Below, one piece after another: positions 1-39,018 of a DNA stretch of 39,018 bases. How positions within the stretch are numbered: position 1 is the stretch's first letter; the number at the start of each line of letters is the position of its first letter. The notes under the pieces are model-generated. The model ran no database searches. It was not told the DNA's origin and was given only the letters and a program-made list of their open reading frames with translations. This stretch comes from Actinomycetota bacterium. GTDB taxonomy: Bacteria; Actinomycetota; Acidimicrobiia; Acidimicrobiales; Ilumatobacteraceae. Both the position numbers and the translations under genes were made by a program. The stretch is from the NCBI GenBank assembly GCA_005793785.1, contig SXPW01000115.1, positions 1 to 39,018 of the forward strand. The letters run 5' to 3'.

Positions 1-27
1 ATGCTCTACCAACTGAGCCACGTCCGC
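1..27 (-). tRNA. tRNA 5' half, cut by the window edge (possibly tRNA-Gly)
   Basis: Read on the minus strand from 27, the sequence gives a 7-nt acceptor strand GCGGACG, the two-base linker UG, and a D-arm with stem GCUC/GAGC and loop AGUUGGUA. The anticodon arm and 3' half lie outside the window. The acceptor strand GCGGACG is typical of actinobacterial tRNA-Gly(GCC), but identity cannot be proven without the anticodon. Only one base separates this 5' end from the stop codon of the EamA gene upstream. A possible -10 box TAAACT (45-40 on the minus strand) lies inside that gene's 3' end and could give the tRNA its own promoter. Confidence 0.85.
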
Positions 28-28
28 G

Positions 29-973
29 TTAGGGATTTGAGTTTAGCAACGGGTCGACGGTCCCCACCGCGTCGCTCTTCGTGGTGCGAACCGAGGTCGT
101 GCTGAGGATGACACCGCCCAAACCCAACAGCACCACCACTCCACCGAGCATCTGCACGAGCGACACTCCCTGATCGAGGAACACGAACGCCAATGCCGTC
201 GACATGACGGGCCCACCGAGCGTGATGAGCGATGACACGGTCGTGTCGAGATAGCGCTGTGCCCAAGTCATGAGATAGTGCCCCGTGGTTCCCGGGATCA
301 ACATCATGAGCACGAGGAACATCCAATCGCGCGCCGTGACGGAACCGAGATCGTCGCTGGTGATGAGTGCCCAGGGAATGGCGAGCAACACGTTGGTGAG
401 GCAGACGCCGGTGAGGAACGACCAACTGTTCGTACCCTCGTCGCGCGCGCGTTTGGCGGCGATGAAGTACACGGTCCAGATCAACATGTTGCCGAGCGCC
501 ATCGAGTCACCGAGCAAACCGTGTTCACTGTCGGCGCCACCCGACTCGGCGCCGGCAACGACGGCCACGACTCCGACGAAACTCACGAGCGAATACACCA
601 CCCGTTGAGCCGTGATTCGTTCGCCCAGGATTCGCGGCGCGAGGAAGAGCAGCACCGCCGGCGTCAAACTGCCGATCAGCGTGGCGTTGGCAATCGTGGT
701 GTGCTGGAACGAACCGAAACCCAGTGCCGCCGAGACGGAGAAGAACACTCCCGGCTTCCACGACACGGCCAGATGGTGACGGGTGAACCCGTCGCCGGCC
801 AGGTGTGCCAACGTGAACAGCACCGGCAGCCAGATGAGTTGGCGGTACAACACGATGGTCGGCAACGAGATGGAAAGACTCGAGACGAAGATCGGTCCGA
901 CCGCCCAAGCCACGACGGCAACGACGACGGCGGCAATCGGGGCGGCGCGCACGCCACGAACCGACTCGCTCAT
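29..973 (-). CDS. EamA/DMT-family membrane transporter
   Basis: A 314-residue integral membrane protein of the drug/metabolite transporter superfamily. It is almost entirely hydrophobic, with about ten predicted helices in two repeated halves, as in EamA (RhaT-type) permeases of about 300 residues. Features seen: an N-terminal helix at about residues 12-32, and a conserved-looking second-half segment (PGTTGHYLMTWAQRYL) typical of the second EamA repeat. The substrate cannot be told from sequence; family members export amino acids, metabolites or drugs. It is the last protein gene of a minus-strand set that begins at 1402, 13 bp after the preceding small gene, and its stop codon lies one base from the tRNA. 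Start is ATG at 973; no clear ribosome binding site. Confidence 0.85.
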   Translation of the reverse strand: MSESVRGVRAAPIAAVVVAVVAWAVGPIFVSSLSISLPTIVLYRQLIWLPVLFTLAHLAGDGFTRHHLAVSWKPGVFFSVSAALGFGSFQHTTIANATLIGSLTPAVLLFLAPRILGERITAQRVVYSLVSFVGVVAVVAGAESGGADSEHGLLGDSMALGNMLIWTVYFIAAKRARDEGTNSWSFLTGVCLTNVLLAIPWALITSDDLGSVTARDWMFLVLMMLIPGTTGHYLMTWAQRYLDTTVSSLITLGGPVMSTALAFVFLDQGVSLVQMLGGVVVLLGLGGVILSTTSVRTTKSDAVGTVDPLLNSNP

Positions 974-986
974 CGATCGCCGCCGA

Positions 987-1211
987 CTACGAACGCTTGT
1001 CGGCGGGACGCAGATCGATGCGTAACGTCAGAATGCCGTCGTCGAGGGTCGCCTGCGCGTCACCGATCATCGCGAAGTCCTGGAAATCGGTGTTGGCCTG
1101 GGCGATGAATTGTTGGCGCTCCTCCCCCGCGACGGGAGGCAATGGACGCTTGCGGACCGCGGCGGCTCGTTCCTTGAATCGCTGAATCATCTCGACTGGA
1201 TCGAAATTCAC
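987..1211 (-). CDS. Small conserved-type hypothetical protein (74 aa)
   Basis: A 74-residue soluble, charged protein that I do not recognise. The N-terminal third is predicted helical (FDPVEMIQRFKERAAAVRKR), and the C-terminal third looks like two beta strands (FAMIGDAQATLDDGILTLRIDLR). It starts with GTG at 1211, and its start overlaps the stop of the upstream small membrane gene by four bases (GTGA), which implies translational coupling. The tight coupling and normal codon usage make it a real gene. Its place between a small membrane protein and a transporter does not reveal a function. Confidence 0.65.
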   Translation of the reverse strand: MNFDPVEMIQRFKERAAAVRKRPLPPVAGEERQQFIAQANTDFQDFAMIGDAQATLDDGILTLRIDLRPADKRS

Positions 1212-1402
1212 GGCTCCACCGTAGTTCGCACGTCACGCAACATCGCCTTGCGCGTGTCTTCATCGGCGTCCTTGAAAGCGCGCTCACCGATGACTTCGAG
1301 TGGTGCGAGGACGGGATTGTCGACGCGTGACGCCTTCCAGAACCACGCGGTGACACCAGCGAGCGCGATACCGACGGCAATCATGAGGAGACCGACGAGC
1401 AC
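1208..1402 (-). CDS. Small single-pass membrane protein (64 aa)
   Basis: A 64-residue protein with one N-terminal membrane helix (about residues 2-21), followed by a cytoplasmic-looking polar tail rich in D/E/R. No known family recognised. The GTG start at 1402 is supported by a TAGTTT hexamer on the minus strand six bases upstream, matching the leaderless promoter pattern that recurs in this window. It is translationally coupled (4-bp overlap) to the 74-aa gene downstream and probably heads an operon that includes the EamA transporter. Confidence 0.6.
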   Translation of the reverse strand: MLVGLLMIAVGIALAGVTAWFWKASRVDNPVLAPLEVIGERAFKDADEDTRKAMLRDVRTTVEP

Positions 1403-1408
1403 GATGCC

Positions 1409-1414
1409 AAACTA
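1409..1414 (-). promoter_or_regulatory. Candidate -10 box for the leaderless 64-aa gene
   Basis: On the minus strand TAGTTT is followed by six bases and then the GTG start at 1402. The box is part of the palindrome AACTAGTT (1410-1417) in a gap of only 17 bp between two divergent start codons, so it may influence both genes. No convincing -35 element is visible. Confidence 0.4.
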
Positions 1415-1419
1415 GTTGG

Positions 1420-1800
1420 GTGACCAACGCGCTCTCCACACTTGGATTCCTCGCTGTCATCGGATTCCTCGCCTGGTTGGGTTGGGGGCTCGAGCCGCAC
1501 TGGGCGTCGAAGGATGGACGAAAGTTCATGTGTCGCATGCAGTTGCACACCGACGACCGCGACCCACGGACGCGGTGGCGTGACGTCAAGGTCGGCATCG
1601 ACGGTGACGAGTTGCTGGTGTTCGCGCGATCCCGACGAACCGGCGACCTCCGCGGAGTATGGAGGGTCGTCGGCGCGAACAACGACGACGCCAAACGACG
1701 ACGCCTCTACGAGATCCGAACCGCGAACGACGCCAGCGCAACGTTGCGCCTGCCCAAGTCGAGTCGCGCAGTCCCGCTCCTCGACGAATTGGTCCCCTGA
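1420..1800 (+). CDS. Membrane-anchored hypothetical protein (126 aa)
   Basis: A 126-residue protein with an N-terminal membrane helix (about residues 7-24), then a basic beta-rich domain (CRMQLHTDD..., GIDGDELLVFAR...). The layout, one helix followed by an Arg-rich PH-like domain, loosely resembles actinobacterial DUF2550 proteins; I see no motif that proves membership. Start is GTG at 1420, 17 bp from the divergent GTG of the 64-aa gene. No Shine-Dalgarno sequence is seen, and CAAACT six bases upstream is only a weak -10. It converges with metX, leaving 34 bp between the two stop codons. Confidence 0.6.
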   Translation: MTNALSTLGFLAVIGFLAWLGWGLEPHWASKDGRKFMCRMQLHTDDRDPRTRWRDVKVGIDGDELLVFARSRRTGDLRGVWRVVGANNDDAKRRRLYEIRTANDASATLRLPKSSRAVPLLDELVP

Positions 1801-1834
1801 CGATCCGTGCCTCGACGTCGGCGGGCTCGCCACC

Positions 1835-2998
1835 TCACCCGGACGTGAGCAACCGCGTGATGGGACCACCAACTTGCGCGAGGTCGATCAGGAAGGCATC
1901 GTGTCCGTGCGGGGAGTCGATCTCCGCGTAGTCGGCCTCCACCCCGTTGCGAGCGACGAGGTCGCGAATCTGGCGCTGCTGATACGTCGGATACAGGATG
2001 TCGCTCGAGATTCCCATTGCCAGGGTTCGCGCGGAGATACGGGCCATGGCCTTCTCGAGACCACCACGACCGCGCGAAACATCGTGCAGGTCCATGGCCT
2101 TACCGATGAGCAGATAACTGTTGGTGTCGAAGCGTCGGATCAAGCGGTCGCCATGGTGGTCGAGGTAGCGCTCCACCTCGAACTTGTCCCACAGTCCGAT
2201 GCCGTTGTTTTCCGCGTCCATGTCCGCAAGGTCGCGACCGAACCTGTCGGTGAAGACGTTGTCGCTTCGGAACGTCACTTGTGCGACCATTCGCGCGATC
2301 GCCAAGCCCTCCCATGGACCTTCTCCCGTGCTCGCGTCGTAGTAGTCGCCGCCCCGCCAGCGGGGGTCCAACCGGATGGCGCGACGACCGATGGCTCCCC
2401 AGGCAATCTGTTGTGCGGTGGACTGTGCGCACGTGCCAATCACCGCCAACGAGCCCACACGATCCGGATAGGTGATCGCCCACTCGAGCGCCTGCATCCC
2501 GCCCATCGATCCGCCCATCACGTTGTGCCATCGCCGCACACCGAGGTGGTCCGCGAGTCGCACCTGTGCGCGAACCATGTCGCGAACCGTAATCACCGGA
2601 AAGCGCGAGCCGTACGGCACGCCATCGTCGGGATGCGGTGACGCCGGACCTGTGGTGCCCTGACAACCACCGAGCACGTTGCTACAAACGACGAACCACT
2701 CGTTGGTGTCGATGGCGAGACCTGGTCCGACCAAACCCTCCCACCACCCGGGAGTTGGATGGCCGTCCTCGGCTGCACCGGCGACATGACTGTCACCCGT
2801 CCACGCATGGCAAACGAGTACGGCATTGGAGCCGTCGGCGTTGAGTTGACCCCATGTTTCGTATGCGATCGTCACGTCACGAAGCGTGACGCCCACGTCG
2901 AGCGCGACGGCTCGTTCACCCAACGACAGGAACCGTCGACGCCCCACCGGCTGTGCAGCCGACCACGCGCCCGTGGCGGGGTAATCGGTGCGTTGCAT
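1835..2998 (-). CDS. metX: Homoserine O-acyltransferase (methionine biosynthesis)
   Basis: Alpha/beta-hydrolase of the MetX family, 387 residues (family norm about 370-390). It transfers an acyl group, usually acetyl from acetyl-CoA, to the homoserine hydroxyl in the cytosol, the committed step to methionine. Seen: nucleophile motif GGSMGGM with Ser164, the catalytic Asp in SSDILYP (Asp333), and the catalytic His in GHDAF (His366). The early motif NAVLVCHAWTGDSH is also typical. Some MetX-like proteins use succinyl-CoA; sequence alone does not settle this. ATG at 2998 is preceded by GAGGG about nine bases upstream. A 170-bp leader carries a SAM-type riboswitch, which fits feedback by S-adenosylmethionine. 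No metY or other met gene is adjacent. Confidence 0.95.
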   Translation of the reverse strand: MQRTDYPATGAWSAAQPVGRRRFLSLGERAVALDVGVTLRDVTIAYETWGQLNADGSNAVLVCHAWTGDSHVAGAAEDGHPTPGWWEGLVGPGLAIDTNEWFVVCSNVLGGCQGTTGPASPHPDDGVPYGSRFPVITVRDMVRAQVRLADHLGVRRWHNVMGGSMGGMQALEWAITYPDRVGSLAVIGTCAQSTAQQIAWGAIGRRAIRLDPRWRGGDYYDASTGEGPWEGLAIARMVAQVTFRSDNVFTDRFGRDLADMDAENNGIGLWDKFEVERYLDHHGDRLIRRFDTNSYLLIGKAMDLHDVSRGRGGLEKAMARISARTLAMGISSDILYPTYQQRQIRDLVARNGVEADYAEIDSPHGHDAFLIDLAQVGGPITRLLTSG

Positions 2999-3037
2999 GG
3001 TGTGTTCCCTCTTCGTTCCGCCACCACGCTGGGTTTT

Positions 3038-3053
3038 GCCACCAAACGATCCG
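3038..3053 (-). promoter_or_regulatory. Expression-platform segment complementary to riboswitch P2
   Basis: On the RNA this segment reads CGGAUCGUUUGGUGGC. It can pair with the aptamer segment GCGACCAAACGGUCCG (3129-3114) at 15 of 16 positions, with one G-U and one G-G mismatch. This pairing would destroy P2 and part of P3, so it is a strong candidate for the ligand-free state. In the ligand-bound state the freed UGGUG could pair with CACCA around the metX AUG. That last pairing is short and tentative. Confidence 0.6.
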
Positions 3054-3055
3054 TT

Positions 3056-3140
3056 GTCCCTTGCGGGACCACATCGCCACCGAAGTGACTTGGCACCGTG
3101 GATTCCCGGTTGCCGGACCGTTTGGTCGCTCGTGATGTAG
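3056..3140 (-). promoter_or_regulatory. SAM riboswitch aptamer (SAM-I/SAM-IV type) of metX
   Basis: Read on the minus strand, four helices fold around a junction. P1 is CUACAUC (3140-3134) with GAUGUGG (3075-3069). P2 is GACC-AAAC-GGUC (3127-3116). P3 lies around CCGGCAACCGG (3116-3106). P4 is GUCAC-UUCG-GUGGC (3089-3076). The core strings CGGCAACC and ACGGUGCCAAGUC are signatures of the SAM-I clan. A hairpin GUCCC-GCAA-GGGAC (3069-3056) follows directly, as in the SAM-IV and SAM-I/IV variant types that carry a helix after P1. P2 is very short and has no room for the usual kink-turn. Position in front of metX supports S-adenosylmethionine as ligand. Confidence 0.85.
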
Positions 3141-3148
3141 CGGTACAG

Positions 3149-3154
3149 AGGCTA
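3149..3154 (-). promoter_or_regulatory. Candidate -10 box for the metX transcript
   Basis: On the minus strand TAGCCT lies just before the riboswitch. A start about seven bases downstream would place the RNA 5' end at or next to the first base of P1. The same hexamer precedes the MoxR gene. No convincing -35 element is visible. Read-through from the DCC-family gene upstream is also possible. Confidence 0.45.
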
Positions 3155-3168
3155 GCGGTAGCGTTTGA

Positions 3169-3537
3169 CTACCCGACGGGCGGAGTTGGGGCTGCACACG
3201 TTCGTCGTGCCGCCACTCGGCGATACACCACGGCGGCAATCTGGCGGATGACCGGCAATGCAATAAGCCAGCCGGCGACCGACCAGGGTGCACGCGCATG
3301 ACGCAGGGCGCTCGCAACAGCAACGTGTGCCGAGGAAACGACACCCTCTGCACTCACCCATTGCACGGCGGCCTCACAATCCGCGCGACTCAGTCCGAGC
3401 GCGGGGAGATCGGCGCTCTGGAACGCGACGGCAGTCAGCGGCCGACTCGTTCGTCGTTGGAGAAAGCGGACGCACGACCGACAGAAATCGCACTCACCGT
3501 CGAACACGAGTACCGCACTCGTTAGCGTTGCAGCCAC
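3169..3537 (-). CDS. DCC-family (DUF393) thiol-disulfide oxidoreductase-like protein
   Basis: A small cytosolic protein of the DUF393/DCC family, recognised by the N-terminal motif VLVFDGECDFCRSCVRFL, where CDFC is the thioredoxin-like CxxC. Family members are about 110-140 residues; exact substrates are unknown. A membrane-friendly segment (APWSVAGWLIALPVIRQIAAVVYR) near the C-terminus is also usual in the family. I chose GTG at 3537 (122 aa) because homologues begin shortly before the VLVFDG motif. GTG at 3588 would give 139 aa but would run far into the divergent SURF1 gene. The start codons of the two genes almost touch (3537 and 3539). It lies upstream of the metX riboswitch on the same strand. 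Confidence 0.75.
   Translation of the reverse strand: MAATLTSAVLVFDGECDFCRSCVRFLQRRTSRPLTAVAFQSADLPALGLSRADCEAAVQWVSAEGVVSSAHVAVASALRHARAPWSVAGWLIALPVIRQIAAVVYRRVAARRTCAAPTPPVG
3523..3528 (+). promoter_or_regulatory. Candidate -10 box for SURF1
   Basis: TAGCGT lies ten bases before the GTG start of SURF1. TCGAAC at 3500-3505, 17 bp upstream of it, is a weak -35 match. No Shine-Dalgarno sequence is present, so a leaderless or nearly leaderless mRNA is likely. Confidence 0.4.
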
Positions 3538-3538
3538 C

Positions 3539-4276
3539 GTGGCTCGCGTGTTGCTGTCAGTCAAGATGATCGCGCTCCATGTCTTCACGATGGTATTGGT
3601 CGTGGTGATGGTAAACCTCGGATTGTGGCAACTCTCTCGTCACAACGACCGTGCCATGTTCAACGAGGCCGTACGGGCTCGCGCGGACCAGGCACCACGC
3701 CCTGCGGACGAGATCCTGGCGCTCGACCCTGATGTCGCCGATCTCGAGTGGTACCCGCTGTCGGCCACCGGCGAATACGTCCCCAACGAGGACCTGCTCG
3801 TGGTGAACGTATCGCAGGACGGCCAGGCCGGTGTCGACCCGGTCGCTGCGATGCGTCTCGACGATGGCTCGATCCTCCTCGTCAACCGTGGGTTCATTCC
3901 CCTGGCTGCCCAGGTTCCGGAGCCACCGGCGGGTCGTGTCACCATCGTCGGTCGAGTGCGGGTGAGCAACGCACGCAAGCGTGGCGCATTGACCGACGCA
4001 CCGACCGGTGACTTGCGCGAAATCCAGCGCATCGACATCCCCCGTCTCGCGGAGCAATTACCGGGTGACGTCCTTCCCATCTACGTCGACCTTCTCGGGA
4101 GCAACCCGCCGGATTCCCCGGTACTCTCGCGCATCGCCGACCCACAACTCACGCTCGGACCGCACTTGTCCTACGTCGTGCAGTGGTTCGTCTTCTCCCT
4201 GTGTGCCATCGCTGCATGGGTGTTCATCGTGCGACGAGCGCTCGCCACATCGCGCCAGGCGACGACATCAGCCTGA
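3539..4276 (+). CDS. SURF1-family cytochrome oxidase assembly protein
   Basis: A 245-residue SURF1-family membrane protein, which aids haem insertion and assembly of aa3-type cytochrome c oxidase. The family layout is clear. There is an N-terminal helix (about residues 11-27) ending in the signature NLGLWQLSRHNDRAMFN, then a large extracytoplasmic domain containing VNRGFIPL. A C-terminal helix (about residues 214-232, HLSYVVQWFVFSLCAIAAWVF) begins with the conserved H-x(3)-VQW pattern. The GTG start at 3539 keeps the usual short basic N-terminus; ATG at 3566 is an alternative. The 3' end overlaps the convergent lycopene cyclase gene by 53 bp. Confidence 0.9.
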   Translation: MARVLLSVKMIALHVFTMVLVVVMVNLGLWQLSRHNDRAMFNEAVRARADQAPRPADEILALDPDVADLEWYPLSATGEYVPNEDLLVVNVSQDGQAGVDPVAAMRLDDGSILLVNRGFIPLAAQVPEPPAGRVTIVGRVRVSNARKRGALTDAPTGDLREIQRIDIPRLAEQLPGDVLPIYVDLLGSNPPDSPVLSRIADPQLTLGPHLSYVVQWFVFSLCAIAAWVFIVRRALATSRQATTSA

Positions 4277-5423
4277 GTCGCGTCGCTGCGCTCACCCGCC
4301 CGAAGACGCCGAGCATCGTGGCCCGAACGTCGCGCGGGTCGGCATCGACACGGAGGTAGGCGGCCCACCGGGAGGTCGGCAGCGAGAAGAAGGCGTCGAA
4401 AAAGTCGGGAAGCGACTCGGCGGGGAGCGACTGCAACACTGCCAGACCCATGTCGTACCACGCCCGCGTACGAATCTGCGCCTGCGGCCACACGGCGTCC
4501 CACACGGCACCACTCACGTCGCCACCCGAACGTCGACGCACGAGAGCGACTCGGATCGCCTCCGCGACACGCGGAGCCGCGCGCAATGACGCCGCCACCG
4601 AGTACCCCGTCACGGGGTGTACGTACCCCGCCGACGCCCCGAAACCAACGACACGCGTCGTTCGCGCCGGCAATGGCGCTCCCATGGGGATGCGCACGTG
4701 CTCGACGGCTCGCGCCGAGGATGTGAGGTCCACCTCCATACGACGAACCAATCGTTCACGCAGCGGTTCGATCGGCACCGGTGGCCGCGCGTACAACGAG
4801 GTCTCCTCGATCAGCGTCGATCCGTCGGGGAACGATGCTCCATAGAAGAACGTCGGCGGTCGACTCCAATCCATCAACGTGAATTCCCCGGGTCGGATGC
4901 CGGTCGAGGACGCGAGTGCCGAGTCGACGACGAGACCGTAGGCGGTTTGCGCACCGCCCGCGCGATCGTCGCTCCGTCGGGCTGATGGTTCGGGTCGATG
5001 TGCGAGCAGGACCCCGCTACCGGTCGCGTCGACCACCAAACGTGCGACCACCTTGGCACCGCCGTGCAGGCGCACGGTGCTCGTGTCGAGGTCGTGCTGC
5101 ACATCGATGACGGAATCGTCGATCGTTGCAACGCCCTCGAACAGTGCGGAACGTGTTCGCTGGTTGTCGAACACCATGTACGGACGTTGGAGCAGGTGCT
5201 CGCGCTCGGCGACCACGCGAACGACGTTCCACCTGCCGCGTTGGAGCGATGCCAACGGTGCACCCGTCTCGCATTCGACGACGTCGTCCTCCCATGCACC
5301 GTAGGTGGCGAGCCACGGCGTCGACGGCGAGACCACGAGCACGTCGACGCCGCGCGTGCGGAGCGATCGCGCGAGCGCCGCCCCGGCGGGACCTCCGCCG
5401 ACCACCACGACGTCGTGCCGCAC
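4224..5423 (-). CDS. Lycopene cyclase, CrtY/CrtL type (carotenoid biosynthesis)
   Basis: A 399-residue FAD/NAD(P)-binding lycopene cyclase that would close beta-ionone rings on lycopene at the membrane to give gamma- or beta-carotene. Seen: N-terminal dinucleotide fold VVVVGGGPAGAALARSLR (residues 5-22), the family segment TYGAWEDDV, the strand TFFYGASFPDG followed by LIEETSL, and the late motif HPVTGYSVAASLRAAP. All are hallmarks of CrtL/CrtY cyclases. GTG start at 5423 has a Shine-Dalgarno GGAG eight bases upstream. It is the last gene of the MoxR-VWA-phosphatase set and follows the phosphatase by 3 bp. No other carotenoid gene is present here. Beta versus epsilon specificity cannot be judged. 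Confidence 0.85.
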   Translation of the reverse strand: MRHDVVVVGGGPAGAALARSLRTRGVDVLVVSPSTPWLATYGAWEDDVVECETGAPLASLQRGRWNVVRVVAEREHLLQRPYMVFDNQRTRSALFEGVATIDDSVIDVQHDLDTSTVRLHGGAKVVARLVVDATGSGVLLAHRPEPSARRSDDRAGGAQTAYGLVVDSALASSTGIRPGEFTLMDWSRPPTFFYGASFPDGSTLIEETSLYARPPVPIEPLRERLVRRMEVDLTSSARAVEHVRIPMGAPLPARTTRVVGFGASAGYVHPVTGYSVAASLRAAPRVAEAIRVALVRRRSGGDVSGAVWDAVWPQAQIRTRAWYDMGLAVLQSLPAESLPDFFDAFFSLPTSRWAAYLRVDADPRDVRATMLGVFGRVSAATRLRLMSSPGAMWRALVAR

Positions 5424-5426
5424 CGA

Positions 5427-6062
5427 TTACTCCACGTTGGCGAGATGGGCGTGATCGTTGTACCGCAGCAGACGCCAGATGTTCTCCCGCGGGCGGTACA
5501 ACTCGGTCAACGAACAATTCTTGGTGAACACCTCGAACCGCCCGCTCGAGGGCGCCTGCAAACAGTGCCGCAGGAGTGCGTCGATGGTGCCGCCGTGGCA
5601 GGTGACGACCACCGACTTGCCGCGGTAATCACGTTCGAGCTCACCGAACGCCGCGACGACACGCTCATGGAACTGCCCGAGCGTCTCACCGCCGGGGAAC
5701 ACCACGGTGTCGGGATCGCCATTGAAATCCGGTCGCCCGTACTTTGCCACGAAGTCGTCGTACTGCAGACCGTCACACAACGGTCCCGGATCGTGTTCGC
5801 CGAAACCAGGACGGATGTCGAGATCGTGGTGACCGATCATCGGGCCGAAAATCTCGGCGGTTTGTCTCGCGCGCGGATACGAACTCGACACCACGACGTC
5901 GACGCTCAGTTCCCCGGTCCTCTTCAACCGTTCACCGAGGGCCTCGGCCTGGGCGCGACCGAGATCGGTGAGACCACGACAACTTCGCAGGCCTCCGATG
6001 AATCGCTCGACGGTGGCGAAGGATTCGCCGTGGCGCACGAGCACCACGCGGGTGTCGGTCAT
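5427..6062 (-). CDS. Histidine phosphatase family protein (phosphoglycerate-mutase-like)
   Basis: A 211-residue branch-1 histidine phosphatase. The phosphoacceptor motif LVRHGES is at residues 8-14, and the second catalytic His is in TCHGGTIDALL. Family members hydrolyse phosphate esters; the substrate is not evident, and lack of PGM-specific segments argues against true phosphoglycerate mutase. ATG at 6062 overlaps the VWA stop codon by four bases (ATGA), so translation is coupled. Longer in-frame starts would extend into the VWA gene and were rejected. Confidence 0.85.
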   Translation of the reverse strand: MTDTRVVLVRHGESFATVERFIGGLRSCRGLTDLGRAQAEALGERLKRTGELSVDVVVSSSYPRARQTAEIFGPMIGHHDLDIRPGFGEHDPGPLCDGLQYDDFVAKYGRPDFNGDPDTVVFPGGETLGQFHERVVAAFGELERDYRGKSVVVTCHGGTIDALLRHCLQAPSSGRFEVFTKNCSLTELYRPRENIWRLLRYNDHAHLANVE

Positions 6063-7510
6063 ACGAGTTTTTCGACGAATCCCTCGAGCTGGCGCAGGTT
6101 CCTGCACTCATAGACGCCATCGGTGTTTCCGCCGTACTCGCCGACGATGGAGTCCCCCGTGTTCCAATACGACCGTGGCTCGGGATTGAGCCAGTACACG
6201 TGTCGAGCATGCTTGCGCATTTCCTTCACCACCCAACTCTGTGATGCGTGGTAGTTGTTGCGCGCGTCCCCGAGGAGGAGCACCGTGGTTTTCGGATTGA
6301 TGTCCTTGCCGTAGCGCTCCCAGAACACCTCGAAGGCATGTCCGTAGTCGCTGTGTCCGTCCACCCACACCACGTCTGCCTCCGTGTTCACCTTGTGGAT
6401 CGCCTCCTGGATGTCCTCCGTGGCACGGAAGTGTTTGGTGACCTCGTCGATGCCGTCGATGAAGACGAACGACCGTACCTTGCTGAACTGACTTTGAATG
6501 GCGTACACCAACATGAGCGTGAAACGCGCGAATGCTGCAACGCTCCCGGAGATGTCGGCGACGACCATCAATTCCGGTTTGGCGGGTCGCGGATACTTGA
6601 ACTTCGGCTCCGCGGGCACTCCGCCGTAGCTCAACGAATGTCGGACGGTGTTGCGGAAGTCGAGCGGACCCTTCCGACCATGACGTCGCTTGCGTGCCAG
6701 TCGGGCGGCGAGTTTGCGAGTCAGTGGGAACAACGCCTTCTTGAGCGACTGCATCTCCTCCCTGCTGGCGTGCATGAACTCCACGTCCTCGGGTAGGGGT
6801 TTGCGGAGCGTCTTTGCCATCGCCTCGGCACCACGATCGGCGACGAGCCGGCGTCGAATCTCTGCTTCGACTTCCTTCTTGAATTGCTCGATCCGCATCT
6901 CGTACTCGTCCTTGGCCAGACGTTGCTCCAGGCTGGTCGACTCCCTCTGTGTCGACGCCTTGTTCGCCTCGAGCAACTTCGCGAGCATGTTGTCCAAATC
7001 CAGGTTGCGCAGCGTCCGGTACAGGTAGTACGTACCGCCGACGGGTCGCCCAGGCTCCATCCCGGCGAAACGTGCCACCGACTGCCGTGCCAACGCGCGC
7101 ATCATCGCCTGATCGCCCTGCATGAGCGCGCGCATGAGCATGTTGGCAAGTTCCTCCGGAGTGAGTGCCTCGAGCCCGCCCCCGCCGGCCCCCTTGCCCT
7201 CACCCTTGCCGAGCTGTGCGTCGTCCTGCTCGTCGCGCCAGAACTCGTCGGCTTGGTCCTCGCTCGGGTCGACGATGTTGTATTGCGATCCCCGTAACGA
7301 GAAGTACACCTCGAAGATGGTCTCGAACACCCTCCAGTGCGACGAGTTCTTGACGAGCGTTGCACCGAGGGCGTACTTGAACGCTTCGCGATCCTCGATC
7401 GGGATGACCTTCACGGCCTCCATCGCATCGAGATTCTCCGTCAGGCTCACCGGCAGTCCGGCGCGGCGCAGTTCGACCACGAATCCAGACATCAGGTCGA
7501 TGACCGGCAT
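6059..7510 (-). CDS. VWA-domain CoxE-like protein
   Basis: A 483-residue cytosolic protein of the CoxE-like von Willebrand factor A group, partners of MoxR AAA ATPases. The N-terminal half is helical and highly charged, with a Gly-rich linker (GKGEGKGAGGGG) near residue 110. The VWA domain is C-terminal, with the MIDAS start VVADISGSVAAF (DxSxS). ATG at 7510 was chosen because it follows the MoxR stop by 7 bp, has AGGGG upstream, and keeps the family N-terminus (MPVIDLMSGFVVELRRAGLPVS). With its MoxR neighbour it should form a chaperone-like module for metal-cofactor or complex maturation. No carbon monoxide dehydrogenase genes are in the window, so the client is unknown. Confidence 0.85.
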   Translation of the reverse strand: MPVIDLMSGFVVELRRAGLPVSLTENLDAMEAVKVIPIEDREAFKYALGATLVKNSSHWRVFETIFEVYFSLRGSQYNIVDPSEDQADEFWRDEQDDAQLGKGEGKGAGGGGLEALTPEELANMLMRALMQGDQAMMRALARQSVARFAGMEPGRPVGGTYYLYRTLRNLDLDNMLAKLLEANKASTQRESTSLEQRLAKDEYEMRIEQFKKEVEAEIRRRLVADRGAEAMAKTLRKPLPEDVEFMHASREEMQSLKKALFPLTRKLAARLARKRRHGRKGPLDFRNTVRHSLSYGGVPAEPKFKYPRPAKPELMVVADISGSVAAFARFTLMLVYAIQSQFSKVRSFVFIDGIDEVTKHFRATEDIQEAIHKVNTEADVVWVDGHSDYGHAFEVFWERYGKDINPKTTVLLLGDARNNYHASQSWVVKEMRKHARHVYWLNPEPRSYWNTGDSIVGEYGGNTDGVYECRNLRQLEGFVEKLV

Positions 7511-7517
7511 GCGACCC

Positions 7518-8387
7518 CTATTCGTCGACCGACAGCTCTTTGGCGGCCTTTGCAATGTCGGTTTGGTACTTGAGGAGCACGTGCAGCGTTTCCTTGGCTT
7601 GCTGTGCATCGATGTGGTCCACACCGAGCAGGATCAGCGTGCGCGCCCAGTCGAGCGTCTCGCTCACCGACGGCGCCTTCTTCAGATCCAACTGGCGGAT
7701 GCTACGTACGATCCGCGCACTCTGGTCGGCGAGGTTCGCACTGATGTCGGGAACCTTGGCGAGCACGATCTCCTTCTCGCGCTCCATGTCCGGATAGTCG
7801 ACGTGGAGATAGAGGCAGCGGCGCTTCAGTGCCTCGGAGAGTTCGCGGGTGTTGTTGGACGTGAGGAACACCATCGGGATCTGCTTTGCGGTGATGGTGC
7901 CGAGCTCGGGAATCGAGACCTGGTACTCACTCAGCACCTCGAGCAACAGGGCTTCGGTTTCGACTTCGACGCGGTCGACTTCGTCGATGAGGAGGACCAC
8001 CGGGTCGGGCGCCGAGATTGCTTCGAGCAGTGGTCGAGTGAGGAGGAACTCGTCGCTGAAGATGTCGTCGTGCACCTCCGACCAGGAGTCGCTCTTCTTG
8101 TCGGCTTGAATGCGGAGCAACTGTTTCTTGTAGTTCCATTCGTAGAGCGCCTTGGACTCATCCAGACCCTCGTAGCACTGGAGACGAATCAGTCGAGCGC
8201 CGGTAAGTTCGGCGACGCTCTTGGCCAACTGGGTCTTGCCCGTACCGGCCGGACCTTCGATGAGTACCGGCTTGCCGAGGCGTTGCGCCAGGTACACGAC
8301 TCCGGCGATGCCGTCGTCCGCGAGATAGTTGATTTTCTTGAGGCCATCACGCACCTGCGCAACGGTGGTGAATGCACTGCTCATCAT
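7518..8387 (-). CDS. MoxR-family AAA+ ATPase (CoxD-like)
   Basis: A 289-residue AAA+ ATPase. Walker A is GPAGTGKT (about residues 45-52), Walker B is VVLLIDEVDR, sensor 1 is MVFLTSNNTREL, and the arginine-finger region is ALKRRCLYL. It matches the CoxD-like branch of MoxR ATPases, which remodel or activate protein complexes with a VWA partner; that partner is the next gene. Two adjacent ATGs (8387 and 8384) precede the conserved region. A TAGCCT box ends four and seven bases before them, so 8384 may be the true leaderless start. It heads a four-gene run: MoxR, VWA, histidine phosphatase, lycopene cyclase. Confidence 0.88.
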   Translation of the reverse strand: MMSSAFTTVAQVRDGLKKINYLADDGIAGVVYLAQRLGKPVLIEGPAGTGKTQLAKSVAELTGARLIRLQCYEGLDESKALYEWNYKKQLLRIQADKKSDSWSEVHDDIFSDEFLLTRPLLEAISAPDPVVLLIDEVDRVEVETEALLLEVLSEYQVSIPELGTITAKQIPMVFLTSNNTRELSEALKRRCLYLHVDYPDMEREKEIVLAKVPDISANLADQSARIVRSIRQLDLKKAPSVSETLDWARTLILLGVDHIDAQQAKETLHVLLKYQTDIAKAAKELSVDE

Positions 8388-8391
8388 GGCA

Positions 8392-8397
8392 AGGCTA
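8392..8397 (-). promoter_or_regulatory. Candidate -10 box for the MoxR operon
   Basis: On the minus strand TAGCCT is followed by tgcc and then ATGATG. Spacing to the second ATG is seven bases, the usual distance for a leaderless transcript. The divergent murJ promoter lies about 35 bp away. Confidence 0.45.
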
Positions 8398-8431
8398 CTC
8401 AGGCTTCCTCTCGGTGAACGAGCGCTGGCAA

Positions 8432-8437
8432 TAGCAT
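8432..8437 (+). promoter_or_regulatory. Candidate -10 box for murJ
   Basis: TAGCAT lies nine bases before the murJ ATG. No Shine-Dalgarno sequence is present, which fits a leaderless or near-leaderless mRNA. No clear -35 element. Confidence 0.45.
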
Positions 8438-8446
8438 TTCATCACC

Positions 8447-9817
8447 ATGACTCGTCGCTCGCATTTCGCGAGCAATCTCGGTGTGGCTGGCGGAACGCTC
8501 GCTTCTCGACTCACCGGACTGATCCGCATCGTGGTGTTCGCCGCCGTCATCGGGCAAACTGCGCTGGCGGACGCCTTCGACGTCGGCAACAACGCACCGA
8601 ACGTGATCTACGAGCTGTTGCTGGGCGGCACGTTGACCGCGGCCCTCGTCCCGTTGTTCGTCGCACAGCGGGAGACCAACGACCGCGAAGGCACCGCGGC
8701 AGTCGTCGGCACCTCGTTGATTGCACTGTTCGTGGTCACCATCGCGGCGGTGTTCGCAGCACCCCTCGTGTTCCGGTTGTACGCACTCTCTCCATCCGGT
8801 GACGTGCAACTGTTCCATTCCGTGGGAACGGCGCTCACTCGGGTGTTCCTCGTTCAGATCTTCTTCTACGGTCTGAACGCACTCGCGACGGGACTCTTGA
8901 ATGCCCGGGGAAACTTCGTCGTTGCCGCATGGGCACCGGTGGCCGCCAATCTCGTGGCGATCGGTGCACTGCTCGGAATTCGCGGCGATGCCACCATCGA
9001 GAACGTCGACTTGGCCTCCGCTTCGGAGGGATCCCGACTGTTCTGGTGGTTCTCCCTCGGACCGACGCTGGGTATCGCCGTCATGTCCTTCATCGTGGTG
9101 GCGACCGCGATTCGGCTCGGTGCGCTACCGACGCCGAGGTTCGCCCCGCGACATCCGGCCGTGCGCCGACTCGTGCGAGTGTCGACGTGGGCGATCGGCT
9201 ACATCGCATCGAATCAGATCGCGCTGGTGGTGGTGAAGAACCTCGCCGAGCCCGGTTCGGGTCGACTCGACGCCTACGCCAAGGCGATGACCATCTTTCA
9301 ATTGCCGCACGGGTTGCTGGCGGTCACCATCGTGACGACGACGGCACCGCTCCTCTCGAGTGCCGTGGTGCGCGGCGACCGCGCCGAGTTCGTCGATCAT
9401 TTTCGACGGGGCGCCCGAACGACACTGGCCCTCACGCTCCCATCGTCGGTGATCATGGCGGTCTTCGCGCCACTCATCGTGCGGGTGCTCCTCGGGTGGG
9501 GTGCCTTCAGCGACGATGCAGTCACCGCCACCGCCCGCGCATTGACGGGTTTGGGGGTGGGACTTGCCGGTTTCTCGCTGTATCTCTTCGCCTTGCGAGG
9601 TTTCTACAGTCACAACGACACACGAACGCCGTTCTTCATCAATGTCGGGCAGAACGGTCTCAACATCGTGCTGGCGATCCTCCTCTCGAATCGCTACGAC
9701 GTGCTCGGACTCGGGCTCGCCTTCGCGGTGTCGTATCTGGTGTTCGGTGTCGTCGCCGTCGAGATGATGGCTCGTCGACACGGCACGGCACGACTCACCA
9801 CGCTGTTCTCGCGATAG
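8447..9817 (+). CDS. murJ: MurJ/MviN-family lipid II flippase
   Basis: A 456-residue polytopic protein of the MOP superfamily, MurJ branch, which moves the peptidoglycan precursor lipid II across the membrane. The N-terminal signature GTLASRLTGLIRIVVFAAVIG and the following ADAFDVGNNAPNVIYELLLGGTLTAALVPLF are characteristic: an amphipathic start, then a helix with the conserved Arg and the P-N-x-x-x-x-L-L-x-G-G loop. The length is at the short end of the family (about 450-550), and there is no C-terminal kinase-like extension of the mycobacterial MviN type. ATG at 8447 is next to the first conserved motif. It stands alone between the divergent MoxR operon and convergent proB. Confidence 0.88.
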   Translation: MTRRSHFASNLGVAGGTLASRLTGLIRIVVFAAVIGQTALADAFDVGNNAPNVIYELLLGGTLTAALVPLFVAQRETNDREGTAAVVGTSLIALFVVTIAAVFAAPLVFRLYALSPSGDVQLFHSVGTALTRVFLVQIFFYGLNALATGLLNARGNFVVAAWAPVAANLVAIGALLGIRGDATIENVDLASASEGSRLFWWFSLGPTLGIAVMSFIVVATAIRLGALPTPRFAPRHPAVRRLVRVSTWAIGYIASNQIALVVVKNLAEPGSGRLDAYAKAMTIFQLPHGLLAVTIVTTTAPLLSSAVVRGDRAEFVDHFRRGARTTLALTLPSSVIMAVFAPLIVRVLLGWGAFSDDAVTATARALTGLGVGLAGFSLYLFALRGFYSHNDTRTPFFINVGQNGLNIVLAILLSNRYDVLGLGLAFAVSYLVFGVVAVEMMARRHGTARLTTLFSR

Positions 9818-9842
9818 TCGTCGGAATTGCCCCGACTTCGAC

Positions 9843-10952
9843 CTAGTAGACGATGAGATCGTCGCGGTGCACGAGCTCCGTCGCCACGTCGTCGGGCAAT
9901 TCACTGCTCTTCTTTCCCGCCGCAGCCGTGGCATGACGAGCGTCGACCCGGCTCAAACCACGACCGACGAGGCCTCCGTCCGGCGCCACCACGTCGATGA
10001 CGTCACCGGCGACGAAATCGCCACGCACCTCGACCACACCGGCGTGCAGGAGTGAAACACCACGACCCACCAGTGCGTCCCGCGCTCCGCCATCGACGAT
10101 GACGCTGCCGGCTGGTTGTGCCGCGAAGGCAATCCACAGCTTGCGCGAGGTGAGGCTGCGGTCGTGCGCCGCGAAACTGGTGCCGACGCCGCGTACATCT
10201 TCCACGGCGTCGCGCAACACGTGATCTCGCGTGGCGCGGGCGATCACGGCCCGGACACCGGACCAACTCGCGATTCGCGCCGCAGCCAACTTCGACGCCA
10301 TTCCCCCGCTACCCCGCGCCGTGCCCGTGCCACCGGCACGCACGGTCATGAGCTCGTCGTTGGCGGCCACGTGGGTGATGAGCGTCGCGCTCGGGTCGAG
10401 TGCGGGATCGGAGGTGAACAACCCGTCGGTATCCGTGAGCAGGACCAGGACGTCGGCGTCCACACTGTGCGCCACGAGTGCCGCGATGCGATCGTTGTCG
10501 CCGAAGCGAATCTCATCGCTGGCGATCGCATCGTTCTCGTTGATGATCGGAACGCACCCGAGTTCGAGCAGGCGCAGCATGGTGTTGCGCGCATGCAGGT
10601 ACTGCGATCGGTCGATGAAGTCGTTCGGCACGAGCAGCACCTGCGCGCCGACGAGATCGTGTTCGTCGAGGGCAGCGTTGTAATGACCCATCAACCGACT
10701 CTGACCGGCGGCGGCCAACGCCTGCAGGGTTGCGGTGTCGGTCGGTCGCTGCGACATGCCGAGGGCGGCAACTCCGCCGGCAACCGCCCCACTGGTGACG
10801 ACGAGGACCTCGTGGCCGTCCCTGCGGAGTTGCGCCACTTGCGCACACAACGACGAGATCATCGCGACGTCGATTGCACCCTGCGCATCCGTGATCGACG
10901 ACGTTCCGATCTTTGCAACGACCCTCATGCGGCCACCATGCTCGTTCGTCAC
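9843..10952 (-). CDS. proB: Glutamate 5-kinase with PUA domain
   Basis: A 369-residue amino-acid-kinase-family enzyme that phosphorylates L-glutamate with ATP, the first step of proline synthesis. Seen: phosphate-binding start VVAKIGTSSI, the glycine loop VVTSGAVAGG, the substrate segment PIINENDAIASDEIRFGDND, and the nucleotide segment GTGTARGSGGMASKLAAA. A C-terminal PUA domain follows (about residues 275-355, RGVSLLHAGVVEVRGDFVAGDVI). The ATG at 10952 overlaps the obgE stop by four bases (ATGA); an internal ATG at 10928 is an alternative. The obg-proB order is common in actinobacteria. proA is not in the window. Confidence 0.95.
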   Translation of the reverse strand: MTNEHGGRMRVVAKIGTSSITDAQGAIDVAMISSLCAQVAQLRRDGHEVLVVTSGAVAGGVAALGMSQRPTDTATLQALAAAGQSRLMGHYNAALDEHDLVGAQVLLVPNDFIDRSQYLHARNTMLRLLELGCVPIINENDAIASDEIRFGDNDRIAALVAHSVDADVLVLLTDTDGLFTSDPALDPSATLITHVAANDELMTVRAGGTGTARGSGGMASKLAAARIASWSGVRAVIARATRDHVLRDAVEDVRGVGTSFAAHDRSLTSRKLWIAFAAQPAGSVIVDGGARDALVGRGVSLLHAGVVEVRGDFVAGDVIDVVAPDGGLVGRGLSRVDARHATAAAGKKSSELPDDVATELVHRDDLIVY

Positions 10953-12211
10953 CCGACCACGTGGGTGTATTCGAAGCTGAATTCCTTGATGTGGATCGTC
11001 GCACCGTCATGTGCACCGGCCCGTGCAAGGAGCCGCGGTACACCGAGCCCGTTGAGACGATCGTCGATGTAGTTCAAGGCGTCGGGAGACGATACATCGC
11101 TCAGCGCCACCGCCCGCTCCACCGCCCGACCATGCAGGCGAAACTCGTTGTCGGCGACCTTCTCCACTCGGGTGCCCTCTGGTTCGGGCCGGATCGTGAT
11201 CTCGGTGTCGTCGATCGGCGGTACCTCGCGGGCCTCGTGCACGAGTTCGGCGAGGGCTCCCACGACCTCGCGGACTCCGGCGCGCGTCACCGACGACATG
11301 GTGCGATGACCGGCAGCCTCCCAGCGCGCCTTGGTGTCGGCATCGACCGCGTCGAGTTTGGTGCCGACGACGAGGCGAGGACGGTCGAGCAGCTCGGGCC
11401 GGTACGCCCGAAGTTCGTGCATCAATACCTCGACCTGCGTCTCGGGTGCAACACCTTCCATCGACACGAGATCGGCGAGGATGCACAGCACCCGCGCGCG
11501 TTCGATGTGACGCAGGAACTGGTGACCCAGTCCACGACCCTCGCTCGCTCCCTCGATGAGGCCGGGACTGTCGGCGATGACGAATTCGGTTTCGGAATCC
11601 ATCCGCACCACGCCGAGGTGCGGTTCCAATGTGGTGAAGGGATAGTTGGCGATCTTCGGCTTGGCAGCAGACACCGTCGAGATGAAGGTGCTCTTCCCTG
11701 CATTCGGATACCCGACGAGTGCAACGTCGGCCATCAGCTTCAGTTCCAACATCAGCCAGCGGGTCGGGCCGTGCTCACCCTGCTCGGCGAACTTCGGAGC
11801 ACGCCGTTTGTTGGTGAGGAATCGAGCATTACCGCGCCCGCCCTGACCTCCGGGAATCGCCTGCCAGCGCATACCATGATTGCGCAGGTCGGCGAGAATC
11901 TCGCCCGAATACAAGTCCTTCACGATCGTTCCCTCGGGCACCTTCACTTCCATGTCGCGACCGCGTCGACCGTGGAGATCCTTGCCCATACCCGACACGC
12001 CGTCCTCTCCGCGACGATGCGGGTGGTCGCGGAACGCCACGAGCGATGCGACGTTGTGGTCGGCAATCAGCCACACCGCGCCACCGTCCCCACCGTCCCC
12101 ACCGTTTGGACCGCCGTACACGACGGGTCCTTCGCGACGAAAGCTCACACAACCGGCGCCACCATCACCGCCGCGGACGTTCAATTGCGCCTCGTCGACA
12201 AACGCACTCAT
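10949..12211 (-). CDS. obgE: Obg GTPase (ribosome assembly), with C-terminal OCT domain
   Basis: A 420-residue Obg/CgtA GTPase that acts in large ribosomal subunit maturation and stress signalling. The N-terminal Obg fold is glycine-rich (GGDGGAGCVSFRRE, GPNGGDGGDGGAVWL). The G domain shows G1 GYPNAGKS, switch I NYPFTT, G3 DSPGLIEGA and G4 TKLD. After about residue 330 comes an OCT domain, found in Gram-positive Obg. ATG at 12211 has AGGAG nine bases upstream. On the minus strand TAGCGT (12262-12257) is a possible -10 with a leader of about 40 nt. Obg normally follows rplU-rpmA; here two plus-strand genes separate it from them. Confidence 0.96.
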   Translation of the reverse strand: MSAFVDEAQLNVRGGDGGAGCVSFRREGPVVYGGPNGGDGGDGGAVWLIADHNVASLVAFRDHPHRRGEDGVSGMGKDLHGRRGRDMEVKVPEGTIVKDLYSGEILADLRNHGMRWQAIPGGQGGRGNARFLTNKRRAPKFAEQGEHGPTRWLMLELKLMADVALVGYPNAGKSTFISTVSAAKPKIANYPFTTLEPHLGVVRMDSETEFVIADSPGLIEGASEGRGLGHQFLRHIERARVLCILADLVSMEGVAPETQVEVLMHELRAYRPELLDRPRLVVGTKLDAVDADTKARWEAAGHRTMSSVTRAGVREVVGALAELVHEAREVPPIDDTEITIRPEPEGTRVEKVADNEFRLHGRAVERAVALSDVSSPDALNYIDDRLNGLGVPRLLARAGAHDGATIHIKEFSFEYTHVVG

Positions 12212-12266
12212 GCGGGTGAACTCCTGATGACGGTGATGCCGTAGTGGCGAATATTCACGCTACAAG

Positions 12267-12287
12267 CGCACGCCCCGTGCGTATCGT
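12267..12287 (+). promoter_or_regulatory. Inverted repeat next to the dgt -10 box (possible operator)
   Basis: A perfect inverted repeat CGCACG-CCC-CGTGCG (12267-12281) is followed immediately by TATCGT (12282-12287), which is six bases before the dgt GTG. The repeat sits in the promoter spacer and would be well placed for repressor binding. It could also touch the divergent obgE promoter. No repressor gene is nearby. Confidence 0.4.
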
Positions 12288-12293
12288 TGGAGC

Positions 12294-13409
12294 GTGACGT
12301 CACGCGCCGAATCGTGGGCTTCGACGATGCAAGGTCACGACGACGACGGCATCCGTTTTGCTCATGCCGATTCGTGGGCCGGAACCGGTCGCTTGCAACT
12401 GGTGTCGCGCGATGCCCGCGAGGAGCACGAAGCCGATGCCCTCGCACCGCACGCCACGCGATCCTTCGGTGCCGGCAATCGGGCGGTCGCCGAGGAACCC
12501 GATCCGTTCCGAACCTGTTTCGAACGCGACCGTGATCGCATCCTGCACGCCTCGTCGTTTCGACGACTCGCGGGCAAGACGCAGGTCTTCGTGTTCCCCG
12601 AGGACCACCAGCGAACCCGACTGACCCATGCACTCGAGGTGGCCCAGGTTGCGGTGTCCGTGTCACGCGCGCTCGGGCTCAATACGGCACTCACCGAAGC
12701 GATCGCCCTCGGCCACGACTGCGGTCACGGCCGCGGCGGGCACGCCAGCGAAGATGCGCTGTCGCCGTACGTCGACGGCGGCTACGACCATGCGGTCTGG
12801 GGCGCGGACGTGGCATTGGCATCGCTGAACCTGTGCAAGGAGACACTCGACGGCATCCGCAATCACTCGTGGTCGCGTCCCGCGCCGGCCACACCGGAGG
12901 GTGAGGTCGTGTCGTGGGCGGATCGCATCGCCTACGTGTGCCACGACTTCGAGGACGCCGTGTCAACCGGCTTGGTAGTAGCCAACACCCTTCCCGACCT
13001 CGTGCGTGCCACCTGCGGCATCACGCGAGGCTCGCAGTTGAAGTCGTTCATCACTGCGATGATCGATGCGGCTCGCGAGTCCGGGCGAATCGGCATGACG
13101 AGCAACACCGCCGATGCGCTCGCGGCATTTCGCAAGTTCAATTACGACAACATCTACATGCGCGAGGCCTCACGAAGTCAGGCTGGCGCGGTGATCGATC
13201 TGCTCCGCGCGCTCGTCGAGCACTATCACGCGAATCCCGACGACATGGCCGACGCATTTCCGGGCGGTCTTGCACCGGCACGAAGTGACGCCGCGTTGCA
13301 TCAGGCGGTCACCTACGTGGGTGGCATGACCGATCGATTCGCCTGTCGCCAGGGTCTTTCGCTTCTGAATTACGACCCCGCTCGACTGCCGCGCGGCATC
13401 GACGTGTGA
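12294..13409 (+). CDS. dGTPase-like HD-domain dNTP triphosphohydrolase
   Basis: A 371-residue HD-domain protein of the deoxyguanosinetriphosphate triphosphohydrolase family, which removes triphosphate from dNTPs. Entry motif RDRDRILHASSFRRLAGKTQVF (about residues 79-100) is diagnostic. Metal ligands are His112, His141-Asp142 and Asp210 (SWADRIAYVCHDFED). The loop after the HD pair is HDCGHGRGGHASED, where most family members read HDxGHPPFGHxGE, so this is a divergent branch. The GTG start at 12294 is six bases after a TATCGT box (leaderless). The first 60 residues are poorly conserved and Asp/His/Arg-rich. It is one of two plus-strand genes lying between rpmA and obgE. Confidence 0.85.
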   Translation: MTSRAESWASTMQGHDDDGIRFAHADSWAGTGRLQLVSRDAREEHEADALAPHATRSFGAGNRAVAEEPDPFRTCFERDRDRILHASSFRRLAGKTQVFVFPEDHQRTRLTHALEVAQVAVSVSRALGLNTALTEAIALGHDCGHGRGGHASEDALSPYVDGGYDHAVWGADVALASLNLCKETLDGIRNHSWSRPAPATPEGEVVSWADRIAYVCHDFEDAVSTGLVVANTLPDLVRATCGITRGSQLKSFITAMIDAARESGRIGMTSNTADALAAFRKFNYDNIYMREASRSQAGAVIDLLRALVEHYHANPDDMADAFPGGLAPARSDAALHQAVTYVGGMTDRFACRQGLSLLNYDPARLPRGIDV

Positions 13410-13456
13410 GTCGGTTCGACAGTTCATCTCGCCGCCGTAGCGGAACCGACATCGTC

Positions 13457-13462
13457 TAGCGT
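13457..13462 (+). promoter_or_regulatory. Candidate -10 box for the nucleoside hydrolase gene
   Basis: TAGCGT is followed by eight bases and the GTG start at 13471. This suggests that the nucleoside hydrolase has its own leaderless transcript although it lies only 61 bp after dgt. Confidence 0.4.
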
Positions 13463-13470
13463 GAGCCCGC

Positions 13471-14400
13471 GTGAAGCGACGACTCTGGATCGACACCGAC
13501 ACCGCCAGTGACGACGTCGTCGCACTGATCATCGCCCTGCGACACCCCGACGTCGAGGTGGTCGGACTTTCGGTCGTGGCGGGCAACGTACCGCTCGAGA
13601 TGGGCGTCCAGAATGCGCTCATCACCCTGGAACGTTGCGGCAGCACTGCACCGGTCCACGCGGGCGCTGCGCGACCGCTCTCGCGGGTGCTCGAATCGGC
13701 GCAAAACGTCCATGGTCACGACGGCATGGGCGACATCGGACTCGACCTCACGGGACGCGTTCCCACCTCGCTCGACGGCATCGGTGCGATGATCGCGGCG
13801 TTTCGCGAACATCCCGGCGAGATCGAACTCGTCACCCTCGGACCGCTCACCAACGTGGCGGTTGCGGTTCGTAGCGAGCCGCGGTTCGCTTCGTGGGTGA
13901 AGCGCTGCGTGAGCATGGCCGGCACCGGCATCCTGCCCGGCAACGTGACCGCCCTCTCGGAGTTCAACGTGTGGGCCGATCCGGAGGCCGCATTCGTGGT
14001 GTTCGAATCCGGCATGCGCATCGAGATGGTTGGCTGGGACGTGAGTTGGCAGGACGCGGTGGTACCCGACTCCCTCGCCGAGGAACTTCGGCTGCTGTCC
14101 CCGTTGGCGGAGTTTGCAATCGACATCCAACGCGGGGTGCGGGAGTTCTGCCGCAACGTGACGAAGATCGACGGATTCGACTTTCCCGACCCCATCGCGA
14201 TGTGCGTGGCGATCGACGATTCCATCGTCACGAAGGAGGACACTCGCTACGTGGAGGTCATCCTCGGCGAAGGCCACGCCCGCGGTCAGACGATGGTGGA
14301 TTGGCGGGGTGTCACCGGCAAGGCTGCGAACACCCGGGTGGTGTTACGAGCCGACCAGGTTCGGTTTCAACGGATGTTGCGTGACGCGTTGCGCGTCTAG
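13471..14400 (+). CDS. Inosine/uridine-preferring nucleoside hydrolase family protein
   Basis: A 309-residue enzyme of the IUNH family, which cleaves the N-glycosidic bond of ribonucleosides in a calcium-dependent reaction. The signature DTDTASDD (Asp8, 10, 14, 15) is intact, as are HGHDGMGD near residue 90 and the ribose-binding segment [13 protein letters not shown]. Base preference cannot be read from sequence. With the dGTPase-like enzyme before it, it makes a small nucleotide breakdown pair: one gene frees the nucleoside from its triphosphate, the other frees the base. The stop codon TAG shares the palindrome CTAG with the stop of the convergent rpmA. Confidence 0.88.
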
Positions 14401-14651
14401 GCAACGGGCAGCACGTCGACGACCTTGCGACCGCGTCGTTCGCCGAACTTGACCGCGCCGTCGACCAACGAGAACAGCGTGTCGTCACTGGCGCGACGAA
14501 CGTTCTTACCGGGATGCACCTTGGTGCCACGCTGACGAATGATGATCGTGCCGGCGGTGATCTTGGTGCCGTCGAACACCTTGACGCCGAGTCGTTGGGC
14601 GTTTGAATCGCGACCGTTCTTCGTTGAACCGCCACCCTTTGTCTTTGACAT
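14397..14651 (-). CDS. rpmA: 50S ribosomal protein L27 (bL27)
   Basis: An 84-residue bL27 with the hallmark [32 protein letters not shown] region. The N-terminus reads [16 protein letters not shown] instead of the common MAHKKGxGSxxNGRDS, but keeps the flexible Gly/Lys-rich tail that reaches the peptidyl transferase centre. No cleavable Firmicutes-type N-terminal extension is present. It starts three bases after the rplU stop, with AAGG upstream of the ATG. Its TAG stop lies in CTAG, shared with the convergent nucleoside hydrolase. Confidence 0.97.
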
Positions 14652-14654
14652 GAT

Positions 14655-14966
14655 TCAGCCTTTCGCGATGCTGGTGATCTTGATGACGCTGTAACGCTGA
14701 CGATGTCCGAAACGACGGCGTTGGTTGGTGCGACGCTTGTAGGTGAACCCGTCCACCTTGTCGCCGAGGTCCTCGCCGACGATGGTGCCCTTGACGGAGG
14801 CCTTCGAGAGTTCGTTGGGTGTGGAGAGGACCGTGGCGCCATCGACGATGAGGACGGGTCGCAGCGACACCTCGCTACCCTGCGCTCCGTCGAGCAACTC
14901 GACGCGCAAGGTCTGGCCGCTCGTCACTTTTTCCTGCTTGCCACCGGTGGCGATCACTGCGTACAT
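14655..14966 (-). CDS. rplU: 50S ribosomal protein L21 (bL21)
   Basis: A 103-residue bL21, the usual length, starting MYAVIATGGKQEKV and ending with the RNA-binding tail YKRRTNQRRRFGHRQRYSVIKI. It is first of the rplU-rpmA pair. A TAGTGT hexamer lies 11 bases before the ATG, with GAGAAG between them as a weak ribosome site. A gap of 56 bp separates it from ruvB upstream. I see no clear autoregulatory stem in that gap. Confidence 0.97.
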   Translation of the reverse strand: MYAVIATGGKQEKVTSGQTLRVELLDGAQGSEVSLRPVLIVDGATVLSTPNELSKASVKGTIVGEDLGDKVDGFTYKRRTNQRRRFGHRQRYSVIKITSIAKG

Positions 14967-15022
14967 AACGGCTTCTCACACTATCGGCGACGAACGACGG
15001 TCGCGCCGCGTGGTCGGGCACC

Positions 15023-16066
15023 CTAGAAGAGTTCGGGTGCTCGTTCGGGTGGCGTCAGGCCGAGGTGCTCGAAGGCGGCTGGGGTGGCGACGCGTCCACG
15101 CGGGGTGCGGGCGAGGAACCCCTCCCGAATGAGGAAGGGCTCGTACACGTCCTCGATCGTCTCGGGTTGTTCGCTCACGGCAATGGCCAGGGTCGAAAGC
15201 CCGACGGGTCCACCGGCGAAGCGCTCGCACACCACCTGCAAGACCGCACGGTCGACCTTGTCGAGTCCAAGGCGATCGACGCCGAAGGTCCGCAAGGCTT
15301 CGTCGGCGATGGGCAAGGTTACGGTCGAATGAGCACGGCCCTGCACTTGGGCACTGGTTTGTACTTGGGCAAAGTCGCGCACACGGCGCAACAGCCGATT
15401 GGCGATGCGCGGCGTGCCGCGCGAACGCGAGGCGATCTCGAGCGCCGCATCTGAGTCGATCGTGATCCCCAGGATGCCTGCCGCCCGTTGCACGATCTGG
15501 CGCAATTCGTCGGGCTCGTAATACTCGAGACGCGAGACGAGCCCGAACCTGTCGCGCAACGGCCCGGTAATCATGCCGGTGCGGGTGGTGGCACCGATGA
15601 GCGTGAACTTGGGCAGGGTGAGTCGAATCGAGGACGCGGCCGGACCCTTGCCGACGACGATGTCGATCTGAAAATCCTCCATCGCCGGATACAGGATCTC
15701 CTCGACGACCCTCGACAAGCGATGCACCTCGTCGATGAACAACACGTCACGGTCCTCCAACTTGGTGAGAATCGCCGCGAGGTCACCGGCGCGTTCCAAC
15801 GCCGGCCCCGACGTGACGTGGATCTTTGCGCCCATCTCGTTCGCCACGATCGTCGCCATCGTCGTCTTGCCGAGTCCGGGAGGCCCCGCGAGGAGGAGGT
15901 GATCCGCCGCCTCGTTGCGTTGGCGGGCGGCTTGGAGCACGATGCCCAGGTGCCGTTTCAATTCACCTTGTCCGACGAAATCGTCGAGTCGGCGCGGTCG
16001 TAGTTCGCCGTCGGCACGCACGTCAGAGTCGTTCCGCGCGATCGGATCCACGAACTCCTCACGCAC
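15023..16066 (-). CDS. ruvB: Holliday junction branch migration helicase RuvB
   Basis: A 347-residue AAA+ motor that, as a hexamer with RuvA, drives Holliday junction migration. Seen: [12 protein letters not shown] entry, Walker [10 protein letters not shown], Walker [11 protein letters not shown], sensor segment [20 protein letters not shown], and the C-terminal winged helix with [15 protein letters not shown]. The GTG at 16066 (VREEFVDP) overlaps the ruvA stop by eight bases and gives the usual length; longer in-frame starts lie inside ruvA and carry no conserved sequence. Last of ruvC-ruvA-ruvB. Confidence 0.96.
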
Positions 16067-16649
16067 GACGGGCCCCCAACAGACTGAGCGCTTCGCGCAG
16101 CATGGTGGCGGTGTCGGAAATCGCCAACTCGCGCAATGCGCCACGAATCTCGGTCTCGTCGTAGCCGAGACCGGCCAGTGCGTCGCGCACGTCGCTCATC
16201 GCACCCCCACCCCGTTCACCCACCGGACGAGGCTCATCGATGGTCGGAAGATTGAGGCGGTCCTTCAATTCAAGGAGCAGTCGTTCGGCGGTCTTCTTGC
16301 CGACGCCAGGTACCGAGGTGAGGCCCGCCACGTCGGCGGCGAGGACGATGTCGACGAGCGTCCGCGGTGAGTGCGTGGCGAGGATCGCCATCGCCAGCGA
16401 CGGCCCGATGCCGTTCGTGTCGATCAACACGTCGAAGGTCCGACGTTCGTCACGGTCGAGGAAGCCGAAGAGCAATTGGGCATCCTCGCGCACGTGATGG
16501 TGCACGTGCAGGAACGCCTCGGTGGTCGGTTCCAATTCGGCGAGCGTGCGCGGCGTCACGGTGACGGTGTAACCGACACCGGCCACCTCGATGAGCACGG
16601 TCGAGTCGCTGACGCGCTCCAGGATGCGACCACGTAGCGAGCCGATCAT
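16059..16649 (-). CDS. ruvA: Holliday junction binding protein RuvA
   Basis: A 196-residue RuvA with all three domains. The OB-fold starts [11 protein letters not shown]. The helix-hairpin-helix pair includes [17 protein letters not shown] and [25 protein letters not shown]-terminal domain III ([24 protein letters not shown]) contacts RuvB. ATG at 16649 overlaps the ruvC stop by four bases (ATGA), giving translational coupling. It binds four-way junctions as a tetramer and loads RuvB. Confidence 0.96.
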
Positions 16650-17209
16650 CGTGACATCGCCCCCGCCACGCTGCGGGCGAACGGCTCGCTTGCCACGTGA
16701 CACAGCGCGAGTGCGGCGGCATCCGCGGCGTCCGCGGGCGTGGGTAACGAACCCAACCCGCAACGAATTTGCACCATGCGGGCGATTGCAGCCTTGTCCG
16801 CTCCACCGAATCCCGCGACGGCGTTCTTCACCTCGGTGGGCGTGTACTGCACCACCGCGCAGCCGCGCGAGGCAGCAAGTGCCATCACCACTCCGCTCAC
16901 TTGAGCAACTCCCATGGCCGTGCGGGTGTTGTGTTGGAAGAACACCCGTTCGACCGCGACGGCACGCGGGGCGAATTCGTCGAAGAGATCGACGAGATCG
17001 GACTGGAGTCGCGCCAAACGCTCCGGTAGGTCGTCGCTGGCCGGTGTCGTGAGCACACCCAAGGCCCGCAGGATGGGTTTGGCGCCAGGTTGCACGACTG
17101 CGTATCCGCACCGGGTGAGTCCCGGATCGATTCCCACCACCAGCGGAACATCGGCGGGTGCCAGCGCGTCGGGAACGGCGTTGTTGGACCCTCGGCGGGG
17201 GGCGAACAT
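16646..17209 (-). CDS. ruvC: Holliday junction endonuclease RuvC
   Basis: A 187-residue RNase H-fold resolvase. Catalytic acidic residues are visible: Asp in GIDPGLTRCGYAVV, Glu in VERVFFQHNTRTAMGVAQ, and the C-terminal Asp pair in PADAADAAALALCH. A 22-residue N-terminal extension before VVGIDPG is longer than in most RuvC. The ATG at 17209 is supported by TAGCAT seven bases upstream, whose TAG is also the stop codon of the peroxiredoxin gene. An internal start nearer GIDPG is possible but has no such signal. Confidence 0.95.
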   Translation of the reverse strand: MFAPRRGSNNAVPDALAPADVPLVVGIDPGLTRCGYAVVQPGAKPILRALGVLTTPASDDLPERLARLQSDLVDLFDEFAPRAVAVERVFFQHNTRTAMGVAQVSGVVMALAASRGCAVVQYTPTEVKNAVAGFGGADKAAIARMVQIRCGLGSLPTPADAADAAALALCHVASEPFARSVAGAMSR

Positions 17210-17216
17210 GTGTTTG

Positions 17217-17222
17217 ATGCTA
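17217..17222 (-). promoter_or_regulatory. Candidate -10 box for ruvCAB, overlapping a stop codon
   Basis: On the minus strand TAGCAT (17222-17217) begins with the TAG stop of the peroxiredoxin gene and lies seven bases before the ruvC ATG. This would let ruvCAB be transcribed separately from the genes upstream, as a leaderless mRNA. Confidence 0.45.
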
Positions 17223-17678
17223 GCGGATGGCGGCGATTGCGGTGATCAATTCATCGACCGGTCGGTAGGTCACACCCACCACGGCTCGATGTGCATACCG
17301 AATGACTCCCGAGGCGTCGACCACGAACACGCTGCGACGCGGCAGGTCCATCAATCCCAGGACTCCGTAGGCCCGATGCGCCGATTTGTCCACGTCGGCG
17401 AGCAACGGGAAACCGAATCGATGCTTGGCGGCGAACTGCTCGTGACTGGCAACATCCTGGGTGCTGATGCCGAGCACCTGGGCGGACACCTGCGCGAACT
17501 GACTCAGTTCGTCGTTGTATTGGCACAACTGTCGCGTGCACACCGGGGTGTTGTCGCCGGGATAAAAGGCCAGAACGACCGTCGAGCCGCGGTACTGCGA
17601 CAGCGAATAATTCCGCGAGCCGGTGCCGGGCAAACTGAACTCGGGGGCCGTATCGCCGACGCCGACTGCTCGTGCCAT
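17220..17678 (-). CDS. Peroxiredoxin, BCP/PrxQ type
   Basis: A 152-residue AhpC/TSA-fold thiol peroxidase that reduces hydrogen peroxide and organic hydroperoxides. The motif FYPGDNTPVCTRQLCQYND carries the peroxidatic Cys in TPVC and, five residues on, a second Cys. That spacing is the intramolecular disulfide type of BCP/PrxQ. The ATG at 17678 is six bases after a TACGGT box. The longer reading frame upstream overlaps yebC and was rejected. It sits between yebC and ruvC, two genes often adjacent in other bacteria, so it is probably a lineage-specific insertion. Confidence 0.9.
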   Translation of the reverse strand: MARAVGVGDTAPEFSLPGTGSRNYSLSQYRGSTVVLAFYPGDNTPVCTRQLCQYNDELSQFAQVSAQVLGISTQDVASHEQFAAKHRFGFPLLADVDKSAHRAYGVLGLMDLPRRSVFVVDASGVIRYAHRAVVGVTYRPVDELITAIAAIR

Positions 17679-17684
17679 GCCGCC

Positions 17685-17690
17685 ACCGTA
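17685..17690 (-). promoter_or_regulatory. Candidate -10 box for the peroxiredoxin gene
   Basis: On the minus strand TACGGT is followed by ggcggc and the ATG at 17678. The spacing of six matches other leaderless candidates in the window. Confidence 0.45.
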
Positions 17691-17724
17691 GCCGACGTTG
17701 GCAACCCGGAGCCTCAACGGCGGC

Positions 17725-18474
17725 TCACGCACCGATCGATTCGAGCAACGCCTCGGCGATGTCGAAGTTGGCGTACACATCCTGCACGTCGTCGTGCTCC
17801 TCGAGTTCGTCCATGATCTTCAGGATGGCCTTGGCATCGGAGGCGTCCGTCACGGGAACCACCGCCGACGACACCATCGTGCTCTCGGCGGACTGCACGG
17901 GCAAGGAGGCTGCGTCGAGCGCCGCCTTGATCTCCCAGACCCTCGCCGCATCGCAGGTGATGCGCCACACCGACCCATCGTCATTCATGTCGTCGGCGCC
18001 GTGTTCGAGGACGGCCGCCATCACGTCGTCCTCCTTTGCCGCCCGATCGACGAGGATCACACCCTTGCGGCTGAACTGCCACGCCACGGCACCGGGTGCG
18101 GCCATCGATCCCCCACATTTGGTGAAGATCGCACGCACGTCGGAGGCGGTTCGGTTGCGATTGTCGGTGAGGATGTCGATCAGGAGTGCCACCCCACCGG
18201 GTGCATACGCCTCGTAGGTGATGGCCTCGTAGTTCGAACCCTGTGCCTCACCGGTTGCCCGCTTGATGGCGCGATCGATGGCATCGTTCGTCATGGACGC
18301 CGCCTTCGCCTTCTGGATGATCGTGCGCAATGCGGCATTCGACGCCGGATCGCCGCCGCCGGTCCGGGCTGCGACGTCGATTTGCCGGGCCAACTTGGCA
18401 AAGGTCTTGCCGCGCTTCTGGTCGATGACCGCCTTCTTGCGCTTGATCGTCGCCCACTTGGAATGTCCCGACAC
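17725..18474 (-). CDS. YebC/PmpR-family protein (translation factor or regulator)
   Basis: A 249-residue member of the YebC/PmpR family, opening with the invariant MSGHSKWATIKRKKAVIDQKRGKTFAKL. Three alpha/beta domains follow, and the middle of the protein has the usual YEAYAPGGVALLIDILTDNRNRTASDVR. Members were first described as DNA-binding regulators; later work links some to translation of difficult peptides. Which applies here cannot be told. GTG start at 18474, six bases after the pdxT stop, so it is probably the third gene of pdxS-pdxT-yebC. Confidence 0.95.
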   Translation of the reverse strand: MSGHSKWATIKRKKAVIDQKRGKTFAKLARQIDVAARTGGGDPASNAALRTIIQKAKAASMTNDAIDRAIKRATGEAQGSNYEAITYEAYAPGGVALLIDILTDNRNRTASDVRAIFTKCGGSMAAPGAVAWQFSRKGVILVDRAAKEDDVMAAVLEHGADDMNDDGSVWRITCDAARVWEIKAALDAASLPVQSAESTMVSSAVVPVTDASDAKAILKIMDELEEHDDVQDVYANFDIAEALLESIGA

Positions 18475-18480
18475 GGCCGC

Positions 18481-19071
18481 CTACCTCGTCGTCCGAACCT
18501 GTTCGATGAACAGTCGGTGGATGCGATCGTCGTCGGTGAGTTCTGGGTGGAACGATGCAGCCATTACGGACATTGAGCGTACGAGCACCGGCGTTCCGGC
18601 ATGCTCGGCGAGGACCTCGACGTCGTCGCCGGTGCGAACGATTCGCGGGGCGCGAATGAAGACGGCATGGAACGGTGCGTCACTGCCACGAATCGACAAC
18701 TCGGTTTCGAAACTGTCCACCTGTCTCCCGTAGGCATTCCTCTGCACACCGATGTCGAGCGCAGCAAACGAGCGTTGATCGTCCCGACCGTCCGTGACCT
18801 CGCGCGCGAGGAGGATCATTCCCGCGCACGTACCGAGAACGGGCATGCCGTCGGCGATTCGTTTGCCGACTGGCTCGAACAGCAATGACGACTCGAGCAG
18901 CATCGACATCGTCGTCGATTCGCCTCCCGGCAGGACGAGAGCATCGACATCGTCGAGGTCGTCCGGGGTTCGCACCTCGCTCGATTGCGCACCGATGCGG
19001 TCGAGTACGGCGCGGTGCGCAGCAAAGGCGCCCTGCAGTGCGAGCACGCCGATTCGGGTGCCCACCGTCAT
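18481..19071 (-). CDS. pdxT: Pyridoxal 5'-phosphate synthase glutaminase subunit
   Basis: A 196-residue class-I-type glutaminase that supplies ammonia to PdxS for vitamin B6 synthesis. Seen: IGVLALQGAFAAH at the start, the oxyanion strand LVLPGGESTT, nucleophile GTCAGMI with Cys82, and the catalytic His-Glu in SFHPELTDD near residue 175. ATG at 19071 has GGGGAG directly upstream. It lies 19 bp after pdxS; the two products assemble into the 24-subunit complex known for this family. Confidence 0.96.
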   Translation of the reverse strand: MTVGTRIGVLALQGAFAAHRAVLDRIGAQSSEVRTPDDLDDVDALVLPGGESTTMSMLLESSLLFEPVGKRIADGMPVLGTCAGMILLAREVTDGRDDQRSFAALDIGVQRNAYGRQVDSFETELSIRGSDAPFHAVFIRAPRIVRTGDDVEVLAEHAGTPVLVRSMSVMAASFHPELTDDDRIHRLFIEQVRTTR

Positions 19072-19090
19072 GTCTCCCCGGGCGGGGCTC

Positions 19091-19978
19091 CTACCAGCCG
19101 CGTTCGGCGTATCGCTGGTTGATTTCGTCCATCGAGATGCCGGTCATCGGTGCACCGAGTTTGCGACTCACCTTGGCGATGATGTGGGCGTCACGGAAAT
19201 GCGTCGTGGCCTCGACGATTGCCTTGGCGCGCGGTGCCGGGTCGTCACTCTTGAAGATGCCCGAGCCGACGAAGACCGATTCGGCTCCGAGTTGCATGGC
19301 CAACGCCGCATCGGCCGGTGTTGCGATTCCGCCGGCACAAAAGAGCGGCACCTGGAGCCAGCCCGTCTCGGCGATCTCCTGCACGAGCGGCAGCGGTGCG
19401 TTGAGTTTCTTCGCCCAGTCGAACAGTTCGGCGGAATCCGCCTGAGTGATCTTGCGAATGTCGCCGATGATCGACCGCAAATGCCGCACGGCCTCCACGA
19501 TGTTGCCGGTGCCCGCTTCCCCTTTGGAGCGAATGAGCGCTGCTCCTTCGGAGATTCGTCGCAAAGCCTCACCGAGATTCGTTGCACCGCACACGAAGGG
19601 GACGGTGAACTTGAGCTTGTCGATGTGGTGCGCCTCGTCGGCTGGCGTGAGCACCTCGCTCTCGTCGATGAAGTCGACACCGAGAGCTTCGAGCACCTGC
19701 GCCTCGACGAAGTGACCGATCCGCGCCTTGGCCATCACCGGAATCGACACGGCAGCCTTGATGCCCTCGATCATCTCCGGGTCGCTCATTCGCGCCACTC
19801 CGCCGTCGCGACGAATATCGGCGGGAACCCGCTCGAGCGCCATGACGGCGACGGCACCCGCGTCCTCGGCGATCTTGGCCTGGCCGGGGGTGACCACGTC
19901 CATGATCACGCCACCCTTCAACATTTCCGCCAATCCGCGTTGCACGCGCATCGAGCCGGTGGTGTTTGGGCTTGCCAT
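19091..19978 (-). CDS. pdxS: Pyridoxal 5'-phosphate synthase subunit PdxS
   Basis: A 295-residue TIM-barrel synthase that makes pyridoxal 5'-phosphate from ribose 5-phosphate, glyceraldehyde 3-phosphate and ammonia. Highly conserved segments are intact: [68 protein letters not shown] with the active-site Lys, and [35 protein letters not shown] at 19978 was chosen because homologues start close before the MxxxG segment. TACGCT ten bases upstream is a possible -10, with GAGAG between as a ribosome site. First gene of pdxS-pdxT-yebC. Confidence 0.96.
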
Positions 19979-20032
19979 GGTGTCTCTCAGCGTACCGAAG
20001 TGCCCCTGATCAGGTCCTGCGCACGTCAAAGG

Positions 20033-21109
20033 TCACGGATATTTGAACGACGTCGGGTCGGTGCCAGGGAGGTAGGAAATTCCCTTGCCGATTCGCACGA
20101 GTTCCACCCAGGTGTTCCCGGGCGTTAGTGCGATCTCCGTACCCGCGGTGTCCTTCAAAAGAAACGGCACGCCCGCATCGCTGCGCTCCCAAGTGCCCTG
20201 GAACAGCTTGCCCGCGGTGAACACCCATGCCTCGCCCGAGCCGATCGTCTTGGCGACCGGGCTGTAGCCGCTCTTGCTGTACTGCACGTAGAGCACCACC
20301 ACGTTGGCAGCGTTCACGCGCACGTCATCGACGTCGACGTGCGGCTTGTCGTCCTGGGATCGCAGGAAGCGACTGAACTCACTGCTCCACTCCCACAACA
20401 CGCGCACGCCATCCATCGAGAGTTTGATTCCAGCGGTTTCGCGAGCGGTCGCCGGAATCGACTCGTCGGCGGCACGGTACGCGAATTGTGCCGGAGGTGG
20501 AGCGGAACCCTCCGGGGCGAGCGTCCACAACTTCGAGGTGTCGGCGAGCAGGTTGTGCGGAGCCGAGCGCGAACTCTCGCGACGGTAACCGCCTTCGTCG
20601 TTCGCCGACGAATGACTGAGATCCACCATCGTGGAGGCGCGGATGAGCTTGGTGACCTCCGAGTTGCCGCCGCTCCAGGCGAACAGCGGGGCATTCAACG
20701 ACTCGAGGAGATCGACGTCCTGCTTGCGACCACTTCGGATGGGACCGACGGGGTCGCTGTCGTTGGTGTGGAAGACCGCGGCGAATCGTGTGAGCATCTC
20801 GACGTTCTCTTCGAACACGATGTCGGCTTGGTTGAGGCCCCATTGCGGGCGGGCCTTGGGATGGTTGTCGATCTTGACCACGAGTGCGGGTCGGGTGACG
20901 GGCGCAGCCACGGGTAGTCCCGTGAGCGGGGCCAACACCGGTGGAATCGTCGTGGTGGTCGTGGTGGACTCCGCCACCGTCGAGGTGGTTTCGGCGACGT
21001 CGACACCAGCCGACTCGCCCGCACTATCGGAACCCCCCGAGCACGCCGACACGGTGAGCACGGCGACCAAACCCGCCACTCCGACGAAACGACGTGAGGT
21101 ACTCGACAC
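20033..21109 (-). CDS. DUF3048-domain lipoprotein
   Basis: A 358-residue predicted lipoprotein. It has a signal peptide with lipobox VSAC (Cys about residue 25), a Thr/Ser-rich linker (ESTTTTTTIPP), then a DUF3048 domain starting PLTGLPVAAPVTRPALVVKIDNHPKARPQWGLNQADIVFEE. Function of the family (YerB-like) is not established; the cell-surface location suggests an envelope role. The GTG at 21109 has an excellent Shine-Dalgarno AAGGAG seven bases upstream. The frame is open farther upstream into htpX, but that part is not signal-peptide-like. It follows htpX by 16 bp. Confidence 0.88.
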   Translation of the reverse strand: MSSTSRRFVGVAGLVAVLTVSACSGGSDSAGESAGVDVAETTSTVAESTTTTTTIPPVLAPLTGLPVAAPVTRPALVVKIDNHPKARPQWGLNQADIVFEENVEMLTRFAAVFHTNDSDPVGPIRSGRKQDVDLLESLNAPLFAWSGGNSEVTKLIRASTMVDLSHSSANDEGGYRRESSRSAPHNLLADTSKLWTLAPEGSAPPPAQFAYRAADESIPATARETAGIKLSMDGVRVLWEWSSEFSRFLRSQDDKPHVDVDDVRVNAANVVVLYVQYSKSGYSPVAKTIGSGEAWVFTAGKLFQGTWERSDAGVPFLLKDTAGTEIALTPGNTWVELVRIGKGISYLPGTDPTSFKYP

Positions 21110-21125
21110 TGGGGACTCCTTTGAT

Positions 21126-22031
21126 TTAGATCTCGCGCAGGAGCGCGATGCGCTCGGCGAGAGGGGGGTGGGTATTGAAGAGTTTATGGAAAAACCCCAG
21201 TCGACCCGTGTCATTCACCCCCGACAATGGCTGCTCTATCCACATATGGGCCGTCGCCATCGACGCCGAATGGGTCACCGTACTGTCCGCCTGCAGTTTC
21301 TCCAGCGCCGAAATGAGCCCGGGCGGGTACCGAGTCAGTTGCACAGCCGAAACATCGGCCAGCGTCTCGCGACGACGACTCACGGCCGCCTGCATGGCGC
21401 GAGCCAGGAGCGGTGCCACGATGAGCAACACCATGCCGATGATCGCGAACGGGTTGCCGCGATCGTCACGATCCCCTGCCCTCGCCACTCGACCACCGTT
21501 CCACCACATCATCCGCAATGCCACGTCGGTGAGGATCGCCACAGAACCCACCAACGTGACGGCCAGCGTCATCACGAGGATGTCGTAGTTCTTGATGTGC
21601 GACAATTCGTGGGCGACCACACCTTCCAGTTCGACGCGGTTCATCTTCTCGAGAAGTCCCGTCGTCACGGCGACTGCGGCGTTCTTGGGAGTGCGACCGG
21701 TGGCGAACGCATTCGGCGCCGGATCGTTGATGACGTACACGCGCGGTTTGGGCAGGCCGCCCGCGATGCACAGTCCCTCCACCAGATTGTGCAATCGCTT
21801 GTAGGCAACCGGATCGGCCGGTACCGCCCTACTCACACGCAGGGCGATCGCGTCGGACTTCCAGTACGAAACGAATGCCATCACACCGGAGAACACGAGC
21901 GCGGCGATCGTGCCGAGCGTGCCGTTGCCGACGAGAACACCCACCGCCATACCCACGAGCACGAGCACGAGCACGAATCCAACGACGAGCACCGCGGAAC
22001 GGCGCTTGTTGGCCGCGATGAGGTCGTTCAG
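21126..22031 (-). CDS. htpX: HtpX-like M48 membrane metalloprotease, apparent CTG start
   Basis: A 301-residue zinc membrane protease of the M48B family. Two N-terminal helices are followed by HELSH (about residues 141-145, the HExxH zinc motif), two further helices and the late ETLAD segment with the third metal ligand. It degrades damaged membrane proteins and is usually linked to lemA, as here. The first ordinary start codon (GTG at 21992) would remove LNDLIAANKRRSA, which is the normal HtpX N-terminus. I therefore place the start at CTG (22031-22029), which overlaps the lemA stop as CTGA. No ATG, GTG or TTG is visible in frame between them. A short hexamer repeat (CACGAG, three perfect copies plus one, 21954-21977) codes for part of helix 1. 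Confidence 0.88.
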   Translation of the reverse strand: MNDLIAANKRRSAVLVVGFVLVLVLVGMAVGVLVGNGTLGTIAALVFSGVMAFVSYWKSDAIALRVSRAVPADPVAYKRLHNLVEGLCIAGGLPKPRVYVINDPAPNAFATGRTPKNAAVAVTTGLLEKMNRVELEGVVAHELSHIKNYDILVMTLAVTLVGSVAILTDVALRMMWWNGGRVARAGDRDDRGNPFAIIGMVLLIVAPLLARAMQAAVSRRRETLADVSAVQLTRYPPGLISALEKLQADSTVTHSASMATAHMWIEQPLSGVNDTGRLGFFHKLFNTHPPLAERIALLREI

Positions 22032-22582
22032 AATTTCACCGAAGGCGGCGTGGCTGCCGCGGCCTCGGCCTCGAAGTACTCACGGTCGGCAAAGTTGAAA
22101 CTGCGGGCGAACAGCACACCGGGGAACGATTGCGTCGTGTTGTTGTACCGCTCCACTGCATCGTTGTAGAACTGTCGCGCGTACGCGACGCGGCTTTCGG
22201 TGTTTTGCAGTTCTTCCTGCAAGGACAGAAAGTTCGTGTTGGCCTTCAGGTCGGGGTACGCCTCCGACAGGGCGAACAGCTGTCGGAGTGCGCCGGTCAA
22301 GCCGACGTCGGCAGCACCCTGTGCCACCGGGGTCGGTGCGGCGGACATGGCCTTGGCACGGGCGTCGATGACCGCCTCGAGCGCACCCTTTTCGAAGGTG
22401 GCATACCCTTTGACGGTTTCAACGAGGTTCGGAATGAGATCGAGTCGGCGTTTCAGTTGCACGTCGATCTGTGACCACGCGTTGTCGACCTCGTTGCGGC
22501 GGCTCACGAGGCGGTTGTAGGAGAAAATGACCCACACGGCGAACGATGCGAGCACGATGAGCACGATCCACAGCGCGTTCAT
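22028..22582 (-). CDS. lemA: LemA family protein
   Basis: A 184-residue LemA protein with one N-terminal membrane helix (about residues 3-22) and a long helical-bundle domain. Diagnostic segments are YNRLVSRRNEVDNAWSQIDVQLKRRLDLIPNLVETVKGYA and ESRVAYARQFYNDAVERYN...FPGVLFARSFNF. The biochemical role is uncertain, but LemA is repeatedly found beside HtpX, its partner here. ATG at 22582 lies ten bases after the upstream glycosyltransferase stop and has AGGG close by. The longer open frame upstream overlaps the glycosyltransferase and was rejected. Confidence 0.93.
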   Translation of the reverse strand: MNALWIVLIVLASFAVWVIFSYNRLVSRRNEVDNAWSQIDVQLKRRLDLIPNLVETVKGYATFEKGALEAVIDARAKAMSAAPTPVAQGAADVGLTGALRQLFALSEAYPDLKANTNFLSLQEELQNTESRVAYARQFYNDAVERYNNTTQSFPGVLFARSFNFADREYFEAEAAAATPPSVKF

Positions 22583-22592
22583 GACCCTGAGG

Positions 22593-23894
22593 TTACTCCT
22601 CGCTCGATGGTTTGGCGGATTCACCTGCCACGCGTTCGCGAAATTGTGCCGACTTGTCGCGCAACGACGCCATCGTGTCGGAGACGGTGTCCGAAACGGT
22701 GTCCCGCACGACCTGGGAAATTTTCTGGAGGCGGGGTCGGCGTAACAATCGATCCTCGAAGTACCGCAGGACCGCACTCGGCTGCACGACGATGCGCGAC
22801 TCGGCTTCGGCGAGGAGGACGTCCCGGTAGATCTGGAGGTACCGCTCGGCAAGTTTGCGCATCGACAATTCTTCCGCGCGTTTGCTTCCCGCCGCGGCCA
22901 GTCGAGTCCGGAGATCGGCGTCCTCACCAACCTCACGCAGAGCCTGGGCGAGCACGACGGGGTCGCCCGGTGCGACGAGCACGCCGTTGGCGTCGGCCGT
23001 CACGACGGTGTCGTAACCGGGGATGTTGCTGGCGACCACCGCCGTTCCCGCGGCCATGGCCTCGAGCAACACCAGCCCGAACGATTCACCGCGTAGTGAC
23101 GGAGCACAAAAGACGGTGCACCGTGCGAGGCGGTCGATCTTCTCGGACTCCGAGACCTGCCCGAGCCAATCGATGCGTGCCGCAACCTTGGGGTCGCGGG
23201 AGTACCGCTTGCGAAGTTCCTCGATGTGCGGTCCGTCCGAGCAGATCCACAACCGGAAATGTTCCGGCAGCAGGAGGAAGGCGTCGAGGAGGACCTCGAG
23301 GCCCTTGCGCGGTTCATGACGACCGCAGAACAGGACCGTCGGCATCGTCTCGCGCTCCACACCACTGCGTTGGTAGGTCTCCGTGTCGATGCCGTTGTAC
23401 AACACCTCGAAACTGCCCCCGATGTGACGCGCCGCCATGTCGCGGGCGGAGTTCGACACCGCCACCCGGTGGTCGAGGTGCGTCCCGAGCCATTCGAGAC
23501 CCTTGCGCACACGGCGGTACCAGGCGATGTCTCCGGATGCATGGAACGTACCCACCATCGGCGCAAGTCGCAGCATGAGGGCGGTCACCGTGGGACCCGG
23601 AGCCATCGGTTCGTGCAGGTGCAGGATGTCGAAGGCTTCGTCGTTGAGGGCGCGCAACGTCCGCAACGCCGCGGACGGATCGGGCGCCAAGGGAACGGTC
23701 GAACCGTTCGCCGCCGTCGGGAGGCTGTTGCCGAGCGGGGTCACGAACGGCTCCGGAGGCGGTCCGTCACAGGGACCAAGGACCCGAACCTCATGGCCCA
23801 TCGCCCGGAGTTCGCGTGCCAAACCGAGCACCTGGTGCTGCACTCCCCCGGGGATGGTGAGGCTGTACGGACTCACCATTCCGATGCGCAGCAT
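22593..23894 (-). CDS. PimA-like GT4 phosphatidylinositol mannosyltransferase
   Basis: A 433-residue GT-B glycosyltransferase, best matched by mycobacterial PimA, which adds the first mannose from GDP-mannose to phosphatidyl-myo-inositol at the inner membrane. Shared features: IGMVSPYSLTIPGGVQ at the N-terminus, FDILHLHEPMAP, VLFCGRHEPRKGLEVLLDA, and the C-terminal nucleotide-sugar motif APSLRGESFGLVLLEAMAAGTAVVAS with the E-x7-E pair. It is about 55 residues longer than PimA: a basic C-terminal tail includes a repeated TVSD motif. ATG at 23894 fits family N-termini. A GTG at 23924, seven bases after TACCGT, is in frame and may be a leaderless start. Sugar and acceptor are inferred from homology and context. 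Confidence 0.85.
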   Translation of the reverse strand: MLRIGMVSPYSLTIPGGVQHQVLGLARELRAMGHEVRVLGPCDGPPPEPFVTPLGNSLPTAANGSTVPLAPDPSAALRTLRALNDEAFDILHLHEPMAPGPTVTALMLRLAPMVGTFHASGDIAWYRRVRKGLEWLGTHLDHRVAVSNSARDMAARHIGGSFEVLYNGIDTETYQRSGVERETMPTVLFCGRHEPRKGLEVLLDAFLLLPEHFRLWICSDGPHIEELRKRYSRDPKVAARIDWLGQVSESEKIDRLARCTVFCAPSLRGESFGLVLLEAMAAGTAVVASNIPGYDTVVTADANGVLVAPGDPVVLAQALREVGEDADLRTRLAAAGSKRAEELSMRKLAERYLQIYRDVLLAEAESRIVVQPSAVLRYFEDRLLRRPRLQKISQVVRDTVSDTVSDTMASLRDKSAQFRERVAGESAKPSSEE

Positions 23895-23931
23895 CTCGCC
23901 GTGTTGCGATGAAGCCTTCTCCACCCACTCA

Positions 23932-23942
23932 ACGGTACGGTA
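23932..23942. promoter_or_regulatory. Tandem/symmetric -10 boxes between pimA-like and LLM genes
   Basis: On the minus strand TACCGT occurs twice, overlapping by one base (23942-23937 and 23937-23932). The second is seven bases before an in-frame GTG of the PimA-like gene. On the plus strand TACGGT (23936-23941) faces the LLM oxidoreductase, with its ATG 31 bases downstream. TACNGTA is symmetric, so the same site could fire in both directions. Confidence 0.4.
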
Positions 23943-23972
23943 GGTTCGGCGGCGAACAGCGACGCCACTTGC

Positions 23973-24893
23973 ATGACCACCGACTCGTTCCCCGCGATCT
24001 CCCTCGTGGCTTCGCCGACGCGACGGGCGGGTGTACTGCAACTGGCACGCGAGGCACAGGACCGAGGATTCACCCACGTTGCATGTCCGAGCCTTGGTGC
24101 GGCGATGCCGTTGTGCACCTCGCTCGCCCACGCGACGACGACGCTGCATTACTTCACGTCGATCCAACCGATTTATCTCGCCCATCCGGTGGAGGCCGGC
24201 AATTCCGCCGCGCACATCCACGAGATCACCGGAGGACGATTCGCGTTCGGCATCGGCGTGAGCCACGGTCCCGTCACGCAACGACTCGGCGTCGCCACCG
24301 GCAAGCCGCTCAGTGACATTCGCGCGTACGTCGATGCAATGCGCGCCAACGAGAAATTCGGCGGCACGTTGCCACCGATCTATCTCGCCACGCTGCGCGA
24401 CAAGATGTTGGACCTTGCCGTCGAGATCGCCGACGGCGCACTGTGGGCGAACGCCTCGCTGCGAGGCATCCCGCAACAAGTGGGGCGAATTCCCGCCGAG
24501 AAGCGGTCGACGTTCTTCATGGCCAACATGATTCCCACGGTGATCTCCGACGATCTCGAGGCGGCGCGTGCGGTCAATCGCAAGACGCTCGTGATGTATG
24601 CGACGTTGCCGAATTACCGCAACTACTGGCGTGCGGCGGGCCACGACCAGCAGGTCGACGCGTTCGAAAAGGTCCTCGCGTCCGCACCACGGGAGGCGCT
24701 CGGTGACGCACTCGTCGCCGCCATGCGCAACGAGTGGCTGGACGACTGCACGATCTCGGGTTCACCCGAGTTGGTGCGCGAGCGATTCGCCGCCTGGTCG
24801 GCGACCGGAGTCATGCCGGTCGCGGTGATGTCGGCCGTCGACGGTGGTCAAGCCAAGGGCGTGGCCAATTTGTTCGCCGCCTACGCGCGATAG
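23973..24893 (+). CDS. LLM-class (luciferase-like) oxidoreductase, probably F420-dependent
   Basis: A 306-residue TIM-barrel flavin/F420 oxidoreductase of the luciferase-like superfamily. Seen: REAQDRGFTHVACPS near the start, the HPVEAGNSAAHIHEITGGRFAFGIGVSHG segment, and a late PELVRERFAAWSATGVMPVAVM. The GRFAFGIGV pattern and presence of an F420:NADPH oxidoreductase in the window favour F420 over FMN as cofactor, but that is inference; the substrate is unknown. It is the only plus-strand gene inside the PI/PIM block, lying between the PatA-like and PimA-like genes. The 3' end overlaps the PatA-like gene by 13 bp. Confidence 0.85.
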   Translation: MTTDSFPAISLVASPTRRAGVLQLAREAQDRGFTHVACPSLGAAMPLCTSLAHATTTLHYFTSIQPIYLAHPVEAGNSAAHIHEITGGRFAFGIGVSHGPVTQRLGVATGKPLSDIRAYVDAMRANEKFGGTLPPIYLATLRDKMLDLAVEIADGALWANASLRGIPQQVGRIPAEKRSTFFMANMIPTVISDDLEAARAVNRKTLVMYATLPNYRNYWRAAGHDQQVDAFEKVLASAPREALGDALVAAMRNEWLDDCTISGSPELVRERFAAWSATGVMPVAVMSAVDGGQAKGVANLFAAYAR

Positions 24894-25774
24894 CCGGGGT
24901 CGCTCGGCCAGTTCGGCGAGAACAAGTGCCACTGCTCCGGTGCGCGCCGAATGAGCAGTTCCAATTCCGTGATCAGCGATTGGGTCAGCACCGCCACATC
25001 CTCCCGAAGCCGTCCGCGTTCGGTCAACGTGAGCGGCGGTCGCACCACGGTGTGATGACCGTCGACTCGTCGAGTGAAGTACACGGCCGTCGGCAGCAGT
25101 ACCGCACCTGAACGCAACGCGAAGAAGGCCGGTCCGGCCGGCGCGGTGGTCCTCTCTCCGAAGAACTCGACTTCCACTCCGTTGCGCTGGATGTCGCGGT
25201 CCGACATGAGACAGACGACGTGGTTGTTGCGCAACGCCTCGGCGACGGCGACACCCGCATTGTCGTCGAGTGGAATCACGTTGATTCCCTGCGAGCGGCG
25301 CACGTCGAGGAAGGCTTCGAACGCCTCGTTCGACTCGAGCACTTCGACGACCGCGCTGACCTTGTGTCCACGTTGAGCGAGCCAGCGGCCCGCCCAGTCC
25401 CAACCGCCGACGTGCGGCATCGCCACGATCACTCCCTTCCCCGCCGCCACGCCGCGTTCCAGGTGTCCGTAGCCCTCGACGGTGAAACCCGCATCAACTT
25501 CACGTGCCGTGAGCGACGGGAGCCGGAAGGTCTCGAGGTAGTAACGCAGGTAACTCTGGAAGGCGTCGTTGACGCGCCGTTGCATCTGCAACGAACCGAG
25601 CCCTGGTGAGATACGACGTTGATGGCGTTCCACCATCCTGCGTTCGTTGCGCATCGTCAGCGCGCCGACTCCACCGAGCGACAGTGCGGCGACGTGCGAT
25701 ACCACTGCAGGGGTAACTGCGCCGAGTACGTTGGCGAGTCGAAACGCGATGCCCGGACTCTTGTCGTCAGGCAT
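24881..25774 (-). CDS. PatA-like phosphatidylinositol mannoside acyltransferase
   Basis: A 297-residue membrane-bound acyltransferase of the LpxL/HtrB-like (LPLAT) family. The catalytic HX4D box is HVGGWD (His121, Asp126). A long amphipathic N-terminal region and the basic segment MRNERRMVERHQRR precede it. In mycobacteria the gene next to PI synthase and pimA encodes PatA, which acylates the mannose of PIM; the same neighbourhood here supports that role. ATG at 25774 overlaps the PI synthase end by eight bases. The open frame upstream of it is not conserved-looking. It is last in the eight-gene run starting at 32093. Confidence 0.82.
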   Translation of the reverse strand: MPDDKSPGIAFRLANVLGAVTPAVVSHVAALSLGGVGALTMRNERRMVERHQRRISPGLGSLQMQRRVNDAFQSYLRYYLETFRLPSLTAREVDAGFTVEGYGHLERGVAAGKGVIVAMPHVGGWDWAGRWLAQRGHKVSAVVEVLESNEAFEAFLDVRRSQGINVIPLDDNAGVAVAEALRNNHVVCLMSDRDIQRNGVEVEFFGERTTAPAGPAFFALRSGAVLLPTAVYFTRRVDGHHTVVRPPLTLTERGRLREDVAVLTQSLITELELLIRRAPEQWHLFSPNWPSDPGYRA

Positions 25775-26456
25775 CACGGCGACGCGAGGCGATTCGCGAG
25801 CGACGGTCGGCGAACGCTGCACGGCGTGACGCCCGACGCGAGCGACGAGTCTCCATGCGCTCGGCAACCACGGGGGCGACCGCGGCTTGACGCCAGATCT
25901 TGACGAAGCGCTGCACTGCCGTGATGGTCACGAGGACGAGCATGGCCCACATCACCCAGTACAAACCGTTGTCGAACAACAGACCGACACACAGGATGAC
26001 GATGCGCTCTGCTCGCTCCATGAGACCACCCTTGGCCTGCAGGCCGAGCGACTCTGCCTTTGCCCGCTGGTAGGAGATGAGCGACGACACCGCCATGACG
26101 GCGAACGGCAACACGGCCGCGGTACCGCCCCGCGTGCTTCCCAGGTACCACGCGACGCCACCCAACATGAATCCGTCGGTGATGCGGTCGATGGTGGAAT
26201 CGAAGAAGGCACCACGCTGGCTCGATACGTTCGAGGCCTTGGCGAGCGCACCGTCGAGCATGTCGGGCAAAGCCGCGGCGATGACGAGCAGCAAGCCGAC
26301 CCGCAGGAATCCCGCACCGATCGTCACCGCGGCGGCGATGGAGATGAGCAGTCCGACCACGGTGAGATGATCCGGGGTGATCTTGGTACGGGTGAGCGTT
26401 ACGCCCACCGGACGCACGTACTTGTCGACATGGACGCGAAATTTGCCGTCGAACAC
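25767..26456 (-). CDS. CDP-alcohol phosphatidyltransferase, probable phosphatidylinositol (phosphate) synthase
   Basis: A 229-residue integral membrane enzyme with about six helices. The CDP-OH-P motif is present: Asp65, Asp68-Gly69, Ala72, Gly82, Asp86, Asp90, with the spacing of the family. One signature position differs: Lys73 replaces the usual Arg of DGxxAR. In actinobacteria the gene between a HIT protein and PatA makes phosphatidylinositol phosphate from CDP-diacylglycerol and inositol phosphate. Position supports that over phosphatidylglycerol phosphate synthase. The C-terminal 35 residues are strongly Arg-rich. ATG at 26456, ten bases after the preceding stop. Confidence 0.85.
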   Translation of the reverse strand: MFDGKFRVHVDKYVRPVGVTLTRTKITPDHLTVVGLLISIAAAVTIGAGFLRVGLLLVIAAALPDMLDGALAKASNVSSQRGAFFDSTIDRITDGFMLGGVAWYLGSTRGGTAAVLPFAVMAVSSLISYQRAKAESLGLQAKGGLMERAERIVILCVGLLFDNGLYWVMWAMLVLVTITAVQRFVKIWRQAAVAPVVAERMETRRSRRASRRAAFADRRSRIASRRRDA

Positions 26457-26465
26457 GAACCAATC

Positions 26466-26969
26466 CTACTTGTCGCGGTCGGGATTGGCCTCGACGAGTC
26501 GCTCGACGATTCGTCCGTCGATCGCATCCACGAGTACGAGGCCGCGTTGCAACGGTGGCTCTTCACCGCTGTAACAAAACACTCGCCACGTTGGCCGACT
26601 TCGCAGACCGCGCCACACCTGTTGGGCCGACGCATGTCCGACCGCGAAACCGACGGCTTGCGTGGCGCGCACCAACGCGTCGCGTTCGTCGACGTTCATT
26701 CGCCACGACGACGTGAGGCCGTAGACGCCGAACGTTCCGAGGAGCACCGCCGCGTAGAGGAAACCGTCGTTCACCAGCGCACCGTTGCCGTCGCGTGCGA
26801 CGTACCAGAGCACGGCGCACGACGCCGCGACGACGAGGTACATGATCGCCGGAATCCGCCTCCGGCTGTTGTCGGGGAATTGGTACGGCCCGACGAAGCC
26901 CGTCACGTCGAGGTCGTGCGGGAGTTCGTCGCGAATTTCGTCGGAGTCGGGCGTCGGTTGATCGGTCAT
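26466..26969 (-). CDS. Two-helix membrane protein of unknown function, embedded in the PI/PIM operon
   Basis: A 167-residue protein that I do not recognise. It has an acidic N-terminus (residues 1-35), two membrane helices (about 39-57 and 69-87), and a soluble C-terminal domain (about 90-167) with alternating strands and helices (SWRMNVDERDALVRATQAVG, LVLVDAIDGRIVERLVE). Start ATG at 26969 overlaps the HIT gene stop as ATGA, and the PI synthase start follows ten bases after its stop. The coupled translation argues that it works with the lipid enzymes, for example as a helper or anchor; this is a guess. The mycobacterial block as I recall it has no gene at this place. Confidence 0.7.
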   Translation of the reverse strand: MTDQPTPDSDEIRDELPHDLDVTGFVGPYQFPDNSRRRIPAIMYLVVAASCAVLWYVARDGNGALVNDGFLYAAVLLGTFGVYGLTSSWRMNVDERDALVRATQAVGFAVGHASAQQVWRGLRSRPTWRVFCYSGEEPPLQRGLVLVDAIDGRIVERLVEANPDRDK

Positions 26970-27487
26970 CGCGGCGCCGCCAGCGGCCACGCGTCCCGCA
27001 ATCGTGTCGCCGTGGTGCCCAAGGTTTCCGAGAGCACCTTGGTGTTGGCGATCGCCACCGTGAAGTTGGTGTCCCCGACCCAGCGGGGCAACAGATGCAC
27101 GTGGAGATGCTGCGACACGCTGCCGCCTGCGGGCGCGCCGAGATTGATGCCGATGTTGAGTCCGGCCGGTGCGTACGCCTGCTTCAACGCCACCGTCGCA
27201 TCGCGCACCGTACACCACAATTCCTCGCGTTCGGCGTCGGTGAGGTCCTCGAGGTTCGCGACTTGTCGGTACGGCAACACCAGACAGTGGCCGTTCGTGT
27301 ACGGATACGCGTTGAGGATCACGAAGGTCAACGAACCGCGGTGCACGATGTAGGTGTCGGCGTCGGACAATCCGCTCTGCAGGATTCGAGTGAAGATGGA
27401 CTCACCGTTCGACGGCGAGTTGTTGCCCTCCGGCCCGAAACCCGAAACGTACTCCGAACGCCAGCCCGCCCACAAACGTTCCAGCAT
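26966..27487 (-). CDS. HIT-family hydrolase/phosphorylase (Ap4A phosphorylase-like)
   Basis: A 173-residue histidine triad protein. The triad is QHLHVHLLPRW near residue 135, and the upstream pattern NAYPYTNGHCLVLPYRQVANLEDLTDAE is typical of the branch found next to thrS and pgsA1 in Mycobacterium, where the homologue is described as an Ap4A phosphorylase. It probably acts on dinucleoside polyphosphates in the cytosol. The link with ThrRS is attractive because aminoacyl-tRNA synthetases make Ap4A, but this is inference. ATG at 27487 follows the thrS stop by eight bases. Confidence 0.88.
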   Translation of the reverse strand: MLERLWAGWRSEYVSGFGPEGNNSPSNGESIFTRILQSGLSDADTYIVHRGSLTFVILNAYPYTNGHCLVLPYRQVANLEDLTDAEREELWCTVRDATVALKQAYAPAGLNIGINLGAPAGGSVSQHLHVHLLPRWVGDTNFTVAIANTKVLSETLGTTATRLRDAWPLAAPR

Positions 27488-27495
27488 CGGCCGAC

Positions 27496-29475
27496 CTATC
27501 GCCCGGATCCCTCGCGCACGTCGGCGCGAAGGCGTTCGAGGAAATCTGCGAACGCGGTGTCGCGTTGGACTTCGCCTCCCCGCGGATTGACGCCCACGGT
27601 GTTGGCACGCACGTCGTCATCACCGACGACCAGCACGTAGGGAATTCTCTCCAGCTTCGCGGCACGAATGCGCTTGCCGAGTTGCTCGTCGGCGACCGCG
27701 GTATCGGCCCGGTAGCCCTCGTCCACGAGTTGCGTCACGAGCGACGCGACATGCGCTTCGTGGGCGCTGGTCACGGGAAGAATTCGAACCTGCACGGGCG
27801 CCAGCCACGTGGGGAACGAACCGCCGTAATGTTCGAGCAGCACACCAAAGAACCGCTCGACCGATCCCAACAGTGCGCGGTGCAACATGATCGGTCGGTG
27901 ACGCTGGTTGTCGGCACCGACGTACTCCAAGCCGAAACGCTCGGGCAACTGGAAGTCGGCTTGGATCGTGGAAAGTTGCCACTTGCGACCGATCGCATCC
28001 CGCACGTCGATGTCGATCTTCGGTCCATAAAACGCCGCATCACCATCACCGATGGTGTACTGCGCGCCGAGTTTCTCCAGCGCACTGCGAAGCGCCGTGG
28101 TGGCTCGCTCCCACATCTCGTCGGAGCCGATCGACTTTGCTGGGTTGCGGGTGGAGAGTTTGTAGGAGAAGTCATCGAACCCGAAGCGGCGCAGCACGGA
28201 GAGTACGAAGTCGAGCAGGGACCCGATCTCCGTCGCGAGTTGTTCCTGCGTGCAGAAGATGTGGCTGTCGTCCTGGGTGAAGCCACGGATTCGCAGGAGT
28301 CCGTGCAGGGTTCCGGCACGTTCGTACCGGTACACGGTCCCCAACTCGAAGAGTCGCAGCGGAAGCTCGCGGTAACTGCGTTGGCGATCGCGGTAGATGA
28401 GACAGTGCATCGGACAGTTCATCGGCTTCGGGTAGTACGTGCCGTTGTCCATCTCCATGGGCGGATACATGCCGTCCTTGTAGAAATCGAGATGGCCGGA
28501 CGTTTCGAACAATTGCGCATTGGCCAAGTGCGGCGTGTAGACGAAGTGGTATCCGCCGTTCTGGTGGCGTTCGCGCGAGTAGTCCTCCATCAGCTTCCGC
28601 ACGATGGCACCCTTGGGATGCCACACCGCGAGGCCTGCACCGAGTTCGGGTGGGAACGACAGGAGGTCCATCTCGACCGCGAGGCGTCGATGGTCGCGCT
28701 TCTCGGCCTCCTCCAATCGCACCAAATGCTCCTGCAGCGCGGCCTTCGATTCCCAGGCGGTGCCGTAGATGCGTTGCAGCGTGGGACCCTTCTCGTTGCT
28801 GCGCCAATGGGCTCCGGCCACCTTCATGAGCGCGAAGTGACCGAGACGGCCGGTCGTTGGTACGTGGGGCCCGCGACACAGGTCCACGAAGGTGTCGCTG
28901 TTGCGGTACACGCTGACCGAGTCGCCGCCGGAGACCTCTCCCGCGTCGTTGGCATCGGCATCACCCGATGTGACCCGTTGGATGATCTCGCACTTGTACG
29001 GTTGGTCGGCAAAGAGCGAGAGCGCGTCCTTGGGCGACATCTCGGACCGAACGAACGGTTGGTTCGCCTCGACGATTTCCGACATGCGTTTGCCGATGGC
29101 AACGAGATCTTCCTCGGTGAACGTGCGACCACCCGGCAGGTCGAAGTCGTAGTAGAAACCGTCCTCGATCGCCGGACCAACGGTGAATTTCGTCCCCGGT
29201 ATCAACTGGAGCACCGCCTGCGCCAGCACGTGGGCGGTCGAATGTCGGAGCACGTGGCGTCCCGCATCGGATTCCGCGGTCACGATCGAGACCTGATCCC
29301 CATCAGCCAGCGGCGAGGACAGGTCGACCTCCCGACCGTTCACCACGCAGGACACCGCGGCCTTGGCGAGACGCGAACCGATGGCGGCGGCGAGTTGCGC
29401 CGCGGTCGAGCCCGCGGGAATGTTCTTGGTTGAACCGTCTGGCAGCCGAACGTCGATCAGCGCTGCCTCGGACAT
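27496..29475 (-). CDS. thrS: Threonyl-tRNA synthetase
   Basis: A full-length 659-residue class II synthetase. Domains in order: N-terminal TGS (residues 1-60), editing domain with HSTAHVLAQAVLQL, catalytic core with the zinc Cys in PMNCPMHCLIY, motif 2 (LFELGTVYRYERAGTLHGLLRIRGFTQDDSHIF) and motif 3 (GSVERFFGVLLEHYGG). The anticodon-binding domain is C-terminal. ATG at 29475 has a strong Shine-Dalgarno AAGGAG whose bases overlap the stop codon of the preceding acyltransferase. No T-box leader is present; transcription most likely comes from upstream genes. Confidence 0.97.
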   Translation of the reverse strand: MSEAALIDVRLPDGSTKNIPAGSTAAQLAAAIGSRLAKAAVSCVVNGREVDLSSPLADGDQVSIVTAESDAGRHVLRHSTAHVLAQAVLQLIPGTKFTVGPAIEDGFYYDFDLPGGRTFTEEDLVAIGKRMSEIVEANQPFVRSEMSPKDALSLFADQPYKCEIIQRVTSGDADANDAGEVSGGDSVSVYRNSDTFVDLCRGPHVPTTGRLGHFALMKVAGAHWRSNEKGPTLQRIYGTAWESKAALQEHLVRLEEAEKRDHRRLAVEMDLLSFPPELGAGLAVWHPKGAIVRKLMEDYSRERHQNGGYHFVYTPHLANAQLFETSGHLDFYKDGMYPPMEMDNGTYYPKPMNCPMHCLIYRDRQRSYRELPLRLFELGTVYRYERAGTLHGLLRIRGFTQDDSHIFCTQEQLATEIGSLLDFVLSVLRRFGFDDFSYKLSTRNPAKSIGSDEMWERATTALRSALEKLGAQYTIGDGDAAFYGPKIDIDVRDAIGRKWQLSTIQADFQLPERFGLEYVGADNQRHRPIMLHRALLGSVERFFGVLLEHYGGSFPTWLAPVQVRILPVTSAHEAHVASLVTQLVDEGYRADTAVADEQLGKRIRAAKLERIPYVLVVGDDDVRANTVGVNPRGGEVQRDTAFADFLERLRADVREGSGR

Positions 29476-29482
29476 GCTCTCC

Positions 29483-30271
29483 TTATTCTACGCGGGCCAA
29501 CTTTGCAGGATCGGTGGACGACGCCGAGCCGAATCGGGGAATCTCCGCGGTCGCCTCCACGATCGTCTCGGTGCGCTTCTTCGTGGCGTAGGTGTTTCGG
29601 TATTCCTGGCCGGTGAGTTCACGGATCTCGAACATCAACTCGTCGGTGACCTCGCGCAACAGCATCGGGTCCGCGGCATGAGCCGAGTAGTGACCCATGT
29701 CGATGGGTCGACCGACCGAAATCTTCACCGTTCCACCCAAGCGCGGCAGTGGAGCATCCGGTGGCTGGATGTCTCGGGTGCCGACGATTCCGACCGGAAA
29801 GATCGGGCAACCCACCTTGAGCGCGAGCCGTGCCGCACCCGTGTGGCCCTTGTACAGCATTCCGTCCCTGCTGCGCGTGCCTTCCGGGAAGATGCCGAAC
29901 AATTCGCCACGACGCAGGACACCTTCGGCTGCGTCGAGTGCGGCGTGCGATTTCTCTCCACCGCTGCGATCGACGGGAATCATCCCCACCTTCGGAAAGA
30001 ACCAGCGCGTCTTCCACGAATCCATGTACTCGCTCTTGCCGATGAACGAGATGTTTCGCGGGGACAACACCATGAGCAGTGCCGAATCGAGGAAACTGAT
30101 GTGGTTGGGGCACAGGATTGCCGCACCGGACTTCGGCAGACGATCGAAGCCGTCGAGTTCGAACCGCCATGCGAGTTTGGCCAGCGGTGCCGCGACGGTG
30201 CGCAACCGCGACTGGAACCGTGTCGCACCGTGGAACACCCACTCCGGGAATTGTCGGGTGTCGGTCACCAT
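29483..30271 (-). CDS. PlsC-like 1-acylglycerol-3-phosphate acyltransferase
   Basis: A 262-residue membrane-associated acyltransferase. Motif I is NHISFLD (NHx4D) and the glycerol-phosphate-binding motif is FPEGTRS. Members convert lysophosphatidic acid to phosphatidic acid, the precursor of CDP-diacylglycerol used by the PI synthase in this run; exact acceptor not proven. ATG at 30271 overlaps mshC by seven bases; the GTG one codon later would overlap by four. The C-terminal 40 residues are polar and not conserved-looking. Downstream thrS follows after seven bases. Confidence 0.88.
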   Translation of the reverse strand: MVTDTRQFPEWVFHGATRFQSRLRTVAAPLAKLAWRFELDGFDRLPKSGAAILCPNHISFLDSALLMVLSPRNISFIGKSEYMDSWKTRWFFPKVGMIPVDRSGGEKSHAALDAAEGVLRRGELFGIFPEGTRSRDGMLYKGHTGAARLALKVGCPIFPVGIVGTRDIQPPDAPLPRLGGTVKISVGRPIDMGHYSAHAADPMLLREVTDELMFEIRELTGQEYRNTYATKKRTETIVEATAEIPRFGSASSTDPAKLARVE

Positions 30272-31416
30272 TCGACTCCCAGCAGTGCCGCAGCCGAACG
30301 AACCTCGGCTCCCTGCGCGACTGCCGCATCGATGGCCTGGACGGCACCCGGAGTGTCGAGATCATCATCGAGATGACGACGAACGCTTTCGAGCACCGCG
30401 TCACCTCCCCTCTCGTCGTTGCCTTGTCTCGGACCCCTTGAGTCAACTGTGGTTGCCATCCAATTGCCAAGCCGTGCCGTTGCCCGGTCGATGAGACCTT
30501 TGTCCCATTCCCACTCGTGGCGGTAATGGTTCATGAGCAAGCCGAGGCGAATCGCGCGTGGGTCGTAGCGCTTGCGGAGGTCGTCGATGAAGACGAGGTT
30601 CCCCCGACTCTTGGACATCTTGTGGCCGTCCATCCACACCATCGCCACGTGCATCCAGTGCTTGACGAAGGCGACCCCCGTTGCGGCCTCAGATTGGGCG
30701 CGCTCGCATTCGTGGTGCGGGTAGATGAGATCCGTTCCGCCGCCATGGAGATCGATCGTGGTGCCGAGTTCCCGCAGGGCCAGTGCGCTGCATTCGATGT
30801 GCCAGCCAGGTCGTCCCGGCCCCCAGATGGTGTCCCACGCCGGCTCGTCGTGGGCCGAAGGTTGCCACAGGACGAAGTCGAGCGGGTGTCGCTTGTTCGG
30901 GTCGTCCACGTTGCCGCCGCGCTCCCGGGCGAGGTCCAACATGCGGGCATCGTCATAGCCCGACACCGATCCGAATTCAGGTGAGCGACTGACGTCGAAG
31001 TACACCGAACCACCCGCCTCGTAGGCGAATCCCCGCTCGAGCACCTTGCCGATGAAGCCACGAATCTCCGGGATTGCCGACGATGCCCGCGGTGTTGCAT
31101 GCATGGGAATGAAGTTGAGTGCCCGAAGGTCGTCCTCGAGTCGTTGCTCCTCGCGCGCCGCGAGATCGAGGTAGTGGACGTTCAGTTCGCGGGCCTTGGC
31201 AAACAGCGGGTCGTCCACGTCGGTGACGTTGCGAACGCATTGCACGGACCTCCCGGTGTCGAGCAGTCGGCGAATGAGCACGTCGTAGACGATGAACGTG
31301 AAGGCGTGACCGAGGTGCGTCGCGTCGTACGGCGTGACCCCGCACACGTACATCTTCACCTCGTTACCGGGCGAGAAGTCGACGATGTCGCGTCGGGCGG
31401 TATCGAAGAGTCGCAC
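30265..31416 (-). CDS. mshC: Mycothiol ligase MshC (Cys:GlcN-Ins ligase)
   Basis: A 383-residue class I synthetase-like ligase that joins cysteine to glucosaminyl-inositol in mycothiol synthesis. It resembles cysteinyl-tRNA synthetase, with [19 protein letters not shown] (zinc Cys25, HLGH at 34-37), [15 protein letters not shown] and [11 protein letters not shown]. MshC is favoured over CysRS because the protein is about 80 residues shorter, lacks the C-terminal tRNA-binding extension, and reads [13 protein letters not shown] and [13 protein letters not shown] as in known MshC. GTG start at 31416, eight bases after the preceding stop. Mycothiol is restricted to Actinobacteria, so this gene also marks the lineage. 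Confidence 0.88.
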
Positions 31417-31424
31417 GCCGGCGG

Positions 31425-32093
31425 CTAATCGATCCCCGTGAATCGCGGCGCAACTCGCGTCTTGTAGCGAACGTTGAGTTGCAACAGCACCGCGGTGAGT
31501 GCCTCGATGGCGAGCGCGTTCGAGAGCAAGCCGGCGTTGAGCGGGCGACAGCCCGATATCCGCGCAACGATGTCGCTCACGGTCTTGGTGGCCGCCGGGT
31601 CGTCGGAGCAGATCAGCACGTCACTATCGACGTCGTGGTCCAGTGCCCCGAGTTCCGTGGCTGGCAGGTGCTGGAATGCCGCGACGACGTTGGATCCCGG
31701 GATGGCGGCTTGCACGTGGGCGGCGATACTGCCGCGCGGCGGAATGAGCGGCTGGAATTCCTTGCCCACTCGAACGAGTGCATTGGCCATCGTGATCACG
31801 ATCTTGCCGCGCAGCGATTCCGACAGTTCCGTCACCGTGGTTGCCGCCGAGTCCCACGGCGTTGCCAGCACGATGATGTCGCACCGCGCAGCCTCCGCGT
31901 TGTCGGCGCCCTTCAACGGCAATTGCTTGGTCGGCCACTTGCGAAGGAGTTCGGCGACGACCTCGCGTCCACGTTCGGCGGTTCGCGATCCGATGACGCC
32001 TGGATACCCGACCGATGCAAGGCGGACGGCGAGTGCACTCCCCGCTGGTCCGGTGCCCCCGAGGTATCCGATGCTCGGAAGTGGCGCAGTCAC
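31425..32093 (-). CDS. F420:NADPH oxidoreductase (NpdG/Fno type)
   Basis: A 222-residue dinucleotide-binding protein of the NADPH-dependent F420 reductase family. It starts SIGYLGGTGPAGSALAVRLASVGYPGVIGSRTAERG, where the GGTGPxGxxLAxRL loop and GSRxAERG are diagnostic. The enzyme exchanges hydride between NADPH and F420, feeding F420-dependent enzymes such as the LLM oxidoreductase. GTG start at 32093 is seven bases after a TACGGT box; a longer open frame upstream crosses the divergent fabI gene and was rejected. It heads the eight-gene run to the PatA-like gene. Confidence 0.88.
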   Translation of the reverse strand: MTAPLPSIGYLGGTGPAGSALAVRLASVGYPGVIGSRTAERGREVVAELLRKWPTKQLPLKGADNAEAARCDIIVLATPWDSAATTVTELSESLRGKIVITMANALVRVGKEFQPLIPPRGSIAAHVQAAIPGSNVVAAFQHLPATELGALDHDVDSDVLICSDDPAATKTVSDIVARISGCRPLNAGLLSNALAIEALTAVLLQLNVRYKTRVAPRFTGID

Positions 32094-32099
32094 GTCCAC

Positions 32100-32106
32100 T
32101 ACCGTA
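32100..32106. promoter_or_regulatory. Shared symmetric -10 box for two divergent leaderless genes
   Basis: TACCGTA reads as TACCGT on plus (32100-32105), six bases before the fabI GTG at 32112. On minus it reads as TACGGT (32106-32101), seven bases before the GTG of the F420 oxidoreductase at 32093. Only 18 bp separate the start codons, so any promoter for either gene must overlap the other coding region or this site. No ribosome binding site fits in the gap for either gene. Confidence 0.6.
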
Positions 32107-32111
32107 GCGAC

Positions 32112-32879
32112 GTGGCGATTCTTGCGGGTAAGCGACTCGTCATCACCGGTGTGCTCACGGATGCGTCGCTGGCGTTCGGAGTGGCAAAGTTGGCCCAAGA
32201 AGAGGGCGCCACCGTGCTGTTGACGGGTGCCGGTCGCGGTCTCTCCATCACCGAGCGCACCGCCAAGAAACTCCCGAGCGTTCCGCACGTCGCGGAGTTC
32301 GACGTGACGAATCCGGAGCACGTCGAGGGCGTTCGTGGCGTCGTCGCAGAACGACTCGGCGGCGTGGACGGGGTGTTGCACTCCATCGGTTTTGCTCCTG
32401 CTGCGTGTTTGGGTGACGATCTCATGGCGGCCACGTGGGACGACGTATCCGTCGCCTTGCAGGTTTCTGCATTCTCCCTGAAAACTCTCGCGGATGCCTT
32501 CGTGCCCCTCATGGGTAACGGCGGGAGCATCGTCGGACTCGACTTCGACAACACCGTCGCCTGGCCGGCCTACAACTGGATGGGGGTGGCCAAGTCGGCC
32601 CTCGAGTCGACCAGCAGGTACCTCGCCAAGGAACTCGGTCCGAGGAACATTCGATGCAATCTCGTGGCGGCCGGCCCCATTCGCACGATGGCCGCCAAGT
32701 CGATTCCGTCGTTCGCCCAATTCGAGGACATCTGGAGCGCTCGCGCGCCGCTCGGCTGGGACATCCACGATTCCACCGCGGTTGCGCGCGCCTGTTGCGC
32801 GCTGCTCTCCGACTGGTTCCCCGCTACCACGGGCGAGATCGTGCACGTCGACGGTGGATACCACGCCGTTGGCGCCTGA
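32112..32879 (+). CDS. fabI: Enoyl-[acyl-carrier-protein] reductase, FabI/InhA type
   Basis: A 255-residue short-chain dehydrogenase that carries out the last reduction of each fatty-acid elongation cycle with NAD(P)H. It is strikingly InhA-like: [28 protein letters not shown] at the start, [10 protein letters not shown], then [30 protein letters not shown] with the Tyr154-x6-Lys161 catalytic pair, and [16 protein letters not shown]. The end [22 protein letters not shown] is also shared. GTG start at 32112 is six bases after the shared TACCGT box. The next gene starts five bases after its stop and may be cotranscribed. Confidence 0.92.
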
Positions 32880-32883
32880 CTCC

Positions 32884-34896
32884 GTGTCATCGGATCACAT
32901 CAATCGTCTCGCCAACGAGTCGTCGCCCTACCTACGACAGCACCGTGACAACCCCGTTGCGTGGTGGCCATGGTGCGACGACGCCTTCGCCGAGGCACGA
33001 CGGCGGGACGTACCGGTGTTGTTGTCGGTGGGATATTCCGCGTGTCACTGGTGCCACGTGATGGCGCACGAATCGTTCGAGGACACGGAAGTTGCCGAGG
33101 TGATGAATCGCTTGTTCGTCAACGTGAAGGTCGACCGCGAGGAACGCCCCGACGTGGACGGCGTCTACATGGACGCAGTCCAAGCGATGACGGGTCGCGG
33201 TGGCTGGCCGATGACCGTCTTCCTCACCCCCGACGCTCGCCCATTCTTCGGCGGCACCTATTACCCCAAGCCCACATTCCTCCAATTGATGGCGGCGGTC
33301 GATGACGCATGGCGCAATCGCAGGGAGGACATCGACAACAACGTGGCCGCACTCGTCGACAACATCGGTCGAACCTCGCGAATCGCCACCAATCCGAGTC
33401 CGGCATCCATCGACGTGTTCGTACAGGCGGTAACTCAACTCGATGAGACGTTCGACGAAGCCTGGGGTGGATTCGGAGGTGCACCGAAGTTCCCCTCCAC
33501 CATGTCCCTCGAGGTGCTCCTGCGGTCGTACCTCAACGACGAATCGCCGCGCGTCCGACACATCATCACCACATCATTGGACGCGATGGCCTCCGGCGGA
33601 ATGTACGACCATATCGGTGGCGGATTCGCCCGCTACAGCGTCGATGAACGATGGCTCGTTCCCCACTTCGAGAAGATGCTCTACGACCAGGCGCTGCTGA
33701 TTCGCCCGTACCTGCACGCGTCGCTCGTGCTGCACGAGCCGCACTGGCGCCAAGTCGTGGAGGAAACGGTCGCCTATGTGCTCCGCGACCTTCGGTCGCC
33801 CCAGGGTGCGTTCTACAGCGCACAGGACGCGGATTCACTCGACGAGTCCGGACACCCACACGAGGGTCACTTCTACGTCTTCACCCCCGACCAGGTGCGA
33901 CGAATCGTGCCCGAGCATCTCGTCGATCTCGCACTCTCCTGGTACGACATCACCGATGCCGGCAACTTCGAGGGCAAGTCGATTCCGAACCGCATCGCGC
34001 AACGAGGTCGACTCGAGCGCACGAAGGACGTCGACGAGATACGACGACTCCTCCTCGCCGCACGCGAGACACGACACCGACCATTGCTCGATGACAAGGT
34101 CATCACGGAGTGGAGCGCGCTCATGGTGTCGTCGCTCGCCGAGGCGGCGGGTGCGTACTCCAACGACGAATGGGCTGCCGCGGCACAGCAGGCGGGCAAC
34201 TTTCTCGCGACCACGATGCGTCGTTCCGATGGTCGCTGGCATCGCACGTGGCACCGCGAGGCCACACCCAAGCACCTCGCCATGGCCGCCGACCTTGCGA
34301 ACCTCGTCGACGCCTTCACCAGGTTGTACGAATTGTCCGGTGTGGCCCGCTGGATCACGCTCGCCCGCGAGGCCGCCGACCAACTGATCGCCCACCACTG
34401 GGACTCCGGCGAGGGGGGTCTCTTCACCACGCCCGACGACGGCGAACGACTGATCGTGAGGCAAAAGGACCTCATCGACAACGCCACACCCTCTGCGAAC
34501 TCGGTGGCCGCTCTCGCATTTCAACGGCTCGCGGCATTGACCGGAGCCGAGACGTACCAGGTGCATGCCGACGCCATCCTGAAACTCCTCGCGCGAATCG
34601 TGACCAGTGCACCGACCGCGTTCCCCCACCTCCTGTGCGCACTCCACCTACGACACGTCGGACCCACCGAGGTGGCGATCACCGGAAAGCGCGGTGAATT
34701 GGTGCAGCTCGTCCACTCGCGATGGCTACCCACGGTCGTTCTCGCATGGGGTGAGGAATTCGAGTCCCCGTTGTTCGCCAATCGGCGCGACGGGGTGGCC
34801 TACGTTTGTCGACAGTACGCCTGCCAATCCCCCGCCACCAGTCGAGACGAATTGGTCGCGGCGTTGCGCAGTGCGCTCTCGGCTACCAGCGGCTGA
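32884..34896 (+). CDS. Thioredoxin-fold DUF255 protein (YyaL/SSP411-like)
   Basis: A 670-residue protein of the YyaL/spermatogenesis-associated protein 20 family. The N-terminal thioredoxin-like domain opens [24 protein letters not shown] and carries the CxxC motif [16 protein letters not shown] (Cys54, Cys57). The remaining about 500 residues look like an (alpha/alpha) barrel related to glycan epimerases ([34 protein letters not shown]). Function is unknown; N-acylglucosamine epimerase-like or redox roles have been suggested from fold. GTG at 32884 is the only start before the conserved N-terminus, four bases after the fabI stop codon. The 3' end overlaps the nitroreductase by 14 bp. Confidence 0.88.
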
Positions 34897-35521
34897 AGTG
34901 CAGGATCTCTGCGACGCTCGCCCGCGGTCGTGACGCACTGAGACCCGCTCCGAACGCCACCGAGTCGCGTTCGTCGTCCGTGGGAACACGTTCGTGGCCC
35001 AGTGCAATCGCGCCGATGAGCTGCAGGTGACTCGGTACACCCAGGGCCGTTCTCAATTCACTCTCGCCACGGAAGACTCCGAAGAACAACGCACCGAGTC
35101 CGGCGTCGTGGGCGGCGAGGAGCAGCGTCATGGTGGCGAACGATGCATCGACGGTCCAGTACGGGGTTGGCCATGCATCGAGCGACGATCCGAGTTCGCC
35201 CTTGGACTTGTCCGACTCCGAATATCGCTCCAGGTAGGCCTGCGGGTCGGCGAACGAGAGCAGGATGACCGGCGCATCGAGCAGGTGCTTCCAACGGAAG
35301 GTTTCCCTCGTTTCGGGGCGCATCGTTGCCGACCAGAAGGTGTCGGTGACAGCACCCTCGAGCACGACGACATGCCACCCTTGGGTCTTGCCCGCGGACG
35401 GCGATCGCGATGCCAGGTCGACGAGGCGCTCGAGCAGGTCGCGCTCGATCGGATCGGTGCGGAATGCGCGCACCATTCGACGGCTCGCCACGAGCCTCTC
35501 GAACTCCGTCGGGTCGCTCAC
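34883..35521 (-). CDS. Nitroreductase family protein (FMN-dependent)
   Basis: A 212-residue FMN-binding nitroreductase-fold protein. Diagnostic parts: the N-terminal [44 protein letters not shown], with the basic residues that bind FMN phosphate, and the late [37 protein letters not shown]. Substrate is unknown. The GTG at 35521 starts [11 protein letters not shown], 11 bases after the stop of the gene upstream; longer starts fall inside that gene. It converges with and overlaps the DUF255 gene. Confidence 0.88.
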
Positions 35522-35532
35522 GGCGACGGGAA

Positions 35533-36186
35533 CTAGCGCTTCTTGCCGAGTTTGGCGAGCGACTCCGCCATCGTCCAGCCGTGCACGATGAGGACGCCAC
35601 CCTTGGCGACGTTGACTCCCTTGAAGAAAGCGACGATGTCCGGGGCGATTTTCGGCTTCTTGACGGGCTCGTAGTCGATGAAACCCGATTGGGCATTGGA
35701 CTTGGCGATGAACGACGCCGGGTCGTACTGCGGCTCGATTGCATAACGTCGGGCCAGTCGTCGACCCCACGCTCGCTCCTCGCCGACGGCGTTGTATTTG
35801 GGTCGTGGAATGATGCTCGTCACCGCGGAAAACGCTTCGAGCCCCGCCGGGGTCACGAACCGCGCGCCGACGACGACGTCCTCGTCGGGGAACGCCATGA
35901 GTGCGCGATGGTAGGCCTCGGTCATGAGTCCCTTCATCGCGGCATCACGTTTTGCCGTGCGCTTGACGCTGAGGAGGCCCATCACCACGCAGGGAGTACC
36001 ACCCAGTCGCTCCAGCGTGAGGAACATGAAGCCCGCGAGCGTCTTGCCGTCGTAGGCGGTCGTCGCCAGCACCCAGGAATCCTTCGCCTTGGAGACCGCA
36101 CCGATGCCGAATGCGCCTCCCATTGCGGCGAACTCGTCGAGATCGGCGTCGGTCAATGCGCTCGCATCGCGAGTAGCGATTTTCAC
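35533..36186 (-). CDS. Conserved-type hypothetical protein (217 aa), possible GNAT fold
   Basis: I do not recognise this 217-residue soluble protein. The first half has an acyltransferase-like (GNAT) pattern: an alpha segment, the strand SWVLATTAYDGKTLAGFMFLTLERLGGTPCVVMGLLSVKRTAKRDAAMKGLM, and an expected acceptor helix after VKRTAKRDAAMK where acetyl-CoA would bind. The rest (PRPKYNAVGEERAWGRRLARRYAIEPQYDP) matches nothing I know. GTG at 36186 gives the most natural start; the open frame upstream runs toward dnaE and is not conserved-looking. It precedes the nitroreductase by 11 bp, probably in one transcript. Confidence 0.65.
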   Translation of the reverse strand: MKIATRDASALTDADLDEFAAMGGAFGIGAVSKAKDSWVLATTAYDGKTLAGFMFLTLERLGGTPCVVMGLLSVKRTAKRDAAMKGLMTEAYHRALMAFPDEDVVVGARFVTPAGLEAFSAVTSIIPRPKYNAVGEERAWGRRLARRYAIEPQYDPASFIAKSNAQSGFIDYEPVKKPKIAPDIVAFFKGVNVAKGGVLIVHGWTMAESLAKLGKKR

Positions 36187-36284
36187 GCCTCTAGTCTGCC
36201 AGCGAAAAGTCGAATTCTGACGCGACGCAACATTCGCGCGGAAGGGCAACGACGTGGAGGCTGCGTCACCCAACGACGACGTCG

Positions 36285-39018
36285 TCAACGAATGGAGACG
36301 GCATCACCGAACTTGGCTCGCAACAATCCGATGACCTTGCCGATATCCACGGAGAACTCGGGCCCCAGCGCCACCACCTTCGAACCGAAACCGAGGAACA
36401 CCGGTGAATCTCCGGCGTGCGTTTCCAACAACGCCTTGACGTCGGCGATCGCCTCGGGCGAAATGGTGCGTCGCGCCAGATCGATGTGCAGCGACTCGAT
36501 ACCGTTCTTGGGTACCTCGATCACGCTGACGTCCGAAGCCATCAGCGTCATTCGTGCCTCGTCGCGCCGATCCAGGCGTCCTCGAATGATGACGATCTGG
36601 TCGTCCACGATGAGATGCCCGTGCGTCTTGTAGAGCTTCGGAAACACCGTCACTTCGATTGCACCCGCCAGGTCCTCCAGCGTGAAGGTCGCCATCTGCT
36701 CACCCTTGCGAGTGAATCGTGAATCGACACCGGAGATGACCCCACCGAGTGCGAGATTCTCCTCGGTTCGGTCGGGCACCTCGACGATCGGACACGTCAC
36801 TCGCCTGCCGATGACGCTCTCTAGGCCGCGCAGCGGGTGGTCGCTCACGTAGAAACCGAGCATCTCTTTCTCCAAGCGCAGTTGTTCGGACTTGTCGAAG
36901 GCCAGGTCGGGAATCTCCTCGCGCTCCGTGAACCCGTCCGCGGACTCCTCCGCTTCACCGAAGAGACTCATCACTCCCTGGTCTCGCTCGCGGCGACGCA
37001 CCAGTGCCTGATCGACGAGTCGCTCGAACACCAACGACAATCCCCGCCGCGGATGGCCGAGTGAGTCGAAGGCTCCCGCCTTGATCAATGACTCGATGGT
37101 TCGTTTGTTCAGGGCTTGTTCCGGAACTCGTTCGACGAAATCGTGGAATGATGCGAACTTGCCCGACTTCTCGCGCTGTTCGACGATGAGGGCAGCCGCG
37201 CCCTCGCCGACGTTGCGAATTCCCGAGAGTCCGAAACTCACGGCCGACTGTCCCTCGATCGGGGCGAAGTCGACGCCGGACTCGTTGATGTCCGGCGTGC
37301 GAACCGACACCTGGTTGGCTCCGGCATCCGAGAGATACAACGCGGCCCGGTCGTTGTTGCCCTTCACCGACGTGAGCAGGCAGGCGAAGTACTGCACGGG
37401 GTGGTGCGTCTTCAACCACGCGGTCTGATACGTGATGAGGCCATAACCGAACGCATGACTCTTGGTGAAGGCGTAATCGGCGAACTTCTCGATGATGCCG
37501 AAGAGGTCCCGACCGAGCGATTCGCCGTATCCGTTCTCCGCGCAACCGCCGACGAACTTCGGTCGTTGTTCGGCCATGGCCACCGGGTCCTTCTTCGCGC
37601 AGGCCTTGCGGAGGGAGTCGGCTTGCGCCAGGGAGTATCCGGCGAACTTCTGCGCGACGCGCATGATGCTCTCCTGATAGATCATGAGCCCGTAGGTGTC
37701 TCCCAACACTTCGGTCGCGTCGGCATGGAAGAAACGGGAGGGCTTGCGGTTGTTCTTGAAGTCGGCGTAATCGTTGTGCATGTTCTCGGCCATCGGACCT
37801 GGCCGGTAGAGCGCCAACACGGCGGCGACGTCCTCGAATCGTTTGGGAACCAACGATCGCAGTAGCGCGCGCATCGGTGTGGACTCGAGTTGGAACACGC
37901 CGATGGTGTTGCCCGACGCCAGGAGTTGGTAGGTCTTGGAATCGTCCAACGGTATGTCGTTGATGTCGAAGTTCGGTTGGCGGCTCCGAATGAGCGCCTC
38001 GGCGTCAGTGATGACGTCGAGGTTGCGCAATCCGAGGATGTCCATCTTCAGGAGTCCGAGCGACTCCACACCGTGCATTTCGTACTGGGTGACGACGGGC
38101 GACTCCTCGAGTTTTCGTCCGGCCTCCGGCTTGCGCTGGATCGGCAGGTACTCGGTGAGCGGTTCCTTGGTAATAACCACCGCCGCCGCGTGGATACCGA
38201 CGGAACGTTTCAGCCCTTCCAGTCCCTGCGCAACCTCCACGACGGTCTTGGCCTGACTGTCTGATTCACAGAGGGCTCGCAGGTCGGCGGCGGCTCGGAA
38301 TCCATCCATGTGCTTTTCGTTCTGTTCGAAGCAGTAACGCAATGGTGTGTCGCGCCCCATCACCACCGGTGGCATCAACTTGGCGATCTTGTCACCGACT
38401 GCATACGGATGACCGAGTACGCGGGCCGCGTCCCGCACGGCGTTGCGCGCCTTGATGGTGCCGAAGGTGATGATCTGGGCGACATGGTCGCGTCCGTACT
38501 TCTCCGCCGCGTATCGAATCATCTCGTCGCGGTACCGCGAGTCGAAGTCCATGTCGATGTCGGGCATCGATACGCGATCGGGGTTGAGGAATCGCTCGAA
38601 GAGCAGGTCGTACTTCACCGGGTCGAGGTCGGTGATGCGCAACGCGTAGGCAACGGCGCAGCCTGCCGCGGAGCCACGACCAGGACCGACTCGAATCCCC
38701 CGTTCGCGGGCATGACGAATGAGGTCCCACACGATGAGGAAGTAGGAGGCGAATCCCATGTCGCAGATGACCTTGAGTTCGTAGGCGATGCGCTCGACGA
38801 CGGCCTTGGGGATCTCCGCACCCCAACGTCGTGCGGCACCTTCACGCGTGAGGTGCTCCAGGTATGCGCGATCATCGGCGAATCCCGTGGGAATCGGAAA
38901 GTCCGGCAATACGTATTTACCGAACTCGATCGTGGTATTGGCGCGCTCGGCGATCCACAAGGTGTTGTCGCACGCGTCGGGGGTTTCGCGGAACAACTGT
39001 CGCATCTCGGATGCCGAC
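36285..39018 (-). CDS. dnaE: DNA polymerase III alpha subunit, 5' end cut off by the window
   Basis: The C-terminal 911 residues of a replicative DnaE polymerase. The catalytic Asp pair is in PDIDMDFD (about 155 residues into the visible part), followed by the fingers segment IITFGTIKARNAVRDAARVLG. The helix-hairpin-helix is in the region around LNKRTIESLIKAGAFDSLG, and the OB-fold with tau-binding tail is near the C-terminus (MATFTLEDLAGAIEVTVFPKLY). The PHP domain and start codon are outside the window. It is of the DnaE1 replicative type rather than ImuC/DnaE2, judged by the OB-fold and long C-terminus. A gap of 98 bp follows its stop. Confidence 0.95.
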   Translation of the reverse strand, partial: SASEMRQLFRETPDACDNTLWIAERANTTIEFGKYVLPDFPIPTGFADDRAYLEHLTREGAARRWGAEIPKAVVERIAYELKVICDMGFASYFLIVWDLIRHARERGIRVGPGRGSAAGCAVAYALRITDLDPVKYDLLFERFLNPDRVSMPDIDMDFDSRYRDEMIRYAAEKYGRDHVAQIITFGTIKARNAVRDAARVLGHPYAVGDKIAKLMPPVVMGRDTPLRYCFEQNEKHMDGFRAAADLRALCESDSQAKTVVEVAQGLEGLKRSVGIHAAAVVITKEPLTEYLPIQRKPEAGRKLEESPVVTQYEMHGVESLGLLKMDILGLRNLDVITDAEALIRSRQPNFDINDIPLDDSKTYQLLASGNTIGVFQLESTPMRALLRSLVPKRFEDVAAVLALYRPGPMAENMHNDYADFKNNRKPSRFFHADATEVLGDTYGLMIYQESIMRVAQKFAGYSLAQADSLRKACAKKDPVAMAEQRPKFVGGCAENGYGESLGRDLFGIIEKFADYAFTKSHAFGYGLITYQTAWLKTHHPVQYFACLLTSVKGNNDRAALYLSDAGANQVSVRTPDINESGVDFAPIEGQSAVSFGLSGIRNVGEGAAALIVEQREKSGKFASFHDFVERVPEQALNKRTIESLIKAGAFDSLGHPRRGLSLVFERLVDQALVRRRERDQGVMSLFGEAEESADGFTEREEIPDLAFDKSEQLRLEKEMLGFYVSDHPLRGLESVIGRRVTCPIVEVPDRTEENLALGGVISGVDSRFTRKGEQMATFTLEDLAGAIEVTVFPKLYKTHGHLIVDDQIVIIRGRLDRRDEARMTLMASDVSVIEVPKNGIESLHIDLARRTISPEAIADVKALLETHAGDSPVFLGFGSKVVALGPEFSVDIGKVIGLLRAKFGDAVSIR

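Follow-up and report, generated by a model that had tools for sequence, protein, structure and literature searches.

Bidirectional promoters built around a symmetric −10 element have been described by Warman, Grainger and colleagues (PMC12825309, PMC10268837). In their commonest class the two transcription starts lie 18 bp apart, with other classes at 10 or 23 bp, and basal firing of the E. coli bidirectional promoters is too low for competition unless one direction is activated (PMC12825309). Start codons of published leaderless genes in actinobacteria are preceded, at about 12 nt, by a TANNNT motif described there for one direction at a time (PMC3160421, PMC3898074). Mycobacterium tuberculosis has juxtaposed divergent promoters, and also a divergent pair, prpD/Rv1129c, for which both mRNAs are leaderless; the sharing of one −10 element by such pairs is not described in the available portion of that report (PMC3898074). 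Across the part of the literature covered, we found no case combining a shared −10 with two leaderless genes, which is weak evidence of novelty.

The locus considered here lies in a window of 39,018 nucleotides (the whole stretch of DNA analysed), contig 80 of a 1.48-Mb metagenome-assembled genome that is 81% complete. As in the described symmetric promoters, the −7T and −11A of opposite directions pair, with hexamers offset by one (TANNNTA); these bases (T32100 A32101 ... T32105 A32106) are invariant in 13/13 species. The −18T/+1A reciprocity of symmetric −10 promoters is absent in the window, and the distance between the predicted starts (32093 and 32112) is 19, against a modal 18 (PMC12825309), because one spacer is 7 nt instead of 6. 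By arithmetic, the E. coli 18-bp and 23-bp classes correspond to the geometries of this locus and of the ANNNTANNNT pairs discussed below (PMC12825309, PMC10268837). Unlike the described symmetric promoters, both products here are predicted to be leaderless, so that each transcript would begin on its start codon and the gap would contain no spare DNA, and comparative data indicate that the architecture is fixed genus-wide. The actinobacterial TANNNT motif, in turn, is found here facing both directions.

The npdG/fabI gap and its two predicted leaderless genes

The 18-bp gap, with both −10 hexamers, and the neighbouring genes are laid out as follows:

32094..32111, no strand: bidirectional core promoter (proposed reading), GTCCACTACCGTAGCGAC; 17 of 18 columns invariant across 13 same-genus species
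32100..32105, + strand: fabI −10 hexamer in the forward direction, TACCGT, 12 nt before the GTG
32101..32106, − strand: npdG −10 hexamer in the reverse direction, TACGGT, 13 nt before the GTG and sharing 5 bp with the forward box
32112..32879, + strand: fabI, enoyl-ACP reductase, predicted leaderless (NF005908 equivalog, E 4.9e-120)
31425..32093, − strand: npdG, NADPH-dependent F420 reductase, predicted leaderless (TIGR01915 equivalog, E 3e-50)
30265..31416, − strand: mshC/cysS-like ligase gene (TIGR03447 and TIGR00435 scores), 8 bp downstream of npdG

GTCCACTACCGTAGCGAC is the entire gap, bounded by cac (32091-32093) on the left and gtg (32112-32114) on the right. A 6-nt spacer separates TACCGT from the fabI GTG, and 7 nt separate TACGGT, read from 32106 to 32101, from the npdG GTG. 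On re-reading, the coordinates and sequence given for the gap by the first-pass annotation, with TACCGTA readable on both strands, proved exact.

Both gene identities are well above threshold: NF005908 scores 400 bits against a cut-off of 299 for the FabI-type enoyl-ACP reductase, and TIGR01915 scores 171 bits against 150 for NpdG. FabI is ~90% identical in relatives labelled Ilumatobacteraceae, Acidimicrobiia or Actinomycetota, on which basis we assign the genome to Acidimicrobiia. The description of fabI as an essential-type gene is plausible. The earlier assignment of the opposite strand to F420, mycothiol and PI genes stands for F420 (npdG, TIGR01915). Its mycothiol component is ambiguous: the ligase reaches 402 bits with TIGR03447 (MshC; cut-off 485) and 347 bits with TIGR00435 (cysS; cut-off 340), and may thus serve either mycothiol synthesis or tRNA charging. 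The gene after it encodes an acyltransferase-like protein. No TANNNT lies 10-60 nt upstream of the ligase gene, which likely belongs to the transcription unit of npdG. thrS is preceded by a Shine-Dalgarno-like sequence of its own and, at 15 nt, by a TANNNT.

The start codons of both genes are predictions, and alternatives were sought on each side. A shifted fabI start was ruled out, since the window holds no in-frame start codon within 120 nt upstream; nor is there a Shine-Dalgarno sequence. For npdG, the sole in-frame alternative, GTG at 32099, was ruled out because only 1 nt separates it from the −10 and because it lacks a Shine-Dalgarno sequence. The position of the 32093 codon is exactly kept across the genus (ATG in 10/13 species, GTG in 3/13). 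Codons 2-12 of npdG contain no ATG, GTG or TTG in any of the 13 species, and the first 12 codons offer no further start other than a CTG at codon 11 in 3/13. GGAG, GAGG and AGGA are absent from both strands of the gap in 13/13 species. A shifted start accompanied by a Shine-Dalgarno sequence, which the first-pass annotation had named among the observations that would tell against its reading, was looked for at both genes and not found. Each gene has a TANNNT, at 12 and 13 nt respectively, and neither has a Shine-Dalgarno sequence.

These spacings are the two commonest in the genome. In a promoter survey with simple gene calling over 1.15 of the 1.48 Mb, and with starts picked without reference to a promoter motif, TANNNT preceded 8.2% of starts at 12 nt (background ~0.3%), 6.0% at 13 nt, 3.4% at 14 nt and 2.6% at 15 nt, compared with ~0.1-1% at other distances; 23% of genes with an intergenic upstream region carry it at leaderless spacing. 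The genome-wide profile prefers C at −1 and G at −5 and has no −35 signal. Because TANNNT peaks so sharply 12-15 nt before starts, we take this genome to make routine use of leaderless promoters that lack a −35; they match those published for actinobacteria in motif, spacing, absent −35 and C at −1 (PMC3160421, PMC3898074). A −35 element in either direction at npdG/fabI was rejected, given the lack of signal in the genome-wide profile and of any sigma70 consensus pair.

Taken together, promoter statistics and comparative data strongly support the original proposal, within what sequence can tell, that one symmetric −10 serves two divergent leaderless genes. RNA polymerase with the housekeeping sigma factor, as we infer, would read the near-palindromic TACCGTA either way, using TACCGT toward fabI and TACGGT toward npdG without need of a −35. 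Transcription would begin 6-7 nt downstream, exactly where each start codon begins, which would leave both mRNAs leaderless and make the entire intergenic region promoter core. One polymerase would presumably exclude the other at the shared −10. The analysis yielded no support for the further proposal of the first-pass annotation, that polymerase orientation sets the ratio of fabI to the npdG operon.

Conservation of the gap within the genus

From one sequence alone the symmetry is cheap: with the forward box given, it needs only one more base, an A in seventh place, and a start codon at the right distance. The case that it exceeds chance is made by cross-species comparison, in which 17/18 columns of the gap are invariant and only 6/205 fourfold synonymous sites of fabI and npdG are. 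The alignment comprises 13 species of one actinobacterial genus from fresh and coastal waters; around the gap, two of these species have identical sequences. Pairwise identity is 0.991 in the gap, compared with 0.46 and 0.42 at the fourfold sites of fabI and npdG, respectively (binomial p ~1e-25 for invariance, phylogeny ignored), and the 17 columns form the longest invariant run of the whole two-gene stretch. We conclude that the 18-bp gap is under strong purifying selection genus-wide, as judged from the alignment.

TACCGTA is found in 13/13 species of the genus, which bears out the heptamer conservation that had been put forward as a check. No other TANNNT within 350 bp, whichever strand is read, is kept in even 5/13 species, which leaves the heptamer as the sole conserved one. 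The symmetry might be a by-product of genome compaction with no reverse promoter function, as short divergent gaps are numerous in this genome and a single base added to a given TACCGT makes the reverse box. This explanation is strongly disfavoured and in our view very improbable: the gap is invariant among species whose synonymous sites are near-saturated, and the symmetry is found only in the genus that leaves npdG no space elsewhere.

GTCCAC and GCGAC, the sequences flanking the −10, are invariant to the same degree, which a −10 alone does not account for; the preferred discriminator bases (G at −5 and C at −1) explain part of this conservation. An imperfect dyad reaches past the heptamer, so the gap could instead, or in addition, be a palindromic operator (GTC-NN-CTAC-C-GTAG-N-GAC) through which one regulator controls both genes, its symmetry serving a protein instead of or besides polymerase. 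The contrast with an ABC/LLM oxidoreductase promoter of the same genome, where the flanks are variable, fits such an operator. The block CAYGTCCACTACCGTAGCGAYGTG (24 bp, both starts included), however, occurs exactly once in each of the 13/13 genus genomes, leaving no regulon visible, and is absent from 188/188 other family genomes; the 18-mer was rejected as a multi-site regulator motif for its single copy per genome. Moreover, both strands show the positions and spacings of leaderless −10 boxes, and other genera retain the fabI −10 but lack the A after it. We regard an operator as unlikely, and it would in any case be compatible with promoter function. The 18-bp gap is, in our assessment, probably a real, selected and minimal bidirectional leaderless promoter.

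Other genera and the symmetric base

Outside the genus, TANNNT lies 12-14 nt before fabI in 61/62 unique sequences, mostly as TACCGT or TACGGT and usually at 13 nt. The base that follows is C, T or G there, with A in 0/61, while A follows in 13/13 within the genus. In ordinary intergenic leaderless promoters of the surveyed genome an A right after the −10 is rare (6/140 versus ~29 expected, p ~4e-8). TANNNTA also appears depleted genome-wide (88/2,140 TANNNT), but codon usage could produce this, so we left that count out of the argument and relied on intergenic promoters only. An A that is ordinarily disfavoured after the −10 and fixed here is best explained by a reverse promoter, in which it is the first T. 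The symmetric state represents one evolutionary event, so 13/13 versus 0/61 should not be read as 74 independent observations.

Elsewhere in the family, npdG mostly starts ~7 codons further in (ATGCGC, adjacent to codon 8), with a wider gap to fabI, and the N-terminal extension of ~7 residues is genus-specific; the symmetric base thus accompanies the collapsed gap. In some genera outside this one npdG has promoter-like elements of its own, TATCGT or TAGCGT ~8 nt before ATG. The likely course, whose order is our reconstruction, is that in the genus ancestor the spacer holding npdG's own promoter in other genera disappeared. npdG would then have taken an upstream start codon, yielding the 7-residue extension, and adopted the −10 of fabI, whose following base became A.

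Three further features of the family were observed. AGCCTTACACA, which is TGTGTAAGGCT on the npdG strand, is conserved a few nt upstream of the npdG start in several genera (L019-L112); TGTGTAAGGCT departs from the TANNNT pattern and may represent a regulator site, an extended −10 or an element for an alternative sigma factor. Across most of the family (L003-L112), A/C-A-C stands before the fabI −10, so that the sequence reads ACTACSGT, an extension that does not appear in the general leaderless profile. In a few relatives (L024, L031, L054, L067, L095) npdG lies downstream of fabI and is not divergent, which means that the gene pairing too has undergone rearrangement.

The presence of TGTGTAAGGCT upstream of npdG in some genera bears on a further possibility, that fabI alone uses the promoter and npdG is transcribed with a 5' leader from a non-consensus or alternative-sigma promoter inside fabI, the reverse box being incidental. 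About three quarters of the genome's genes likewise lack TANNNT at leaderless spacing. Yet such an arrangement would leave unexplained why the position-7 A is fixed across all 13 species when ordinary −10 boxes disfavour it and other genera lack it; in addition, no second reverse TANNNT is conserved within 350 bp, and the region upstream of npdG has no Shine-Dalgarno sequence. We therefore consider it quite improbable.

Overlapping −10 boxes elsewhere in the genome and their meaning

With motif-aware starts, overlapping opposed −10 boxes occur in 8/132 divergent pairs of the surveyed part of the genome; motif-free starts give 4 divergent pairs. The seven pairs besides npdG/fabI share the TA of ANNNTANNNT and have gaps of 22-27 bp (L136:3428-3450, L219:6905-6927, L234:14540-14563, L215:5293-5317, L122:5299-5326, L182:2289-2316, L228:8757-8784). 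They include cofC/gpsA, rpe/rlmD-like and ABC/LLM oxidoreductase, so that two F420 genes, cofC and an LLM oxidoreductase, are found among them. The displacements −1 and +4 are enriched in divergent pairs partly since they need fewer fixed bases, and this enrichment is therefore not independent proof.

Most of the genus retains the decamer between the ABC and LLM genes, with variable flanks. In this genome the F420-dependent LLM oxidoreductase lies opposite an ABC ATPase/permease pair followed by purH (L219:5143-6928). In at least two species (L259, L260) the ABC genes are absent and purH abuts the LLM promoter, with the 22-bp gap and the AGRCTAGGTT decamer unchanged, so that this symmetric promoter has exchanged one partner gene for another. 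Tentatively, minimal bidirectional leaderless promoters could be a recurring building unit of streamlined Acidimicrobiia genomes, with neighbours obligately coupled by polymerase competition, although we lean against so general a claim. A gene would be captured by, or swapped onto, a symmetric −10 by means of a start codon 6-7 nt away, as may have happened to npdG here and, opposite the LLM oxidoreductase, to purH or an ABC transporter gene.

At the npdG/fabI locus, the symmetric −10 appears to be the sole promoter that can be recognised for the two protein-coding transcription units, and the evolutionary evidence points to selection on the symmetric base. The genus that has the symmetry and the other genera that lack it offer a natural comparison for what symmetry does. 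If the bidirectional reading holds, the gap would show to what size the regulatory region of two genes can shrink, and would illustrate a route by which a gene may lose its own promoter and take up that of its neighbour.
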